Part shown: positions 1 through 64,000 of the stretch, piece by piece
Layout of the letters: each line of letters opens with the position of its first letter
Position numbering within the stretch: the stretch's first letter is position 1
Assembly (NCBI GenBank): GCA_021730105.1
Contig: CP072538.1
Coordinates: 1,053,161 to 1,117,160, forward strand
Direction of reading: 5' to 3'
DNA from: Candidatus Ruthia sp. Plio_17_S18
Lineage (GTDB): Bacteria; Pseudomonadota; Gammaproteobacteria; PS1; Pseudothioglobaceae
DNA: 64,000 nucleotides
The notes under the pieces: generated by a model
Database searches by the model: none
What the model was told of the DNA's origin: nothing
The model's input: the letters and a program-made list of their open reading frames with translations, nothing else
Translations under genes and position numbers: made by a program

Positions 1-1
1 T

Positions 2-1216
2 GAACAATTTTTAAACCAACCAAAAATTGTTAAGATAAAAACCAAGACAGAAACAGCAACCACCATTACCCAAAAATACTGCATGGTTAGTGGCTTATCA
101 CAAAAATTAGAAGCCTTAACTCGCATTCTTGAAGTCACTACCTTTGATGCGATGATTATTTTCGTTAGAACCAAAATACTCACGACAGAATTGGAAAAAA
201 AGCTATCCTCCTGTGGATTTTCGGCAGAAGCCATTAACAGCGATATTCAACAAAGCCAACGAGAACGCATTATCACTAACTACAAAAAAGGCAAAATTGA
301 CATTCTTATTGCCACCGATGTTGCTGCCCGTGGTTTAGATGTAGAGCGCATCTCACACGTGATTAATTACGATATCCCTCAAGACGCTGAATCTTATGTA
401 CACCGCATTGGAAGAACAGGACGCGCAGGCCGAAAAGGTGATGCCATTTTATTCGTATCAAACCGTGAAAGGCGTATGCTCAGTACTATTGAACGTGTTA
501 CTCGCCAAAAAATCACACCTATTGAACTACCCAGTGCAAAGATTATTAATGCCAAACGCATTGAAGTATTCAAACAAAACATAGCACAAATCATCAACAA
601 TAAAAACTTAGACATATTTGAAAAATTAGTCAACGAATTCCAACAAGAAAACCCAGAAATTGAAATCTCAAAAATCTCTGCTGCCTTGGCATTCATTGCA
701 CAAGGTAATGAACCATTGCTTTTATCAGAAAAAGAGTCAAATTTTGGTAGCAATCAAACACAAAAAGAAGAAAAAATAATCCCTATTAAAGCCGAACCAC
801 TGAAGGACTGCCCGAAAATTCCAATGTGTCGTTATAAGATTGAAGTGGGCAATAATAATAATGTTAAGCCTGGTAATATTTTAGGTGCAGTTGTCAATGA
901 GGCTGATATGGATAGTGAATATATCGGCTCAATTCAAATTTTTGATCATTGCTCGACCATTGATTTACCAGATGAGATGCCAGATGAGGTATTTGAGGTT
1001 TTAAAAAAGACCGTGGTTTGTGGCAAGCGTCTAAACATTGTCGAACTCACTGAAAAAAATAACAAGATCACTATAGGAGGGCAAGCAGGAAAGCGTAATT
1101 TTGGTCGTGGAAAATTCTCCAAGGATAAAAGCAACAACCGACGTAGCAATAAAGACTATCATGGCAAAAACAAAAGATATGACAAACACGTCAGAAAACC
1201 AAAATTTTCACGATAA
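2..1216 (+). CDS. deaD: DEAD-box ATP-dependent RNA helicase, DeaD/CsdA type (5' end outside window)
   Basis: This is the C-terminal part of a DEAD-box RNA helicase that remodels structured RNA, probably in ribosome assembly and cold adaptation. The reading frame is open from base 2, so the gene starts upstream of the window. RecA domain 2 is visible with the ARGLD motif and the HRIGRTGRAGR motif VI. A DbpA-like RNA-binding domain follows (around GNILGAVVNEADMDSEYIG), then a basic Arg/Lys/Asn-rich tail ending in RKPKFSR. The auxiliary domain plus basic tail favours DeaD over RhlB or SrmB. A second family member, DbpA, lies at 31.3-32.7 kb. The gene looks intact within the window. Confidence 0.9.
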   Translation, partial: EQFLNQPKIVKIKTKTETATTITQKYCMVSGLSQKLEALTRILEVTTFDAMIIFVRTKILTTELEKKLSSCGFSAEAINSDIQQSQRERIITNYKKGKIDILIATDVAARGLDVERISHVINYDIPQDAESYVHRIGRTGRAGRKGDAILFVSNRERRMLSTIERVTRQKITPIELPSAKIINAKRIEVFKQNIAQIINNKNLDIFEKLVNEFQQENPEIEISKISAALAFIAQGNEPLLLSEKESNFGSNQTQKEEKIIPIKAEPLKDCPKIPMCRYKIEVGNNNNVKPGNILGAVVNEADMDSEYIGSIQIFDHCSTIDLPDEMPDEVFEVLKKTVVCGKRLNIVELTEKNNKITIGGQAGKRNFGRGKFSKDKSNNRRSNKDYHGKNKRYDKHVRKPKFSR

Positions 1217-1219
1217 GAT

Positions 1220-2186
1220 AAAACATAATGAAGTTATCGCGTTTTTTCCTTTTTTAGCCTGGCATTTAGTTGCAGGGCCAACCACGGCCTTTCTATCGTG
1301 GTTTTTTCTGCCATTAGTCACCACGCAGAGCCACGCAGTGCTGAATTTGTATCATTAGCACTCACACTCACTTTTCTTGCTGGCGTTTATCAGCTGGCAT
1401 TTGGCTTAGCACGGCTTAGGCTCAATGATTAATTTTGTTTCACACACGGTCATTATTGGCTTTACAGCAGGTGCAGCTATTTTAATTGTCAGTAGTCAAT
1501 TAAAGCACATCACAGATATCTTGGTACCCAGGGGCGAATCCTTTATCCATAATTTAATGGACCTCTATCAAGGTGCTGGAGATTCTAATATTTATCTCAT
1601 TATTATTGCCTTAGCAACCCTCATCACAACCGTTTTAACCAAAAAGTTCTTTCCAAAATTTACTAATTTACTTAAGCGTTTTTCCTCTCATTAGTTTTAT
1701 TTCTTAGCAAAACTTCCACGACTGCCATTCCTACTTTATCCTTAGACAATGCCCAAGCCAATGGCAACAAGAAGTTTATCAATATCAATAAAAAACCTAT
1801 CAAACAATGTCCTCAACTCAACATTATTCGTATTGACATGTATATTTATTTTGGCTCGGTTAATCACATTCAAAAACGCATTGCTGCCATCGTAGAAAAC
1901 GAACGTATTAATCATATTTTAATTGTTGATAGTGGTATTAATTTTATTGGCCTAGCAGGCACAGAGGCATTCATTTCAGAAAACAATCGCCTAGTAAAAA
2001 CAGTGGTGGATTATATTTTTAGTTTATGAGTTTGCTGACAAGTCGCATCGCATGTCATCCAACAAATTGGCAGATAACACTCTTTCTACTCAAAATCACA
2101 AGCCATTAATCGTATTCATAAAAAACTAGAACAAAAAACCTGTGCAACCTGTCAAGCACTTATTTTTAACGAATGTAAACCTTAAT
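1220..2186 (+). pseudogene. SulP-family anion permease, broken
   Basis: Remnants of a SulP (sulfate/bicarbonate) permease lie in order but in different frames. An N-terminal piece reads FFPFLAWHLVAGPTTAF. A middle piece reads FLAGVYQLAFGLARL, followed by a frameshift and VSHTVIIGFTAGAAILI. A C-terminal STAS piece contains LNIIRIDMYIYFGSVNHIQ and VDSGINFIGLAGTEAF, and the tail CATCQALIFNEC ends near 2186. The remnant is about 0.97 kb against roughly 1.6 kb for the family, so part of the membrane domain is also deleted near 1.7 kb. It cannot make a working transporter. The family call is firm, but the substrate (sulfate or bicarbonate) cannot be told. Confidence 0.85.
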
Positions 2187-2356
2187 AACAAAAAATATGC
2201 TAAAATTAGGGTTGCTGTGAAGAATATGCCAATAAAAAATTAGTTTTGGGCTACAGCTGCTATTTATATCTATGTTGTTGATTGATTCATTGTCGGTTTT
2301 CGTACTCTATAAAGGTGGTCTATTTTTTCGGTAATTTTTAACTTATAGGAGACACA

Positions 2357-2560
2357 ATGTCTACAACAGGAAAAGTCAAATGGTTTGACGCAAAAAAAGG
2401 GTTTGGTTTTATTGAACAAGAAAGTGGTGACGATGTATTTGTTCATTTTCGCGCTATTCAAGGTGATGGCTACAAATCATTAGAAGAAGGTCAAGAAGTA
2501 GAGTTTGACCTAGAAGATGGTGAAAAAGGTCCGCAAGCTGCGAATGTTTACCCAAAATAA
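2357..2560 (+). CDS. Cold-shock domain protein, CspA family
   Basis: This 67-residue single-domain cold-shock protein is an RNA/ssDNA chaperone that melts secondary structure and antiterminates transcription. The RNP1 motif KGFGFIE and the RNP2 motif DVFVHF are intact, and length and fold order match CspA/CspE. The start is set by a good ribosome-binding site (taggagacac) just before ATG. A stretch of about 170 bases between the dead permease and the ATG could hold a long leader as in other csp genes. A clear terminator follows, so it is probably transcribed alone. Confidence 0.95.
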
Positions 2561-2582
2561 TTTAATAATTATTTAAATAAAG

Positions 2583-2609
2583 AACCCAGTTTAATAGCTG
2601 GGTTTTTTA
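2583..2609 (+). terminator. Rho-independent terminator after the cold-shock gene
   Basis: AACCCAG and CTGGGTT form a 7-bp stem around an 8-base AT-rich loop, directly followed by a run of T. It lies 23 bases after the cold-shock stop codon. Confidence 0.85.
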
Positions 2610-2932
2610 TTGTCTACAATAATATATCTTATTCTAATAACTACTCTCTCCAACCGTTTCTCATACCATAGCCTACTTTATATCTATAAGTGCATTTGTT
2701 ATTGCCATTTAAATTCTATAGCAAATAAGCCATGATCTAAATTTAACTCTGTTTTTTATTATTTGTTGTTATAGAGTTGAGCCAAACCATATTATAGTGC
2801 GGGCTAGCCAATCCCCAATACAAATAACCCCATAAAGGTTGTATTTTTTCGCCACACTCTTATTGACTATTTAGATAGCCATCCCAACCATTTTTGATAT
2901 TTTCCCAACCGCCTTTCGTAGCACTCTATACT
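2610..2932. other. Non-coding stretch, probably gene debris
   Basis: No credible gene is visible. The minus strand has short open stretches (for example LYWGLASPHYNMVW near 2.8 kb) broken by stops. They may be the eroded 3' end of the unknown gene that follows, but no family is recognisable. Confidence 0.5.
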
Positions 2933-3256
2933 TTACGGGCTACCCTCACCTATTTTATTACCAACTCGTCTCGCACTATATTTACCCGTTTGTTGCCACC
3001 AATTACCAAATCTATCTTTAAAAGTAACATTGTGGTAATTGCTTTCAATACAACGGCTAGGTTTATCAGCTCCTGTAAAACAAGAACAAGGCAAATACTC
3101 ATCAATATCTATTATTCCAGTCTTCATATTTTTTAGAGCTTAAAATAGGAATATGCTTTGGTCCAATTAACGAATTGATAAAAGCAGAAACATAATATCT
3201 TTCACCAGTATTTAACCGCTGTGAATCAACGGATGACTCTAAAGAACCTTTTGCCA
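2933..3256 (-). pseudogene. Unknown protein, frameshifted remnant
   Basis: A minus-strand frame opens at ATG 3256 (MAKGSLESSVDSQRLNTGE) and runs about 50 codons to a double stop near LSSKKYEDWNNRY. The reading continues in a shifted frame as TGIIDIDEYLPCSCFTGADK and further to 2933. The join at a run of A bases suggests one broken gene. The second half has paired cysteines (PCSCF, SRCIES), as in small secreted or extracytoplasmic proteins. No family is recognised, and it could be the front of a longer gene whose end lies in the debris at 2.6-2.9 kb. Confidence 0.4.
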
Positions 3257-3379
3257 TATATAAGTCGGATCATTTAATATCTTGAATGTTAAATATTTTT
3301 ATCTCTTGATTCTTTTTTAACTGCTTTTACTCTCAAAAGCAACAAAGCAAATTGATGAGCTTTTATTTAGCGTGATTAC

Positions 3380-4120
3380 GGTTTTTGCTGATGTATTAAT
3401 TGATATGGTGTTAAAAGTAACAACCCAACTGTTGCTAACATTTTACTTACTATATCTAAATCAAAAAATGTGATTTCTCCATGTTCATCTGAAGCCTTGA
3501 TAGTTAAGTCAAAAGGCGAGGTAAGTTGCAATTTATCATTACCCCTAAACTTCAAAAAAAAGCACTCTAGATTTTCTATTACCTATTCTAAACTTACTAA
3601 TACTCTCCCCCTTAAACTTAAATTCATTGCCATCATTATCTAACAACACTGCATAGCCGTTTTTAAAATCGACATCAAAAAACTTAATTTTGATAAATAT
3701 TTGATTTGAATAATAATAACCTTTCCACGTTTGCTAATTTTTTCAATATGAATAGTAAAATAATTAGACGATACACAAGATGAATTATTACCATACTTGG
3801 TATCTTATGCAAATAAGCCAAAAACTACTTATAAATATTAAAGTTCTGATTAAATTTTTCATGATATACCTATCCCTTGTTTTGCCTAAATATTTAAATG
3901 CTTCTTCACTAAATTCTCTAATTCTTATTTGCGCTTTGGTAATAGCGGAACAAATAGGAGTTGCGGTCTTTTGAGATATACTATCTCTAGTTACATCATC
4001 TCCTAAGTAATAAGCATATCTGTTTTTTATTAAAAAAACCAAACGCAATTAGTATTAACCAGAAAATTGCAAAACCACTCTCACCTTGAAGTGACAGTAT
4101 TCCTATAAACACTATGATGC
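3380..4120 (-). pseudogene. Unknown membrane protein, multiply frameshifted
   Basis: Minus-strand coding traces run through several frames. A hydrophobic start (FAIFWLILIAFGFF) shifts into IKNRYAYYLGDDVTRDSISQ and continues for about 85 residues, ending in a second hydrophobic segment (LIFISSFWLICIRY). After further shifts come VDFKNGYAVLLDNDGNEFK and FDLTIKASDEHGEITFFDLD, ending in LATVGLLLLTPYQLIHQ near 3.38 kb. These look like parts of one protein with N-terminal and C-terminal membrane segments around a soluble domain. The family is not recognised. At least three shifts make it non-functional. Confidence 0.45.
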
Positions 4121-4158
4121 CAAATCATAGACTATAAAGTCTCAAGCAATCGGCAGTT

Positions 4159-4284
4159 CTATTTGTTTTTGCCACATCTAGGACATTTGGATGGAAATGC
4201 ACCCGCGGTGCATGTGATTACACCAAACACTTGCACGAGCTCTATTAGTACATTGTCCAACTGGAACAATTGAAAAAGCCCCAC
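4159..4284 (-). pseudogene. Small zinc-ribbon-like remnant
   Basis: A 41-codon minus-strand frame from GTG 4284 ends in ITCTAGAFPSKCPRCGKNK. The CPRC pair and a preceding Cys resemble the end of a zinc-ribbon protein. No ribosome-binding site or complete domain is visible, and it sits among other broken genes. It is most likely a 3' fragment. Confidence 0.3.
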
Positions 4285-4299
4285 CTATTTTTTATCCCC

Positions 4300-4861
4300 T
4301 TAAAACTTGTAAACAACACCTAGTTAATACAAATTAGTCCTTATATCTTCCTTCTCTGCAACTGCATCTTGCAAGCCAGTTCTGACATTAACAGCAGTTA
4401 ATAATATTTGAGCTTCCTTATCAGAAATATTTATATTTCCAGCCCATGCACCTATGGGTCCCTAAAAATCCTGCTAAAAGACCACCAAGTGCAAGATTTG
4501 AACCACCTGCATTGTTGTCTGAAAAAATAATGCTTGGAGTGATTATCCAATCAGCACTAATCATATTTCCCGATGCTGTGTTTTTATTACTGGCCAATTC
4601 TACAGCAGATGCAAGTGCTATTTCTCTTTCTAATGCTTTGGATGCTTCGCCTCTATCTACCACTTGAAAACAATTACTTTTTGCCATCATTAGTTTTATC
4701 ATTGGAATAGGGCTAGGTAAATTATGCTGTGTTAAAACAGCATAAGGATTTTTAGAAGACTCAGGTTCGACCAGTGCTGCAACCCCAAGAGGTTTAGCTC
4801 ATTTTTTTAATTCTTTAGCTTGAGCGGTAACAGCATTATTAGCCTCGCCACCTGTTTTCAT
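4300..4861 (-). pseudogene. CsgG/HfaB-type outer-membrane lipoprotein, broken
   Basis: The gene starts at ATG 4861 behind a strong ribosome-binding site (aaaggagaaat). It is stopped by TGA after about 20 codons at a run of A bases. The same frame then continues as KPLGVAALVE and KSNCFQVVDRGEASKALERE, followed by SADWIITPSIIFSDNNAGG. A shift then leads to DKEAQILLTAVNVRTGLQDA and more stops. The VVDRG motif, the acidic ADW.ITPSI strand and the VRTG stretch are typical of the CsgG/HfaB family of secretion-channel lipoproteins. At least two lesions make it non-functional. Its neighbour at 4871-5270 ends 9 bases upstream, which suggests one former operon. Confidence 0.7.
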
Positions 4862-4870
4862 ATTTCTCCT

Positions 4871-5270
4871 TTATTTAATTTTTTTTCTTAACTCAAGTGA
4901 ACCAACATGCTTACCTGAATAATTTCCTTCAACGATCAACTTATTAGGTTTTTTTAACCAATTCCCAGTGATGCTTTGTGCCATTATTAGCCTTAAGATA
5001 AATTTCTATACCTTTGTAATAACCAGTAAGATTAAGTTTCCACTCTTGCTTCTTTTTGTTGAATTTTTCTTTTCCTGTTATTTTTCCACCTACTGCTTCT
5101 AGTTGAAAAAATACATCTGAGCTCCAAGTTCTACCAGAACTAACTGCCTCACCATGCCAAAAACCCGTTATGTCTTTATCTGTTAATGATGTAACATTTT
5201 TAGCATTAGCTTGAAAGGTTGCTAAAAACAAAATGGTAATAATTGGCAAGATAACTATAAATTTATTCAT
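4871..5270 (-). pseudogene. Small secreted protein, frameshifted at a poly-A run
   Basis: A 108-codon frame from ATG 5270 begins with a clear signal peptide (FIVILPIITILFLATFQANA) and a mature part rich in Lys, Trp and Gly (DITGFWHGEAVSSGRTW). It stops at 4944 just after a run of seven A bases. Removing one A restores a longer frame, PNKLIVEGNYSGKHVGSLEL, ending at 4871, just before the CsgG-type gene. The original protein was therefore about 132 residues and probably periplasmic. The alternating strand pattern suggests a small beta-barrel, but no family is recognised. The shift could be a true lesion or be partly bypassed by slippage at the A run. Confidence 0.6.
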
Positions 5271-5355
5271 CTTTCCTTGTTGTAAGTATATTATAAAATT
5301 TTCAGTTACTTCTCAATATGAGGCTAAAACAGACTCATTATACATAGAACCTAAA

Positions 5356-5622
5356 ATGGGTTTAATGGAAAATTTAAAATTCAGAAAATCTATACATTCC
5401 AAAGAACATGTTAACCTTCGAAAATTTTGGAAAAGTAAGCGGGAAGCACTGGGTTTGTCTCAACGGGCATTTGCTAGAAAACATAATTACGACTATTCAC
5501 TCATTAGCAAAATTGAGCGTGGCGATAGAAGACTTGACAGTATTGAAACTGTTCAATATTGTGAAAACTTAAAGGTTAATCCTTATGAATTAATTGATAT
5601 TATTTTAGAAAGTGTGGGTTGA
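5356..5622 (+). CDS. XRE-family helix-turn-helix regulator
   Basis: This is a small DNA-binding protein of about 88 residues from ATG 5356. The HTH_3 domain covers roughly residues 20-80: LRKFWKSKREALGLSQRAFA, then DYSLISKIERGDRRLDSIET. This is the classic SQ..A..... S.ISKIERG pattern. The frame is open further upstream to 5233, but that part overlaps the opposite gene and has no homology signal. No good ribosome-binding site precedes 5356, so ATG 5365 is also possible. It stands alone between decayed secreted genes and sbcB, and its target is unknown. It could be a leftover from a lost mobile or toxin-antitoxin locus, though no partner is seen. Confidence 0.7.
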   Translation: MGLMENLKFRKSIHSKEHVNLRKFWKSKREALGLSQRAFARKHNYDYSLISKIERGDRRLDSIETVQYCENLKVNPYELIDIILESVG

Positions 5623-5701
5623 AGAATATACAATAATTTTTGCTTAAATTTAGACACGGTAAGCGTATTTTCAAATAAGTCATACATTAAACTAACTTTC
5701 C

Positions 5702-7117
5702 ATGAAAACATTTTATTGGTACGACTATGAAACTTTTGGCATTTCACCAAAAATAGATAGAATCTCACAATTTGCTGGCATCAGGACTGATGAAAATTTT
5801 AATATTCTAGATGAGCAAATGTTTTATTGCAAGCCAACTCATGATTGCTTGCCATCGCATGAGGCTTGTTTTATAACTGGTATTAGTCCGCAATTATGTG
5901 AACAACAAGGCATGATTGAACATGAATTTATTAAAAAAATTCATGTTCAATTCTCAACGCCAAACACCTGTGTTGTGGGCTACAATTCAATTCGTTTTGA
6001 TGATGAATTTACGCGTCACACACTGTATCGTAATTTTATCGACCCGTATACTTGGCATTGGCAAAATGGCAATACTCGTTGGGATATATTAGATGTTGTA
6101 CGACTGTGTTATGCGCTTAAAAAAGATACTAGCCTTAAATGGGTTTATGATGAACAAAGCAAGCCAATATTTAAACTTGATCAATTGTCACTTGCTAATG
6201 ATATTGAGCATGTAAATGCACACGATGCTCTGGCTGATGTACGTGCCACTATTGCCATTGCTAAAATTATCAAGCAAACACAACCTAAGCTATTTGACTA
6301 CAGTTTTAGCTTAAGAGAAAAGAAAACAGTCGCCTCTAAAATTAGCCTATTTGAGCCAATGTTGCATACAACTGGCATGTATCCAGCACAGCTGTCTTGT
6401 ACTCGATTGTCCGTTGCGCTGGCTTATCATCCTGAGTATAACGACCGAACGCTGGTGTTTAACCTTGATCAAGACCCTTGTATTTTGCTAGAACTTGACA
6501 TTGAAACACTTAAAACCTTGATATTTACCAAGCAATCTGAACTACCAAAAGAACAAGAAAGATTACAAATTAAAGAGTTTATTTTTAATAAAAGTCCAAT
6601 GTTCGTTCCCAATATTTATAAACTTGAACCAAAAATTGGTAAGCAGTTAAATATTGATATGAATCAATGTATGCGGCATCTCGCTTTTATCAAAGACAAC
6701 CAACTCAAGATTAGTAAAGTCGTACAAAATTTATACAAAAACGATCAAAAACGCATTGCAACAAAAGAGGTAGACCAATCACTTTATGATGGTTTTATTG
6801 ACAATGCTGATAAGCGTATTTGTGATCAAATCCAGACCTTATCTGTTGATGAATTAAAAGAATTTCATCCAAAATTTAAAGATGGCAAGCTCTCAACATT
6901 ACTCATGCATTTTAAGGCTAGAAATTATCCTGGTACTTTAACTGAAGACGAAAAAGAAGATTGGTTTGAAACTGTACAAGGGCGAGTCCAAACGGGTGAA
7001 AATGGCTATACAACTATTGATGATTACCTAGCAAGAATTAACGCAATAAGGAAACAACACCCAGGTCAAGAAGAATTATGGCAACAACTTGAGAATTATG
7101 GCAAGTCGTTCTTTTAG
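5702..7117 (+). CDS. sbcB: Exodeoxyribonuclease I
   Basis: This 3'-5' ssDNA exonuclease acts in mismatch repair and suppresses RecF-pathway hairpins. The DEDDh catalytic residues are visible: D8 and E10 in YDYETFG, D100/D101 in NSIRFDDEF, and H174 and D179 in AHDALADVRA. The C-terminal half matches the SH3-like and helical domains of ExoI. At 471 residues it is full length (E. coli about 475). The gene stands alone, with short spacers to the XRE gene and to nth. Confidence 0.95.
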   Translation: MKTFYWYDYETFGISPKIDRISQFAGIRTDENFNILDEQMFYCKPTHDCLPSHEACFITGISPQLCEQQGMIEHEFIKKIHVQFSTPNTCVVGYNSIRFDDEFTRHTLYRNFIDPYTWHWQNGNTRWDILDVVRLCYALKKDTSLKWVYDEQSKPIFKLDQLSLANDIEHVNAHDALADVRATIAIAKIIKQTQPKLFDYSFSLREKKTVASKISLFEPMLHTTGMYPAQLSCTRLSVALAYHPEYNDRTLVFNLDQDPCILLELDIETLKTLIFTKQSELPKEQERLQIKEFIFNKSPMFVPNIYKLEPKIGKQLNIDMNQCMRHLAFIKDNQLKISKVVQNLYKNDQKRIATKEVDQSLYDGFIDNADKRICDQIQTLSVDELKEFHPKFKDGKLSTLLMHFKARNYPGTLTEDEKEDWFETVQGRVQTGENGYTTIDDYLARINAIRKQHPGQEELWQQLENYGKSFF

Positions 7118-7123
7118 GCTGTT

Positions 7124-7152
7124 TTGCCTTATATTTAAATCTAGCGTATAAT
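7124..7152 (+). promoter_or_regulatory. Predicted sigma-70 promoter for nth
   Basis: TTGCCT at 7124-7129 and a perfect TATAAT at 7147-7152 are separated by 17 bases, with the nth start codon 34 bases downstream. The -35 matches consensus in four of six positions. Confidence 0.5.
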
Positions 7153-7185
7153 ATTTGGCATTGAGAAAAAATAAACAAAGACAAA

Positions 7186-7818
7186 ATGAACGCTGAAACA
7201 CGTACAGAAATGTTTGGAAGGTTGCTTAAAAAGATACCTAATCCAACCACAGAATTAAATTATTCAACACCGTTTGAACTACTGGTAGCTGTTACCTTAT
7301 CTGCACAGGCAACGGATAAAAGCGTTAATAAAGTCACTGATAATTTGTTTCCAATTGCCAATACGCCTAAAGCTATTTTTGAATTAGGCGAAGATACACT
7401 CCGAGACACCATAAGAACCATTGGTTTGTTTAACTCAAAAGCCAAGCACATTATTCAAGCTTGTAAAATTTTAATTGAGAAATACAACTCAGGCGTGCCA
7501 GAAACTCGTAAAGAGTTAGAAACACTACCTGGTGTTGGTCGTAAAACTGCCAATGTTGTGCTTAATACTGCCTTTGGTCATCCAACCATTGCGGTTGATA
7601 CACATATTTATCGTGTGGCAAACCGCACCGCTATTGCGAGTGGCAAAACTGTATTGGAAGTAGAGAAAAAATTGGTCAAATTCATCCCTGATGAATACCG
7701 AGTGCCTGCACACCACTTAATGATTTTACATGGTCGTTATACCTGTAAGGCTCGCTCTCCATTATGCACAGAGTGTATTTTGCTTGACCTTTGTGAATAC
7801 GAAGAGAAAAACTTATAA
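7186..7818 (+). CDS. nth: Endonuclease III
   Basis: This base-excision repair glycosylase/AP lyase removes oxidised pyrimidines. The helix-hairpin-helix LPGVGRKTANVV carries the catalytic K120, and VDTH carries D138, the same numbers as in E. coli. The four [4Fe-4S] cysteines C187, C194, C197 and C203 are all present. At 210 residues it is full length. The following DUF1841 gene starts 8 bases after its stop, so the two are probably co-transcribed from the promoter just upstream. Confidence 0.97.
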   Translation: MNAETRTEMFGRLLKKIPNPTTELNYSTPFELLVAVTLSAQATDKSVNKVTDNLFPIANTPKAIFELGEDTLRDTIRTIGLFNSKAKHIIQACKILIEKYNSGVPETRKELETLPGVGRKTANVVLNTAFGHPTIAVDTHIYRVANRTAIASGKTVLEVEKKLVKFIPDEYRVPAHHLMILHGRYTCKARSPLCTECILLDLCEYEEKNL

Positions 7819-7826
7819 ACCTTTAA

Positions 7827-8261
7827 GTGCTTTACACTCAAGACAGAACACAACAGCGGCAATTCCTTGCTAATGCTTGGCAAAAGTTTTTAAACAAGAA
7901 AATGCTTGACCCATTAGAAACTCAACTAACTCAGGTGATTGAAATACACCCTGAGTATCACAAATTAATTAGTGATATTGAATCTGACTATTTTCCAGAA
8001 CAAGGTGAAGTCAATCCTTATCTGCATATTAATCTACATCTGTCACTAAGAGAGCAACTCTCAATTAACCAGCCTCTTGGTATTAAAAATATTTATCAAA
8101 AAATATTAGCCCAAACCAAAGATTCGCATGAAACAGAGCACAAAATGATGGATTGTATTGCACAAATGATTTTTTCCGCGCAGAAAAACAACACGTCGAT
8201 GGATCATAGGTCTTATGTTCACTGTTTACAAAGCCAGCCCAGCCACACTAATGTCTATTGA
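7827..8261 (+). CDS. DUF1841 family protein
   Basis: This 144-residue protein of unknown function starts with GTG 7827, 8 bases after nth. The conserved DUF1841 pattern is present: an N-terminal DRTQQRQFLANAWQKF, the HPEYHKLI segment, NPYLHINLHLSLREQ and the HETEHKMMDC stretch. The many conserved His/Glu residues hint at metal binding, but this is not established. Length is normal for the family. Its 3' end overlaps the start of the broken kinase-like gene by 11 bases. Confidence 0.8.
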   Translation: MLYTQDRTQQRQFLANAWQKFLNKKMLDPLETQLTQVIEIHPEYHKLISDIESDYFPEQGEVNPYLHINLHLSLREQLSINQPLGIKNIYQKILAQTKDSHETEHKMMDCIAQMIFSAQKNNTSMDHRSYVHCLQSQPSHTNVY

Positions 8262-9060
8262 ATCACATATTGAAAAACATCTAAGTCAAACAATCCATTA
8301 GCACAGGATTATTTGATGCTTATAAAGTGACGCTAAATAATGGTAATCACGTTTTTATTAAATATCAATACAGTGCTAATCAACAATTACTATCAGAAGG
8401 TGGTGCGCTTTCAAAGTTGGGTAGAACAATCCATACCCCACAGTTAAGCCATTTGCTTAATGTTAGAATGGATTGAAACTACACACAATGCAAATATACA
8501 GTCACAAATGGGTGTTGAGTTGGCTAGGCTTCATCAAAATACCCATGACTATTTTGGCTTTGAATTTAGACAATCATATTGGGCAAACGCTGCAATATAA
8601 TGGAGTTGGCAAACACATCAGCGATTGGTCGGTATTTTTTTGGGAATTTCGCTTGTTGTTTCAAATTGAACTTGCCAAACAAAATGGTTATTTAAATACA
8701 CACAATTACAAGCAATTACTAAGCATAGAAAAATTATTATCCAACTTATTAGACATTAATATCAACCCAACCTTGCTACATGGAGACTTGTGGTCTGGCA
8801 ATGTTTTGAGCGGAAAAAACAATCCTTATTTTATTGATCCTGCTAGTTATTATGACCACTGCGAGGCATATTTTGCCTGAACCTTTATGTTTGGTAGATT
8901 CTCAGATGATTTTTATAACAGTTATGCAGCCATATCCTCCCACTTAAAGAAGGGTTTAACAAGCGAAAACCCTTGTATATGCTGCATTACCTTAATCATA
9001 TTAATATTTTTGGTTATAGTTACCACGCAAATGTCATGAATTGTTATGGGAGAATTAGCA
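8251..9060 (+). pseudogene. Fructosamine-kinase-like protein, broken
   Basis: The gene starts at ATG 8251 (MSIESHIEKHLSQT), overlapping the previous gene. It breaks after a few codons and continues in shifted frames: NNGNHVFIKYQYSANQQLLS, ELARLHQNTHDYFGFEF, and a long frame with HGDLWSGNVL and FIDPASYYDH. After a TGA it runs on as MFGRFSDDFYNSYAA and, after another shift, YMLHYLNHINIFGYSYHANV. HGDLWSGN and FIDPA are the catalytic-loop and metal-binding motifs of the fructosamine kinase family (protein deglycation). Several shifts and a stop show that it is dead. Confidence 0.85.
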
Positions 9061-9270
9061 AAGTTACGCGGTTTGGGCAAAAAACTGAGCAGCAATTAAA
9101 TAAAATAGGCATCTATAGCAAGCAAGATTTACAATAAATAGGTGTAATTACTACCTACATCAGGTTAGGTGAGCCACATTTATGTTTTTTATATGCACTA
9201 ACTGGCGCACTTGAGGGGTAGAAAGTTGGCTTATTGTTGAGTTGGAACAACTATAAAGTTGAGTAGGACA
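9046..9270 (+). pseudogene. TfoX C-terminal-domain protein, broken
   Basis: ATG 9046 begins GELAKLRGLGKK, which in the next frame continues TEQQLNKIGIYSKQDLQ. Stops then replace single codons in IGVITTYIRLGEP and FLYALTGALEG. This is the helix-hairpin-helix pattern of the TfoX/Sxy C-terminal domain (LRNLGPKSEQ.L..IGI). One lost A and at least two nonsense codons destroy it. Stand-alone TfoX_C proteins exist, so it need not have been a full competence regulator. Confidence 0.65.
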
Positions 9271-9290
9271 GACTTTTTAACAAAAAATAA

Positions 9291-9908
9291 TTAAACCTGC
9301 CAATTAACAAAATTACTCAGTAATTGCAAGCCATCATGTTGTGATTTCTCAGGATGAAATTGCACTGCAAATAGTTTATCTTGAGCAATAGCACAAGTAA
9401 ACTCAACCCCGTAATTAGTCACCCCAGCAACCATATTTGTATGGCTTGCTTCTACATAGTAACTATGTACACTATAAAAACGTGCATTGTCATCAATATT
9501 ATGCCAAAGCGGATGTTCTATTGACTGTTTGACTGTATTCCATCCCATATGTGGCACTTTAAGATTATTTTTAGTAAATTTAACAACATTACCTGAAATG
9601 ATAGACAAACCATAAATACCGTTATTTTCCTCACTATGGTCGAATAAAAGTTGCAACCCTAAGCAGATGCCCAAAAATGGTTTTTCATTAACACAACGCT
9701 TGATAACATCTACTAATCCGTGTTGTGTTAATGCTTTCATGCATGCGCCCATTGCGCCTTGTCCTGGAAAAACAATGCGATCAGCGTTTGTAATTAAATC
9801 AGCATTATCAGTCAAAAAAACTTTATCATTAGGGGCGATATATTCAAGCGCTTTTTGCACGCTACGCACATTGCCCATACCATAATCAATAATTGCAATA
9901 TTTTGCAC
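9291..9908 (-). CDS. hisH: Imidazole glycerol phosphate synthase, glutaminase subunit HisH
   Basis: HisH releases ammonia from glutamine and passes it to HisF, making imidazole glycerol phosphate and AICAR in histidine synthesis. The class-I amidotransferase triad is intact: C82 in GICLGLQ, and H185 and E187 in QFHPEKS. PGQGAMG forms the oxyanion strand. At 205 residues the length is normal. It starts 6 bases after hisB on the same strand. HisA is at 39.2 kb and hisF is not in the window, so the his genes are scattered. Confidence 0.97.
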   Translation of the reverse strand: MQNIAIIDYGMGNVRSVQKALEYIAPNDKVFLTDNADLITNADRIVFPGQGAMGACMKALTQHGLVDVIKRCVNEKPFLGICLGLQLLFDHSEENNGIYGLSIISGNVVKFTKNNLKVPHMGWNTVKQSIEHPLWHNIDDNARFYSVHSYYVEASHTNMVAGVTNYGVEFTCAIAQDKLFAVQFHPEKSQHDGLQLLSNFVNWQV

Positions 9909-9914
9909 GAATGT

Positions 9915-10496
9915 TTAAAGCGAGCCTTTGGTGGAAGGAATAATGCCTTTTTGACGTTCATCTTTGGTTATTGCCATACGCAATGCTCTGCCAAATGCCT
10001 TAAAGATAGTTTCAGCCTGATGATGAGAATTAACCCCTTTAAGATTATCAATATGCAGTGTAATTAAGGCATGGTTAACAAAACCTTGAAAAAATTCTGA
10101 AATCAAATCAACATCAAAAGTACCAATCATAGCGCGCGTGAAACTCACATTTAAATCCAAACTAGGGCGACCAGAAAGGTCCAACACAACGCGCGATAAA
10201 GCCTCATCCAGTGGCACATAAGAATGCCCATAACGGGTAAAACCGTTTTTATCACCGACCGCTTTAACAAAGGCTTGACCCAATGTAATGCCAGTATCTT
10301 CAACGCTATGATGATCATCAATCTGTGTATCACCATCGCATTTAATGGTTAAATTCATTAAGCCGTGCCGTGCAACCTGATCCAACATGTGGTCTAAAAA
10401 TGGCACGCCAGTATCTATATTTGCTTGACCAGTGCCATATAAATTGAGTTCAACACTAATGTCAGTTTCATTGGTTTTTCTAGATACTTTAATCAT
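9915..10496 (-). CDS. hisB: Imidazoleglycerol-phosphate dehydratase
   Basis: This enzyme dehydrates imidazole glycerol phosphate to imidazole acetol phosphate, feeding HisC. It is the single-domain form of 193 residues, without the phosphatase domain of E. coli HisB. The two metal-binding His-rich motifs [10 protein letters not shown] and [11 protein letters not shown] are intact, as is FLDHM near the N terminus. It lies between a small membrane protein and hisH, with 2- and 6-base spacers that indicate an operon. Confidence 0.97.
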
Positions 10497-10498
10497 AT

Positions 10499-10741
10499 TT
10501 ATTCTGCAAGTTCAATTATCTTTTTATTATAACTATTGACAGCAATAATCGCCCATATAATGCAAATAATATAAGGGATAAATAACCCAAACCCAAGGGT
10601 TATAAAACTAACAATTGCAGTAATGACTAGCATAATCAAAGCACCAATAACACTCGCATAAAACAGACCAATTGGCCCTAAAAATATGGCCAAAAGAATT
10701 GCAACAACAAGGCTTTTAGTGGGTAGTTTTTGTGATGACAC
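10499..10741 (-). CDS. Small integral membrane protein, TM2-like
   Basis: This 80-residue protein has a polar N terminus (SSQKLPTKS) and then two to three membrane segments: [36 protein letters not shown] and [15 protein letters not shown]. The FLGPIGLFY turn resembles TM2-domain proteins, but the match is loose. It lies 3 bases after asd and 2 bases before hisB, so it belongs to the asd-hisB-hisH operon. Nothing suggests an enzymatic role in those pathways. Confidence 0.75.
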
Positions 10742-10744
10742 GAT

Positions 10745-11770
10745 TTATAAATACTCCTCAATTAGAATTTCAGCGATTTGTACCGTATTAAGCGCTGCAC
10801 CTTTGCGAATATTATCAGAAACTACCCATAAGTTTAAGCCTTTTTCACAAGAAACATCCTCGCGGATACGGCTTACAAACGTATCATCATGATTAGTTGC
10901 CTCCACAAATGGCGTAGCATAACCCCCATCTTCACACTTATCCATAACCGTAACACCATTTGCTTTTGACAAAATATTAGTGGCTTCAGCTGCAGTAATT
11001 TTTCTGACAGTTTCGATATTAATCGCTTCAGAATGCCCATAAATAACAGGCACACGCACTGCTGTTGGATTAACCAAAATGTCTTCATCTTCAAAAATCT
11101 TTTGCGTCTCCCACACCATTTTCATCTCTTCCTTGGTATAACCATTATCTTGAAAAACATCAATATGTGGTATGACATTAAATGCAATCTGCTTTGGATA
11201 GACTTCAACATCAACCTCAGTATTGCCACTTAATAATTTAGTGGTTTGTTCAATTAATTCACTAATCGCCTCCTTACCAGAACCCGACACCGCCTGATAA
11301 GTCGCCACATTGATACGCCTAATCCCCACCGCGTCATAAATTGGCTTGAGTGCCACCAGCATTTGAATGGTGGAACAGTTTGGATTGGCAATAATATTAC
11401 GCTTGGTGTAATCCGCAATCGCATGTGAATTAACCTCTGGAACTACTAAGGGAATATCTTTATCCCTACGAAAATGTGCCGTATTATCAATCACCACACA
11501 CCCTGCCTCAACTGCAATCGGTGCATATTTCTCAGAAATACTACCCCCTGCTGAAAACAGGCCTATTTGCACTTTCGAAAAATCAAAGGTGCTTAAATCT
11601 TGCACCGTCCAACTTTTACCCTGACAAAACACTTTCTTACCAGCAGAATTGGCACTCGCTAAAGGATATAAATTATTAATTGGAAAGTTACGTTGTTCTA
11701 AAATCGCAAGAATCGTCTCGCCTACCGCACCTGTTGCACCAACAACGCACACATCAAACTTCTTACTCAT
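10745..11770 (-). CDS. asd: Aspartate-semialdehyde dehydrogenase
   Basis: Asd reduces aspartyl phosphate to the semialdehyde, the branch point for lysine/diaminopimelate, threonine and methionine. The NADP-binding GATGAVGE lies at residues 11-18 and the nucleophile is C132 in NPNCSTIQM. The substrate motif SGSGKEA and the catalytic His in YGHSEAI are visible. At 341 residues it belongs to the shorter Asd class found in many bacteria. It heads the asd-membrane protein-hisB-hisH run. Confidence 0.96.
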   Translation of the reverse strand: MSKKFDVCVVGATGAVGETILAILEQRNFPINNLYPLASANSAGKKVFCQGKSWTVQDLSTFDFSKVQIGLFSAGGSISEKYAPIAVEAGCVVIDNTAHFRRDKDIPLVVPEVNSHAIADYTKRNIIANPNCSTIQMLVALKPIYDAVGIRRINVATYQAVSGSGKEAISELIEQTTKLLSGNTEVDVEVYPKQIAFNVIPHIDVFQDNGYTKEEMKMVWETQKIFEDEDILVNPTAVRVPVIYGHSEAINIETVRKITAAEATNILSKANGVTVMDKCEDGGYATPFVEATNHDDTFVSRIREDVSCEKGLNLWVVSDNIRKGAALNTVQIAEILIEEYL

Positions 11771-11856
11771 AAGTATAAAAATTGAAAATTATAAAATATC
11801 CATATTATACTTGATTTGCAGTTACTTTTTTATTGCCAAGCCTAGTGGTAAACAAC

Positions 11857-12204
11857 TTATTTTTCTTTGATTTGAGCCTTTAAATATTGCTGTATTTTTA
11901 TTGCACTTTTATAGGCTAAAACATCTTTAAACATGGAAATAACTAATATTGGGAATAGAATAAACACAATTGATAACCCAATATAGTTCTGATAAGCTAA
12001 ATCAAAAACATTGGGAAAAGAAGGGAAAATAAAGATAAATACCCAAGATAAACCAAAAAACCAAGAGGAAAAAATATTAAAATAATAATTAAATTTATCA
12101 AATTTGCTTAGATTGACTTCGATATCTAAATAATCAGTATACTGGCTAGCAAGCACGCTTAAAATTAAAATTTTTAATATCATTGTATCTATTATTGATA
12201 TCAA
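11857..12204 (-). CDS. Unknown small membrane protein
   Basis: This 115-codon frame encodes about three hydrophobic segments (MILKILILSVLAS, FFGLSWVFIFIFP, YIGLSIVFILFPILVISMF) and a charged C terminus rich in Lys and Gln. No family is recognised. The start is unclear, with ATG 12204 and ATG 12186 both possible, and no ribosome-binding site is obvious. Codon use is very AT-rich. The sequence just upstream holds short broken frames, so this may itself be a fragment of a larger decayed gene. Confidence 0.4.
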   Translation of the reverse strand: MISIIDTMILKILILSVLASQYTDYLDIEVNLSKFDKFNYYFNIFSSWFFGLSWVFIFIFPSFPNVFDLAYQNYIGLSIVFILFPILVISMFKDVLAYKSAIKIQQYLKAQIKEK

Positions 12205-12470
12205 TAATTTTACTAATATTTTTTGGACTTGCTAATATGCCAGTAGCACGATAAAAATACTCACTTATCAGCTTATCTTGCAAATACACTTTAACCACTT
12301 CTAATAGATTGTATGATTTTAAGATTTATTTCTTCTTTTACGGAATTTATCAATATTAGAAACCACAGGATAAATCTTAACAACAAGAGCTGCAATCAGC
12401 ATAATAGCAGTAATAATCAACGCTTCATGTCTGATACTATTGTTAAGATTTGTTGAATATCTATATTCAT
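12205..12470 (-). pseudogene. Decayed small membrane-protein remnants
   Basis: On the minus strand one frame reads IRHEALIITAIMLIAALVVK then IYPVVSNIDKFRKRRNKS and stops. A shifted frame then reads LLEVVKVYLQDKLISEYFYR, running toward the gene at 11857-12204. Neither piece has a start codon with a ribosome-binding site. They look like pieces of one or two lost genes of unknown family. Confidence 0.35.
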
Positions 12471-13211
12471 TTATACAATATTATCAATATCAATAAATTG
12501 GTGCTTAAGCCCAAACTTTTTACTAAGATGTTGGCATAGGGCTTGCACACCGTAACGCTCAGTGGCGTGATGCCCTGCGGATATAAAGGCAATATTGTTT
12601 TCTGTAGCAATCGCTGTGATTTGCTCAGAGACCTCACCCGTTATAAAACAATCAGCACCAATATTAATTGCGTGGTCGATGTAGGTTTGTGCACCACCGC
12701 TGCACCATGCGATGCGTTTTAATATTTTATCATCCGCGCCAAAAACTAACGGCGTACGGCTCAGGGCTTGTTTGATGGTATTGGAAAAACTGCCTAGCGT
12801 GGTGTCAACCTCCCCTTGCCAGACTAGCGTATCGCCAATTGGTACTGGGTTTTTAATGCCAAAGCGTTGGGCTAATTGAGCATTGTTGCCAACTTTTGGA
12901 TGCACATCGAGTGGCAGGTGGTAGGCGAATAAATTAATATCGTGATCTAATAGTGCTTTAATGCGGTTTTTCTTGATGCCTGTTATGGCTAAGTTTTCAT
13001 TTTTCCAAAAAAATCCATGATGGACAAACAGCGCATCTGCTCCTTCATCAATCGCTCTATCGATCAAATCTTGATTAGCACTCACGCCTGAGATGATTTT
13101 ATCAATATTAGATTTACCTTCAATTTGTAGACTATTGGGGCAATAATCATCAAACGCACCTACATTAAGATAGTTATGACAATATGCGGACAAGGTCTTA
13201 TTTTCAATCAT
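12471..13211 (-). CDS. Nif3-like dinuclear metal centre protein (YbgI/GTP cyclohydrolase 1 type 2 family)
   Basis: This is a member of the widespread Nif3/YbgI family, toroidal hexamers with a two-metal site. The biochemical role is not settled. Metal-ligand motifs are present: VHHGFFW near residue 65, YHLPLDVHP near 100, and the C-terminal GHHATERYG. At 246 residues it matches E. coli YbgI. The start overlaps the end of hisC by 8 bases, so it is translated from the hisC message. Confidence 0.92.
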   Translation of the reverse strand: MIENKTLSAYCHNYLNVGAFDDYCPNSLQIEGKSNIDKIISGVSANQDLIDRAIDEGADALFVHHGFFWKNENLAITGIKKNRIKALLDHDINLFAYHLPLDVHPKVGNNAQLAQRFGIKNPVPIGDTLVWQGEVDTTLGSFSNTIKQALSRTPLVFGADDKILKRIAWCSGGAQTYIDHAINIGADCFITGEVSEQITAIATENNIAFISAGHHATERYGVQALCQHLSKKFGLKHQFIDIDNIV

Positions 13212-14265
13212 AGAAGCGTTCTACAAGGCTGATAAAGGTTTGATTTTGTGTTTGCGTGCCAATGGTAGCGCGCAAACAATCTGTTAATGCTGGGGCGGTG
13301 CTTAAATCTTTAATTAACACGCCGTTCGCTTTTAAAAACTCAAACAAAAGATTGGCATTGGATGCTTTGAATAAAATAAAGTTAGCTTGTGATGGATAAA
13401 CTTGCAAGCCACTAATTGCACCGAGCGTGACTGACAATTCTGTGCGTTCTTTGAGAATAGTTTGTGAGTTTTTGTTGATTTCGTATTTTTCTTTGAGAAG
13501 AAAATTCGCACTCGCCTGTGTGAGCACATTGATATTATAAGGCAGGCGTAGTTTTTCTAATGCTGTCACAGTGTCCTGTGTACCAATTAACAAGCCTAAG
13601 CGCAAGCCAGCAAAACCGATTTTTGACACGGTTCTAAGCAATACTAGATTTGGATATTTGTTGATATCTAGCAAGAAGCTGTCATTGGCATAGGCATAAT
13701 ACGCCTCATCAAGCACCACTAAAGCATTGGTTGAAGTAATAATTGTCTCGATAACTGTTCTATCAAATGCATTGCCTGTTGGGTTGTTTGGATAGGCAAT
13801 AAAAATTAACTTAGGGTTATGAGTTTCTATCGCTCTTTGCATGGCATCAGCGTCAATCTCAAAATTATTTGTTAATGCAACACTTTGATAATTAAGCCGT
13901 GTAAATTTTGCAATCATCCCATACATGACAAAACTTGGTTCAACGCTTAGAATAGTGTCTCCCGTATCACATGCCAATGCCAATAGTTGAATCAGCTCAT
14001 CCGAGCCATTACCCAGCAACACGCCAAACTCATTAGGAATATCCATTAACGCACGCAAAGTTTGTTGCAACTCGTTGCTACTGGCACTAGGATAACGGTT
14101 TAGTTGTACATTTGCCAAATACACCAGATACTGCCCAATTAACGCATCTGTCAAGGGAAATGGCGACTCCATCGCATCCAACTTCACCATATCATCAGAA
14201 GGGGGCACATGATAGGCATCAATTGCTTTAATATCAGGGCGTATCCAGTTGTTAATAAAACTCAT
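13204..14265 (-). CDS. hisC: Histidinol-phosphate aminotransferase
   Basis: HisC transfers an amino group from glutamate to imidazole acetol phosphate. It is a fold-type I PLP enzyme. NPTG appears in YPNNPTGNAF, the PLP-binding Asp/Tyr in VVLDEAYYAY, the Schiff-base Lys in TVSKIGFAGLRLG, and the Arg of the C-terminal LRATIGT. At 353 residues it is full length. Its start lies in the first copy of a 107-bp tandem duplication. An extra copy of the first 18 codons sits just upstream, and the TGA of a short chimeric frame overlaps the true ATG. Confidence 0.96.
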   Translation of the reverse strand: MSFINNWIRPDIKAIDAYHVPPSDDMVKLDAMESPFPLTDALIGQYLVYLANVQLNRYPSASSNELQQTLRALMDIPNEFGVLLGNGSDELIQLLALACDTGDTILSVEPSFVMYGMIAKFTRLNYQSVALTNNFEIDADAMQRAIETHNPKLIFIAYPNNPTGNAFDRTVIETIITSTNALVVLDEAYYAYANDSFLLDINKYPNLVLLRTVSKIGFAGLRLGLLIGTQDTVTALEKLRLPYNINVLTQASANFLLKEKYEINKNSQTILKERTELSVTLGAISGLQVYPSQANFILFKASNANLLFEFLKANGVLIKDLSTAPALTDCLRATIGTQTQNQTFISLVERFYD

Positions 14266-14425
14266 GATGGTGATTGTCGATTGGGATGATATTGCATTTT
14301 ACCGATACTTTTGGCATTATAGGCATCAATTGCTTTAATATCAGGGCGTATCCAGTTGTTAATAAAACTCATGATGGTGATTGTCGATTGGGATGATATT
14401 GCATTTTACCGATACTTTTGGCATT
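14212..14425. repeat. Perfect 107-bp tandem duplication across the hisC/thiD junction
   Basis: Bases 14212-14318 are repeated exactly at 14319-14425. Each unit contains the first 18 codons of hisC and the last 18 codons plus stop of thiD, which overlap as ATGA. In the ancestral single-copy state thiD would have been coupled to hisC. Now the outer copy serves thiD and the inner copy serves hisC. The complete identity points to a very recent event or an assembly error. Confidence 0.97.
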
Positions 14426-15121
14426 TAATAAAGTTTGATAGGTATAGTCCAATGCGCGCTTGCAAGCAATTTCAACACCTAAGCCCGATGCAATTAATGC
14501 GCTTATTGCACTTGAAAGTGTGCAACCAGAACCGTGATAACTACCTGGTAGCTTTTGATAGATAAAACTTTGAGTGAGTGTTCCATGGTGATACAAGCAA
14601 TGCTCAATCATATCATCAGATGAATCAGTTTTGGTGAGTAAAATCCAGTTGCAAAAGAGTTTTTTAATGGATTTTTGCTCATCTTGCTCATCCGCCAAAA
14701 TTTGTAATTCTGCCAAATTAGGCGTGATAACTTTTACCAGTGGTAACAATTGATGCTTTAAAGCATCAATTAAAGCAGAATTTAAAAAATCATAATCACT
14801 ACTAGACTTCACAATTGGATCAAGAATGATGGTTTTATGTTTAACCAACTTAGCAATGGTTTTAATTTGCTTAATTGAGGATAATAAGCCAATTTTCACC
14901 ACTTCAAAATCAACATCAGCTTGTAAATGCTTAAATTGCTTAATCAGCAAATCACAATCTACTTCAACCAAACTTTCAACTGATGCTGTATTTTGCACAG
15001 TAAGATTAGTAGTGATAACAAGTGGTGTTACTCCAAATTGATTGATGCTTTCAATATCAGCAACCAACCCTGCACCACCACAAGGGTCAAGTCCTGATAA
15101 AACTAAAACTGTATCATTCAA
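14369..15121 (-). CDS. thiD: Hydroxymethylpyrimidine/phosphomethylpyrimidine kinase
   Basis: ThiD phosphorylates HMP and then HMP-P to HMP-PP for thiamine synthesis. It is a ribokinase-fold protein with [11 protein letters not shown] at residues 9-19, an [15 protein letters not shown] segment and the [12 protein letters not shown] anion hole with its catalytic Cys/Ser region. At 250 residues it is a normal length. Its start overlaps the end of dsbA by 8 bases, and its stop overlaps a duplicated hisC start as ATGA. Confidence 0.94.
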
Positions 15122-15731
15122 GTTTGCTTTCTTTTTTGATTAAGAAATCCACCACTTTTAGCATATCAGTATGTGAACCTGCATGGGTGGCATCGGTTAA
15201 ATACTTACCATTAATAATCATAACTGGCACGCCAGTAATATTATATTTAAGTGTATTTAACTTAGATTTATTGACTTTAATTTTCACACTAAAGGAATCG
15301 AATGCTTTTTCTACCTTGTTTTTGTCAATACCAAAACTTGCCACCCAGTCAACAAAACTCTCTTTAGAGTTAAAGCGTCTATTCTTTTCGTGGATTGCAT
15401 CAAATAACACCTCATGCAATTTTTCAACTAGGTTTAATTCTTCTAATACAAAGTAAAAAATCGCCCCATTTAACCAACGCTTAGAAAACATAGCTGGTTG
15501 AAATACAAACTCAACATTACTAGGTTTGGTTTTAAGCCAACTATTCATCAGGGGCTCAAGATTATAGCAATGTGTACAATAGTACCAAAATAACTCACGT
15601 ACTTCAATTTTATCGCCAGTGGTAGTTTTAACTGGATTATCAAGCACTATGTAATCTATACCAGCTTCATAATCCTGCGAAAATGCAAAACTAGAAAATG
15701 TAATCAACAGAGCAAATAATATTTTTTTCAT
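15114..15731 (-). CDS. dsbA: Thiol:disulfide interchange protein, DsbA type, periplasmic
   Basis: DsbA is the periplasmic oxidant that introduces disulfides into exported proteins. A signal peptide ([17 protein letters not shown]) is followed by the thioredoxin fold. The active site is CTHC in YYCTHCYNL instead of the usual CPHC, and the cis-Pro loop is [12 protein letters not shown]. At 205 residues the length is normal. It is the gene after folK, 2 bases downstream, and overlaps thiD by 8 bases. The Thr at the variable position should alter the redox potential. No DsbB is in the window. Confidence 0.9.
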
Positions 15732-15733
15732 GA

Positions 15734-16216
15734 TTACTCCTTGTTTAAGGTTTCAATATTATACGATTTTAACTCATCCATAGTTGTGCGTAACTGCGTA
15801 TAAGTTTGGTGCTGCTGTGGATGAGTTAGATCTGGGCTTAATTCTGCCAATGGCATAAGCACAAAGTTATATTTCAAAATATCATTTCTTGGCAGGTTGT
15901 GGCTTTTATCAATAACCGTATCGTACAAGGTTAAATCAAGATCAATTGAACGTGATGAAAATTTTGGCGAACATCTATCCCTACCAATATTATCTTCAAT
16001 TTGATGTAAAATACTAACCACTTCAGAAATGGTGAAATTAGTCGTTGCATTAATACCAATATTATAAAAATCATAACCTTGAAATCCAAAGGCTTTAGAT
16101 TCATAAACCCTAGAAAAAACCGTGTTTTCAAACGTCACTTTAATAGTTTCAATAGCCTTAGATAAATTTTTCCTACGGTTTTTATTTGAGCCGATATTGA
16201 TGTGAATATTAGCCAT
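15734..16216 (-). CDS. folK: 2-amino-4-hydroxy-6-hydroxymethyldihydropteridine pyrophosphokinase
   Basis: FolK transfers pyrophosphate from ATP to hydroxymethyl-dihydropterin in folate synthesis. The start is taken at ATG 16216 ([11 protein letters not shown]), which overlaps the folB stop by 8 bases; a longer frame to 16237 has no homology. [10 protein letters not shown], the [15 protein letters not shown] substrate/metal motif and the C-terminal [13 protein letters not shown] are characteristic. It is about 160 residues. It is translationally coupled to folB, the enzyme one step earlier. Confidence 0.94.
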
Positions 16217-16562
16217 TATTGCGCTCAATAATAACACCTACGCCTTGTGCACCTGTCAATACTTCACCCTTATTCAAGGTGAGCTTTACCCAAGTAACTT
16301 CAAATTCTTCCAATACAATTTGAGTGATTTTTTCTGCTAAGGTCTCAACCAACTGGAACTGACTATTTTGCACAAAATCAATCAAACGCTTTGACACCGA
16401 CTTATAATCCAGAGTTTGGTCAATATGATCAGTTTTACTAGCAGCTTTAATATCAGCTGACATTTCAATATCTAGTATAATATCTTGACGAATCTTTCTC
16501 TCCCAATCGTAAATACCAATAACGGTATCAATTTTTAATCCTTGTATAAATACAATATCCAT
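16209..16562 (-). CDS. folB: Dihydroneopterin aldolase
   Basis: FolB cleaves dihydroneopterin to hydroxymethyl-dihydropterin, the FolK substrate. The start at ATG 16562 (MDIVFIQGLKIDTVIGIYDW) matches the usual FolB N terminus. An upstream ATG at 16586 would add 8 residues. The catalytic Glu of IGIYDWER, the Lys region LTLNKGEVLTGAQGVGVIIE and the SVSKRLIDFVQ helix are present. It is about 117 residues. It is divergent from plsY, with a shared spacer of about 50 bases. Confidence 0.93.
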   Translation of the reverse strand: MDIVFIQGLKIDTVIGIYDWERKIRQDIILDIEMSADIKAASKTDHIDQTLDYKSVSKRLIDFVQNSQFQLVETLAEKITQIVLEEFEVTWVKLTLNKGEVLTGAQGVGVIIERNNG

Positions 16563-16615
16563 AGTAACATTTTGAGCAACTAACATTACTCATTCAATTA
16601 AACCAAAAAAGCATT

Positions 16616-17209
16616 ATGTTACCTGAGTTACCCTTTACTATCCTTATTCTCCTTAGTTATCTAATCGGCTCAATTTCAACAGCAATTATTGTTTGTAAGA
16701 TGCTTAATCTGCCCGACCCTAGAACTCAAGGGTCAAACAACCCAGGCGCAACTAATGTATTACGCATGGGCGGTAAAAAAGCAGCTGCAATCACACTCAT
16801 TGGCGATGGGCTCAAAGGTACAATTCCAGTATTAATCGCTCACTACTTAGATTTTAACATGCTTGATGTTACTTGGGTTATTTTGGCAGTATTTTTAGGC
16901 CATGTATATCCCATTTTCTTTGATTTTAAAGGCGGAAAAGGGGTTGCGACTTTTTTGGGTTCTTTATTTGCCCTTAGTTATATTACTGGGTTTGGCTTTA
17001 TAATCACTTGGATTTTTGTGGCAAAAGTACTAAAAATTTCATCACTTTCAGCACTAATCGCTACCGCTATCACGCCAGTTTATTTTTATCTAATTACTTA
17101 TAATTTGGCCTCTACTTACGTCATTACCTTAATCTGTCTGTGGATTTTTTACACCCATCAAAATAATATTAAAAGGCTACTCAACAACCAAGAAAATAAG
17201 ATCGATTAG
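16616..17209 (+). CDS. plsY: Glycerol-3-phosphate acyltransferase PlsY
   Basis: This integral inner-membrane enzyme transfers the acyl group from acyl-phosphate to glycerol-3-phosphate, the first step of phospholipid synthesis. Family motifs are visible: LIGSISTAII, the GSNNPGATNVLRMGGKKAA loop, and FFDFKGGKGVATFLG. Five or so membrane segments fill the rest. At 197 residues it is full length. The folB-plsY divergent order is common in proteobacteria. Confidence 0.96.
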   Translation: MLPELPFTILILLSYLIGSISTAIIVCKMLNLPDPRTQGSNNPGATNVLRMGGKKAAAITLIGDGLKGTIPVLIAHYLDFNMLDVTWVILAVFLGHVYPIFFDFKGGKGVATFLGSLFALSYITGFGFIITWIFVAKVLKISSLSALIATAITPVYFYLITYNLASTYVITLICLWIFYTHQNNIKRLLNNQENKID

Positions 17210-17347
17210 TGCTCAAAACTCAGCATGTGCCTATTAAAACAAACAAAACAGTGCATACATTATGAATGTATAATATTATAATATATAGATTTTATTACAA
17301 TCGCTTAGTTTTTTAACTTACATACTACAATAATATGCCAAAATAAC

Positions 17348-18259
17348 ATGCCAATAAGAAAAAAATTTAGTAAGAAAGGTGCTAAAAATAAGATAAAAAA
17401 ATTACAAAACAATAAGTATGTTATGCATAAAAACAATGTTATGTCTGGCAATACATTGTTAAATTTATCAAAAATAGCAGGCGATTACCCTTATTCTAAA
17501 AAGATGAGTGTTGAAGAGTACGAAAGTGAAAAATATTTATTGCAAACTGAACTACTAAAAGCGCAAGATTGGATTAAAAATCATAACAAAAAGATTATCT
17601 TATTGTTTGAGGGTCGCGATGCAGCTGGTAAAGGTGGCACAATTAAACGCTTCATGGAACACCTCAATCCACGTGCTGCACGTGTCATTGCACTAGAAAA
17701 ACCATCAAGAGTAGAGCTAGGGCAGTGGTATTTTCAGCGCTATATTAAGCACTTTCCCACTAATGGGGAAATAGTGCTGTTTGACCGGTCTTGGTATAAT
17801 AGGGCTGGCGTTGAACGTGTTATGGGCTTTTGTAAAAACTCAGAATATCTTGAATTTATGCGACAAGCGCCTTTATTAGAACGCATGTTGGTTAATGATG
17901 GCTTTATACTTTCTAAATATTGGTTCTCTGTCAGTCGTCAGGAGCAGTTAAGACGCTTTCATCTACGTAAAAATGATCCTTTAAAAAGATGGAAGTTAAG
18001 TGAAATAGATTTACAATCATTAACTAAGTGGGATCAATATACCAAGGCTAGAAAAGACATGTTCTTTTATACCAATACCGCTGACTCACCTTGGATTGTT
18101 GTCAAGTCAGATGATAAAAAACGTGCTAGAATCAATTGTATTAGGCACTTTCTTTACCATCTAGATTATCTTAACAAAGATACTAAAATAGTTTTCGAGC
18201 CTGACTCGAAAATTATTGGCAGTGTAAGTAATTTATATAAAAATAAGGAGGACATCTAA
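17348..18259 (+). CDS. ppk2: Polyphosphate kinase 2
   Basis: PPK2 moves phosphate between polyphosphate and nucleotides, mostly making NTP from NDP. Walker A is GRDAAGKGGT at residues 89-98 and Walker B is FDRSWYNRAGVE at about 146-156. The lid region with WYFQRYIKHFP and the FSVSRQEQLRRF stretch match single-domain PPK2. At 303 residues it is typical, with an extra Lys-rich N terminus (KKFSKKGAKNKIKK). Its stop overlaps the start of a lysine-rich protein as TAATG, so the two are coupled. Confidence 0.93.
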   Translation: MPIRKKFSKKGAKNKIKKLQNNKYVMHKNNVMSGNTLLNLSKIAGDYPYSKKMSVEEYESEKYLLQTELLKAQDWIKNHNKKIILLFEGRDAAGKGGTIKRFMEHLNPRAARVIALEKPSRVELGQWYFQRYIKHFPTNGEIVLFDRSWYNRAGVERVMGFCKNSEYLEFMRQAPLLERMLVNDGFILSKYWFSVSRQEQLRRFHLRKNDPLKRWKLSEIDLQSLTKWDQYTKARKDMFFYTNTADSPWIVVKSDDKKRARINCIRHFLYHLDYLNKDTKIVFEPDSKIIGSVSNLYKNKEDI

Positions 18260-18510
18260 TGTCAAACATAAAGAAACAACTAAAAGCCGCTATACAAATC
18301 GCCAGAAAAGCAGAAATTGAAGCTTTAATTGCGACTGAAAAAGCTCAAAAAGCTCTTAATAAGATAACAAAATTAAAAAAAGAGTTAGATGCACAACATA
18401 AAAAGTTAGTCAAAAAAATTAAGAAAAATAAAAAAGGCAACGATAAGAAAATAGAATACTTTTCTAAAAAGAAAGTGAAAAAAGCGAAGAAGAAGAAATC
18501 TTTAAAATAA
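18259..18510 (+). CDS. Lysine-rich small protein coupled to ppk2
   Basis: This 83-residue protein has 30 lysines. Residues 1-50 are predicted helical or coiled-coil with heptad-like Ala/Ile/Leu spacing (AIQIARKAEIEALIATEKAQ). The C terminus is a nearly pure cationic tail of Lys clusters. A strong ribosome-binding site (aaggagga) lies inside the ppk2 end, and the start shares the A of the ppk2 TAA. The family is not recognised; the tail resembles histone-like AlgP or H1-type tails. From context a role in binding polyphosphate or nucleic acid is plausible, but this is inference. Confidence 0.75.
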   Translation: MSNIKKQLKAAIQIARKAEIEALIATEKAQKALNKITKLKKELDAQHKKLVKKIKKNKKGNDKKIEYFSKKKVKKAKKKKSLK

Positions 18511-18528
18511 TTCCACTTTTCACCAATT

Positions 18529-18557
18529 TACAATGCCAATCATAAATTGGCATTGTA
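18529..18557 (+). terminator. Hairpin after the ppk2 operon
   Basis: A perfect 12-bp inverted repeat, TACAATGCCAAT and ATTGGCATTGTA, surrounds the loop CATAA and is followed by a T-rich stretch (ttctttct). It starts 19 bases after the lysine-rich gene. The missing clean T run makes it a weaker factor-independent terminator, and it may act mainly as an mRNA 3' end. Confidence 0.6.
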
Positions 18558-18604
18558 TTCTTTCTAAAATTAACCCACCAATAAGCAACTCAGTCTTGAT
18601 ATTG

Positions 18605-19063
18605 ACGTCTTTTTTAAGTAAATAAAGCAGCTATTGCTAACACAGCAATCATGCTTCATAAGACTAAAATTGACACCAAAAACTCAGAAGTACTAATACC
18701 CAAAAACCCTAGTCTGAAACTATATAATAAATTGGGTTGAATTTGAACATATCCTGCCAAAATTGTGACAATATTTCCATACTATAAAACATACCACCAA
18801 GATAAGCCATGGGCATCAAAATGAAAGTCGGAACAATAGAAATGTCATCAAACGATTGGACAAATATGGCATTATATAAACCCTGCCAATGAAAATAGGA
18901 CTGACGTGAGTAAAAAGGTAATTAACACAATGAGCATACTGTCTACTTTAAAATCAATAAAATCACACCAGGAATCATATAATGCAAATAATCCACACCT
19001 TGCATAAATGCAAGAGAATCTTAGAATATCTTTAACAACAATGGTTTTATAAGCAATCCACAT
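18605..19063 (-). pseudogene. ABC-2 type exporter permease, broken
   Basis: The gene starts at ATG 19063 inside TAATG, directly behind the ATPase remnant. It opens MWIAYKTIVVKDILRFS, the usual start of YadH-type ABC-2 permeases, then shifts frame. Hydrophobic pieces follow (VDSMLIVLITFLLTSVLFSL, then LGFLGISTSEFLVSILVL near 18.68 kb) in different frames with stops. The remnant is about 0.46 kb against roughly 0.75 kb for the family, so there is also an internal deletion. Confidence 0.65.
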
Positions 19064-19800
19064 TACGTCTCCTTGTTGGTTAGACACAAAAATAAGGTTT
19101 CTAAACGATTTTGCGTACTACGAATATGGTCCACATTAACGCCCTGCATGCTCAAGTTTTGCAATACATTGGTGATATGAACATCTGAGCCTATAAGGTA
19201 ACTTGCCATGAATAATCATCTAAGCGTTCGCATTTAAAATTATCAGTGGCTATTGTTTAAGGTGGTTTTGTTGAACTTTCCAAAATCAGTATCTGCTGGT
19301 CAACCTGTGACAACAACGCCTTCATACCGGTTTGCTTAATGACCCACTCCCTCATTTCAAATGGCGATATTACGACAAAGCGACTCAGCCTCTTCAAGAT
19401 AATTCGTGGTTAAAATAATGGTCATACCTTGATGATTAAGCTTACTCAAAAAACGCCACATTGAGCGACGTATCTCAACATCCACACCTGCAGTAGGATC
19501 GTCAAGAATTAATATTTTAGGTTGGTGAATAAGCGCCCTTGCCAACATCAAACGACGCTTCATACCACCTGACTCTGATTGGCATGGCTGTTTTGGTTAA
19601 AGCCCAATACCTCAATATTGCCTGAAGTTTTATTAAGCAGCCCGCAAATAATACCAATAACTATTGTTTTTCCTGCGCCATTACTACCCAGTAGTGCAAA
19701 AAAAATCACCCTGCTCAACACGAAGATCAATGCCTTTTAGTGCTTTCAATTGATTGGCATAGGTTTTTTTTAAACCTTGAATGAGCAGTGCAGCCGACAT
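19063..19800 (-). pseudogene. ABC-2 type exporter ATP-binding protein, broken
   Basis: The gene starts at ATG 19800 with a frame reading ALLIQGLKKTYANQLKALKG. A shift follows, then a Walker A region (GSNGAGKTIVIGIICGLL), then ESGGMKRRLMLARALIHQPK and the Walker B ILILDDPTAGV. Further traces run to VNVDHIRSTQNRLETLF and end at TAATG, coupled to the permease. This is the YadG-type multidrug/polysaccharide exporter ATPase. At least three shifts kill it, and both halves of the transporter are dead. Confidence 0.8.
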
Positions 19801-19922
19801 AATGAATACAACCTATAAAAAAATAGAATAAAAAATCAAAACATTTTAACATTTATCCCCTTTTATTGGCTATTTTTGCGATAATTACCCACTTTAAATT
19901 GTTTTCTAAACATGCAAAACTT

Positions 19923-21458
19923 ATGACAAACATAAAAAATATAGCACTACCTGATATTGGTGATTTTGATGAAGTTGAAATAATTGAGATTTTAGTGAAT
20001 GTTGGCGACAAAATAGGAGCTGATGACAGCATAATTACCTTGGAAAGCGACAAGGCCTCTATGGAAATCCCAAGCCCTTGTGCAGGCATTGTCACAAAAA
20101 TTAACATCAATATTGGCGACAAAATTAAACAAAATGATGTCATTTTGAGCGTTGAAAGTGAAAATGATGACCTTCAAAATACTAGCCAAAGCGCCAAAAC
20201 TGAACATTCTGAGCCACAAATCGTACCCGTTGTTGTACCTGATATTGGTGATTTTTATGAGGTTGAAGTGATTGAAATTTTAGTCAGTGCGGGTGATGAA
20301 TTGTCTATAGAGGACAGTATAGTCACTTTAGAAAGCGATAAAGCCTCAATGGAAATCCCAACACCAGTTGCAGGCAAGGTTATTGATATTAATGTTGCAC
20401 TAGGCGATAAAATCTCTTTAGGCGCATTAATTCTTAACATTGAAAGTACAGGTATAGAAAAAGCGCCCGAAACACCTATCGAAACTAAAACACAAAGCCA
20501 CGCATCCGTACCGATGCCAACCCCTAATACACCAACACCCATCACAACAAACGCTAATCAAGCAATCTCAACACTACCCAAAGGTAATTCACACGCCTCA
20601 CCTTCTATTCGTAAACTGGCTAGAGAACTGGGTGTTGATTTATCATCTATCACTGGTACAGGGCAAAAAGGTAGAATTTTAGAGGCTAACCTTAAAGGAT
20701 ATGTTAAACAAATAATGACCTCTGGCAATTTAGGCGGTGCTATTCCTAAAACACCAGTGATTGATTTTTCAAAATTTGGCGACACTGAAACACTAGCACT
20801 ATCCAGAATTAATAGATTATCAGGCAAGCACTTAACTGCCTGCTGGCTAAACATCCCTCACGTTACCCAGTTTGATGAAGTCAATATTAATCAAATGGAG
20901 GCGTACCGACAAGAGCAAAAAGCCAACGGTGTTAAACTTACTCCCCTAGTTTTTATCATGAAAGCATTGGTTCAAACGCTAAAAAATCACCCGCGTTTTA
21001 ATGCCTCACTTGATGAGTCAGGTGAAAATTTGATTATTAAAAAGTATTTCAACCTAGGCATTGCAATGGACACACCAAAAGGCTTAGTTGTGCCCGTTAT
21101 TCGTGATGTTGAGCACAAAACCTTAGCTGATTTGGCTAAAGAGCTCTTTGAAACTTCAAAAAATGCACGAGAAGGCAAACTAAGACCTGCTGATATGCAA
21201 GGCGCAGGTTTGACCATTTCCAGCTTAGGTGGTATTGGTGGTACGCAATTTACGCCCATTGTCAATGCGCCAGAAGTGGCTATTTTAGGCGTATCACGCT
21301 CATATTTCAAGCCCGCTTGGGATGGTGAAAATTTCATCCCCACTTTAACATTGCCACTGGCACTATCCTATGACCATCGCGTGATTGACGGTGCACAAGG
21401 AGGACGATTTATGGCGGAGTTAAACCACACTTTGCAAGACATAAGGGGGATTGTATGA
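19923..21458 (+). CDS. aceF: Pyruvate dehydrogenase E2, dihydrolipoyllysine acetyltransferase
   Basis: AceF is the core of the pyruvate dehydrogenase complex. It carries acetyl groups on lipoyl arms and makes acetyl-CoA. The chosen start, ATG 19923 (MTNIKNIALPDIGDF), gives 511 residues. There are two lipoyl domains (about 5-78 and 100-175), each with lipoyl-Lys in ESDKASMEIP. A Pro/Thr linker follows, then the peripheral subunit-binding domain SPSIRKLARELGVDL, and the catalytic domain with FTPIVNAPEVAILGVSRS and the active-site DHRVIDGA. It overlaps lpdA by 4 bases. The E1 gene aceE, usually just upstream, is missing here. Confidence 0.93.
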   Translation: MTNIKNIALPDIGDFDEVEIIEILVNVGDKIGADDSIITLESDKASMEIPSPCAGIVTKININIGDKIKQNDVILSVESENDDLQNTSQSAKTEHSEPQIVPVVVPDIGDFYEVEVIEILVSAGDELSIEDSIVTLESDKASMEIPTPVAGKVIDINVALGDKISLGALILNIESTGIEKAPETPIETKTQSHASVPMPTPNTPTPITTNANQAISTLPKGNSHASPSIRKLARELGVDLSSITGTGQKGRILEANLKGYVKQIMTSGNLGGAIPKTPVIDFSKFGDTETLALSRINRLSGKHLTACWLNIPHVTQFDEVNINQMEAYRQEQKANGVKLTPLVFIMKALVQTLKNHPRFNASLDESGENLIIKKYFNLGIAMDTPKGLVVPVIRDVEHKTLADLAKELFETSKNAREGKLRPADMQGAGLTISSLGGIGGTQFTPIVNAPEVAILGVSRSYFKPAWDGENFIPTLTLPLALSYDHRVIDGAQGGRFMAELNHTLQDIRGIV

Positions 21459-22864
21459 TTATAAAAACTCAAGTTGTTGTTATCGGTTCTGGTCCTGGTG
21501 GTTATACAGCTGCATTTCGAGCGGCTGATTTAGGCAAACAAGTGACGCTAATTGAACGTTATGATGTTTTAGGTGGTGTGTGCCTAAATGTTGGCTGTAT
21601 CCCTTCTAAAGCACTACTTCATACAGCTCAAATCATCAATGAGGCAAAAGAAGCCTCACATCTAGGTGTTACGTTCAATAAACCAGACATTAACATTGAT
21701 GACGTGCGCACAAATAAAACCAACATTGTTGCTAAATTAACAAGTGGCATCAAAGCCTTGGCAAAAGCAAGAAAGGTTGATGTTATAACGGGCTATGGTA
21801 AGTTCATCTCAGCCAATCAACTTGCAATCGAACATAGCTACGATATCATTGAATTTGAACAATGTATTATTGCCGTAGGTTCACGCGTTACTAAAGTTCC
21901 CGCCTTTCCGTTTGATGATACTCGCGTGATGGACTCAACAGATGCGCTAGATTTAACCAACATACCCAAGCGCTTGCTTGTTGTTGGTGGTGGCATTATC
22001 GGCCTAGAAATGGCAACGGTATATCACGCACTGGGTAGTGAAATATCAATTGTTGAATTATCAGACCAACTCATTGCCAGTGCTGACAAAGACATTGTCA
22101 ATCCACTATTTAGGCGTATTAAAAAACAATACGCCAATATTTTTCTAAACACCAAAGTAACCAGTATGGACGTGCTAGACGAAGGCATTAAAGTTGGTTT
22201 TGAAAGCAAAAATGCCCCAGAATTTGACACCTTTGATAAGGTGCTAGTTGCCATTGGTCGCAATCCTAATGGCAAATTAATCGATTGCGAAAAAGCAGGT
22301 GTTGCAGTAAACGATTGGGGCTTTATACCCACAGATAAACAAATGAAAACTAACGTTCAAAACATCTACGCCATCGGCGATATTGTCGGACAACCCATGC
22401 TCGCCCACAAAGCCGTACACGAAGCCAAAGTCGCAGCAGAAGTTATTTGTGGGCACAAATCAGGCTTTGATGCGCTCACCATCCCATCCGTTGCCTACAC
22501 CGATCCAGAAGTCGCCTGGACAGGCAAAACCGAAAAAGAACTCAAAGCTGAAGGTATTGCTTATGAAAAAGGTGTATTCCCTTGGGCAGCTTCAGGCCGT
22601 AGTTTAAGTATTGGCAGGTCTGAAGGCATGACCAAAGGCTTATTTGATGCAAAAACAGATAAAATCTTAGGCATGGGTATTTGTGGTACCAATGCAGGTG
22701 AGTTAATTGCTGAAGCAACACTTGCCATTGAAATGGGTTGCGATATGGATGATATCGCACTCACCATCCATGCCCACCCAACCTTAAGTGAAACCACCGC
22801 CTTTGCAACTGAAATGGCACAGGGTACAATTACAGATTTATTATCGCTGAAAAAGAAAAAATAG
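21455..22864 (+). CDS. lpdA: Dihydrolipoamide dehydrogenase (E3)
   Basis: This flavoprotein reoxidises the lipoyl arms of E2 with NAD. The FAD motif is VIGSGPGGYTAA and the redox disulfide is C43/C48 in GGVCLNVGCIPSK. The NAD motif is VVGGGIIGLEMA, and the C-terminal catalytic His-Glu pair lies in HAHPTLSETTAF. At 469 residues it is full length. Its ATG overlaps the aceF stop as ATGA, so E2 and E3 are made together. Confidence 0.96.
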   Translation: MIIKTQVVVIGSGPGGYTAAFRAADLGKQVTLIERYDVLGGVCLNVGCIPSKALLHTAQIINEAKEASHLGVTFNKPDINIDDVRTNKTNIVAKLTSGIKALAKARKVDVITGYGKFISANQLAIEHSYDIIEFEQCIIAVGSRVTKVPAFPFDDTRVMDSTDALDLTNIPKRLLVVGGGIIGLEMATVYHALGSEISIVELSDQLIASADKDIVNPLFRRIKKQYANIFLNTKVTSMDVLDEGIKVGFESKNAPEFDTFDKVLVAIGRNPNGKLIDCEKAGVAVNDWGFIPTDKQMKTNVQNIYAIGDIVGQPMLAHKAVHEAKVAAEVICGHKSGFDALTIPSVAYTDPEVAWTGKTEKELKAEGIAYEKGVFPWAASGRSLSIGRSEGMTKGLFDAKTDKILGMGICGTNAGELIAEATLAIEMGCDMDDIALTIHAHPTLSETTAFATEMAQGTITDLLSLKKKK

Positions 22865-22873
22865 GAAAAGATT

Positions 22874-23527
22874 ATGAATACAGCACAAGCAAGAAAAAAC
22901 GCCATTGAGCAGCAAATTCGCCCCTGGGGTGGGTTAAATTATATTGCTAATAACGCACTTAAAGATACACCAAGAGAAGATTTTGTACCAGAGAAATATA
23001 AAAACCTTACCTTTGCAGATATTGAAATTCCGCTGACCAATAAAGCAAAAATGCTTTTTCCAAAGATTGAAGGGCGCTTATTGGATGCGCTTAATATTCA
23101 AAAACATGAAACTGTGCTAGAAGTGGGTACGGGTAGTGGCTATTTAACGGCCGTTTTGTCAAAATTATGCAAATCTGTAATCAGTATTGAAATTGATGAG
23201 ACGCTTAGTCATAGCGCCCAAGAAAAAATTAATGCACTGGGTATTGATAATGTTAATTTAAAAATAGGGGATGTTTCAAAGGGTTGGCATTCTGATGATT
23301 TTTTTGATGTGGTTATTGTTGGTAGTTCTGTACCTAAAATTACAGGTCGTTACTTTCACTTATTAAATGTAGGCGGTAGAATCTTTGTTATTGAAGGTTC
23401 TGGTAATATCATGAGTGCAAAATTGATTACTCGTATTAGTGAGCATAAATGGGATACAAAATCCTTATTTGAAACACAATTAGACCCCATGCAAGGATTA
23501 GAGTCATCAGCCAATTTTGAGTTTTAA
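22874..23527 (+). CDS. Protein-L-isoaspartate O-methyltransferase family protein
   Basis: This 217-residue SAM-dependent methyltransferase belongs to the PCMT family. Motif I is VLEVGTGSGYLTAVL, with the acidic ribose-binding segment SIEID and later VIVGSSVPKI. The N-terminal REDFVPEKYK is the usual PCMT start. Whether it repairs isoaspartate is uncertain, because shorter marine homologues often sit beside export genes. Here the RND-type exporter starts 3 bases after it. It follows lpdA by 9 bases, so it may be read from the aceF promoter. Confidence 0.8.
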   Translation: MNTAQARKNAIEQQIRPWGGLNYIANNALKDTPREDFVPEKYKNLTFADIEIPLTNKAKMLFPKIEGRLLDALNIQKHETVLEVGTGSGYLTAVLSKLCKSVISIEIDETLSHSAQEKINALGIDNVNLKIGDVSKGWHSDDFFDVVIVGSSVPKITGRYFHLLNVGGRIFVIEGSGNIMSAKLITRISEHKWDTKSLFETQLDPMQGLESSANFEF

Positions 23528-23530
23528 AAC

Positions 23531-25912
23531 ATGAATGTGTTTTTTAACTTTGTTCTAAAAAAAGCCTTATTAGGGCTTGCACTTTTGTCACTAGTTGCTG
23601 TATTTTTTATTGCTCAAATTCCTGATTTTCAACTGGATGCCTCCTCAGATTCTTTAGTGCTAGAAGGTAATGAAAACCTACGTTACTACCAAAGTATTAA
23701 AAAAAATTATGGGTCTGATGATTATTTGGTTATTTCTTATCAGGTTGAAGACAATTTACTAGCACCTGAACAACTCAAGCACCTTAGAAAATTTAGACAA
23801 GATTTAACCAAAATTAACCAAGTCAAGTCGGTAACGACCATTCTAGACGTGCCACTCTTTAGATCACCGCCCTTATTTTTAGCAGATTTAGCTAGTGAAA
23901 GTATTAGTATTGATAATGGCAATGCTAACTTAACTTTAGCCAATGATGAATTTAAAAATTCACCTTTATATGCTAATAATTTAGTCAGCAAAGATGGCAA
24001 GACAACTGCTGTTTTAGTGGCACTAAAAGACAATCAAAAGTTCAAAGAATTACGTGAAAGTCGTGACAAAATGCGTATTCAAAGGGCTAATAATACATTG
24101 CCAGATGACCAGCAATTAAAACTTAAAATTATCGAAAAGCAAATTTTAAAAAATGCCACTGCCCAGAGTGAATTACAAGCGCAAACCATTGGCCAAATTA
24201 GAACCATTATTGGCCAATATTCAGACAAGGCTCACCTATTTTTAGGAGGTCTGCCTATGATTACCACTGACATTGTGGCTTATATTAGTAGTGATTTGAT
24301 TATATTTAGCTTGGCAGTTATTGGGCTAATGAGTTTAATCTTGTTGATTATTTTCAGAAGCATTCGCTGGGTCATTATGCCAATTGGCATTAGTATTGTT
24401 AGCGCGCTTATCATGACGGGTGTTTTGGCTTATTTGGGTTGGAAAGTGACCGTTATTTCATCTAACTTTTTTTCATTATTACTGGTGATGACACTTTCTG
24501 TGGTTATACATCTCGTGATTAGATATAGAGAAATCGCCCAACTCAATCCAGATCTTGACTCAAACCAACTCATTAAAGACACTTTGTCACAAATGTTTAA
24601 GCCTTGTCTTTTTACAACTTTAACCACGTTTGTAGCTTTTGGTTCTTTACTTATTAGTGGTATAAGACCAGTGATTGATTTTGGCTGGATGATGTCAATT
24701 GGTGTCACCATTGCCTTAATATTGTCATTTCTTGCTTTTCCAATGATCATGAGTTTATTACCAAAAGCAAAAATTGCAAAACACAAAACTGAGCTAAGTG
24801 TCACTACTTCATTGGCTCAGTTTGTGGAAAAATTTGGCAATCATTTGTTGATAGTATTGATAATATTTGTGATAGGTGCTGGATTTGGGGTTAGTAAACT
24901 TAGTGTTGAAAATAGTTTTATTGATTATTTTAAAAAAGACACAGAAATCAACCAAGGCTTAACCTTAATTGATAAAAAACTAGGTGGCACCATTTCGCTG
25001 GAAATTATTTTTGATGATTTGGCAGAAGACTATTGGTTTGATGAAGATTTGCGCGATGAGATACATGAGGTTCATCAATATCTTGATTCTTTGGAAGAAA
25101 CTGGCAAGGTTTTGTCAATTGACATCTTGATGCAACTTTTAACCCAAGCCAATGATGGTGAGGCACTTAATGGATTTTTCTTAAACATTGTCCGTTCTCA
25201 ACTACCTGAAAGTGCTAAAACAAAAGTGTTGTACCCTTATTTATCTGAGGACAGCGGACAACTCAGAATGGTTATCCGCATTCAAGAAACTAATAAAGGA
25301 TTAAAACGCAATGAGTTGATTGATAAAATTCAACGCCATATTTCTACCAACCTTGGATTGAATACAGACAATTTTCATTTAAGTGGCATGTTAGTTTTGT
25401 ATAACAACATGCTACAAAGTTTATTTGATTCGCAAATCAAGACCATTGTCGTGGTATTTATAATGATTTTTATTATGTTTTTATTTATTTTCAAATCGAT
25501 TAGTTTGTCCATTCTTGCGCTAATTCCAAACACCTTGCCGTCACTTTTTATTCTTGGCATTATGGGACTATTGAACATTCCACTGGATTTAATGACCATC
25601 ACCATTTCAGCGATTGCCATTGGCATTGGCGTTGACAATGCCATTCACTACATTCACCGTTTTAAGGATGAATTTAAAAAAGATAAGGATTATATGGCAA
25701 CAATGTATCGATCTCATGCCAGTATTGGTTTGGCAATATTTTATACGTCAATTACGGTAACAATGGGCTTTTTAATTTTAGTCCTGTCTAACTTTATACC
25801 CAGTATTTACTTTGGCGTATTTACTGCCATTGCAATGCTCAGTGCGCTACTTGCTAATTTAACTTTACTGCCTAAATTAATACTCATGGTAAAGCCAAAA
25901 ATCAACCCATAA
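23531..25912 (+). CDS. RND/MMPL-superfamily membrane exporter
   Basis: This 793-residue protein has two repeats, each a single membrane helix, a large periplasmic domain and a block of five helices. The first helix is ALLGLALLSLVAVFFIAQI. The first block is around residues 255-400 and the second around 630-785. IGIGVDNAIHYIHRFKDEF is the RND helix-4 motif with its acidic residue. No membrane-fusion or outer-membrane partner is adjacent. It resembles the HpnN/MMPL lipid-exporter branch more than AcrB, being shorter and two-lobed. The substrate is unknown and may be a lipid. Confidence 0.8.
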   Translation: MNVFFNFVLKKALLGLALLSLVAVFFIAQIPDFQLDASSDSLVLEGNENLRYYQSIKKNYGSDDYLVISYQVEDNLLAPEQLKHLRKFRQDLTKINQVKSVTTILDVPLFRSPPLFLADLASESISIDNGNANLTLANDEFKNSPLYANNLVSKDGKTTAVLVALKDNQKFKELRESRDKMRIQRANNTLPDDQQLKLKIIEKQILKNATAQSELQAQTIGQIRTIIGQYSDKAHLFLGGLPMITTDIVAYISSDLIIFSLAVIGLMSLILLIIFRSIRWVIMPIGISIVSALIMTGVLAYLGWKVTVISSNFFSLLLVMTLSVVIHLVIRYREIAQLNPDLDSNQLIKDTLSQMFKPCLFTTLTTFVAFGSLLISGIRPVIDFGWMMSIGVTIALILSFLAFPMIMSLLPKAKIAKHKTELSVTTSLAQFVEKFGNHLLIVLIIFVIGAGFGVSKLSVENSFIDYFKKDTEINQGLTLIDKKLGGTISLEIIFDDLAEDYWFDEDLRDEIHEVHQYLDSLEETGKVLSIDILMQLLTQANDGEALNGFFLNIVRSQLPESAKTKVLYPYLSEDSGQLRMVIRIQETNKGLKRNELIDKIQRHISTNLGLNTDNFHLSGMLVLYNNMLQSLFDSQIKTIVVVFIMIFIMFLFIFKSISLSILALIPNTLPSLFILGIMGLLNIPLDLMTITISAIAIGIGVDNAIHYIHRFKDEFKKDKDYMATMYRSHASIGLAIFYTSITVTMGFLILVLSNFIPSIYFGVFTAIAMLSALLANLTLLPKLILMVKPKINP

Positions 25913-25970
25913 GGTGCTAACGAATTAAAAAAGATTATGCTAGTAGTGTTCATTTATCGTTAATACCCCC

Positions 25971-27527
25971 ATGCCAAAACAACATCATTTTGACGTTCTA
26001 ATCATCGGTACAGGTAGTGCAGGATTAATGAGTGCACTACAATTATCAGATAATTTAAACATTGCATTGATTGCCAAAGATAAACTATTAGAAGGCAGCT
26101 CATACTATGCACAAGGTGGTATATCTGCCGTGCTAGATATCAATGATAACTTTAGCACTCACACGCAAGACACCTTGTCAACTGCAAAAGGCTTGGGTGA
26201 TAAAGCTGCCATCCGCTTTATGGTTGAAAATGCACCCAAAGCCATTGCCTCATTAGAACGCTCAGGTGTTGAATTTACCAAAAATAAAGAAGCGTATCAT
26301 CTAACGACTGAAGGTGGTCATAGCCATAGAAGAGTGGCTCATGTTGTTGATAAAACAGGACAATCAATCCAAATAAACTTACTCAAAAGCGTTAAAGAAA
26401 AAAACAACATAACACTTTTTGAAAACTATATTGCCGTTGATTTATTAATCAAATCCAACGGCTGCTATGGTGCTTATATCCTTAATAAAAACAGCCACCA
26501 AGTTGAAAGTTTTATCTCCCATAAAACCATTATTGCCACAGGTGGCGCATCAAAGGTTTATCTTTATACTTCCAATCCAGACACATCAACGGGTGATGGC
26601 GTTGCCATGGCGTATCGAGCAAAATGCGTGATTACTAATATGGAATTTACTCAGTTCCACCCTACCTGCCTTTACCATCCACACGCAAAATCTTTTTTAA
26701 TCACCGAAGCACTTCGCGGCGAAGGTGGCAAATTAGTTTTGCCAAATGGTCAAGCCTTTATGCATGAATTTGATAGTCGAGAAGAGCTTGCGCCACGTGA
26801 TATTGTTGCTCGTGCAATTGATGCGCAAATAAAAACCCATGGACTTGATTGTGTTTATTTAGACATTTCATTTAAAGACAAAAACTGGATCAAACAACAC
26901 TTCCCAACCATTTACAAAAAGTGTCAATCACTTGGTATTGATATCTCTATAGATGACATTCCTGTTGTGCCTGCAGCTCATTACACTTGTGGCGGTGTAC
27001 AAACCAATCTTGATGGTCAAACCAATGTGAGTAATCTATATGCTGTTGGAGAGGTGGCATATACAGGCGTGCATGGCGCTAATCGTATGGCGAGTAATTC
27101 TTTATTAGAATGCGTGGTATTTGCCAAATCTTGTGCCAACCATATCAACCAACAATCAATAACATTAACGTATAAAAAATTTAGCCAGTGGTATGCCTTC
27201 AAAGCAGCGCCTTCAAAAGAAAAAGTGGTAGTATCGCACTTATGGGATGAAATTCGCCGTATTATGTGGAATTTTGTTGGCATTGTACGCTCTAACAAAC
27301 GCTTAAAATATGCACAGCACCGCCTAGACCAAATTCAAGCAGAGGTGAACGATTATTACAAACTTTATTTAATTTCTAGTGATTTAATTGAGTTAAGAAA
27401 CCTTGTTCAAACCGCACAATTAATTGTTCAATCTGCAATTTCCAGAACAGAAAGCAGAGGATTGCATTACAATGAGGACTATCCACAACAAGCAAAGCAA
27501 GCAACTAACACCATAATTAAAAAATAA
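25971..27527 (+). CDS. nadB: L-aspartate oxidase
   Basis: NadB oxidises aspartate to iminoaspartate, the first step of de novo NAD synthesis. The FAD motif IIGTGSAGLMSA is at residues 11-22. SSYYAQGGISAVL, HRRVAHVVDKTG and HYTCGGVQTN are family signatures, and EFTQFHPTCL and RGEGGKLVL contain active-site residues. At 518 residues it is full length. Its TAA shares a base with the def start (TAATG), so def is coupled to it. Confidence 0.95.
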   Translation: MPKQHHFDVLIIGTGSAGLMSALQLSDNLNIALIAKDKLLEGSSYYAQGGISAVLDINDNFSTHTQDTLSTAKGLGDKAAIRFMVENAPKAIASLERSGVEFTKNKEAYHLTTEGGHSHRRVAHVVDKTGQSIQINLLKSVKEKNNITLFENYIAVDLLIKSNGCYGAYILNKNSHQVESFISHKTIIATGGASKVYLYTSNPDTSTGDGVAMAYRAKCVITNMEFTQFHPTCLYHPHAKSFLITEALRGEGGKLVLPNGQAFMHEFDSREELAPRDIVARAIDAQIKTHGLDCVYLDISFKDKNWIKQHFPTIYKKCQSLGIDISIDDIPVVPAAHYTCGGVQTNLDGQTNVSNLYAVGEVAYTGVHGANRMASNSLLECVVFAKSCANHINQQSITLTYKKFSQWYAFKAAPSKEKVVVSHLWDEIRRIMWNFVGIVRSNKRLKYAQHRLDQIQAEVNDYYKLYLISSDLIELRNLVQTAQLIVQSAISRTESRGLHYNEDYPQQAKQATNTIIKK

Positions 27528-28081
27528 TGATTCTACCCATCTTAAACTACCCTGATAAACGCCTAAGAACCAAAGCCAAACATGTGAACGTGGTTGATGA
27601 AACTATACAAACTTTAATTAAAGACATGTTTGAAACCATGTACGCCAAAGATGGTATCGGCTTGGCTGCCACTCAAGTTGACCAACATTTACAAGTGATG
27701 GTAGTTGATATGCCAGACTCGCAAGATGACTATCAATTATTATTAAAAAATCGTCAAGATGAATCACACAAACAACCACCAAAGCATCACCCTTTGTGTT
27801 TTATTAACCCAAAAATTAAAGAAAAAAATGGGCAAGAAAAACACACTGAAGGCTGCTTATCTGTGCCATATTTTCAAGCAGAAGTGCAACGCGCCAATCA
27901 TATTAAAGTTGAAGCGCTCAACGAAAAAGGCGAGGTATTTACCTTGCAAGCAACTGGTCTACTTGCTATTTGTATCCAGCATGAACTAGATCATTTAAAG
28001 GGCATTTTGTTTGTTGATTATTTGTCCAAACTCAAACAAGAACGCCTACTAGAAAAAACAAAAAAGATGACTAATGGCTAA
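27527..28081 (+). CDS. def: Peptide deformylase
   Basis: Def removes the formyl group from the initiator methionine of new proteins. All three motifs are intact: GIGLAATQ, EGCLSVP with the metal Cys, and QHELDHLKG (HExxH). At 184 residues it is slightly longer than E. coli Def, owing to a His/Gln/Lys-rich insert between the first two motifs (NRQDESHKQPPKHHP). It overlaps nadB by one base and is followed 3 bases later by the broken dusB gene. The usual partner fmt is not adjacent. Confidence 0.96.
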   Translation: MILPILNYPDKRLRTKAKHVNVVDETIQTLIKDMFETMYAKDGIGLAATQVDQHLQVMVVDMPDSQDDYQLLLKNRQDESHKQPPKHHPLCFINPKIKEKNGQEKHTEGCLSVPYFQAEVQRANHIKVEALNEKGEVFTLQATGLLAICIQHELDHLKGILFVDYLSKLKQERLLEKTKKMTNG

Positions 28082-28084
28082 TCT

Positions 28085-29061
28085 GTGTCAATCCAAATTG
28101 GTTCTTACAAGCTCAATTCTCAAGTATTACTTGCCCCTATGGCTGTGGCACTAGTGAAAAGCCATTTAGACTGTTGTGCAAATCCCAAGGTGCGGCATTA
28201 ACAACCTCAGAAATGGTAGTATTGCCAAACCATTTACTGGGTACTAATAAATCCAAATACCGCCTAGACTTTAAAGGGGGAACAGCACCAATTAGCATTC
28301 AAATATCTGGTTCTAATGCTTTAGAATTAGCAGAATCTGCCCAAAAAGCAGTTAAATTTGGTGCGCACATTATTGATATCAACATGGGCGTCCTGCAAAA
28401 AAGTCTGTAACAAAGCAAGCAGGCTCTGCACTAATGCAAGATGAACAGCTGATCCAAGATATTTTAGAATCTGTTATCAAGGCGGTTGATATTCCAGTAA
28501 CCTTAAAAATGCGAACTGGATGGGATGTTAGCCATAAAAATGCCCAGACCATAGCTCAAATTGCACAAAAATCTGGCATTCAAATGCTCAGCATACATGG
28601 TAGAACCAAAGAGGATAAATACAAAGTCGAGGCAGAATATCACACCATTAAAGACGTGGTGCGTCAAGTTAATATCCCAGTGATTGCCAATGGCGATGTT
28701 GCTAGTGCAGATAAAGCTAAGAAGATCCTGGAATATACAGGCGCAAGCGGAGTTATGGTTGGCAGAGCAACACAGGGAAGCCCTTGGCTTATTCATGAAA
28801 TTGACCATTTTCTCAAAACTGGACAACACGCCCAAAACCATCCCGCTTGAGCTTAAAAAACAAGCCATTCTTAGCCATATTCAACAAATTTATCAATTTT
28901 ATGGTGATTTTTTAGGTTTAAGACTCACTAGAAGGCATATTTTTTGGTATGCTACGCACCTTGATAGAAAACATGCCCAGCAATTTTGGCAAAGCGTTAA
29001 CCGAATTAATAACCAAAAACAACAATTCAACCTACTTGAAAATTACCTGCAACAATTATGA
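28085..29061 (+). pseudogene. dusB: tRNA-dihydrouridine synthase B, three frameshifts
   Basis: The gene starts with GTG 28085 (SIQIGSYKLNSQVLLAPMA). A 2-base insertion near 28145 shifts it. The true frame continues as EKPFRLLCKSQGAALTTSEM, then breaks again near 28390, where NMGCPAKK is expected but one base is lost. It runs on through PVTLKMRTGWD, LSIHGRTKED and VIANGDV, and shifts again near 28840 before IPLELKKQAILSHIQQIYQF. DusB would modify U17 of tRNAs. Sequence between lesions is still well conserved, so loss is recent. The final frame ends in ATGA overlapping fis. Confidence 0.9.
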
Positions 29062-29288
29062 GCTCAACTGATTTACCAGCCTGCATTAATGCAAAACTTA
29101 CACGTTACTTTAAACAATTGGATGGCGAGCAAGCAAGTGGCGTGCATAAAATGGTCATCAATGATGTAGAATCTGTTGTGATTAAATTTGTGCTTGACTT
29201 TGTAAAAAATAACCAAAGTGAGGCTTCAAGAATTCTAAGTATTAATCGTGGCACATTAAAGAAAAAAATTCAACAATACAAACTCTAA
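29058..29288 (+). CDS. fis: Fis-family nucleoid-associated protein
   Basis: Fis bends DNA and regulates rRNA and metabolic promoters. At 76 residues it lacks part of the N-terminal activation arm of E. coli Fis (98). It keeps the core helices and the C-terminal helix-turn-helix SEASRILSINRGTLKKKIQQ. The start overlaps the last codons of dusB as ATGA, the classic dusB-fis arrangement. Since dusB is broken, ribosomes no longer reach fis by readthrough, so its expression may be reduced or rely on an internal ribosome-binding site. No strong one is seen. Confidence 0.9.
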   Translation: MSSTDLPACINAKLTRYFKQLDGEQASGVHKMVINDVESVVIKFVLDFVKNNQSEASRILSINRGTLKKKIQQYKL

Positions 29289-29336
29289 CCCCTTATAATT
29301 ATTCCCTAATTACCTGTCAAATTTTAAAGGGATAAA

Positions 29337-30878
29337 ATGTCTATACAACGCGCCTTAATCAGTGTTTCTGATAAAACTGGATTGATTAATTTTGCTAAAT
29401 TTTTGGCAAGTAAAAATATCGATATTATTTCCACAGGTGGTACAGCTAAACTGTTGAATGAGCATCATATTCCAGTCATTAAAGTGTCAGACTATACAGG
29501 ATTTCCTGAGATGATGTCAGGTCGCGTTAAAACCCTTAATCCTAAAATTCATGGCGGTATTTTAGCACGTCGCGGGCGTGATGAAGGCGTGATGGCAGAA
29601 AACGACATTAAGCCAATTGATTTGGTTGTGGTTAACCTTTACCCATTCCAAGCAACAACTGCTAAGGCTGACTGCACATTGGAAGGTGCGATTGAAAATA
29701 TTGATATTGGCGGCCCAGCAATGCTAAGATCAAGCGCCAAAAATCATGCGTCTGTTACAGTTGTGGTGGATAGTGCAGATTATCAGAAAGTTATGAGTGA
29801 AATTAGTAAATCAGATAATACCACACTTGAAACTCGAACCAAACTGGCCCTTAAAACATTTGAACATACAGCAGCTTATGACGGTGCTATTGCCAATTAT
29901 TTAGGAAAAGAAGAAGATGGTTTTTCTAACACTATAAATCTACAATTTAACAAGGTTCAATCAATGCGCTATGGGGAAAATCCACATCAAAATGCTGCAT
30001 TCTATGTTGAAAATAATATCACCGAGGCTTGCATAGCATCCTCAACGCAATGCCAAGGCAAGGAAATGTCATACAATAATATGGCAGATGCAGATGCAGC
30101 ACTTGAATGCGCGCGCAGTTTTGATGAGCCGTGTTGCGTAATTGTTAAACACGCCAATCCATGTGGTGTTGCCGTGCATGCTAACATTTTTAATGCTTAT
30201 GATGACGCTTTTAAAACCGATCCAACTTCGGCATTTGGTGGCATTATTGCCTTTAATCGTAACCTAGACAAAAAGACAGCACAACGCATTATTGAGCGTC
30301 AGTTTGTTGAAGTTATTATTGCACCTAATATTGATGATGACGCTAAAGAAGTGTTATCAGCCAAACAAAATATACGTGTACTAGAGTGTGGCACTTTAAA
30401 CACAGCAAACCCTTCGCTAGATTATAAGCGTGTGACTTGCGGATTGTTGGTGCAAGATAAGGACTTGGGCGTTATCACAGAAGATGATATTAAATGCGTC
30501 AGTAATTTAGCACCCACCAAAGACCAAATTAAAGATTTATTATTTGCTTGGAAAGTCGCCAAAGCAGTTAAATCAAATGCCATTGTTTACACTAAAAATC
30601 AAATGACCATTGGTGTTGGTGCGGGCCAAATGTCTAGAGTCTACTCTGCCAAAATCGCTGGCATTAAGGCGGCTGACGAATCTCTTAGTGTTGAAGGTTG
30701 CGTAATGGCGTCCGATGCCTTTTTCCCATTTCGAGATGGTATTGACGCAGCAGCACAAGCTGGCATTAAAGCCATTATTCAACCAGGCGGCTCAATGCGT
30801 GATGCCGAAGTTATAAAAGCAGTAAACGAGCATGGCATTGCAATGGTATTTACAGGCATGCGTCACTTTAAACATTAA
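29337..30878 (+). CDS. purH: Bifunctional AICAR transformylase/IMP cyclohydrolase
   Basis: PurH performs the last two steps of IMP synthesis, and AICAR from the HisH/HisF reaction feeds into it. The N-terminal cyclohydrolase domain has [17 protein letters not shown] and [17 protein letters not shown]. The C-terminal transformylase has [22 protein letters not shown] with catalytic Lys-His, and the terminal [20 protein letters not shown]. At 513 residues it is full length. The ribosome-binding site is aaaggg before ATG 29337, and a TATAAT at 29294-29299 may be its -10 box. Confidence 0.97.
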
Positions 30879-30891
30879 CCGGAAAACAACC

Positions 30892-31305
30892 ATGTCAGTC
30901 GAAAAAATTCAGGTCTATCCACAAATAAATACAATGTCCATCGCTGATGGTAAGCTTGATGCGCTTGTGCAGGAATATGAAAATACTAAAGATTTAAAAA
31001 CAGCGATAGAGGACTGGGTAAGCATGGTAAAAAAATATGACTCAATGGGTTATTACCCTTTGGTTAAACCTGAATTTATTAGTGAAGTGTTGGTAGGTGC
31101 GCTCTCTAATATCAAACTAAACAAAGAAGCTGTTATTGCAGATAATAATTATCAAAACATAAGTGGTTATCCTCAATGCAATCGAGTGTTTCAATTACCC
31201 AGTGAAATTAAAATCCAAATATTAAAACGCCTTAGAGGGTATTTTGTCAGCTATCAAACAGATAATTGGGAAATACTAATCATTGAACCTATTGACAATC
31301 CTTAA
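30892..31305 (+). CDS. Conserved-looking orphan protein of unknown function
   Basis: This soluble protein of about 137 residues has its start taken at ATG 30892 (MSVEKIQVYPQINTMSI), because the frame upstream overlaps purH. It is mixed alpha/beta with an acidic first half, no membrane segment and one Cys (GYPQCNRVFQLP). The C terminus reads IKILKRL-like basic helix then YFVSYQTDNWEILIIEPI, suggesting a final beta hairpin. The family is not recognised. The frame is intact in a genome that breaks dispensable genes, which argues for function. It follows purH by 13 bases and converges on dbpA. Confidence 0.6.
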   Translation: MSVEKIQVYPQINTMSIADGKLDALVQEYENTKDLKTAIEDWVSMVKKYDSMGYYPLVKPEFISEVLVGALSNIKLNKEAVIADNNYQNISGYPQCNRVFQLPSEIKIQILKRLRGYFVSYQTDNWEILIIEPIDNP

Positions 31306-31316
31306 ACGCTAAATAT

Positions 31317-32717
31317 TTATGAAAGAATTCTTACTTTAAACGACTTGCCTTTTAATTTATCATGATTTATCTTTTTTAATGCAGTTTTAACCAATTCTGA
31401 ATTGACCGCAACATAAGACCAATGGCTAAGTACATTAATCTTACCAATTTGCTCAAAAGCAATACCCCCTTGTCCAGTTAACCCACCCACAATGTCACCT
31501 GGACGTAGTTTTTGTTTTTTACCGCCATCTATCTTTAAGGTTGTCATGGGTGGTTTTTTAATGGGCTTGTTTAAATAATGCTCATTTGGCAATGGGTCAG
31601 GCATAATCTCATCCTCAATGCCCAAGTCCAGCGCATTGAGTTTGTAAGTTTCTCTATCACTATACAAAGTACAAGCAATGCCAGTACGTCCTGCCCTGCC
31701 AGTACGACCAATGCGGTGTGTATGAACCTGTTCATAATGCGCAATGTTAAAATTAATCACCATATCAAGTGAATCAATGTCCAAACCGCGAGCTGCCACA
31801 TCAGTTGCCACAAGAACAGAAACGCTTTTATTAGAAAATCTAATCAGTGCTTGATCACGTTCTCGCTGGTCAAGATCACCACTCATTGCCAATGCATAAA
31901 ACCCATAATAAGTTAACTCATCAGCCACTTCTTGAGCATCTCGCTTAGTATTACAAAAAACCAAGCTAGATTCGGGATTGTACTTTGTCAACAAAAGTCG
32001 CAAAGCCGTCATACGCTCATCATCCGTATTGGCTTTGTAAAAATATTGCTTAATAGTCGATTCTTCATGTATTGATGGCGCTTTAACCATAATCGGCGAA
32101 CTCATCACACGCTGCGCAATATTGGCAATAGTGTCTGGATAAGTCGCACTAAATAATAAAGTTTGTCGATTAATGGGTATTGTTTCAATAATATTATCAA
32201 TGGCCTCTTGGAAACCCATATCTAGCATACGATCTGCCTCGTCAAGTACCAATGTACTAACATGGTTCAATTTAAGCGTGCCTTTTCGCAAATGCTCTTC
32301 AATGCGCCCAGGCGTACCCACCACAATATGCACACCATGGGCTAATGAGCCGATTTGTGGTCCAAGGGGTGTGCCACCACACAGTGCTAAAATCTTAATA
32401 TTGTGAATGGCTCTGGCGAGTTTTTGAATTTCAATTGCCACTTGATTAGCTAACTCACGAGTTGGACACAAAACAATGGATTGCGCTTTAAACGATTTAA
32501 CATCCAATTTTTGTAACAAACCCAAGCTAAATGCCGCTGTTTTGCCCGAACCTGTCTTGCCTTGGACAATCACATCTTTGCCAGATAGAATAGCTGGCAA
32601 ACTCAACTGCTGAGTAGGTGTCATTGAATCATAGCCCAAGGTGCTTAAATTTTTAAATAAATTTGGATGTAAATCCAATGAAGAAAAATCAATCGTTTTC
32701 AAAACAATAAAGGTCAA
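31317..32717 (-). CDS. dbpA: ATP-dependent RNA helicase DbpA
   Basis: DbpA is a DEAD-box helicase that acts on hairpin 92 of 23S rRNA during 50S assembly. The Q motif, Walker A GKTGSGKTAA, motif II VLDEADRMLD, motif III SAT and motif VI HRIGRTGRAGRTG are all present. The C-terminal RNA-binding domain (LRPGDIVGGLTGQGGIAF, ending VRILS) marks it as DbpA. At 466 residues it is full length. It overlaps nothing and converges on the orphan gene at 30.9 kb. Confidence 0.93.
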   Translation of the reverse strand: MTFIVLKTIDFSSLDLHPNLFKNLSTLGYDSMTPTQQLSLPAILSGKDVIVQGKTGSGKTAAFSLGLLQKLDVKSFKAQSIVLCPTRELANQVAIEIQKLARAIHNIKILALCGGTPLGPQIGSLAHGVHIVVGTPGRIEEHLRKGTLKLNHVSTLVLDEADRMLDMGFQEAIDNIIETIPINRQTLLFSATYPDTIANIAQRVMSSPIMVKAPSIHEESTIKQYFYKANTDDERMTALRLLLTKYNPESSLVFCNTKRDAQEVADELTYYGFYALAMSGDLDQRERDQALIRFSNKSVSVLVATDVAARGLDIDSLDMVINFNIAHYEQVHTHRIGRTGRAGRTGIACTLYSDRETYKLNALDLGIEDEIMPDPLPNEHYLNKPIKKPPMTTLKIDGGKKQKLRPGDIVGGLTGQGGIAFEQIGKINVLSHWSYVAVNSELVKTALKKINHDKLKGKSFKVRILS

Positions 32718-32858
32718 TGAATATGGGGTGGATTTTACGCCAATCCTTCATGCTAAAACTCTCATACCACTAACTTGAAAACAAGCCTTGCCCATTCTAA
32801 AAATTTATTTTTTTCTAAAAAATTCAATACAGCATCTAAAAAAGGACGATAATAACAA

Positions 32859-33034
32859 TTGTCTGTTGTGTTTGTGATTGATATATATCCCCTGAGCCGA
32901 TAAATAAAACCATCAGGAAATGCGATAGCTTACTATTGTGCAAGCCCATCTTGAAATGGGAAGCCTGCGGTAATCTTCAAACTTCCGCATTGAGCCTTAT
33001 GGTTCAGGTTTTTCAACACGGCACAACGGATCTT
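32859..33034 (+). ncRNA. ssrS: 6S RNA
   Basis: 6S RNA binds the sigma-70 RNA polymerase holoenzyme and imitates an open promoter. The highly conserved CCCCTGAGCCGATA lies at about 32889-32902, and AAGCCTGCGG at 32961-32970. The ends can pair (CTGTTGTGTTTGTG on the 5' side with the CAACACGGCACAACGG region near 33013-33028), giving the long terminal stem. A T run follows near 33032. It lies just upstream of the 5-formyl-THF cyclo-ligase gene, the same order as E. coli ssrS-ygfA. The exact ends are estimated from pairing. Confidence 0.88.
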
Positions 33035-33058
33035 TTTTAAAAGTTATAATGCTTAACT

Positions 33059-33610
33059 ATGCAAGCATTAAGACTCACACTCAGAAAAAAAAGACGTGTT
33101 ATTAATCACAATAACCGAGAAAGATTTGCCAGACGCTTATTATCCCAAACACAAAAATTAGTCACTTTCAAACATGGGCAAAAAATTGCCATTTACCTGC
33201 CAAACGACGGCGAAATTGACACTAAATATATTAATAACTTCTTAAAAAAACAAGGTTTCAGTATTTATTTGCCAATATTAGTTGATAAAAGTATTAAATT
33301 TGCAAAAGTTAATAAGCATTGCAAAAAAAATAGATTTGGCATTAAAGAGCCTGTCTCTACCCAAATTTTAAACGCCAAACAAATGAATATTATCTTCATG
33401 CCACTGGTAGGATTTGATAAAAATAAAAATCGAATTGGTATGGGTGGTGGTTTCTACGACCGCACACTAGTCTTTAAAAAACACCAAATAAACTACAACA
33501 ATCCCAAACTCTATGGATTGGCTTTTGATTGTCAACAAGTTACTAAGATTGATAGTCAGCCTTGGGATATAACACTTGATGCAATCATTACTCCGACTAA
33601 AATCTATTAA
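33059..33610 (+). CDS. fau: 5-formyltetrahydrofolate cyclo-ligase
   Basis: This enzyme converts 5-formyl-THF to 5,10-methenyl-THF using ATP. The N-terminal LRKKRRVINHNNRERFARR, the substrate-binding FMPLVGFDKNKNRIGMGGGF and the YDRTL motif define the family. At 183 residues it is full length. It sits about 25 bases after the 6S RNA, and in gammaproteobacteria the two are usually co-transcribed. An alternative symbol is ygfA. No ribosome-binding site is obvious before ATG 33059. Confidence 0.93.
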   Translation: MQALRLTLRKKRRVINHNNRERFARRLLSQTQKLVTFKHGQKIAIYLPNDGEIDTKYINNFLKKQGFSIYLPILVDKSIKFAKVNKHCKKNRFGIKEPVSTQILNAKQMNIIFMPLVGFDKNKNRIGMGGGFYDRTLVFKKHQINYNNPKLYGLAFDCQQVTKIDSQPWDITLDAIITPTKIY

Positions 33611-33653
33611 CTTAACAATACCATCCAATAATTGAACCCCTAACACTGAATTA

Positions 33654-33810
33654 TTATTAACTCGACAGTTAAATACCATGCATTAAAAACCTTAATAAAA
33701 TTCTTTGCTCAAGGTATTTATTAAGGTTTTGAGCAATCCTCCCAAAGGATTACTCAGAATGCCATTTGGTTAGTATATCGCTAATTCGGTATTTAACTAC
33801 TCGATTAATA
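33654..33810. repeat. Nested inverted repeats in the spacer after fau
   Basis: An outer imperfect pair (TAACTCGACAGTTAAATACC near 33658-33677 and GGTATTTAACTACTCGATTA at 33788-33807) encloses a perfect 14-bp pair. The inner pair is AAAACCTTAATAAA at 33686-33699 and its complement at 33717-33730. A third hairpin AATCCT/AGGATT lies at about 33735-33751. It could be a MITE-like remnant, a structured RNA or a terminator cluster. No second copy was noticed in this window. Confidence 0.55.
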
Positions 33811-33850
33811 ACCATCAAATTCATACGGTTAGATTTAAAACTTTACTGAT

Positions 33851-34680
33851 TTAAAATGACTTGAATTCAGTCAAAATCTTTTTATAAGCATTCCAATTAA
33901 ATGGAGAATAAGTTTCTATTTCTGCAGAAATGATTACATCAATATTAACATTATAAGTTGATCCATCTGATTTTAAAACTAGCTTGTATTCTGTTGTAAT
34001 TTTATTATCATAATCCAACGCTGGATATAGCCATACAAATTCACCTGAGCTTAACTGATAAGAGATAAATTCAACTAAATTGCGTTTTTCATATTGACAG
34101 GTTAAATAATCATTAGTGGTTTCTTCATTCTCATCATCCACCCAATTACATGCCTCAATACTTTTACCATCAGATGAAAAGAAGTATGAAATTCCGTTAT
34201 TCCAATAAGAGAAATGTTCACCCGCACCAGGTGATTAAAATAAATCTGGCCTGTTATCAAAAGACTCCTGATTACAAGCAAAATTTTCATAATGATTACC
34301 GCTGTCTTCATTGGTTGCAATGGTTGGGCATAATTCTGCAAAATATAATTTTGCCAATTCAGCCTCAACTGTGGCTTTATTAAAGCATGAAAACTGTTGA
34401 TAAGTAAAATTATATTGGAAATCACACTCCTCAAAAGTTACTGTTTTGTTTTTATAATAATCACTTTTACAAGCGATATTTCTACCATCTTCATCGGAAA
34501 TCAACTCATTACAGTTTAAGTCAGCCCAGCAATATATTGTTTTGCCGTATTAAAAACTAGAATTTTCTCTCCATTGCCAAAAGAAAATTCAACTGAGCCA
34601 TCGGCATTATTAGTCAGCGATTTTGAACTGAATTCACCTTTAATTTTAGCAGTAGCTTCTACCCCATCTAACGAGGAATT
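33851..34680 (-). pseudogene. Cys-rich, probably secreted protein of unknown family, broken
   Basis: Minus-strand coding runs from about 34680 (FNSSLDGVEATAKIKGEFSS, SLTNNADGSVEFSFGNGEK), shifts near 34540, and continues with ADLNCNELISDEDGRNIACK. It runs through QEECD-like Cys-spaced repeats and hits a single TAA near 34236 in an otherwise continuous frame. It then runs from SPGAGEHFSYWNNGISYFFS to the end at 33851. The many Cys, Asn and aromatic residues and the C....C spacing look extracytoplasmic and repetitive. No family is recognised. One shift and one stop indicate recent loss. The N terminus and any signal peptide are not found. Confidence 0.5.
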
Positions 34681-34788
34681 GAAAATTCTTAAGCAAACTC
34701 AACTACTCAAAATGACTGAGGAATTCAACAAGATGAACTTAGAACAGCAAAAAAAATTAGTGTATTGTTTGCAAGTAACTACTAAATA

Positions 34789-35961
34789 TTAAAAAGTATT
34801 GCCTGAGGCTTGTTTGTGCAAGAGAGACTTTAGAGCCGGGTTTGCATTAATTATATTCATACCAAGACCACGTAGCCATCTGAGTGGTTCGTTGTTTTCT
34901 TTATAAATCCAATTGAGTCCGGTCATGGTTTTTGCCATCAGTTCATTGTCTAATCTTCTGGCTCTGGCATATTTGCGTAGTACTAAATAATCGCCCAAAG
35001 GTTTATTATTAGTATGTAATTGTTGTGATAATTCGACAACATCGGAAAAACCTAAATTAACACCCTGACCTGCAAGAGGGTGAATATTGTGTGCGGCATC
35101 ACCGATTAATGCCAAATTATGTTTTACATAATCTTGTGCGCTGCGTTCAATGAGTGGGAAGGCTTGAATATTACTGAGCACTTTAAATCGACCAAATTTA
35201 TATTCAACACCTTGAGAAAGTCTATCAGCAAATTGCTCAGTTGAAAGTTGCATAAGCTCATCAGCCAAATGATTTTCTGCTGACCAAACAATAGATGCTT
35301 GGTGTTCGCTTAAAGGCAGTAAGGCAATAATACTGTCTGATAAAAAGCGTTGCCAAGTTGTGCTTTGAAAACTTTGTGATGATTCGATATTACAAACAAT
35401 GGCTTTTTGCTGGTAATCATTCTCAATATATTCAATACCTGCCAATTCTCTAACACTTGATTTAGCACCATCTGCACCAATCAATAAACTGCATGTTATT
35501 TGCTGGTTATTATCCAAATCAAACTGATAGCCATAATTAATTTTATGCATAGCAGTTAGTTTCGTACGAATAAATTCAATATGGGTTTTTTCTAATGCCG
35601 TATACATTGCAGATTGTATAACGTCATTTTCAATGATATAACCCAATTGATTAACATTCTCATCTGCTTTATGAAAATCTAAGCTGCCGTGAGAGTTTTG
35701 GTCCCAAACATGGGTATCGGTAAACGCATATTTACGCTTAATTAGCCCCCACACGCCAATATTTTTTAATAATATCTCTGATTTGGGCGTAATTGCACTA
35801 ACGCGTGTGTGGTACTTATCTTGCAATTCTGGATTAGGGTGGTTAGGCTCAATAATAGTAACCTTTAAACCTTTGTTAATCATAGATAGAGCAAATGCTG
35901 GTCCTATCATGCCGCTGCCGATAATGGCGATGTCGTATTGCAAATTGTTTTCAGCGTGCAT
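34789..35961 (-). CDS. FAD-dependent ubiquinone-biosynthesis hydroxylase, UbiH/UbiF/VisC family
   Basis: This 390-residue flavoprotein monooxygenase hydroxylates the ring of a ubiquinone precursor. The FAD Rossmann motif is AIIGSGMIGPAFA (residues 12-24), the DG motif is LLIGADGAKSSVRELAGI, and the second FAD motif is ALIGDAAHNIHPLAGQGVNLG. These fix the family but not which position (UbiH, UbiF or UbiI) it hydroxylates. The start overlaps the pmbA stop by one base, so it is translated from the pmbA message. Confidence 0.88.
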   Translation of the reverse strand: MHAENNLQYDIAIIGSGMIGPAFALSMINKGLKVTIIEPNHPNPELQDKYHTRVSAITPKSEILLKNIGVWGLIKRKYAFTDTHVWDQNSHGSLDFHKADENVNQLGYIIENDVIQSAMYTALEKTHIEFIRTKLTAMHKINYGYQFDLDNNQQITCSLLIGADGAKSSVRELAGIEYIENDYQQKAIVCNIESSQSFQSTTWQRFLSDSIIALLPLSEHQASIVWSAENHLADELMQLSTEQFADRLSQGVEYKFGRFKVLSNIQAFPLIERSAQDYVKHNLALIGDAAHNIHPLAGQGVNLGFSDVVELSQQLHTNNKPLGDYLVLRKYARARRLDNELMAKTMTGLNWIYKENNEPLRWLRGLGMNIINANPALKSLLHKQASGNTF

Positions 35962-37280
35962 TAAGCCTTTCCTGCGATGGTCATCTGATTCACTAAAACA
36001 GAACCAACTTTAATGTTACTACGATGGTCAACATCTGAGCCAATGCGTTCAACGCCTAACAGCATTTCTTTAAGATTACCAGCAATTGTAATGCCTGACA
36101 CTGGGTATTGAATTTTACCATTATCCACCCAAAAACCTAAGGCACCACGAGAATAATCACCCGTTATGTCATTCACACCTTGCCCCATCAGATCAGTTAC
36201 CACTAAGCCCTGATGCATGTCCTTAATCATCTCATCAAGCCCACCTTCAAATCCGTGTTCAATTATCACATTATTCACCCCGCCTGCATTTGCCGTGGTT
36301 TTAAGACCTAGTTGATTGGCTGAGTATTGCCCCATGATATAACTTTGCACTCGGCCATTTTTGACAAAATATTGCCGTCTTTTTAGCACACCATCTTGGT
36401 CAAAGGCCTTGGCACCAATGGTTTTTTTAACCAATGGGTTCTCTAATAAACTAATTTCACTAGGCATGACTTTTTGCTCAATACTGCCTAATAAAAATGT
36501 TGATTTTTTATATTGACGAGTACCGCTTAATGCACCTATTAATTGTGAAAATAATCCGCCAGACAGGCGTGGCGTGAAAATAACTGGGCATTTTTGCGAT
36601 GTGAGAGACCTTGCGCCCAGCTTGTTAATAGCCAGCTTTGCTGCTTTTTGACCCACCACTTCTGGTGATTCTAAATCATTATTATCTAATGCCACTGTAT
36701 ATTCATAGGCCGTTTGCATATCCTTGTCTTGCTTGGCAATAACGGCGCAATGAAGTGAATGCTTGGCGCTTTGTTGTACTGCCATCATGCCATGTGAATT
36801 TACATATAAGCACCTGTCTTGAAAGCTTGATAGTTCAGCCCCATCTGAGTTATTAATATGCTTTTGGTCTAATGCTTCTGTTTCACAACGCATGGCCAGT
36901 TCAATGCTATTACTTGGGTCTAAATCCCATGGGTAATACAAATCTAAATCAGGTGTATTAAATGCCATTAATTTTTTTGGCGCCAAGCCGTTAAATTCAT
37001 CGTTCTGTGTATATTTAGCAATTAAACAAGCAGATTCAATGGTTTTACTAATGCCCTGTTTGCTCAAATCAACACTGGATGCGTGTCCTTTTTTATTGCC
37101 CATATAAACATTAATATCAAAACTCTTGTCTAGATGATATTCTAAAGTTTCAACTTTGCCTAATCTAACAGCAGTAGAAATGCCAGAACTTGAACTTAAC
37201 GAAATTTCATAATCAGTAATATCATGCTTTTTTAATAAATCAATAGCAAGTTGTGCGGTATTTTCTAATGAGGATGACAT
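35961..37280 (-). CDS. pmbA: TldE/PmbA metalloprotease-like protein
   Basis: This is the partner subunit of the TldD/TldE heterodimer, which cleaves unfolded peptides and matures some RiPP peptides. At 439 residues it matches PmbA (about 450). The N-terminal SSSSGISTAVRLGKVETLEY and the C-terminal GDYSRGALGFWVDNGKIQYP are family signatures. PmbA itself lacks the HExxxH zinc motif, as is also seen here. TldD is not in the window. It is translationally coupled to the Ubi hydroxylase and follows the SafE-like gene by 7 bases. Confidence 0.92.
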   Translation of the reverse strand: MSSSLENTAQLAIDLLKKHDITDYEISLSSSSGISTAVRLGKVETLEYHLDKSFDINVYMGNKKGHASSVDLSKQGISKTIESACLIAKYTQNDEFNGLAPKKLMAFNTPDLDLYYPWDLDPSNSIELAMRCETEALDQKHINNSDGAELSSFQDRCLYVNSHGMMAVQQSAKHSLHCAVIAKQDKDMQTAYEYTVALDNNDLESPEVVGQKAAKLAINKLGARSLTSQKCPVIFTPRLSGGLFSQLIGALSGTRQYKKSTFLLGSIEQKVMPSEISLLENPLVKKTIGAKAFDQDGVLKRRQYFVKNGRVQSYIMGQYSANQLGLKTTANAGGVNNVIIEHGFEGGLDEMIKDMHQGLVVTDLMGQGVNDITGDYSRGALGFWVDNGKIQYPVSGITIAGNLKEMLLGVERIGSDVDHRSNIKVGSVLVNQMTIAGKA

Positions 37281-37287
37281 GATGACA

Positions 37288-38046
37288 TTATACTAAATAA
37301 TCAAAATTTGTAAACTTGGAGATACTTATAACACTATGTGAATGATTCATACGCATGCTGTCAAATATCATAAATTTAATCGGCATCCATAATGCCATAA
37401 TACCTAATACAATAATCAACAATCCAGATAAACGCCGCACCCCAGGTTTTTGAATGAAAAAACCCAGCTGGATAGATAAGCTTGCCATTAACAACAAGCT
37501 TGGTAATGTCCCTAGTCCAAATGCTAGCATAATTAAACCACCTTCAAGCATCGAGCCAGATAAAACAGAAAAACTAAGCGCGCCATAAACCAAACCACAA
37601 GGAATACCACCCCATAATAAGCCAGTAAAAAATGCACTTCTAAGATTTCTGATTGGCAAAAACCGTTGAGTTAATGGCTGTAATTTTGCCCAAAGTTTGG
37701 CCCCAAGTCTTTCCAATATTTGAATGCTAGATGACCAATTGCCGATATATAGCCCCACCATAACCATCAACACACCTGAAAATATTCGTAAAACTTTATC
37801 AAATTCATTCATTTGTAAGGTCTGTGCCAATAGCGTGCCAATTAAGCCAAAGATAGCTCCCATTAGCATATAGCTTAGAATTCTACCAAGGTTATAATTT
37901 AGATGAAAAAGTGCTACTTTTTTTGGATTGGCTCTTATTTGCGGGTCAAGCCCAGCACTAAGCATACCTACCATACCACCACACATGCCTAAACAATGCA
38001 CACTGCCTAATAACCCCATTAAAAAAACACTAGTAAAAATATCCAT
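37288..38046 (-). CDS. SafE/DsbD_2-like integral membrane protein
   Basis: This 252-residue membrane protein has about six helices. The first carries GSVHCLGMCGGM, the Cys-pair motif of the UreH/DsbD_2 family that databases often label sulfite exporter TauE/SafE. GGIPCGLVYGALS has the matching Cys in the second half, so the two halves form an inverted repeat like CcdA. Likely roles are electron transfer across the membrane or metal handling for cytochrome oxidase assembly; sulfite export is not shown. Its start shares a base with the corC stop. Confidence 0.75.
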   Translation of the reverse strand: MDIFTSVFLMGLLGSVHCLGMCGGMVGMLSAGLDPQIRANPKKVALFHLNYNLGRILSYMLMGAIFGLIGTLLAQTLQMNEFDKVLRIFSGVLMVMVGLYIGNWSSSIQILERLGAKLWAKLQPLTQRFLPIRNLRSAFFTGLLWGGIPCGLVYGALSFSVLSGSMLEGGLIMLAFGLGTLPSLLLMASLSIQLGFFIQKPGVRRLSGLLIIVLGIMALWMPIKFMIFDSMRMNHSHSVISISKFTNFDYLV

Positions 38047-38894
38047 TAAGTATTATCGCCATCCAAAGAGCGCTCTACTTCAAGCAAATGAATACGCCTA
38101 GAGTCGGTTTTTAAAATTTTAAAATCAAAGCCTTGTAGTGATATTTCATCCATTTGCTCAGGCAAGCGGGTAAAACCCTTAATGACCAAGCCAGCTACTG
38201 CGTCAATATTTTCAACTTGTAATTTCACCCCAAAGAACTCATCAAATTCTTCAATAGTGGTGTTGGCTTTAAGCAAAAATCTACCTTCACCAAAATCAAT
38301 AATGTTATCTTCTTCTAAATCGTGCTCATCTTCAATCTCGCCCACAATTTGTTCTAAAACATCTTCAAGGGTTGCCAAGCCTGCAATTTCACCATATTCA
38401 TCAATCACAATTGCCATGTGTGATTTTTTTTGTTGAAAGTCTCTTAATAATGCACCAAGGGTTTTGCTTTCTGGCACAAGAATAGAATCTCGTAAGTATT
38501 CCTTATAATTAAACTCAGAGCGCTGATCGCCAGCCAAAAACTCAAGTAAATCCTTAGCCAAAATTACACCTTGGATTTTGTTCTTATTACTATTAATAAT
38601 TGGAAATCTAGAGTGTGAAGATTTAATCATAATATCAAGCAACTCTTTAGTGCTTGCTTGATGCTCAATCATCACCATTTTTGATTTTGGTACCATTACA
38701 TCACGTACTTCTAGCTTTTCAAGCTGCATAGTGCCTTCAATAATTGAGCGAGAATGAGAGTCAATGACATGGTTTGTCTCAGCCTCTTTGAGCACTTGTA
38801 AGAGCTCATCACTTGTGCGTAGTGGCGTATGCATGCAACGTTTTTTAAGTCTTTGTAAAAAGGAGGGTTTCGATGGAGGATGTTCTTCGTTCAT
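38046..38894 (-). CDS. corC: CorC-type CBS-domain protein
   Basis: This 282-residue cytoplasmic protein has two CBS domains (about residues 70-190; VRDVMVPKSKMVMIE and MAIVIDEYGEIAGLATLEDV). A C-terminal CorC_HlyC domain follows (FDEFFGVKLQVENIDAVAGL). It lacks a membrane domain, as in E. coli CorC, which is linked to Mg/Co efflux. In many genomes the gene precedes lnt and follows ybeY; neither is adjacent here. The gene shares one base with the SafE-like gene. Confidence 0.88.
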   Translation of the reverse strand: MNEEHPPSKPSFLQRLKKRCMHTPLRTSDELLQVLKEAETNHVIDSHSRSIIEGTMQLEKLEVRDVMVPKSKMVMIEHQASTKELLDIMIKSSHSRFPIINSNKNKIQGVILAKDLLEFLAGDQRSEFNYKEYLRDSILVPESKTLGALLRDFQQKKSHMAIVIDEYGEIAGLATLEDVLEQIVGEIEDEHDLEEDNIIDFGEGRFLLKANTTIEEFDEFFGVKLQVENIDAVAGLVIKGFTRLPEQMDEISLQGFDFKILKTDSRRIHLLEVERSLDGDNT

Positions 38895-38922
38895 TAACGT
38901 TTATGTGGATTAAAGCATTATT

Positions 38923-39228
38923 TTAACAAAGTTCAAGTTGTTTACCACTGCGCATTTTTTTACCCTGAGCGGCTCGCTTCTTACGCACCGCTTTAGGGTC
39001 AGCAATGAGTGAACGATAAATCTCAACTCGGTCTTTGTCTCTAAGTATTGTGTCAAGTTTGGCAATTTTGCCAAAAATACCGGTTTTGTCTTTTATAAGG
39101 TCAATCTGTGGATAAATATCCAACATGCCCGATGCCTCAATCGCTTGCTTTAAGGTCACTCCCTCGTTCACTTTTAGCTCAAGTAAGGTTTGCTTATCTC
39201 TTAAAGCGTAGACAACCTCAATTTGCAT
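38923..39228 (-). CDS. rnfH: RnfH family protein (UPF0125)
   Basis: This small ubiquitin-like beta-grasp protein starts at ATG 39228 ([20 protein letters not shown]), giving about 101 residues; the frame above it overlaps his[14 protein letters not shown] and [19 protein letters not shown] are the conserved RnfH signatures. The function is not settled (it is encoded by rnf operons or beside ratA/smpB). Here it overlaps the hisA end by 11 bases, so it is coupled to hisA. It ends in a Lys/Arg tail. Confidence 0.85.
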
Positions 39229-39949
39229 CGCAAAATTGTTGTGCTTGTTTAAAATCAAGCGTGCCTTCATAAATCGCTCGTCCAGTAATCGCCCCCATAA
39301 TACCACGGTGTGCCTCGACTAATAATCTGGAGATGTCTTCCATATTTGTAATACCTCCTGAAGCAATAATGGGAATTGAAGTTTGTTTAGCAAGATTAAC
39401 TGTGGCTTCAACATTCACCCCTTGCATCATACCATCACGTGCAATATCCGTATAAACAATAGAACTCACGCCATCTTGTTCACATTTCTTCGATAAATCC
39501 ACCACATCCACATCCGTTTGTTGTGTCCAACCTTGTGTTGCCACCAAGCCATCATTCGCATCCAAACCTACAATCACCTTACCAGGGAATTCACGACACA
39601 GCTCAGACACAAACTCAGGATTTGTTACCGCCATCGTGCCAATAATTAAATAATCAATGCCCGCCTCAATATAAGCATTCGCACTCTGCATACTCCGAAT
39701 ACCACCTCCGATTTGCACTGGTAAATCTGGAAATGCTTGAGTAATCGCCATAACACTTTGCGCATTCACTGGCTTGCCCTCAAACGCACCATTAAGATCC
39801 ACCAAGTGCAATCGTCTTGCACCTTGTTCTACCCATTGTGTTGCCATTGATACTGGATTATCAGAAAATACTGTAGTATCTTCCATCAAACCTTGTCTTA
39901 GGCGGACGCATTGTCCATCTTTTAAATCTATCGCTGGAATAACAACCAT
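39218..39949 (-). CDS. hisA: Phosphoribosylformimino-AICAR-P isomerase
   Basis: HisA is the (beta-alpha)8 isomerase that converts ProFAR to PRFAR, the HisF/HisH substrate. The catalytic Asp is in [13 protein letters not shown] (residue 8), the second acid in [13 protein letters not shown]. The phosphate loops IGGGIRS and IASGGI are intact. At 243 residues it is full length. It stands about 29 kb from hisB/hisH, and hisF is not seen in the window. Confidence 0.96.
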
Positions 39950-40266
39950 ACTTTTCTCTTAATTATCGTGTCAACAAATCCTAGTAGATAGGTGCAATTT
40001 ATTAATCGCATCTTCGTAAATAACCACTTATTTTTCTTGTCTTTCTAGTTGTGTATTATAACTTATAGATCCTTGCTTGCTCTATAAGTTTTACTACTCA
40101 ATATCATTGACTTTTTGGCTAACAACACCCTTGAGCAAAAAAAATACACATTTAACACTGTATTAATATACTTAAGTAGTAACCTTAAGAGTATAAACTT
40201 ATTAATTCAATCGAATTCTCTATATAACGTTTATAGTTTTTAGATGCTACCTTTTTCTTTTTGTTC
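39950..40266. other. Spacer with one inverted repeat, no gene seen
   Basis: Very AT-rich. A perfect 10-bp inverted repeat (AACTTATAGA at 40060-40069, TCTATAAGTT at 40081-40090, loop of 11) could be a protein site or weak hairpin. No coding frame is credible. Confidence 0.5.
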
Positions 40267-40482
40267 TTATTTTTTGCCACTAATCACTAAGGCTATATTT
40301 TGAGCGATAGGGGCTAGTATCAAAATCAAAGTAAATACTATAAAAAATTCTACAGCCCAAATAGGAACGATGCTAGAATTAAAGCCTACATCTATTAAAT
40401 TCATAAACAAAGAAATAAACCCAGACATCAAAAAAGCCATTATTAGCGCATAAAGAATGCGTTACGTTTTACTTTCAAACAT
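40267..40482 (-). pseudogene. DUF2798 small membrane protein with one nonsense codon
   Basis: The frame MFESKT then TAA then RILYALIMAFLMSGFISLFM runs to NIALVISGKK, 72 codons including stops. Two membrane helices and the MSGFIS/LAPIA pattern match DUF2798 proteins. A single TAA at codon 7 interrupts it. Translation could restart at ATG codon 15, which would still give both helices. No family function is known. Confidence 0.6.
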
Positions 40483-40518
40483 TGTATACCTCGCTTCATT
40501 AGTAACTATTATGAGCGC

Positions 40519-40950
40519 TTACCATTCACCAATAGTTGGCATGCTAATCCATGGCTCTTGTATTTCTAACGCATCACCCTCTTGTAATAGTTCAATTGAT
40601 ATATTATCAGGTGAGCGTACAAAAGCCATATGTCCATTTTTAGGAGGAAAATTAATAACAATGCCCGCATCTATCAACCGTTTGCATGTTTCATATATAT
40701 TTTTTACTCTAAATGCTAAGTGTCCAAAATTCCTCCCCCCAGCATATTCTTCTTTATTCCAATTGTGAGTAATTTCAATTAATGGCGGGTTTGTATGGTT
40801 AACATCTTCATCTGTTGCCAAAAAAATAAGCGTAAACTCTCCTTGAGGATAATCCTTCCTACTAACTTCAATCAAACCCAAAACATCACAATAAAAATGC
40901 AATGTTTTATCCAGGTCAGTTGCTCTAATCATGGTATGTAAGTACTTCAT
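40519..40950 (-). CDS. gloA: Lactoylglutathione lyase (glyoxalase I)
   Basis: GloA joins glutathione and methylglyoxal to S-lactoylglutathione. Metal ligands are visible as His in [10 protein letters not shown], Glu in LIEITHNW, His in GHLAFRVKN and Glu in ISIELLQEG. At 143 residues it is slightly longer than E. coli GloA (135), with a C-terminal extension ([15 protein letters not shown]). It starts 9 bases after the HAD-hydrolase stop, so they may be co-transcribed. Confidence 0.9.
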
Positions 40951-40959
40951 ATTTATTTC

Positions 40960-41712
40960 CTATTGTTCACAGAATTGAATGTTCTCGATTGACTTGAGGA
41001 ACTCTGGCACCGTATGAGCATCAATTGATTCATTTTTTGCAATGTCTAAATGTTCCTGTGTTTTATACCCCCATCCAGCCCATATCGTTGCAATACCTAA
41101 AGACTTTGACTCTAAAACATTAGGCAAATTATCATCGCAAAAAACCATGGGAACTTTTTGTTCATTGGCTTGTTTGTAAAGAGATTTTAACACTTCAACT
41201 TTTGACTTTAATCCGCCAAATACATTTTCAGTATTGATTGAAATTTTATTTTCATCGCAAATTGCGCAAATTGATTCTTTGTCTTTACCAGAAACGATAA
41301 ACAGCTGTTGATTTGAATCAAATACTGCCTCGATTCCATAATACAAACCATGCAAACCAAACCATGCATTAGGATTTTCATCTCTAAACTGCCGCCTTGT
41401 TTTTTGAAAAATTGTGATAAAGTTATCAACTATTGCTTTATCAATTGTAGAGAAAAAATCATGGAAACCTAATTGTTTCTCTATTGCAATTGCAGCGTTA
41501 TTCTTAAGAATATATGGCACAATAAAGTGGCCATCATATCTAACATAGTTTCGATAAAGTCTAAACATCTGCTTAAAACTAGTAGGAACTCTCTCCAAAA
41601 CAGTTTTTGGATCTTTGGGCATCTTTTGCTTGTGCCAAGCAACCCAAGATACAATCAAACATTCATCAACACCATCAACTACAACACCATCAAAATCTAA
41701 ACATAAAAACAT
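40960..41712 (-). CDS. HAD-superfamily hydrolase
   Basis: This 250-residue phosphatase-like protein has motif I DFDGVVVDG near the N terminus (nucleophile D7), motif II FIVSGKD near residue 142, and motif IV VFCDDNLPNV near 195. A cap domain of about 100 residues lies between I and II. The exact substrate cannot be read; phosphoglycolate-type and nucleotidase-type HADs share this layout. It precedes gloA and is intact, while all genes on its other side (41.75-45.6 kb) are broken. Confidence 0.8.
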   Translation of the reverse strand: MFLCLDFDGVVVDGVDECLIVSWVAWHKQKMPKDPKTVLERVPTSFKQMFRLYRNYVRYDGHFIVPYILKNNAAIAIEKQLGFHDFFSTIDKAIVDNFITIFQKTRRQFRDENPNAWFGLHGLYYGIEAVFDSNQQLFIVSGKDKESICAICDENKISINTENVFGGLKSKVEVLKSLYKQANEQKVPMVFCDDNLPNVLESKSLGIATIWAGWGYKTQEHLDIAKNESIDAHTVPEFLKSIENIQFCEQ

Positions 41713-41748
41713 TTTTTCACCTTTTTTTAATTGATTAATGAGAGCTAA

Positions 41749-42345
41749 TTAAATTATGATTGGCTTGTCTAACACAGGGTCATTAGTTAAGTAACGTTTT
41801 GTAGCATCAAACACTGCTCTCATAAATTTCCCACTTTCTGCATAATATGAGCATGTCATAATATTCTTATCTGTAACAACATCTGCCTCTACGACTAACG
41901 CGCCTGAATTAACCATGTCATATTTTAAGCCTGGGGATACGCACAAACAGTAACGCCTTTCATAATACCTACTGATATCATAATCCAAGGATCGTGGCAA
42001 AGACCAACAACAACTTTACTTTGTCCAGCCATTGCATTTACGAATTTCTTAACCCTTTCATCTTGTCTTACACAGTCTCAGGTGCTTCGTGCCCACCAGT
42101 TAAAATAACACAATTATAGTTTTTTGTATCTAATTTATCAAAGATGATGTTGTCTTTAGAACGTTTATCCATAGGAACTGTTATTCCATATTTCCCTGTT
42201 ACCAACTCACCATCTTTTGTAGCAATGTCAACATCATACCCTTCTTCTTTACATCTATAGTACTAGTAAACCACATCATGATCTTGAAATCCTGGTCCAG
42301 TCATGATGACCACTTTAATATTATTTTCTACTTTATTTTTTATTC
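41749..42345 (-). pseudogene. DJ-1/PfpI family protein, broken (copy 1)
   Basis: Shifted frames together spell a DJ-1/PfpI protein. VVIMTGPGFQDHDVVY is followed by a stop, then EEGYDVDIATKDGELVTGKY, VILTGGHEAPETV, the nucleophile elbow VGLCHDPW, and the C-terminal frame SGALVVEADVVTDKNIMTCS. The Cys elbow and TGGHEAP are the class-I amidotransferase-like signature of PfpI. Three or more lesions are present. Its 5' end lies about 30 bases from the next broken gene, consistent with a former operon. Confidence 0.8.
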
Positions 42346-42377
42346 TCCAAATTGTTAATAAATATTTCGGTTACTAA

Positions 42378-42888
42378 TTATGCTTTGTAAGCCACTAATA
42401 TATTACTTTCACCCTCGTGGGTTGTATTAATAAACCCACTTATCGTATAAACATGTATACTGGTTTTTAAGTCAGAATTTTGCATATGTTGTAAATCATC
42501 AAGCTTGACAATAAACAATGCCTGTAATATTTTACCCTTGATCTTTTTCAAAAAATCGATACTTAAAATAAGTGGATAGTTAAACTTTTCCGTAACCATA
42601 ACTTCGAATTAGTGCATTAATCCCAATACTTACAGGCTCAAGTTGCTCTAAACCTGCCTTATCGCTATGTCTTTTATAGATTGAATTTCCATAGCGGTCT
42701 GAAAGTCGAAGTAAATCAGGTTTATTTCTTGGGTTTTCTAACTCTATTAAATGTAAGTCTGATCCGCCAGAGCTTGTTGAGTGATAAACTCCTTTGAGTA
42801 TATGCACGTACTTCCCAGAAGTAAGAAGTGCGTTTCTGTCATCCAAATATGATATAACACCATTGCCTTCAAGACATTGTATTTACAA
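42378..42888 (-). pseudogene. Unknown protein, frameshifted remnant
   Basis: An 88-codon frame (ATG 42846; DDRNALLTSGKYVHILKGVY) is joined by one shift near 42590 to a second frame (FNYPLILSIDFLKKIKGKIL) ending at 42378. The frame is open further upstream (QCLEGNGVISYLDDR), but a TAA precedes it and no start is seen. The sequence is mixed beta/alpha with no membrane segment. No family is recognised. It lies between a PfpI and a PEBP-type remnant. Confidence 0.4.
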
Positions 42889-42951
42889 TCATAATATAAC
42901 TTTTTTTTAAATTAAAAAAAATAGAGTTGCTGTTATGAAAACCAACAACAA

Positions 42952-43426
42952 TTAATAAGTTCCTAGATTGACCTTTACTGTTGCAATTTCCTTATCAACT
43001 TTTCCATTGGAAACATGAACAGCTTTGACTTGTGCAACATATAAATTACCCTTTCCTCCAGAACATGGTGGCAAATAAGCACCAGCTTTATCACATTTAA
43101 GCGCTTGTTGTGGCTTAAAAATGACTCAGGCAAGTCAAACGTATGCACTTTAACTGGAGGAATGGTTACTTCAACCATTCTTTTGTCGATATAGTAACCA
43201 ATTTTCCCATGTCCACCATTGTCCATAGCCTTATAGGTTGTGTCGCTATATCAACAACAATTGCATTTGATGCTTTTGGAATATTGTTGACTCGAATTCT
43301 TGGTGTTGAGACATTTCCACAGAACTTTTGACATTGTTGCCCATCAGGCACTTTATCACCTCCTGCAAAAAGATTGCCAGATACATACACCGTTAAAGAT
43401 GCGATTATTAGATTATATTTATTCAT
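42952..43426 (-). pseudogene. YbhB/YbcL (PEBP-like) family protein, broken
   Basis: A signal peptide (MNKYNLIIASLTVYVSGNLFA) is followed by STPRIRVNNIPKASNAIVVD, then a shift into MDNGGHGKIGYYIDKRM and PPVKVHTFDLPESF. Another shift leads to CDKAGAYLPPCSG and ATVKVNLGTY. The S.PRI.V.NIP opening and the HDY/VKVHTF pattern match secreted Raf-kinase-inhibitor-like PEBP proteins. At least two frameshifts are present. It sits between PfpI-type genes in a divergent LysR locus. Confidence 0.65.
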
Positions 43427-43429
43427 TTT

Positions 43430-44066
43430 TTACTCCTTTGATTGATTGTTTAGTTTTTTAATAATTGCCTTTGCTACACTCTTGCTTGATTGAGGGTTTG
43501 GACCTGTAATAATATTGTCATCAACTTCAATATGGTCAGAACATTCACTTGCTTTAATATAATTTGCACCATTTTTAAGAAGCTCATCTTCTAAAAGAAA
43601 TGGTATTTCTTTCTCATTGGTAAACCCTGTAATAGAATGCCCAGCAAGCAATGATTTTCCATTTTTCAAGGTAGCACCAATAAAACAAGCCGGTCCATGA
43701 CAAACTGCAGCAATGATTTTGTTATTTTCATAAAAATGTTGAAGGATGCTATTAATATTAGGATTGTTGGGTAAATCAAACATCGTGCAGTGACCTCCAG
43801 GAAAAAATACTCATCAGGACTAACTTCTGATGATTTAAAGGTGGATTGTAGCGAATCTATAGCTTGTGCATACATTGCTCTGATTGCTCCTCTGTTGTAT
43901 TACTTTGAGGGTCAATCGGTGCTATTCCACCCTTAACACTTGCAGTTTCAACCATAAACCTTTCTTGTATGAAAAGCTGATAAGGCACAACTTACTCTTC
44001 TAGCCACACCTCTGTTGACTTATCTTTTGGTGTTATGCCACAACTAGTTACTATAATTAAAATCAT
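43430..44066 (-). pseudogene. DJ-1/Hsp31-type lipoprotein, broken (copy 2)
   Basis: The gene starts at ATG 44066 with a short lipoprotein-like leader (MILIIVTSCG). It has a TAA within 25 codons, then runs FIQERFMVETASVKGGIAPI and shifts near 43880. A final shift near 43803 loses one T in a T run, and the C-terminal frame shows KIIAAVCHGPACFIG and SECSDHIEVDDNIITGPNPQ. AVCHGPA is the Cys elbow of Hsp31/PfpI proteins. The first gene opposite the LysR remnant, it would have been its likely target. Confidence 0.8.
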
Positions 44067-44095
44067 TAAAACACCTTGTTGGTATAAATATATTT

Positions 44096-44860
44096 ATGGT
44101 TAGTTTTGAATGGTACCGTAGTTTCGTGGCTGTATACCAATCTGGTACAGTAACAAGTACCTCAGGATTTCTTTTTTTAACACAACCTGCCGTTAGTCAG
44201 CATATTGCTTCTCTAGAAGCAATGCTTGGTACAAAGTTATTTGAAAGAATGCCAAGAAAAATGATTCCAACAGATGATGGCAAGGCACTTTATTCTAGAG
44301 TGGTTTCATCTGTCAACATTCTTGAATCTACAACTAATACATATTATCGAGAAAGAAACAACCCAACATCTCTAGTTAGATTAGGCTCTCCTAATGAGTT
44401 GTTCCTTAAGAAAATTTTAAGCTACCTAGGTGAAGAGGATTACATATATCGCATTACCTTTGGAAGCACTCATAGTCTAATAAAAGAGAAAATAATGAAA
44501 AAGGACACCCTAGCGAGTCCTTATTACTACAACAAAACTAGATAAGTTACGATACAGACTTGCCAATTATTCGCAGATATTGGAATGACGTCTTGTCTTT
44601 CAAACAAGACCAGCCATCACGCCTTCTATTGTTATCCCCACATTAAGCATCATGTCAAAAACTGTTGAGATGGATAAGGGTATTAGCATACTACCTTCCT
44701 ACATTTGCGTTGATGTAATCAAAGGAGGAAAGCTAGAAATTATAAATTTACCCAAAAGTGCTAACATTACTAATGACATATGGATTGTGCATACCTAAAA
44801 GAAGGTTTGAAAAACAAAAGCATTGCGTTATTCATCAAAACTCTAGTGAGTAACGCCTAA
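44096..44860 (+). pseudogene. LysR-family regulator, broken
   Basis: The N-terminal HTH (ATG 44096; FEWYRSFVAVYQSGTVTSTS, FLTQPAVSQHIASLEAMLGT) is intact for about 140 codons. Shifts follow, with remnants of the effector domain: SILPSYICVDVIKGGKLEII and NITNDIWIVHT. The final frame ends at 44860. It diverges from the broken Hsp31-type lipoprotein gene with 29 bases between start codons. A truncated HTH protein could still be made, but with no functional target left nearby. Confidence 0.85.
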
Positions 44861-45050
44861 CTAAATTACTAGTTTCAAAACAATAAAACAGAGAATAAGT
44901 CAGTAAATACTAGAATTATAATTAGCTAATAAATTTAATCATCCTAACCAATTACAAGTCGTCTTACGTTGTTCACTTGAACTACTACACCTAATTCAGT
45001 TATCATAAAAATCATCGCATCCCTCATTAGACCAGTGCCTTAAACGAATG
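44861..45050. other. Spacer, no gene seen
   Basis: On the minus strand a short stretch (KCIRLRHWSNEGCDDFYD) looks protein-like and Cys-spaced but is cut by stops. It cannot be assigned. Confidence 0.4.
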
Positions 45051-45054
45051 CATT

Positions 45055-45608
45055 TACTATCTGCGGGATAGGTGGATTTTTCCGTTTTCTAGAGGTTTAC
45101 GTAAGGCTTCTAGAACACCTAGAGGTAATTCGTCTAGAAATAGCACACCTTCGTGTACTAGTGAAATTTCACCTGGTTTGGGGGTTGAGCCACCGCCGAC
45201 TAATGCAATGCTTGGCTTGGCTGCTTGCAATGATGGCTGGCAACAACCCTTCGGTTACTCGAAGTGAGCCATCTAAGCCCAACTCGCCATAAAGTTCAAA
45301 TGAGCTGATGTCAACACTGGATTTAATTTGTTCAGAAACCAGTAGTAATCCAATGGCAATAGGTAAATCATATCTACCACCGCTTTTGGGTAAATTTGCA
45401 GGAGTAAGACTAACAGTAATTCGCCCTTTGGGGAGTTTGAGCTTTGAGATCATAATTGCACTGCGCACACGGTCTTTGCTTTCTCGCACTGCGCCTTCAG
45501 GCAAACCAACAATAGAAAACCCTGGTAAGCCACCTGAAATATGCACCTCAATAGTTACCAATGGCGTATCAAGCCCTTGTTGATGCACGGGTAAATAATT
45601 TGCTTAAT
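45055..45608 (-). pseudogene. comM: ComM/YifB-type Mg-chelatase-like AAA protein, gutted
   Basis: The N-terminal S5-like domain is kept in one frame of 139 codons (LVTIEVHISGGLPGFSIVGL through [20 protein letters not shown]). A direct jump with a shift then leads to the sensor region [20 protein letters not shown] and [17 protein letters not shown], where it ends. The Walker A and about two thirds of the roughly 500-residue protein are missing. ComM is a branch-migration helicase needed for natural transformation. It lies next to tsaD, and its start codon also appears shifted. Confidence 0.85.
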
Positions 45609-46679
45609 CTACTCAATTTGGCTTAATTTCTCTAAATTCCATCTGGGTTTGATGCTAATTTCATGGTGGGTGTCGCATTGCCCACGGCTTAGACGAAAAT
45701 GCCCAACTAGGGCTATCATAGCACCGTTGTCAGTACAGAATTCTTGCCTTGGGTAAAAGACATTTGCACCCACTTTTTTACCCATTTGGTTAAGCTCTTT
45801 ACGTAAAGATAAATTTGCACTAACTCCGCCTGCAACTACAAGTGTTGTGTATTTGGTTTGTTCTAGCGCCCTTATGCATTTAATCATGAGTGTTTGTGTA
45901 GCAGCCACTTCAAATGCTTTAGCAATGTCTGCTTTTTTGTTAGGATGCTTGGCAAAAGTATTACGTGCAAACGTTTTAAGACCACTAAAACTAAAATCAA
46001 GACCGGGACGGTCAATCATAGGGCGTGGAAACTTAAACGTACCAGGGTTACCTTGCTCGGCAAGTATTGCCAAAGCAGGACCGCCAGGATAACCTAAACC
46101 CAAAATCTTTGCTGTTTTATCAAATGCCTCGCCCACCGCATCATCTAAAGACTCACCCAAAATTTTGTATTGACCAATGGCTTTAACATCAATCAGCATG
46201 GTGTGACCACCTGAAACCAGCAAAGCCACAAAGGGAAATTTAGGCTGAGGTTCTTCCAGCAAAGGAACCAACAAATGCCCCTCCATATGGTGTATAGCTA
46301 AAGACGGAATATCCAAACTCCAAGCCAAAGATTTAGCCACTGCAGCCCCTACCAAAAGTGCACCTGCCAAACCGGGCCCAGCTGTATAAGCAATGCCACT
46401 TAAATCTTGTAGAGTAAATTGTGCCTCTGCTAAAACTATCTTAATTAAAGGCAACACTCTTTTAATATGATCGCGTGATGCTAACTCAGGAAACACACCG
46501 CCGTACTCGGCATGAATTTCAACAGATGAAAATAATTGATGCCCGATAAGACCAATCTCAGAATGGTATAATCCAATACCCGTTTCATCACAAGAACTTT
46601 CTATGCCTAGTGTAATGAAACCAAGTTGGGCAGTTTGTTGATCTTGATGATTGTGTATTGTAAAGACAGAACTAGTCAT
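45609..46679 (-). CDS. tsaD: tRNA N6-adenosine threonylcarbamoyltransferase TsaD
   Basis: TsaD transfers the threonylcarbamoyl group to A37 of ANN-decoding tRNAs with TsaB and TsaE. The metal/ATP motifs are [26 protein letters not shown] and the C-terminal ARGE-like NGAMIALVG. Family TsaD usually starts at [10 protein letters not shown]. Here the frame has 22 extra residues ahead of that, because the ATG (46679) overlaps the lptB end by 8 bases and no start codon was found between. Length is 356 residues. Confidence 0.95.
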
Positions 46680-47397
46680 ACTCGCCTAAATAAACCTCGC
46701 GAACTTTTTCATTGTAAAGAATTTGTTCTTTATTACCTTGTGCAATAATCGCACCATTATGTAGCACATAGGAGTGGTCACAAGTATCCAGCATTTCACG
46801 ATAATTATGATCCGTAATTAAGATGCCAATATCTTTGTCTTTTAAGTGGTAAATAATTTTTTGAATATCCCCAACAGAAATTGGATCAACGCCTGCAAAT
46901 GGCTCATCAAGTAGTACAAATTTTGGATTCATTGCCAAAGATCTAGCAATCTCTACTCTTCTTCTTTCACCGCCAGACAGACTGACACCTTGAATATGGC
47001 GAATATGTTCAATACTAAATTCTACCAACAACTCTTCTAACCGATGAACTCTTTGCTTTTTATTAAAACTAGAGTTTAACTCCAACACCGCCGTAATGTT
47101 GTTTTCCACTGAAAGCTTGCGAAAAATAGAAGGCTCTTGGGGTAAATAACCAAGCCCTAAATCAGCACGCTTGTGCATGGGTAAATGGTCAATTCTTTTT
47201 TTGTTTAAAGATACTTTGCCTGAATTTGCTCTAACCAAACCACAAACAATATAAAAACAAGTGGTTTTTCCCGCACCATTTGGACCTAACAATCCAACCA
47301 CCTCACCACCTTGTACAAAAAATGAAACATCATTAACAACATCTCTGCCTGCGTAAGATTTACTAATATTTTGTATGCTTAAAGCATTACTAGACAT
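46672..47397 (-). CDS. lptB: LPS export ABC transporter ATP-binding protein LptB
   Basis: LptB powers lipopolysaccharide extraction from the inner membrane with LptFG. Walker A is GPNGAGKTT, the signature is [14 protein letters not shown], Walker B is [15 protein letters not shown] and the switch His is LITDHNYRE. At 241 residues it is full length. Its typical neighbours lptA/lptC are not seen upstream; a broken bactofilin gene lies divergently there. It is coupled to tsaD. Confidence 0.95.
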
Positions 47398-47447
47398 AGT
47401 GATTGATATTGATTATAATTAATGATTTTAACAGTTAACCAACTATT

Positions 47448-47841
47448 ATGTTTAGTACTAAAAAACCTGGACCAAATAACAACTAAGAACAAACAAGTGT
47501 TAGCACACAAAGAGCTGTTGTTAGTGCCTAACAAAATCCAATCTAAGACAGTCATATTAAAGGCTATGTTTCTGGTAGCGATGATATGGATATCTTTGGA
47601 AAAATTGAAGGCACATACAATTGAAAAATTAGCCAAAATTAACGCATATGTGTTTGCTAAAATTGTTAATGGCAATATTGAAGCAAGTGAAAAAATTGTC
47701 ATTATTGACAGTGGTAACGTTACTGGCGGTATGAGTACGCCAAAAGTTATTCTAAAAGACGGCTCTTACTTTAAAGGCAATGTTTCAATGACAGATACTA
47801 AAGTAAAAACACCACGCCAATCAACACTAACAAAGATGTAA
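47448..47841 (+). pseudogene. Bactofilin, broken
   Basis: ATG 47448 opens MFSTKKPGPNNN and meets a TAA. Further stops follow before YVSGSDDMDIFGKIEGTYN. After a shift the frame continues INAYVFAKIVNGNIEASEKI and GNVTGGMSTPKVILKDGSYF to 47841. The regular Gly-spaced beta-helix turns are typical of bactofilins, polymer-forming proteins that shape cells or anchor envelope enzymes. At least three stops and one shift are present. Its end overlaps that of the opposite birA by 15 bases. Confidence 0.8.
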
Positions 47842-48579
47842 AAACTCAGATGAATAAATCGGTTTAACGCCGCATTGAGTTTCGACCAACAAAACGCCTT
47901 GGTGATTGATCCCAAGGCAAGTACCAATAAATAACTGTGCTTTGCTTGTATGCTTAACTTGCTTACCTAGTAAATAATCTACTTTTGCCCACTTAGCGTA
48001 AAACTTATCAAAACCACTTGATTTAAAAATATCAAAATATTCTAAAATTTTGTTAATTAAATTTGTACTCAAATTAAGCTTATCAATCGGTGTTGAAGTT
48101 ATTTGTTTCAAATCTATCCAAGGTGTTTCGCACTTAAAATTTTGATTAAAATTAACATTCAGCCCCAAACCAATAATGACTGATTGATAATCACCTTGTA
48201 GTGAATTCTCAATCAAAATACCTGCTAATTTTCTACCTTCAAAATAAACATCATTTGGCCATTTAAGTTTCAAATCAGAAATACCATATTTTTCTAACAC
48301 ATCAATCAATGCCAAACCAACCACCAAACTTAATCCGTTCAATGAAATATTACTAGGAAAAACATAGCGAATTGATAAAATAATGCTTGTGTCGTTCTGA
48401 CTCATCCATTTTCTATCGTATTGACCTTTACCGCGCGTTTGTTCAGAAGTAATACAAACTTGGGTTTTTGTGCAAAAGGTTAACTGAGCTAAGTAATCAT
48501 TGGTGCTCGGTATTGAATCAAAAGCAAAGCACTCAATATCATCACTTAAATAATTAGCTAGATTAGAATAATTAACCAT
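47827..48579 (-). CDS. birA: Biotin--[acetyl-CoA-carboxylase] ligase
   Basis: This enzyme activates biotin with ATP and attaches it to the biotin carrier protein of acetyl-CoA carboxylase. The biotinyl-AMP loop is EQTRGKGQYDRKW, and the active-site KWPNDVYFEGRKLAGILIE and IIGLGLNVNF strands follow. About 250 residues from ATG 48579 (MVNYSNLANYL); a GTG start at 48609 is also possible. It lacks the N-terminal winged helix of E. coli BirA, so it should not act as a bio repressor. Its start overlaps the end of dgkA. Confidence 0.9.
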   Translation of the reverse strand: MVNYSNLANYLSDDIECFAFDSIPSTNDYLAQLTFCTKTQVCITSEQTRGKGQYDRKWMSQNDTSIILSIRYVFPSNISLNGLSLVVGLALIDVLEKYGISDLKLKWPNDVYFEGRKLAGILIENSLQGDYQSVIIGLGLNVNFNQNFKCETPWIDLKQITSTPIDKLNLSTNLINKILEYFDIFKSSGFDKFYAKWAKVDYLLGKQVKHTSKAQLFIGTCLGINHQGVLLVETQCGVKPIYSSEFLHLC

Positions 48580-48914
48580 GATATAACAAGTAACATTAAT
48601 GACAACCACACCGCCGCAGAGCCCATATCCTTTGCAGCGCCAGATAATACGTGATATTCATCACCAATTCTATCAACCACTGATTCAATGGCTGAGTTTA
48701 AAACTTCAATAATTAAAACCAAAAATATAGGCACAATTAATAGCACCTTATCAACGGATGACTCCACCAACCAAAATGCCAAAGGAATTAACACAATACT
48801 CAACCACAACTCTTGCCTAAAAGCCGTTTCAGATTGATAGCAAAACTTTAATCCCTTCATAGAAAAGACAAAAGCATTTATAACTCTGCCCAACCCTGTT
48901 CGTTCATTTTTCAT
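48558..48914 (-). CDS. dgkA: Diacylglycerol kinase
   Basis: This 118-residue three-helix membrane kinase recycles diacylglycerol to phosphatidic acid. The catalytic EVLNSAIESVVDRIG and the N-terminal amphipathic segment with AFRQELW are conserved, and the helices VLLIVPIFLVLIIE and AAVWLSLMLLVISWLIIL are clear. The length is normal. It precedes birA and diverges from truA. Confidence 0.95.
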   Translation of the reverse strand: MKNERTGLGRVINAFVFSMKGLKFCYQSETAFRQELWLSIVLIPLAFWLVESSVDKVLLIVPIFLVLIIEVLNSAIESVVDRIGDEYHVLSGAAKDMGSAAVWLSLMLLVISWLIILI

Positions 48915-48970
48915 ATAAACTCATTTAAATGGTTAAAATAGTCTATTTAATTTTACCCAAAAGTTGAATC

Positions 48971-49714
48971 ATGAAAATAGCATTAGGTGTTGCATACTTA
49001 GGTACAAACTTCCACGGCTGGCAGTGTCAAAAACCTAACATTCGCACTGTGCAGCAAGTGGTTGAACAAGCCCTATCAAACATTGCCAATCACCCTGTCA
49101 GGGTGTTTTGTTCTGGTAGAACCGATGCAGGCGTGCATGCCACCTGCCAGGTTATTCACTTTGAAACCAACGTTAAGCGCGAAAATAAGGCCTGGCTATT
49201 TGGTGGCAATGTTAATCTGCCAAGCGATGTTAATTTCACTTGGGCAAGACACGTTGATGATAATTTCCACGCACGATTTAGTGCCACTGCTAGACAATAC
49301 AACTACACAATACACAACACAAAAATTCGCTGTGCTATCACAACAGCCCACTCATTATGGGAATCAAGAAAGCTGGACATAATAGCAATGGATAAAGCCA
49401 GTAAATATTTAACTGGTGAGCATGACTTTTCAGCTTTCCGAGGTAGTTTGTGTCAAGCAAAATCTCCCATTAAAACCATTGAATTTATAAAACTAACCAA
49501 GTCTGCTGATAACATTTTACTAGACATAAAAGCCAACGCCTTTTTGCACCGCATGGTACGCAATATCGTTGGTACACTGCTCAAAGTAGGTAAAGGCGAA
49601 AAACCCATTGAATGGGTCAAAGAGGTATTGGATAACAAACAACGCAAGCATGCCGGCCCTACTGCACCACCCCAAGGGCTTTATTTTATTAAAGCTTTTT
49701 ACGCTAATTTATAA
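48971..49714 (+). CDS. truA: tRNA pseudouridine synthase A
   Basis: TruA isomerises U38-U40 in the tRNA anticodon arm. The catalytic Asp is D52 in CSGRTDAGVHA. YLGTNFHGWQ, ARQYNYTIHN and FLHRMVRNIVGTLL are family motifs. At 247 residues it is full length. It converges with metE, their stops almost touching. Confidence 0.96.
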   Translation: MKIALGVAYLGTNFHGWQCQKPNIRTVQQVVEQALSNIANHPVRVFCSGRTDAGVHATCQVIHFETNVKRENKAWLFGGNVNLPSDVNFTWARHVDDNFHARFSATARQYNYTIHNTKIRCAITTAHSLWESRKLDIIAMDKASKYLTGEHDFSAFRGSLCQAKSPIKTIEFIKLTKSADNILLDIKANAFLHRMVRNIVGTLLKVGKGEKPIEWVKEVLDNKQRKHAGPTAPPQGLYFIKAFYANL

Positions 49715-49715
49715 A

Positions 49716-51992
49716 TCAATTTTTTCGAAGTTGCTGGCTGGCTAGTACCATATTAGTCAATGCAAGATTTACCTCATCCCAATGTCTGGTTTTTAAGCCG
49801 CAATCAGGATTAACCCATAGCCTTTTAGCAGGAATGTGCTTTTCTGCTTTTTTCATTAGTTCAACCATGGAAGCCACCGAAGGGATATTAGGAGAATGAA
49901 CATCATAAACGCCTGGGCCTATTTCATTAGGGTAGTCAAATTTATCGAAAATATCCAATAATTCCATGTTCGAGCGAGAGGTTTCAATAGTGATGACATC
50001 AGCATCCATATGTGCAATTGCCTCAATAATATCGTTAAATTCTGAATAGCACATATGAGTGTGGATCTGGGTTTCATTACTCACGCCATTAGCACTAATT
50101 CGATAAGCCTTAATCGCCCAATCAAGATAAGTTTGCCACTGAGATTTTCGTAGCGGCAAGCCCTCTCTTAATGCTGCCTCATCAATTTGGATGATATTTA
50201 TATTAGATTTTTCAAGGTCTAACACCTCGTCTCTAATAGCCAAAGACAACTGCAAACAGGTTGTAGCTCTTGGCTGGTCATCTCGTACAAATGACCAATT
50301 CAACATTGTAACAGGGCCTGTAAGCATACCTTTCATGGGCTTATGGGTGAGTGACTGGGCGTAGGTTATCCAATCTAATGTCATGGATTTTGGACGAGAA
50401 ATATCACCAAAAATAATCGGCGGCTTAACACAACGAGAGCCGTAAGATTGCACCCAACCAAATTGACTAAATACGTAACCACTGAGCTGTTGTCCAAAAT
50501 ATTCCACCATATCATTACGCTCAGGCTCGCCATGCACCAAAACATCTAAGCCTAAGTATTCTTGTATTTTCACACAGCGCCTAATTTCAGTACGCATCGC
50601 TTGCGTATATTTCTCTGTTGATAATTCGCCCAATTTATAATCGCGTCTGGCTTGTCTAATTTCCAACGTTTGTGGAAATGAGCCAATGGTCGTGGTTGGG
50701 TATAAAGGCAGATTAAATTTTTTACTTTGTACTTTCGCCCTGCTCTTATAATTAGACTGGCGATTGCCTAGTTCATCATTCACTTTAGCAATACGCTCTT
50801 TAACAGCGCTATTATGCACGAGTGGTGAATATTTTCTAGCATTAATAGCATCGATATTACTCGCCATTTCTTTAGTTACACCTGTTTGTTCTTGATTTAG
50901 CACTTGCGCTAATAATCTTAGCTCTTCTAATTTTTGTACAGCAAACCCAAGCCACGCTCTAATGTCGCTATCTAGCTCTTGTTCACTGTCTAAATCCACA
51001 GGCACATGTAACAATGAACAAGATGGAGCTAACCACAATCTATCCTGCAATTGTTGGTGAATAGGCTCTAACCACAACAAGGTTGCACTTAAATCTGTCT
51101 TCCAAATATTACGACCATTGACCACGCCCAAGGATAAAACCTTACTATTTGGTAAGCTATTAATCACTAATTGAACCTCATCTTTTGCATTAATTGCATC
51201 AATATGTAGGCCATCAATAGGCAAACCACAAGCAAGACTTAAATTGTCCTGCAAAGTGCCAAAATAACTAGCCAACAACAATTTAATTGAGCTATCTGCT
51301 AATGTGGCATAAGTTTTCTTAAAAGCTATTTGCCAGTCTGGCTCCAATTCTGTGACTAAAATAGGCTCATCAATCTGTATCCATTCTATATTTAGCTTTG
51401 CCAATTCATTAAATAGTTGCACATACACTTTAACTAATGAATCTAATAAATCTAGTTTGTTGGTTTTATCTTTGGACTTGCCTAGCCATAAATAAGTGAC
51501 TGGGCCAATAATAACAGGCTTAGCCTTCATGCCTTGTTCTTGCGCTTGCTTAATTTGTGCAATCAAATGTTGTGCTTGGAGTGCAAAATTTGTCTCTTGA
51601 CTAAATTCTGGCACAATGTAGTGATAATTAGTATCAAACCATTTGGTCATCTCGCCCGCTTTAATGCAATTACAATCAGATTCATTAACAAAAGCCCGCC
51701 CACGCGCTACTCGAAAATAATTATCTAACTTATTGTCTGATAAATTTTTAGCGCGTTTCGGCACATTGTCTAACAAAAAACTCATGTCCAAAACCTGATC
51801 ATAAAAAGAAAAATCACCCACTGGTACCCAATCTAATTCATTTTGATTTTGCCAGTGCTGCTTGCGTAATGCGCTAGCAATTTGCAATAACTCATCTTGA
51901 GAAATAGCGTTTGACCAATATTTTTCTAATGCAAATTTTAACTCTCGATGCTTGCCAATACGTGGAAAACCCAGATTGTGTATTGTGACCAT
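49716..51992 (-). CDS. metE: Cobalamin-independent methionine synthase
   Basis: MetE transfers a methyl group from 5-methyl-THF-polyglutamate to homocysteine using zinc but no B12. It is 758 residues, full length, with the two barrel domains. Zinc ligands are His and Cys in [10 protein letters not shown] and Cys in [24 protein letters not shown] and [14 protein letters not shown] are family signatures. It diverges from metR, and a LysR-type palindrome lies between them. Confidence 0.97.
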
Positions 51993-52072
51993 AATTAAGA
52001 CTCCTGTTGATTAAAGTCAATCATTTTATAAGAACTATCATATGAAGTAAAATGATTATTTTTAACTTAATG

Positions 52073-52087
52073 ATGAATTATATTCAT
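52073..52087. promoter_or_regulatory. Predicted MetR-type operator between metE and metR
   Basis: ATGAAT-TAT-ATTCAT forms a perfect palindrome with the core TGAA-N5-TTCA known for MetR sites and the T-N11-A rule of LysR regulators. It ends 2 bases before the metR start codon and lies about 80 bases upstream of metE. A lone half-site TGAA occurs at 52043-52046. Confidence 0.6.
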
Positions 52088-52089
52088 AT

Positions 52090-53022
52090 ATGATAACGCT
52101 TAAACACTTGAAAATTATACAAGCATTACATGAAAATAGCACTTTAACGCGCTCGGCATCTGTGTTGTATTTAAGCCAATCTGCCTTATCCCACCAAATT
52201 CGTTACTTGGAGGAAAAACTAGGCATTGCACTTTGGGAGCGAGAGGGTAGAAATTTACGCCTCACAAAAGCAGGTGAATTACTATTACAAACTGCGCAAC
52301 AATTACTACCCATTTTAGAACAAACTGAAAAAACCCTGAAAGCCTACGCACAAGGTTGCCAAGGCATTCTACGCATAGGCGTTGAATGCTATCCTTGCTA
52401 TGAGTGGCTAACAAAGGCCATTGGTGTGTTTTTGAAAAAAATGCCTAATGTTGAAGTAGAAATTATCAACAAATTTCAATTTTCTGGACACGAAGGGCTG
52501 CTCAATTACCATATTGATATTTTAATTACACCAGATATAGAGAAAACAGCAGGCATTCATATTGAAACGCTCGCTCAATATAATTTGGTACTTTTGGTTG
52601 CTAATAAACACTCACTAGTGCACAAAACAATCATTACGCCAAAAGACTTGACTCATGAAACTTTACTGACTTTTCCTGTGCCATTAGAACGGCTTGATAT
52701 TTTGACTCAATTTTTAAATCCAGCACATATTAAGCCCAAATATATTAAAAAAATTGAATCTATTGAACTCATGTTACAAATGACAGCGCTTAGGCGTGGC
52801 GTTTGCATATTGCCAGAATGGCTAGCAAATGAATTTATTAAAAAAATGCCTGTTAAAAAAATTCATATAAGTACCAACGGACTTAGTCAAAAATTATTTG
52901 CAATTTTGCGCAAACAAGACAAAGAAATTAATTACATTCAACGCTTTGTCAAAATTAGCAAAGAAATAGTCAATATCACTCAAAAATCACCCTGTTTAAA
53001 AACGTCCGTTTTTAAACAGTAA
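52090..53022 (+). CDS. metR: LysR-family activator of methionine genes, MetR
   Basis: MetR activates metE in response to homocysteine. The winged-HTH is at residues 3-60 (LKHLKIIQALHENSTLTRSA, YLSQSALSHQIRYLEEKLG). A typical effector-binding domain follows, with RIGVECYPCYEWL and LLTFPVPLERLDIL. At 310 residues the length fits. The call as MetR rests on the divergent position next to metE and the matching palindrome, as well as on sequence. Confidence 0.88.
   Translation: MITLKHLKIIQALHENSTLTRSASVLYLSQSALSHQIRYLEEKLGIALWEREGRNLRLTKAGELLLQTAQQLLPILEQTEKTLKAYAQGCQGILRIGVECYPCYEWLTKAIGVFLKKMPNVEVEIINKFQFSGHEGLLNYHIDILITPDIEKTAGIHIETLAQYNLVLLVANKHSLVHKTIITPKDLTHETLLTFPVPLERLDILTQFLNPAHIKPKYIKKIESIELMLQMTALRRGVCILPEWLANEFIKKMPVKKIHISTNGLSQKLFAILRKQDKEINYIQRFVKISKEIVNITQKSPCLKTSVFKQ
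52992..53019 (+). terminator. Perfect hairpin inside the last codons of metR
   Basis: CTGTTTAAAAAC and GTTTTTAAACAG form a 12-bp perfect stem around a four-base loop (GTCC). It ends at the last base before the metR TAA. No T run follows, so it may be an mRNA-protecting 3' structure or a weak terminator. Confidence 0.45.
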
Positions 53023-53059
53023 GACTTGTTATTGATGATTAATAATGTTATGATTATGG

Positions 53060-53065
53060 TATAAT
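53060..53065 (+). promoter_or_regulatory. Possible -10 box for the SLC13 permease
   Basis: A perfect TATAAT lies 39 bases upstream of ATG 53105, but no convincing -35 at the right distance is seen. Confidence 0.3.
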
Positions 53066-53104
53066 TTTGCCTACTGTTTTTTACGCTTAAAAAAATCAAA
53101 AACC

Positions 53105-55048
53105 ATGTTCAATAAAAAAAAAATTTCAGCCATTATTTTTGCTATTTTTGCCATGTGGCTTTCAACAATTGCACCAACCACCCCTATTGCTTGGATGTTA
53201 GGCATTCTCGTATTAACAATTTACTTATTTGCTTTTGAGGTAGTGGAAGTTGATGAGGCTGCCATTACCATTATGATTATTTTAGGGTTAAGTTCTTTGC
53301 CATGGATTCATACTTTGATGGGGTTAGAAGAAGGTTTGGTTGATAATCAAAGACTGTTTGATGGATTCTCCTCTAATGCGGTTATGTCAATTATTGCGGT
53401 AATGATTATTGGCGCAGGTTTAGATAAAACAGGATTAATGGGCAAGGTTGCTACTTTTATTCTTAAAGTAGGTGGTGCCTCTGAGCCAAGAGTGATTCCA
53501 ATTATTTCTTCTACCGTTGGATTTATTTCATCCTTTATGCAAAATGTAGGTGCAGCTGCACTGTTTATCCCTGTTGTGAGTCGTATTTCGTCGCGCTCAG
53601 GCATTCCAATGTCACGACTGTTAATGCCCATGGGCTTTACGGCAATTTTAGGCGGCACAATAACCATGGTAGGTTCTAGTCCTTTAATCTTACTCAATGA
53701 TTTAATTTTAACCACTAACCAAGGACTAGAAGTTGGGCAGCAAATGAACACATGGGGGTTATTTTCTGTAACGCCAATAGGTATTGCACTAGTCATAACA
53801 GGTATTGTGTATTTCGTGATTGCTGGAAGGTTTGTCTTACCTGCAATCAAAAAAGAACAGCCAGAATATGTGTCTGCCATTGAGCATTTTCATCAAGTTT
53901 ACAATATAGATTATGATTTATTTGAGGTCAATGTCACTAAAGACTCCAACCTGATTGGCATGATGCTGGATGATATTGAAACGGCTGCTAAAATTAGAAT
54001 CATCGCCATACAAACCATTGAGGGAGAAACATTTATTGGGCATCACTCAGTTGAGCGTAGCACCGCAATTAAACCGCAAATGACCTTAGGCGTGTTGACA
54101 ACAAAAGAACATTTGGATGCTTTTGTTCAAGGTTTTCATCTTGAACTGTCGGACGCTATTGAAAAGTTCTCTCACTTACTGTCTACGCAGGAATGTGGCA
54201 CAGCAGAAATTGTCATTCCACCTAACTCTTCACTGATTAACCAAAGTGCTAGAGATGTATGGTTACGCAAAACTTATGGTATTGCTATGGTCGCCCTACA
54301 TCGTGGTGGTGAAACCATGCAAGAAGGCGAAGGTATTCGCAACATGCCTTTTCAATCAGGTGACACCTTAATTGTCCATACGCGTTGGATTGATCTTGAT
54401 AGACTACAATCCAATACTGACTTTATTGTCATCACTTCTGAGTATCCAAGACAAGAAGAATACCGACCTGAAAAAATCAAATGGGCAAGTATTTTCTTTG
54501 CAATTGCACTTTTCCTAGTATTGTTTACCGATATTAAACTCTCCATTGCACTTATGACTGGCGCTTTGGGTATGATTTTGTCTGGCGTTATTAAAATAGA
54601 AGAGGCCTACCGTGCAGTTTCTTGGAAAACAGTATTCTTATTAGCAAGTCTTATTCCACTAGGCATGGCAGTTTCAAAAACTGGCACCGCTTTATGGATT
54701 GCACAAGAAACAGTTAAAGTGGTTGGCAATATGGCGCCTTGGGTGATACTGACCTCAATTGTGATATTGGCAACTTTCTTTACTTTGGTAATGTCCAATG
54801 TAGGCGCAACTATTCTCTTAGTTCCTATTGCTGTTAATATTGCCATTCAAGTAGGAGAAGACCCTGCAGTTTATGCACTGGCAGTCGCCATTGCCACTTC
54901 TAACTCATTTTTAATTCCCACCCATCAAGTGAATGCTTTAATTATGGGGCCTGGTGGCTATAAAGTAGCAGATTTTATCAAAGCAGGTGGTTTTATGACA
55001 GTGCTGTTCATCATTGTTATGATGTCAATGATGAACATTATCTTTTAA
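53105..55048 (+). CDS. SLC13/DASS-type anion permease with two RCK_C domains
   Basis: This 647-residue secondary transporter has two blocks of hairpin-containing membrane helices: residues about 10-260, with FMQNVGAAALFIPVVSRISS, and about 460-645, with VMSNVGATILLVPIAVNIAI. They flank two TrkA-C (RCK_C) domains at roughly 270-350 and 360-445 (VWLRKTYGIAMVALHRGGET, FQSGDTLIVHTRW). The duplicated N-V-G-A motif marks the substrate site of the family. The sequence does not reveal the anion. A beta-carbonic anhydrase gene starts 55 bases downstream on the same strand. Confidence 0.85.
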   Translation: MFNKKKISAIIFAIFAMWLSTIAPTTPIAWMLGILVLTIYLFAFEVVEVDEAAITIMIILGLSSLPWIHTLMGLEEGLVDNQRLFDGFSSNAVMSIIAVMIIGAGLDKTGLMGKVATFILKVGGASEPRVIPIISSTVGFISSFMQNVGAAALFIPVVSRISSRSGIPMSRLLMPMGFTAILGGTITMVGSSPLILLNDLILTTNQGLEVGQQMNTWGLFSVTPIGIALVITGIVYFVIAGRFVLPAIKKEQPEYVSAIEHFHQVYNIDYDLFEVNVTKDSNLIGMMLDDIETAAKIRIIAIQTIEGETFIGHHSVERSTAIKPQMTLGVLTTKEHLDAFVQGFHLELSDAIEKFSHLLSTQECGTAEIVIPPNSSLINQSARDVWLRKTYGIAMVALHRGGETMQEGEGIRNMPFQSGDTLIVHTRWIDLDRLQSNTDFIVITSEYPRQEEYRPEKIKWASIFFAIALFLVLFTDIKLSIALMTGALGMILSGVIKIEEAYRAVSWKTVFLLASLIPLGMAVSKTGTALWIAQETVKVVGNMAPWVILTSIVILATFFTLVMSNVGATILLVPIAVNIAIQVGEDPAVYALAVAIATSNSFLIPTHQVNALIMGPGGYKVADFIKAGGFMTVLFIIVMMSMMNIIF

Positions 55049-55102
55049 AACAGCCTTAATGCCTTTGACTATTTTCCACAAGAAAAAATCATTTTTAACT
55101 AT

Positions 55103-55711
55103 ATGAAACATTTAAATTCAGCGCAAGCAAAAAAAAGATTGGTTGATGGCAATCAACGCTTTGTTAATAGCACTGCAGCATTACATCATGAATTTCATCC
55201 GCATAGACACACCAAGGACACACAGGATCAAGCACCTTTTGCGATTGTATTAGGTTGTTCTGATTCGCGAGTGCCAATTGAAACTATCTTTGATCAAAGT
55301 TTTGGCGACTTGTTTATTATCCGCATTGCAGGAAATATAGTTGCCCCATCACAAACGGGTAGTATTGAGTTTGCAATCTCTAAATTTAAGACTTCCTTGG
55401 TTGTGGTATTAGGACATTCTAACTGTGGTGCTATTAGTGCTGCCATTGATGAGTGTATCAATAAAACAAACTTATCAGGCAGCCTTCACTCTGTTACTGA
55501 CAGAATAAAACCTTCAATCCTACCACTAATCAGCCTAAATTTACCAAATCATGAGTTAATGGACAAAGCTGTTGAGGTCAATATTATTAATTCTGTCAAG
55601 CAATTACAAAGCCAATCGACAATCATTAAAGACGCCATCTACAATAATAAACTAGCGGTTATAGGTGCTAACTACTCTTTAAAATCAGGCGCAGTTCAGT
55701 TTTTGGCTTAA
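55103..55711 (+). CDS. Beta-class carbonic anhydrase
   Basis: This enzyme interconverts CO2 and bicarbonate. Zinc ligands are C52 in GCSDSR (with D54 and R56 as the gate pair), H105 and C108 in GHSNCGA. At 202 residues it is the common bacterial length. No signal peptide is seen, so it is cytoplasmic. It follows the SLC13-type permease on the same strand after 55 bases, without a terminator between. In a carbon-fixing symbiont it would supply CO2 or bicarbonate to carboxylases. Confidence 0.94.
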   Translation: MKHLNSAQAKKRLVDGNQRFVNSTAALHHEFHPHRHTKDTQDQAPFAIVLGCSDSRVPIETIFDQSFGDLFIIRIAGNIVAPSQTGSIEFAISKFKTSLVVVLGHSNCGAISAAIDECINKTNLSGSLHSVTDRIKPSILPLISLNLPNHELMDKAVEVNIINSVKQLQSQSTIIKDAIYNNKLAVIGANYSLKSGAVQFLA

Positions 55712-55742
55712 CTTTTTTGACTTTTAGATTGAGTCAATCTGT

Positions 55743-56252
55743 TTAAAAGTTCTCATCCCAATCAACCAAAATGGTTTGATTGTCTATATTCACTTTAATT
55801 AAAAATGGAGAAATATAAGGTACCCAATGCTCTTTTTCGCCATTAACCACAAGTACATTGTTCGAGCCAGTATCAACCAGATTAAACACTTTACCAAGCA
55901 CAATTTGCGCTTTATTGATTACCTCTAAACCAATTAAATCGTCCCAATAATACTCACCCGATTTGAGTTGTGGTAATTGTGATTTTTCAATATACAAATC
56001 AGTGCCCATATAAGCTCTAGCTTGCTCTTTATCAAAAACATCTTTGATTTGTGCAACAATGGTTTTGGCCTGCACACGACCTTGAACAATTTCTAAGGTT
56101 TGCCAGTTGCCCTCAACATTGATATGCCACGGTTGATAAGATAAGATATTTTGTCTTGGGTGAGTATGGGAGAAAATTTTCACCCAGCCTTGAACGCCAA
56201 AAAAGCCATTAATCTGCCCGACTAATAGCCTTTTGTTGTCAGATGTAGACAG
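55743..56252 (-). CDS. rimM: 16S rRNA processing protein RimM, start codon unclear
   Basis: RimM assists maturation of the 30S head near S19. The frame gives the usual RimM N terminus, SDNKRLLVGQINGFFGVQGW, only if read from upstream of GTG 56183. GTG 56183 would drop 23 residues and much of that conserved start. The only near-start codon at the right place is CTG 56252 (reading STSDNKR), 7 bases after the rpsP stop. The barrel and PRC domain (EYYWDDLIGLEV, WVPYISPFLI) are intact. It ends 31 bases from the carbonic anhydrase stop; the trmD and rplS genes that normally follow are absent. Confidence 0.8.
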   Translation of the reverse strand: MSTSDNKRLLVGQINGFFGVQGWVKIFSHTHPRQNILSYQPWHINVEGNWQTLEIVQGRVQAKTIVAQIKDVFDKEQARAYMGTDLYIEKSQLPQLKSGEYYWDDLIGLEVINKAQIVLGKVFNLVDTGSNNVLVVNGEKEHWVPYISPFLIKVNIDNQTILVDWDENF

Positions 56253-56259
56253 TGCTGAA

Positions 56260-56724
56260 TTACTCAGCAGCCTTCTCCTCTTCTGTTGATGGCGCTTCTT
56301 CTTGCTCAGTAGTTTCTGCCGCTTCCTTTGCTGCCTTTTCTTCTTCTGCTTTAGCTTGTGCTGTTACTTTTTCTTCAGCCTTCACTTCTTCATATGCTTT
56401 TGCTTTAGCTTGTGCTGCCAGTTTGGCTGTCACCAAAGCAGCTTTTGCTTGCTGAGTAGCAACACGCTTTTCACGAATTGAAGGGTCTTTGAACTCTTTA
56501 ACAAGCTGCTTAACGCGATCAGAGGTTTGTGCGCCTTGTGATGTCCAGTACGCCAATCTATCTTCATCGACAGTTAGTCTAACTTCTTGTCCACGGGCAA
56601 CTGGATTAAAATATCCAAGTCGCTCAATGTAATCACTGTCTCTGCGCTTTCTAGAGTCTGTTGCTACAATTGAATAAAAAGGTTTTTTCTTGGCTCCACC
56701 TCGGGCTAGTCTAATTTTAACCAT
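56260..56724 (-). CDS. rpsP: Ribosomal protein S16 with long Ala/Glu/Lys tail
   Basis: S16 binds 16S rRNA early in 30S assembly. Residues 1-80 are canonical ([36 protein letters not shown]). The remaining roughly 74 residues form a low-complexity helix-prone tail rich in Ala, Glu and Lys ([20 protein letters not shown], ending TEEEKAAE). Bacterial S16 is usually about 80-90 residues, although longer ones occur. The gene leads into rimM, as in the standard rpsP-rimM-trmD-rplS operon, but the last two genes are not here. Confidence 0.93.
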
Positions 56725-56756
56725 GAGTTTTTTGCTCCTTTTGTGTTATTCATTGA

Positions 56757-56778
56757 CTTATGCCACAAAAAGCATAAG
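56757..56778 (-). terminator. Weak hairpin between purB and rpsP
   Basis: CTTATGC and GCATAAG pair around an 8-base loop just after the purB stop. No T run follows on the minus strand, so the role is uncertain. Confidence 0.3.
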
Positions 56779-56786
56779 ACGCGAAA

Positions 56787-58214
<1,428 letters not shown>

Positions 58215-58286
58215 TTATGATACGAAAAAAGAAACAGAAATAAAATGATAAAATTATACACTTTATTATTTTGTACAAGGACCCAG

Positions 58287-60845
58287 ATGAAATCAGCCTA
58301 CCTTCAACATGTTAATGAACGTCAGCAAGACAATTTACCACCACTTGCCTTAAATGCACAACAAACCAAATCAGTGGTTGAGCATTTAATTAAGGATGAT
58401 GATACGTCCTTCTATCTTGATTTATTGACCCATCGAATACCGCCTGGTGTTGACGAGGCATCCTATGTAAAAGCCAGCTTTTTAAGTAGCGTTGCTAAAG
58501 ACATGCAAGTCTGTCCTAGCATTTCTCAAGCACGCGCTACTTTTCTTTTAGGCACTATGATGGGTGGTTACAACATTGAGCCTCTGATTGAACTACTAGA
58601 TATTGATGCCACAAGAGAAAGTGCACAAATAGCACTGGCAAATACCTTGTTGATTTATGAGGCATATCAAGCTATTGTTGATAAATCTCAAAACAACTCT
58701 TACGCTAAGAACGTTGTAGATAGCTGGGCAGATGCACAATGGTTTAACAAAAAATCACCCCTGCCTCAAAAAATCAAATTAAGCGTTTTTCGTGTTGAAG
58801 GTGAAATCAATACAGATGATTTATCACCTGCAACACAAGCTTGGTCACGCCCAGACATCCCTTTGCATGCACAATCCATGTTGATTAAAAAAATGAATAA
58901 ACCACTTGAAATTATTGAAAAACTCAAGCAAAAAGGTCTACCATTAGTCTTTGTAGGTGATATTGTTGGCACAGGCTCTTCACGTAAATCTGCCATTAAC
59001 TCAGTACTTTGGCATATGGGTCACGATATTGATTACGTGCCCAATAAGCATAGTGGTGGTGTTGTGTTGGGTGGCACAATCGCACCGATATTTTTTAACA
59101 CTGCCCAAGATTCTGGTGCCCTGCCAATTGAGTGCGACGTTACCAAAATGAAAATGGGTGATGAAATCACAATTTATCCATTTGAAGGAAAAATTACCAA
59201 CAGCAATGGTGAAACCATTTCAACTTTTAAACTCTCGCCAACTTCTCTATCTGATGAGGTGCGTGCAGGAGGAAGAATTCCGCTTATTATTGGCAGGGGC
59301 TTAACCGATAGAACTCGCCAAGACCTCGGCTTACCTGTCTCAACTACTTTCTTGCGCCCACAAGACGTTAGTCAGAGTAATGCTGGTTATACATTAGCAC
59401 AAAAAATTGTCGGCAAAGCTTGCGGTGTAGATGGCATTCGCCCAGGCACTTATTGCGAGCCACGTATGTCTAGCGTAGGCTCACAGGACACTACAGGGGC
59501 AATGACACGTGATGAATTAAAAGAATTGTCCTGTCTTGGATTTTCAGCCGATTTAGTCATGCAAAGCTTTTGCCATACAGCTGCTTATCCTAAGCCTGTT
59601 GATTTAGAACTACAACATTCACTGCCTGATTTTATGCACTCACGTGGCGGCGTATCACTCAAGCCGGGTGATGGCATTATCCATTCATGGCTTAATCGCA
59701 TGTTATTGCCTGACACAGTAGGCACAGGTGGCGATTCCCATACGCGTTTTCCCATTGGCATTAGTTTTCCAGCTGGGTCTGGACTGGTTGCTTTTGGCGC
59801 TTCACTTGGTGTATTGCCATTAAACATGCCTGAATCTATCTTAGTGCGCTTTACTGGCACAATGCAACCAGGAATTACCTTAAGAGATTTGGTCAATGCA
59901 ATCCCGTATATAGCCATACAAAAAGGCTTATTAACGGTTGAACAATCTACCAAAAAGAACATCTTTTCAGGTCGTATTTTAGAGATTGAAGGCCTGAGTG
60001 ATTTAAAAGTAGAGCAGGCATTTGAACTGGCTGATGCTTCGGCTGAGCGCTCTGCCAATGGTTGTACAATTAAGCTAAATAAAGAACCTGTAATAGAATA
60101 TCTAAACTCGAATATTGCTTTATTATATTCAATGATTAATAAAGGCTATGAGGATAAAACAACCCTTGCCAGACGAGTTCAAGCTATGAAAAAATGGTTA
60201 GATACGCCTGAATTACTAGTCGCAGACACAAATTGTGAATATGCTGCAATGATTGACATTAACCTTGATGAAATTAGAGAGCCAATTTTGGCGTGTCCGA
60301 ACGACCCAGATGATGTCAAACTACTTTCAGAAGTAGCCAATACCAAAATTGATGAAGTCTTTATTGGCTCTTGTATGACCAATATTGGTCACTTTAGAGT
60401 GGCTGCACAATTATTAAAGGATAAGTCAGAGCTGACAACCGAATTGTGGATTGCACCACCCACCCGAATGGATGAAGCACAACTTAAAGCAGAAGGTGTA
60501 TACGATATATTTAATAAACTAACTAAACACACTGAAATTCCTGGTTGTTCTTTATGCATGGGCAACCAAGCACGAGTCAAAGACAATGCTACAGTGATAT
60601 CCACCTCAACACGTAACTTCCCTAATCGTTTAGGCGACAATGCTGACGTTTATCTATCCTCTGCCGAAGTTGCAGCAATCACTGCCAAACTTGGACACAT
60701 TCCCACAAACACAGAATATCAACAGGCAATAAAGGACATCAAGCCAATGGAGGAGCAAATTTACCAATATCTAAATTTTGACCAACTAGATGAATATAAA
60801 AATGAAAAAAATAGTGTATCACTAGAAACCATCTTAAATTCATAG
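58287..60845 (+). CDS. acnB: Aconitate hydratase B
   Basis: AcnB interconverts citrate and isocitrate. The start is taken at ATG 58287 ([20 protein letters not shown]), which matches AcnB N termini; the frame upstream lacks homology. The HEAT-like N-terminal domain and swivel domain precede the catalytic domains. The cluster cysteines are in [13 protein letters not shown] and CSLCMGNQ, and [12 protein letters not shown] is a further signature. About 852 residues, normal for AcnB. A ribosome-binding AAGG lies 6 bases before the start, and a strong terminator follows. Confidence 0.97.
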
Positions 60846-60850
60846 CCAAT

Positions 60851-60876
60851 AAAAAAGCCGCTTTTGCGGCTTTTTT
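60851..60876. terminator. Bidirectional terminator between acnB and rpmG
   Basis: AAAAAAGCCGC and GCGGCTTTTTT pair perfectly around TTTT, with T runs on both strands. It serves acnB on the plus strand and rpmG on the minus strand. Confidence 0.9.
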
Positions 60877-60881
60877 ATTAA

Positions 60882-61037
60882 CTACTTAATCTTCGCTTCT
60901 TTGTACATCACGTGTTTTCTAACAACCGGATCAAACTTTTTAACTTCTACCTTTTCTGGGTGAATACGTTTGTTTTTAGTGGTTGTATAAAAATGGCCTG
61001 TTTTGGCTGATGATACTAATCTAATCTTTTCTCTCAT
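60882..61037 (-). CDS. rpmG: Ribosomal protein L33
   Basis: A 51-residue 50S protein from ATG 61037 ([20 protein letters not shown]), with [20 protein letters not shown]. It is the zinc-free C- form without CxxC pairs. It follows rpmB by 12 bases, the standard rpmB-rpmG order. Confidence 0.95.
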
Positions 61038-61049
61038 AACTTACTACTC

Positions 61050-61286
61050 CTAAACCTTTTCGCCACGTGTACGAATTTCTGCTAATACAGCGTCAATACC
61101 TTTTTTATCAATAATACGCAATCCTTTCGCTGATAACTTTAACTTAACAAAACGATTTTCACTTTCCACCCAAAAACGATGCGTGTGAAGATTTGGATAA
61201 AAACGACGACGCGTTCTATTGTTCGCATGAGATACATTGTTACCACTCATTGGTCGCTTATCAGTAACCACACATACCTTCGCCAT
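61050..61286 (-). CDS. rpmB: Ribosomal protein L28
   Basis: This 78-residue 50S protein near the E site reads [20 protein letters not shown] and [20 protein letters not shown]. This is the zinc-free form with the usual length. It starts the rpmB-rpmG pair. A strong AT-rich spacer separates it from tRNA-Ser on the other strand. Confidence 0.97.
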
Positions 61287-61409
61287 AACTCACCTATCAA
61301 AAAATCTAAAAGAAAGGAATTATACTTAAAATTATTCAACTTTCAAAGCTAAATTATACAAAAACCATATTTACCATTGCCTGAATAAACTGTATCATAC
61401 CCTGACATT

Positions 61410-61499
61410 GGAGGGATGGCAGAGCGGCTGAATGCACCGGTCTTGAAAACCGGCAAGGGTTAATACCCTTCTAGGGTTCAAATCCCTATCCCTCCACCA
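61410..61499 (+). tRNA. serT: tRNA-Ser, anticodon UGA
   Basis: The 7-bp acceptor stem GGAGGGA pairs with TCCCTCC, followed by discriminator A and an encoded CCA. The anticodon loop CTTGAAA gives UGA, which reads UCN codons with wobble. The long variable arm (around CAAGGGTTAATACCCTT) is typical of tRNA-Ser, and GGGTTCAAATCCC forms the T arm. Confidence 0.96.
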
Positions 61500-61516
61500 T
61501 TAAAATCATAAATTCT

Positions 61517-62131
61517 ATGCTAGACGCCCAACTAATTCAAACAATTGCACTTTCCTTACTTAGGGATTGGACTGGGTAGCGGGTTTAATATTTATGCAAC
61601 CATGCTGATTTTAGTCCTATCGGGTATGACAGAGCACGTTTCCTTGCCTGGAGAATTAGAAGTATTGCAAAATCCATTAGTAAGAGCAGCGGCAGGTCTC
61701 TGATGTATGGTGTGGAGTCTTTTGCAGACAAAATCCATGGGTTTGACTTAATTTGGGACAGTGTTCATACTTTTATTCGTATCCCGCTGGGGCACTACTT
61801 GCAGGTGATGCAATGGCAGAATTTGGCCATGTAAGCGAAACCGTAGGCATGATTATTGGCGGTGGGCTGTGCCTCTGCAACACATTTTACCAAGGCAGGG
61901 ACTAGTGCTATTATTAATACCAGTCCTGAGCCAGTTAGTAATTGGACAGCTTCAATCACTGAAGATGTGGCTGTTTTTACTGGCATGTGGGCAGCAATTA
62001 ATCATCCTGTTGTTTGGATTATTGTTGCCATTATTTTGATGGTTTGGCTATTGCCAAAACTTTGGCGTGGCATTAAGCTGATTTTTAGAAAAATTGCCAA
62101 TCTGTTTCAAACCAACAAAAAACCCACTTAG
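61517..62131 (+). pseudogene. DUF4126 membrane protein, broken
   Basis: ATG 61517 (LDAQLIQTIALSLL) shifts after 15 codons. The frame GIGLGSGFNIYATMLILVLS through EHVSLPGELEVLQNPLV then stops. Later frames show a GHVSETVGMIIGGG-like stretch and a final open frame, TKAGTSAIINTSPEPVSNWT to IWLLPKLW-like MVWLLPKLWRGIKLIFRKIA. This is the DUF4126 pattern, a family of roughly 200-residue membrane proteins of unknown role. At least three shifts are present. Confidence 0.75.
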
Positions 62132-62168
62132 CTGAAACTTTTTTATTAATAAGTGCGTACATTAAAGT

Positions 62169-62633
62169 ATGCACTTAACAAAAATAACCCTCTCACTATT
62201 GCTTATCTTTTTTGGTGGTACTGTTTTTGCAAAAAGCTTTCACTTTGAAAGCGCCGACTATCAAAGTACCATGGCTGAGCTTTATACCTCTGAAGGCTGT
62301 AGTTCTTGCCCGCCAGCGGATAAATGGCTCAGTGAATTTACGTAACCATGGCTTATATTAAATTTAAACCACAGCAAAAACGCCAGCCTTTAATAGCGCA
62401 TATTGCCCTATTAGGCTTTGGATTTGAAAACAAAATTACGGCTGGTGAGAATGACAACAAAATTTTAAACCATGGTGTTGTGGTGCTCAATCACACGCAA
62501 AAAATCAGCAAGGGTAATCGCTGTTCAATCAAACTACCACGCTCAACAAAATCAGCAAAACGCTTTGCACTGGCAGTATGGACACACACCACATTCATTA
62601 AAACTCATTCAGGCTAGTGGCAGTTGGCTTTAG
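62169..62633 (+). pseudogene. DUF1223 secreted thioredoxin-like protein, broken
   Basis: ATG 62169 opens with a signal peptide (LTKITLSLLLIFFGGTVFAK) and AELYTSEGCSSCPPADKWLS, the DUF1223 CxxC motif, before TAA near 62343. The remaining frames retain LLGFGFENKITAGENDNKIL and VVVLNHTQKISKGN, with shifts before the last segment. A large part of the middle (about 100 residues) is deleted. The end converges on pyrE. Confidence 0.75.
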
Positions 62634-62635
62634 CC

Positions 62636-63274
62636 TTAAACACCATAGCAATCTCGATACACCTCAATGCGCTCAATTAACGCATGGTCATTGCCTTGTT
62701 TTAAATAATCAACCAAGTGCGATAAATTAATAATACTTAAAACTGAAAACCCAAAGTTCTGCTCAACTTTCTGAATAGCAGATTGCTCACCCTTGCCTTT
62801 TTCCTGACGGTCAACCGCCACAATCACGCCCTTAGCAGTTGCGCCGTTTGCTTTAATAATATTCATCGCCTCGCTAATAGCCGTACCTGCCGTGATGACA
62901 TCGTCAATAATTAAAATATTACCCTCAAGTGGATGTCCAACAATATCCCCACCCTCACCATGCGTTTTGGCTTCTTTGCGATTAAAACTATAATGCACAT
63001 TTTTATTAAAACCGTCATTAAGCGCCATAGCAGTAGCAGTAGCTAGTGGAATACCTTTGTAGGCTGGACCAAACAAAACATCAAAATCCAAGCCGCTATT
63101 TTCAGTCGCTGTCGCGTAGAATTTACCCAGTTGAGAAAGGTGTTGCCCCGTATTAAATGCCCCAGCATTAAAAAAATAAGGGCTAACACGACCAGATTTT
63201 AAGGTAAATTCACCAAATTTGAGCGCACCACTGCCCAACATAAAATCTACAAAGTCTTTTTGATATTGCTCCAT
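62636..63274 (-). CDS. pyrE: Orotate phosphoribosyltransferase
   Basis: PyrE joins orotate to PRPP in UMP synthesis. The start at ATG 63274 ([20 protein letters not shown]) gives 212 residues, the usual length; the open frame above it overlaps the divergent xthA and has no homology. The PRPP motif is [18 protein letters not shown], with [11 protein letters not shown] and the catalytic-loop Lys/His region [12 protein letters not shown]. It shares a short divergent spacer of 24 bases with xthA. Confidence 0.96.
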
Positions 63275-63298
63275 GGGTTTTCCTATAAAATTATTTCG

Positions 63299-64000
63299 AT
63301 GAAAAGAATTATAACGGCTAATGTCAACGGAATTCGTGCAGCTGAACGAAAAGGTTTTTTTGATTGGATAAAAACCAAAAATGCAGACGTGGTTTGCTTG
63401 CAAGAAATCAAAGCACAAGAAGACCAATTGGATGAGCGATTTTATCCAAAAGAATACCACTGCTATTACCAACCTGCTGAGAAAAAAGGCTATTCTGGCA
63501 CAGCAATCTTGACCAAACAAACACCCATTCAAGTCATTAAAAAAAGCCCATGGGATGATATTAATTTTGAAGGACGATTTATTCGAGTTGACTTTGAAGA
63601 TTTTTCAGTTATTTCAATTTACATACATTCAGGCAGTGCCAAACAAGAGCGCCAAGATTTAAAAATGGCGTTTTTAACTGAGCGATTTATGCCCTATTTA
63701 CAAGAGCTTAAAACAAGCGTACGCAAGGTAATTATTTGTGGTGATGTGAATATCGTACATCAGGAAAGAGATATTAAGAACTGGAAAGCCAATCAAAAAA
63801 ATTCAGGCTGCTTGCCAGAGGAGCGCGCTTGGTTAGATGAGTTATTTTTTGAAGTTGGCTTTATTGACGGCTTTCGTGAAGTTAATCAAGAAGATAGGCA
63901 ATACACTTGGTGGAGTAATCGTGGGCAAGCATGGGCGAATAACGTCGGCTGGCGCATTGATTATCAAATCCTAACGCCAAATCTCAAAGGTGCGGTTAAA
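63299..64000 (+). CDS. xthA: Exodeoxyribonuclease III (3' end outside window)
   Basis: This AP endonuclease/3'-5' exonuclease acts in base-excision repair downstream of glycosylases such as Nth. It starts at ATG 63299 ([20 protein letters not shown]). Catalytic and metal residues appear in CLQEIKAQ (Glu), [12 protein letters not shown] (Asp/Asn) and RIDYQILTP (Asp, near the window end). The frame is open to base 64000, 234 codons, so only a short end is missing. Confidence 0.95.

Follow-up and report, generated by a model that had tools for sequence, protein, structure and literature searches.

Short tandem duplications that arise independently of RecA are known in bacteria, and many of them have short exact repeats at their breakpoints. 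The attenuator leader peptide of his operons is encoded by a short ORF that precedes a his gene, contains a run of His codons and is accompanied by attenuator structure in the RNA. Huber et al. (2019, PMC6728339; 2023, PMC10666635) described ATGA-overlapping gene pairs that are coupled by termination-reinitiation. Reporters in E. coli and Haloferax indicate that reinitiation requires overlaps or very short gaps (PMC10666635). A 38-base gap lowered reinitiation by 80–90%, or abolished it, in the E. coli reporters, and the authors note that with ~20 bases coupling was nearly lost in both species studied (PMC10666635). These are the known systems closest to the locus described here.

The window analyzed, a stretch of 64,000 nucleotides, comes from a genome (G000) that consists of a single contig of 1,231,801 bases with 37% G+C. 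The bacterium looks like a deep-sea clam symbiont, and elsewhere in the window (2276-2610, plus strand) there is an Rfam match to the cspA thermoregulator (85.8 bits; gathering threshold, 78). thiD and hisC lie within a compact operon on the minus strand, where the genes from 16586 to 12471 are packed, neighbors either overlapping or being separated by a 2-base gap, except at the duplication. The features of this region, in the order of transcription, are as follows.

16586-16209, minus strand, ORF (ORF table)
16237-15734, minus strand, ORF (ORF table)
15731-15114, minus strand, DsbA-like gene (ORF table)
14369..15121, minus strand, thiD, phosphomethylpyrimidine kinase, 250 aa, intact (ORF table; Pfam PF08543, E 3.2e-51)
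14319..14425, minus strand, unit 1 of the duplication (transcribed first), end of thiD including the stop codon, followed by the first 18 codons of hisC; exact repeat
14262..14372, minus strand, chimeric hisC/thiD ORF, 36 codons (ORF table), sharing ATGA with thiD on its upstream side and with hisC on its downstream side
14316..14344, minus strand, candidate promoter-like site CTGATA-17-TATAAT, with its -10 hexamer made at the duplication junction
14212..14318, minus strand, unit 2 of the duplication, copied thiD 3' end followed by the real start of hisC; exact repeat
13204..14265, minus strand, hisC, class I/II aminotransferase, 353 aa, intact (ORF table; Pfam PF00155, E 9e-49)
13211-12471, minus strand, NIF3-family gene (ORF table)

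A preliminary description of this DNA reported two identical 107-bp units, and this proved correct to the base. The maximal run of period 107 is exactly 14212-14425 (214 bases, 2.0 copies, 0 mismatches), with the two units adjacent, head-to-tail and identical at 107/107 positions, as expected of the near-identical copies of a tandem duplication. A repeat of this length is far beyond chance. Each unit had been said to carry the hisC start and the thiD end, and the codon layout of both bears this out: on the minus strand, a unit comprises the last 19 codons of thiD, including the stop, plus hisC codons 1–18, with ATGA common to the two parts (57 + 54 - 4 = 107). thiD ends within unit 1 and hisC begins within unit 2. 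Because the duplication spans the thiD/hisC ATGA junction, both genes retain their full sequence, and the outer flanks join thiD (upstream of unit 1) and hisC (downstream of unit 2) as they do in congeners.

What the duplication adds is a short reading frame. The extra hisC ATG (14372-14370, minus strand) opens a frame of 36 codons, the stop of which (14264-14262) is a TGA overlapping the real hisC ATG at 14265, exactly as had been described. The claim that an ATGA-type junction is kept on either side of the short ORF also holds, with ATGA at 14372-14369 (thiD/chimera) and at 14265-14262 (chimera/hisC). Both are thus 4-base, same-strand stop/start overlaps of the kind found in termination-reinitiation pairs, and in this respect they match the pairs of Huber et al. 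The middle member here is, however, a 36-codon product of duplication and not a conserved gene; a Pfam search placed the chimera in no known protein family. Such a frame is easily generated. Of all 30–300 bp duplications across the junction, 32.6% yield a frame running from the extra ATG to the TGA that overlaps hisC, since almost every length of 3n+2 has this result. Hence, the relay geometry is no evidence of selection, and the idea that this frame was selected for is unsupported.

If the chimera is translated, a ribosome finishing thiD would restart on the 36-codon frame, end at its TGA and then restart on hisC. Coupling would thereby persist via one extra step of termination and reinitiation. 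In this case the terminating ribosome would sit at –4 of hisC; otherwise, the thiD stop would lie ~100 bases away. At the hisC start, the Shine-Dalgarno match extends over only 3 bases, which is the length most often expected by chance; in 31 of the 73 ATGA pairs of the genome it reaches 4 bases or more. Given a Shine-Dalgarno match at chance level, and given that reinitiation needs overlaps or very short gaps, the relay frame would make a difference to coupling. Reinitiation usually occurs less than once per termination, and a second step should therefore lower HisC somewhat. The likeliest effect would be a ribosome relay running from thiD via the chimera into hisC, with coupled HisC output somewhat reduced.

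Comparison with related genomes supports the view, already put forward in the preliminary description, that the tandem duplication is recent. All 11 of the other genomes (species) of the genus have a single thiD-hisC junction, with no second copy, and the same is true of wider-family loci in which thiD precedes hisC and the junction is readable. A degenerate pattern for the duplication junction matched 1 of 83 family genomes, namely G000, and was absent from the other 82. The duplication is thus specific to this lineage, its relatives being single-copy. With one copy collapsed, thiD-hisC of G000 differs by 5.8% from the nearest congener. There are 37 substitutions private to G000 versus four relatives, and two of these fall inside the unit and are present in both copies. 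Both units share these private substitutions and show no difference from each other, which argues that the duplication is young. The terminal branch of G000 measures 0.041 changes per site. If both copies had already existed at the start of this branch, about 9 differences between them (2 x 0.041 x 107) would be expected, and none is seen, which places the event late on the branch. The absence of differences bounds it at roughly the last third of the terminal branch, if gene conversion is ignored.

We consider it fairly likely that the locus reflects a single, recent and private 107-bp tandem duplication, caused by a replication error independent of repeats, maintaining coupling by relay and near-neutral in effect. 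The period-107 identity is exactly 107 positions long and so does not extend past the breakpoints; the parental ends share just ATG, one base beyond the breakpoint. Since the breakpoints lack exact identity, a replication error unaided by repeats probably made the duplication; the one species that carries it belongs to the genus of vesicomyid-clam symbionts (Ruthturnera/Ruthia). Like short RecA-independent tandem duplications, the event is exact, adjacent, two-copy, private to a lineage and young, but it differs from many of these in having no short exact repeat at its breakpoints. Breakpoints with zero identity are equally compatible with an assembly artefact and with a blunt replication error. 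In such an artefact, contigs or reads with a 107-base overlap would have been joined end to end and the overlap left unmerged, which would also account for copies that are exactly identical, edges with no extra identity and absence of the duplication from all relatives. On the other hand, the site is internal to one complete contig, away from its ends, and apart from 14212-14425 the whole genome holds no exact tandem duplication with a unit >36 bp and no near-exact one with a 45–1000-bp unit. A genome-wide artefact pattern is ruled out by the lack of any other exact tandem duplication with a unit >36 bp. We regard an artefact at this one site as a serious, if unlikely, alternative.

Events of this type are ordinary for the genus, as several are present in a sister species (G007). 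There, 1.2 of 1.45 Mb were scanned, and exact or nearly exact tandem duplications of 64, 89, 240, 378 and 222 bp were found at about 8621, 271474, 892230, 1059234 and 1197228, respectively. The 378-bp duplication sits within a 1550-codon open frame of repeated domains. In another congener, G004 (1,160,782 bases), none with a unit of at least 30 bp was seen in the 0.4 of 1.16 Mb scanned. Stepwise loss of recA has been published (PMC3202245), and the pattern in the genus agrees, with an open recA frame in 7 of the 12 genomes and no match in the other five. recA loss as the reason for persistence of the repeat is ruled out, as G000 has an open recA frame (901161-901949). Repeats like this one are expected to collapse easily, which, with the open recA frame, is a point against a genuine recent duplication, the explanation we favor. 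Most likely, the duplication is near-neutral and unstable.

Other readings assign the new segment a regulatory role. Its short ORF placed just before a his gene recalls the attenuator leader of his operons, and could be taken for a peptide regulating HisC. However, the chimera has 1 His codon in 36, with no run of such codons, and lacks attenuator structure, the RNA folding worse than shuffled sequences (z +1.5). No terminator-like site was found between the chimera and hisC, and Rfam gave no match there. The single His codon and the lack of unusual RNA structure mean that the chimera is no his attenuator; these data rule out an attenuator or leader RNA, and we give this reading almost no credence. 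It is also improbable, though less so, that the duplication created an internal promoter from which hisC is transcribed from its own start. At the duplication junction, the ancestral TATCAT has become TATAAT; on the coding strand, a 17-base spacer separates it from an upstream CTGATA. The site (14344-14316) matches the consensus at 10/12 positions, with a perfect TATAAT and a 4/6 –35-like hexamer, and lies ~50 bases before the hisC start; the implied transcription start is near 14309, ~44 bases before the hisC ATG. Its score is in the top 0.02% of positions, and just 0.9% of possible duplications here would create an equally good site at their own junction. Against this, the match was noticed post hoc and scored with simple sigma-70 hexamer weights. 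An equal score is reached in 1.6% of coding windows and 5.1% of free upstream windows, and promoter-like sites are not in excess across the region overall (22 versus 17.9 expected). We treat the site as a weak lead. Very improbable is a one-step rewiring, in which the duplication would have added both a translated relay frame that preserves reinitiation and a working promoter, so that hisC gained independent transcription in a symbiont with a shrinking genome, and would have been retained for that reason.

Our favored reading is, in sum, that the duplication is probably an ordinary, roughly neutral recent mutation (or an assembly error) and not a new regulatory device. If real, it offers a clean natural case of a mutation at an overlapping gene junction in which neither gene is damaged and one coupling step becomes two, and it could be used to measure the output cost of a second termination-reinitiation step. 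Otherwise, the mutation is of an ordinary type that the sister genome shows too.
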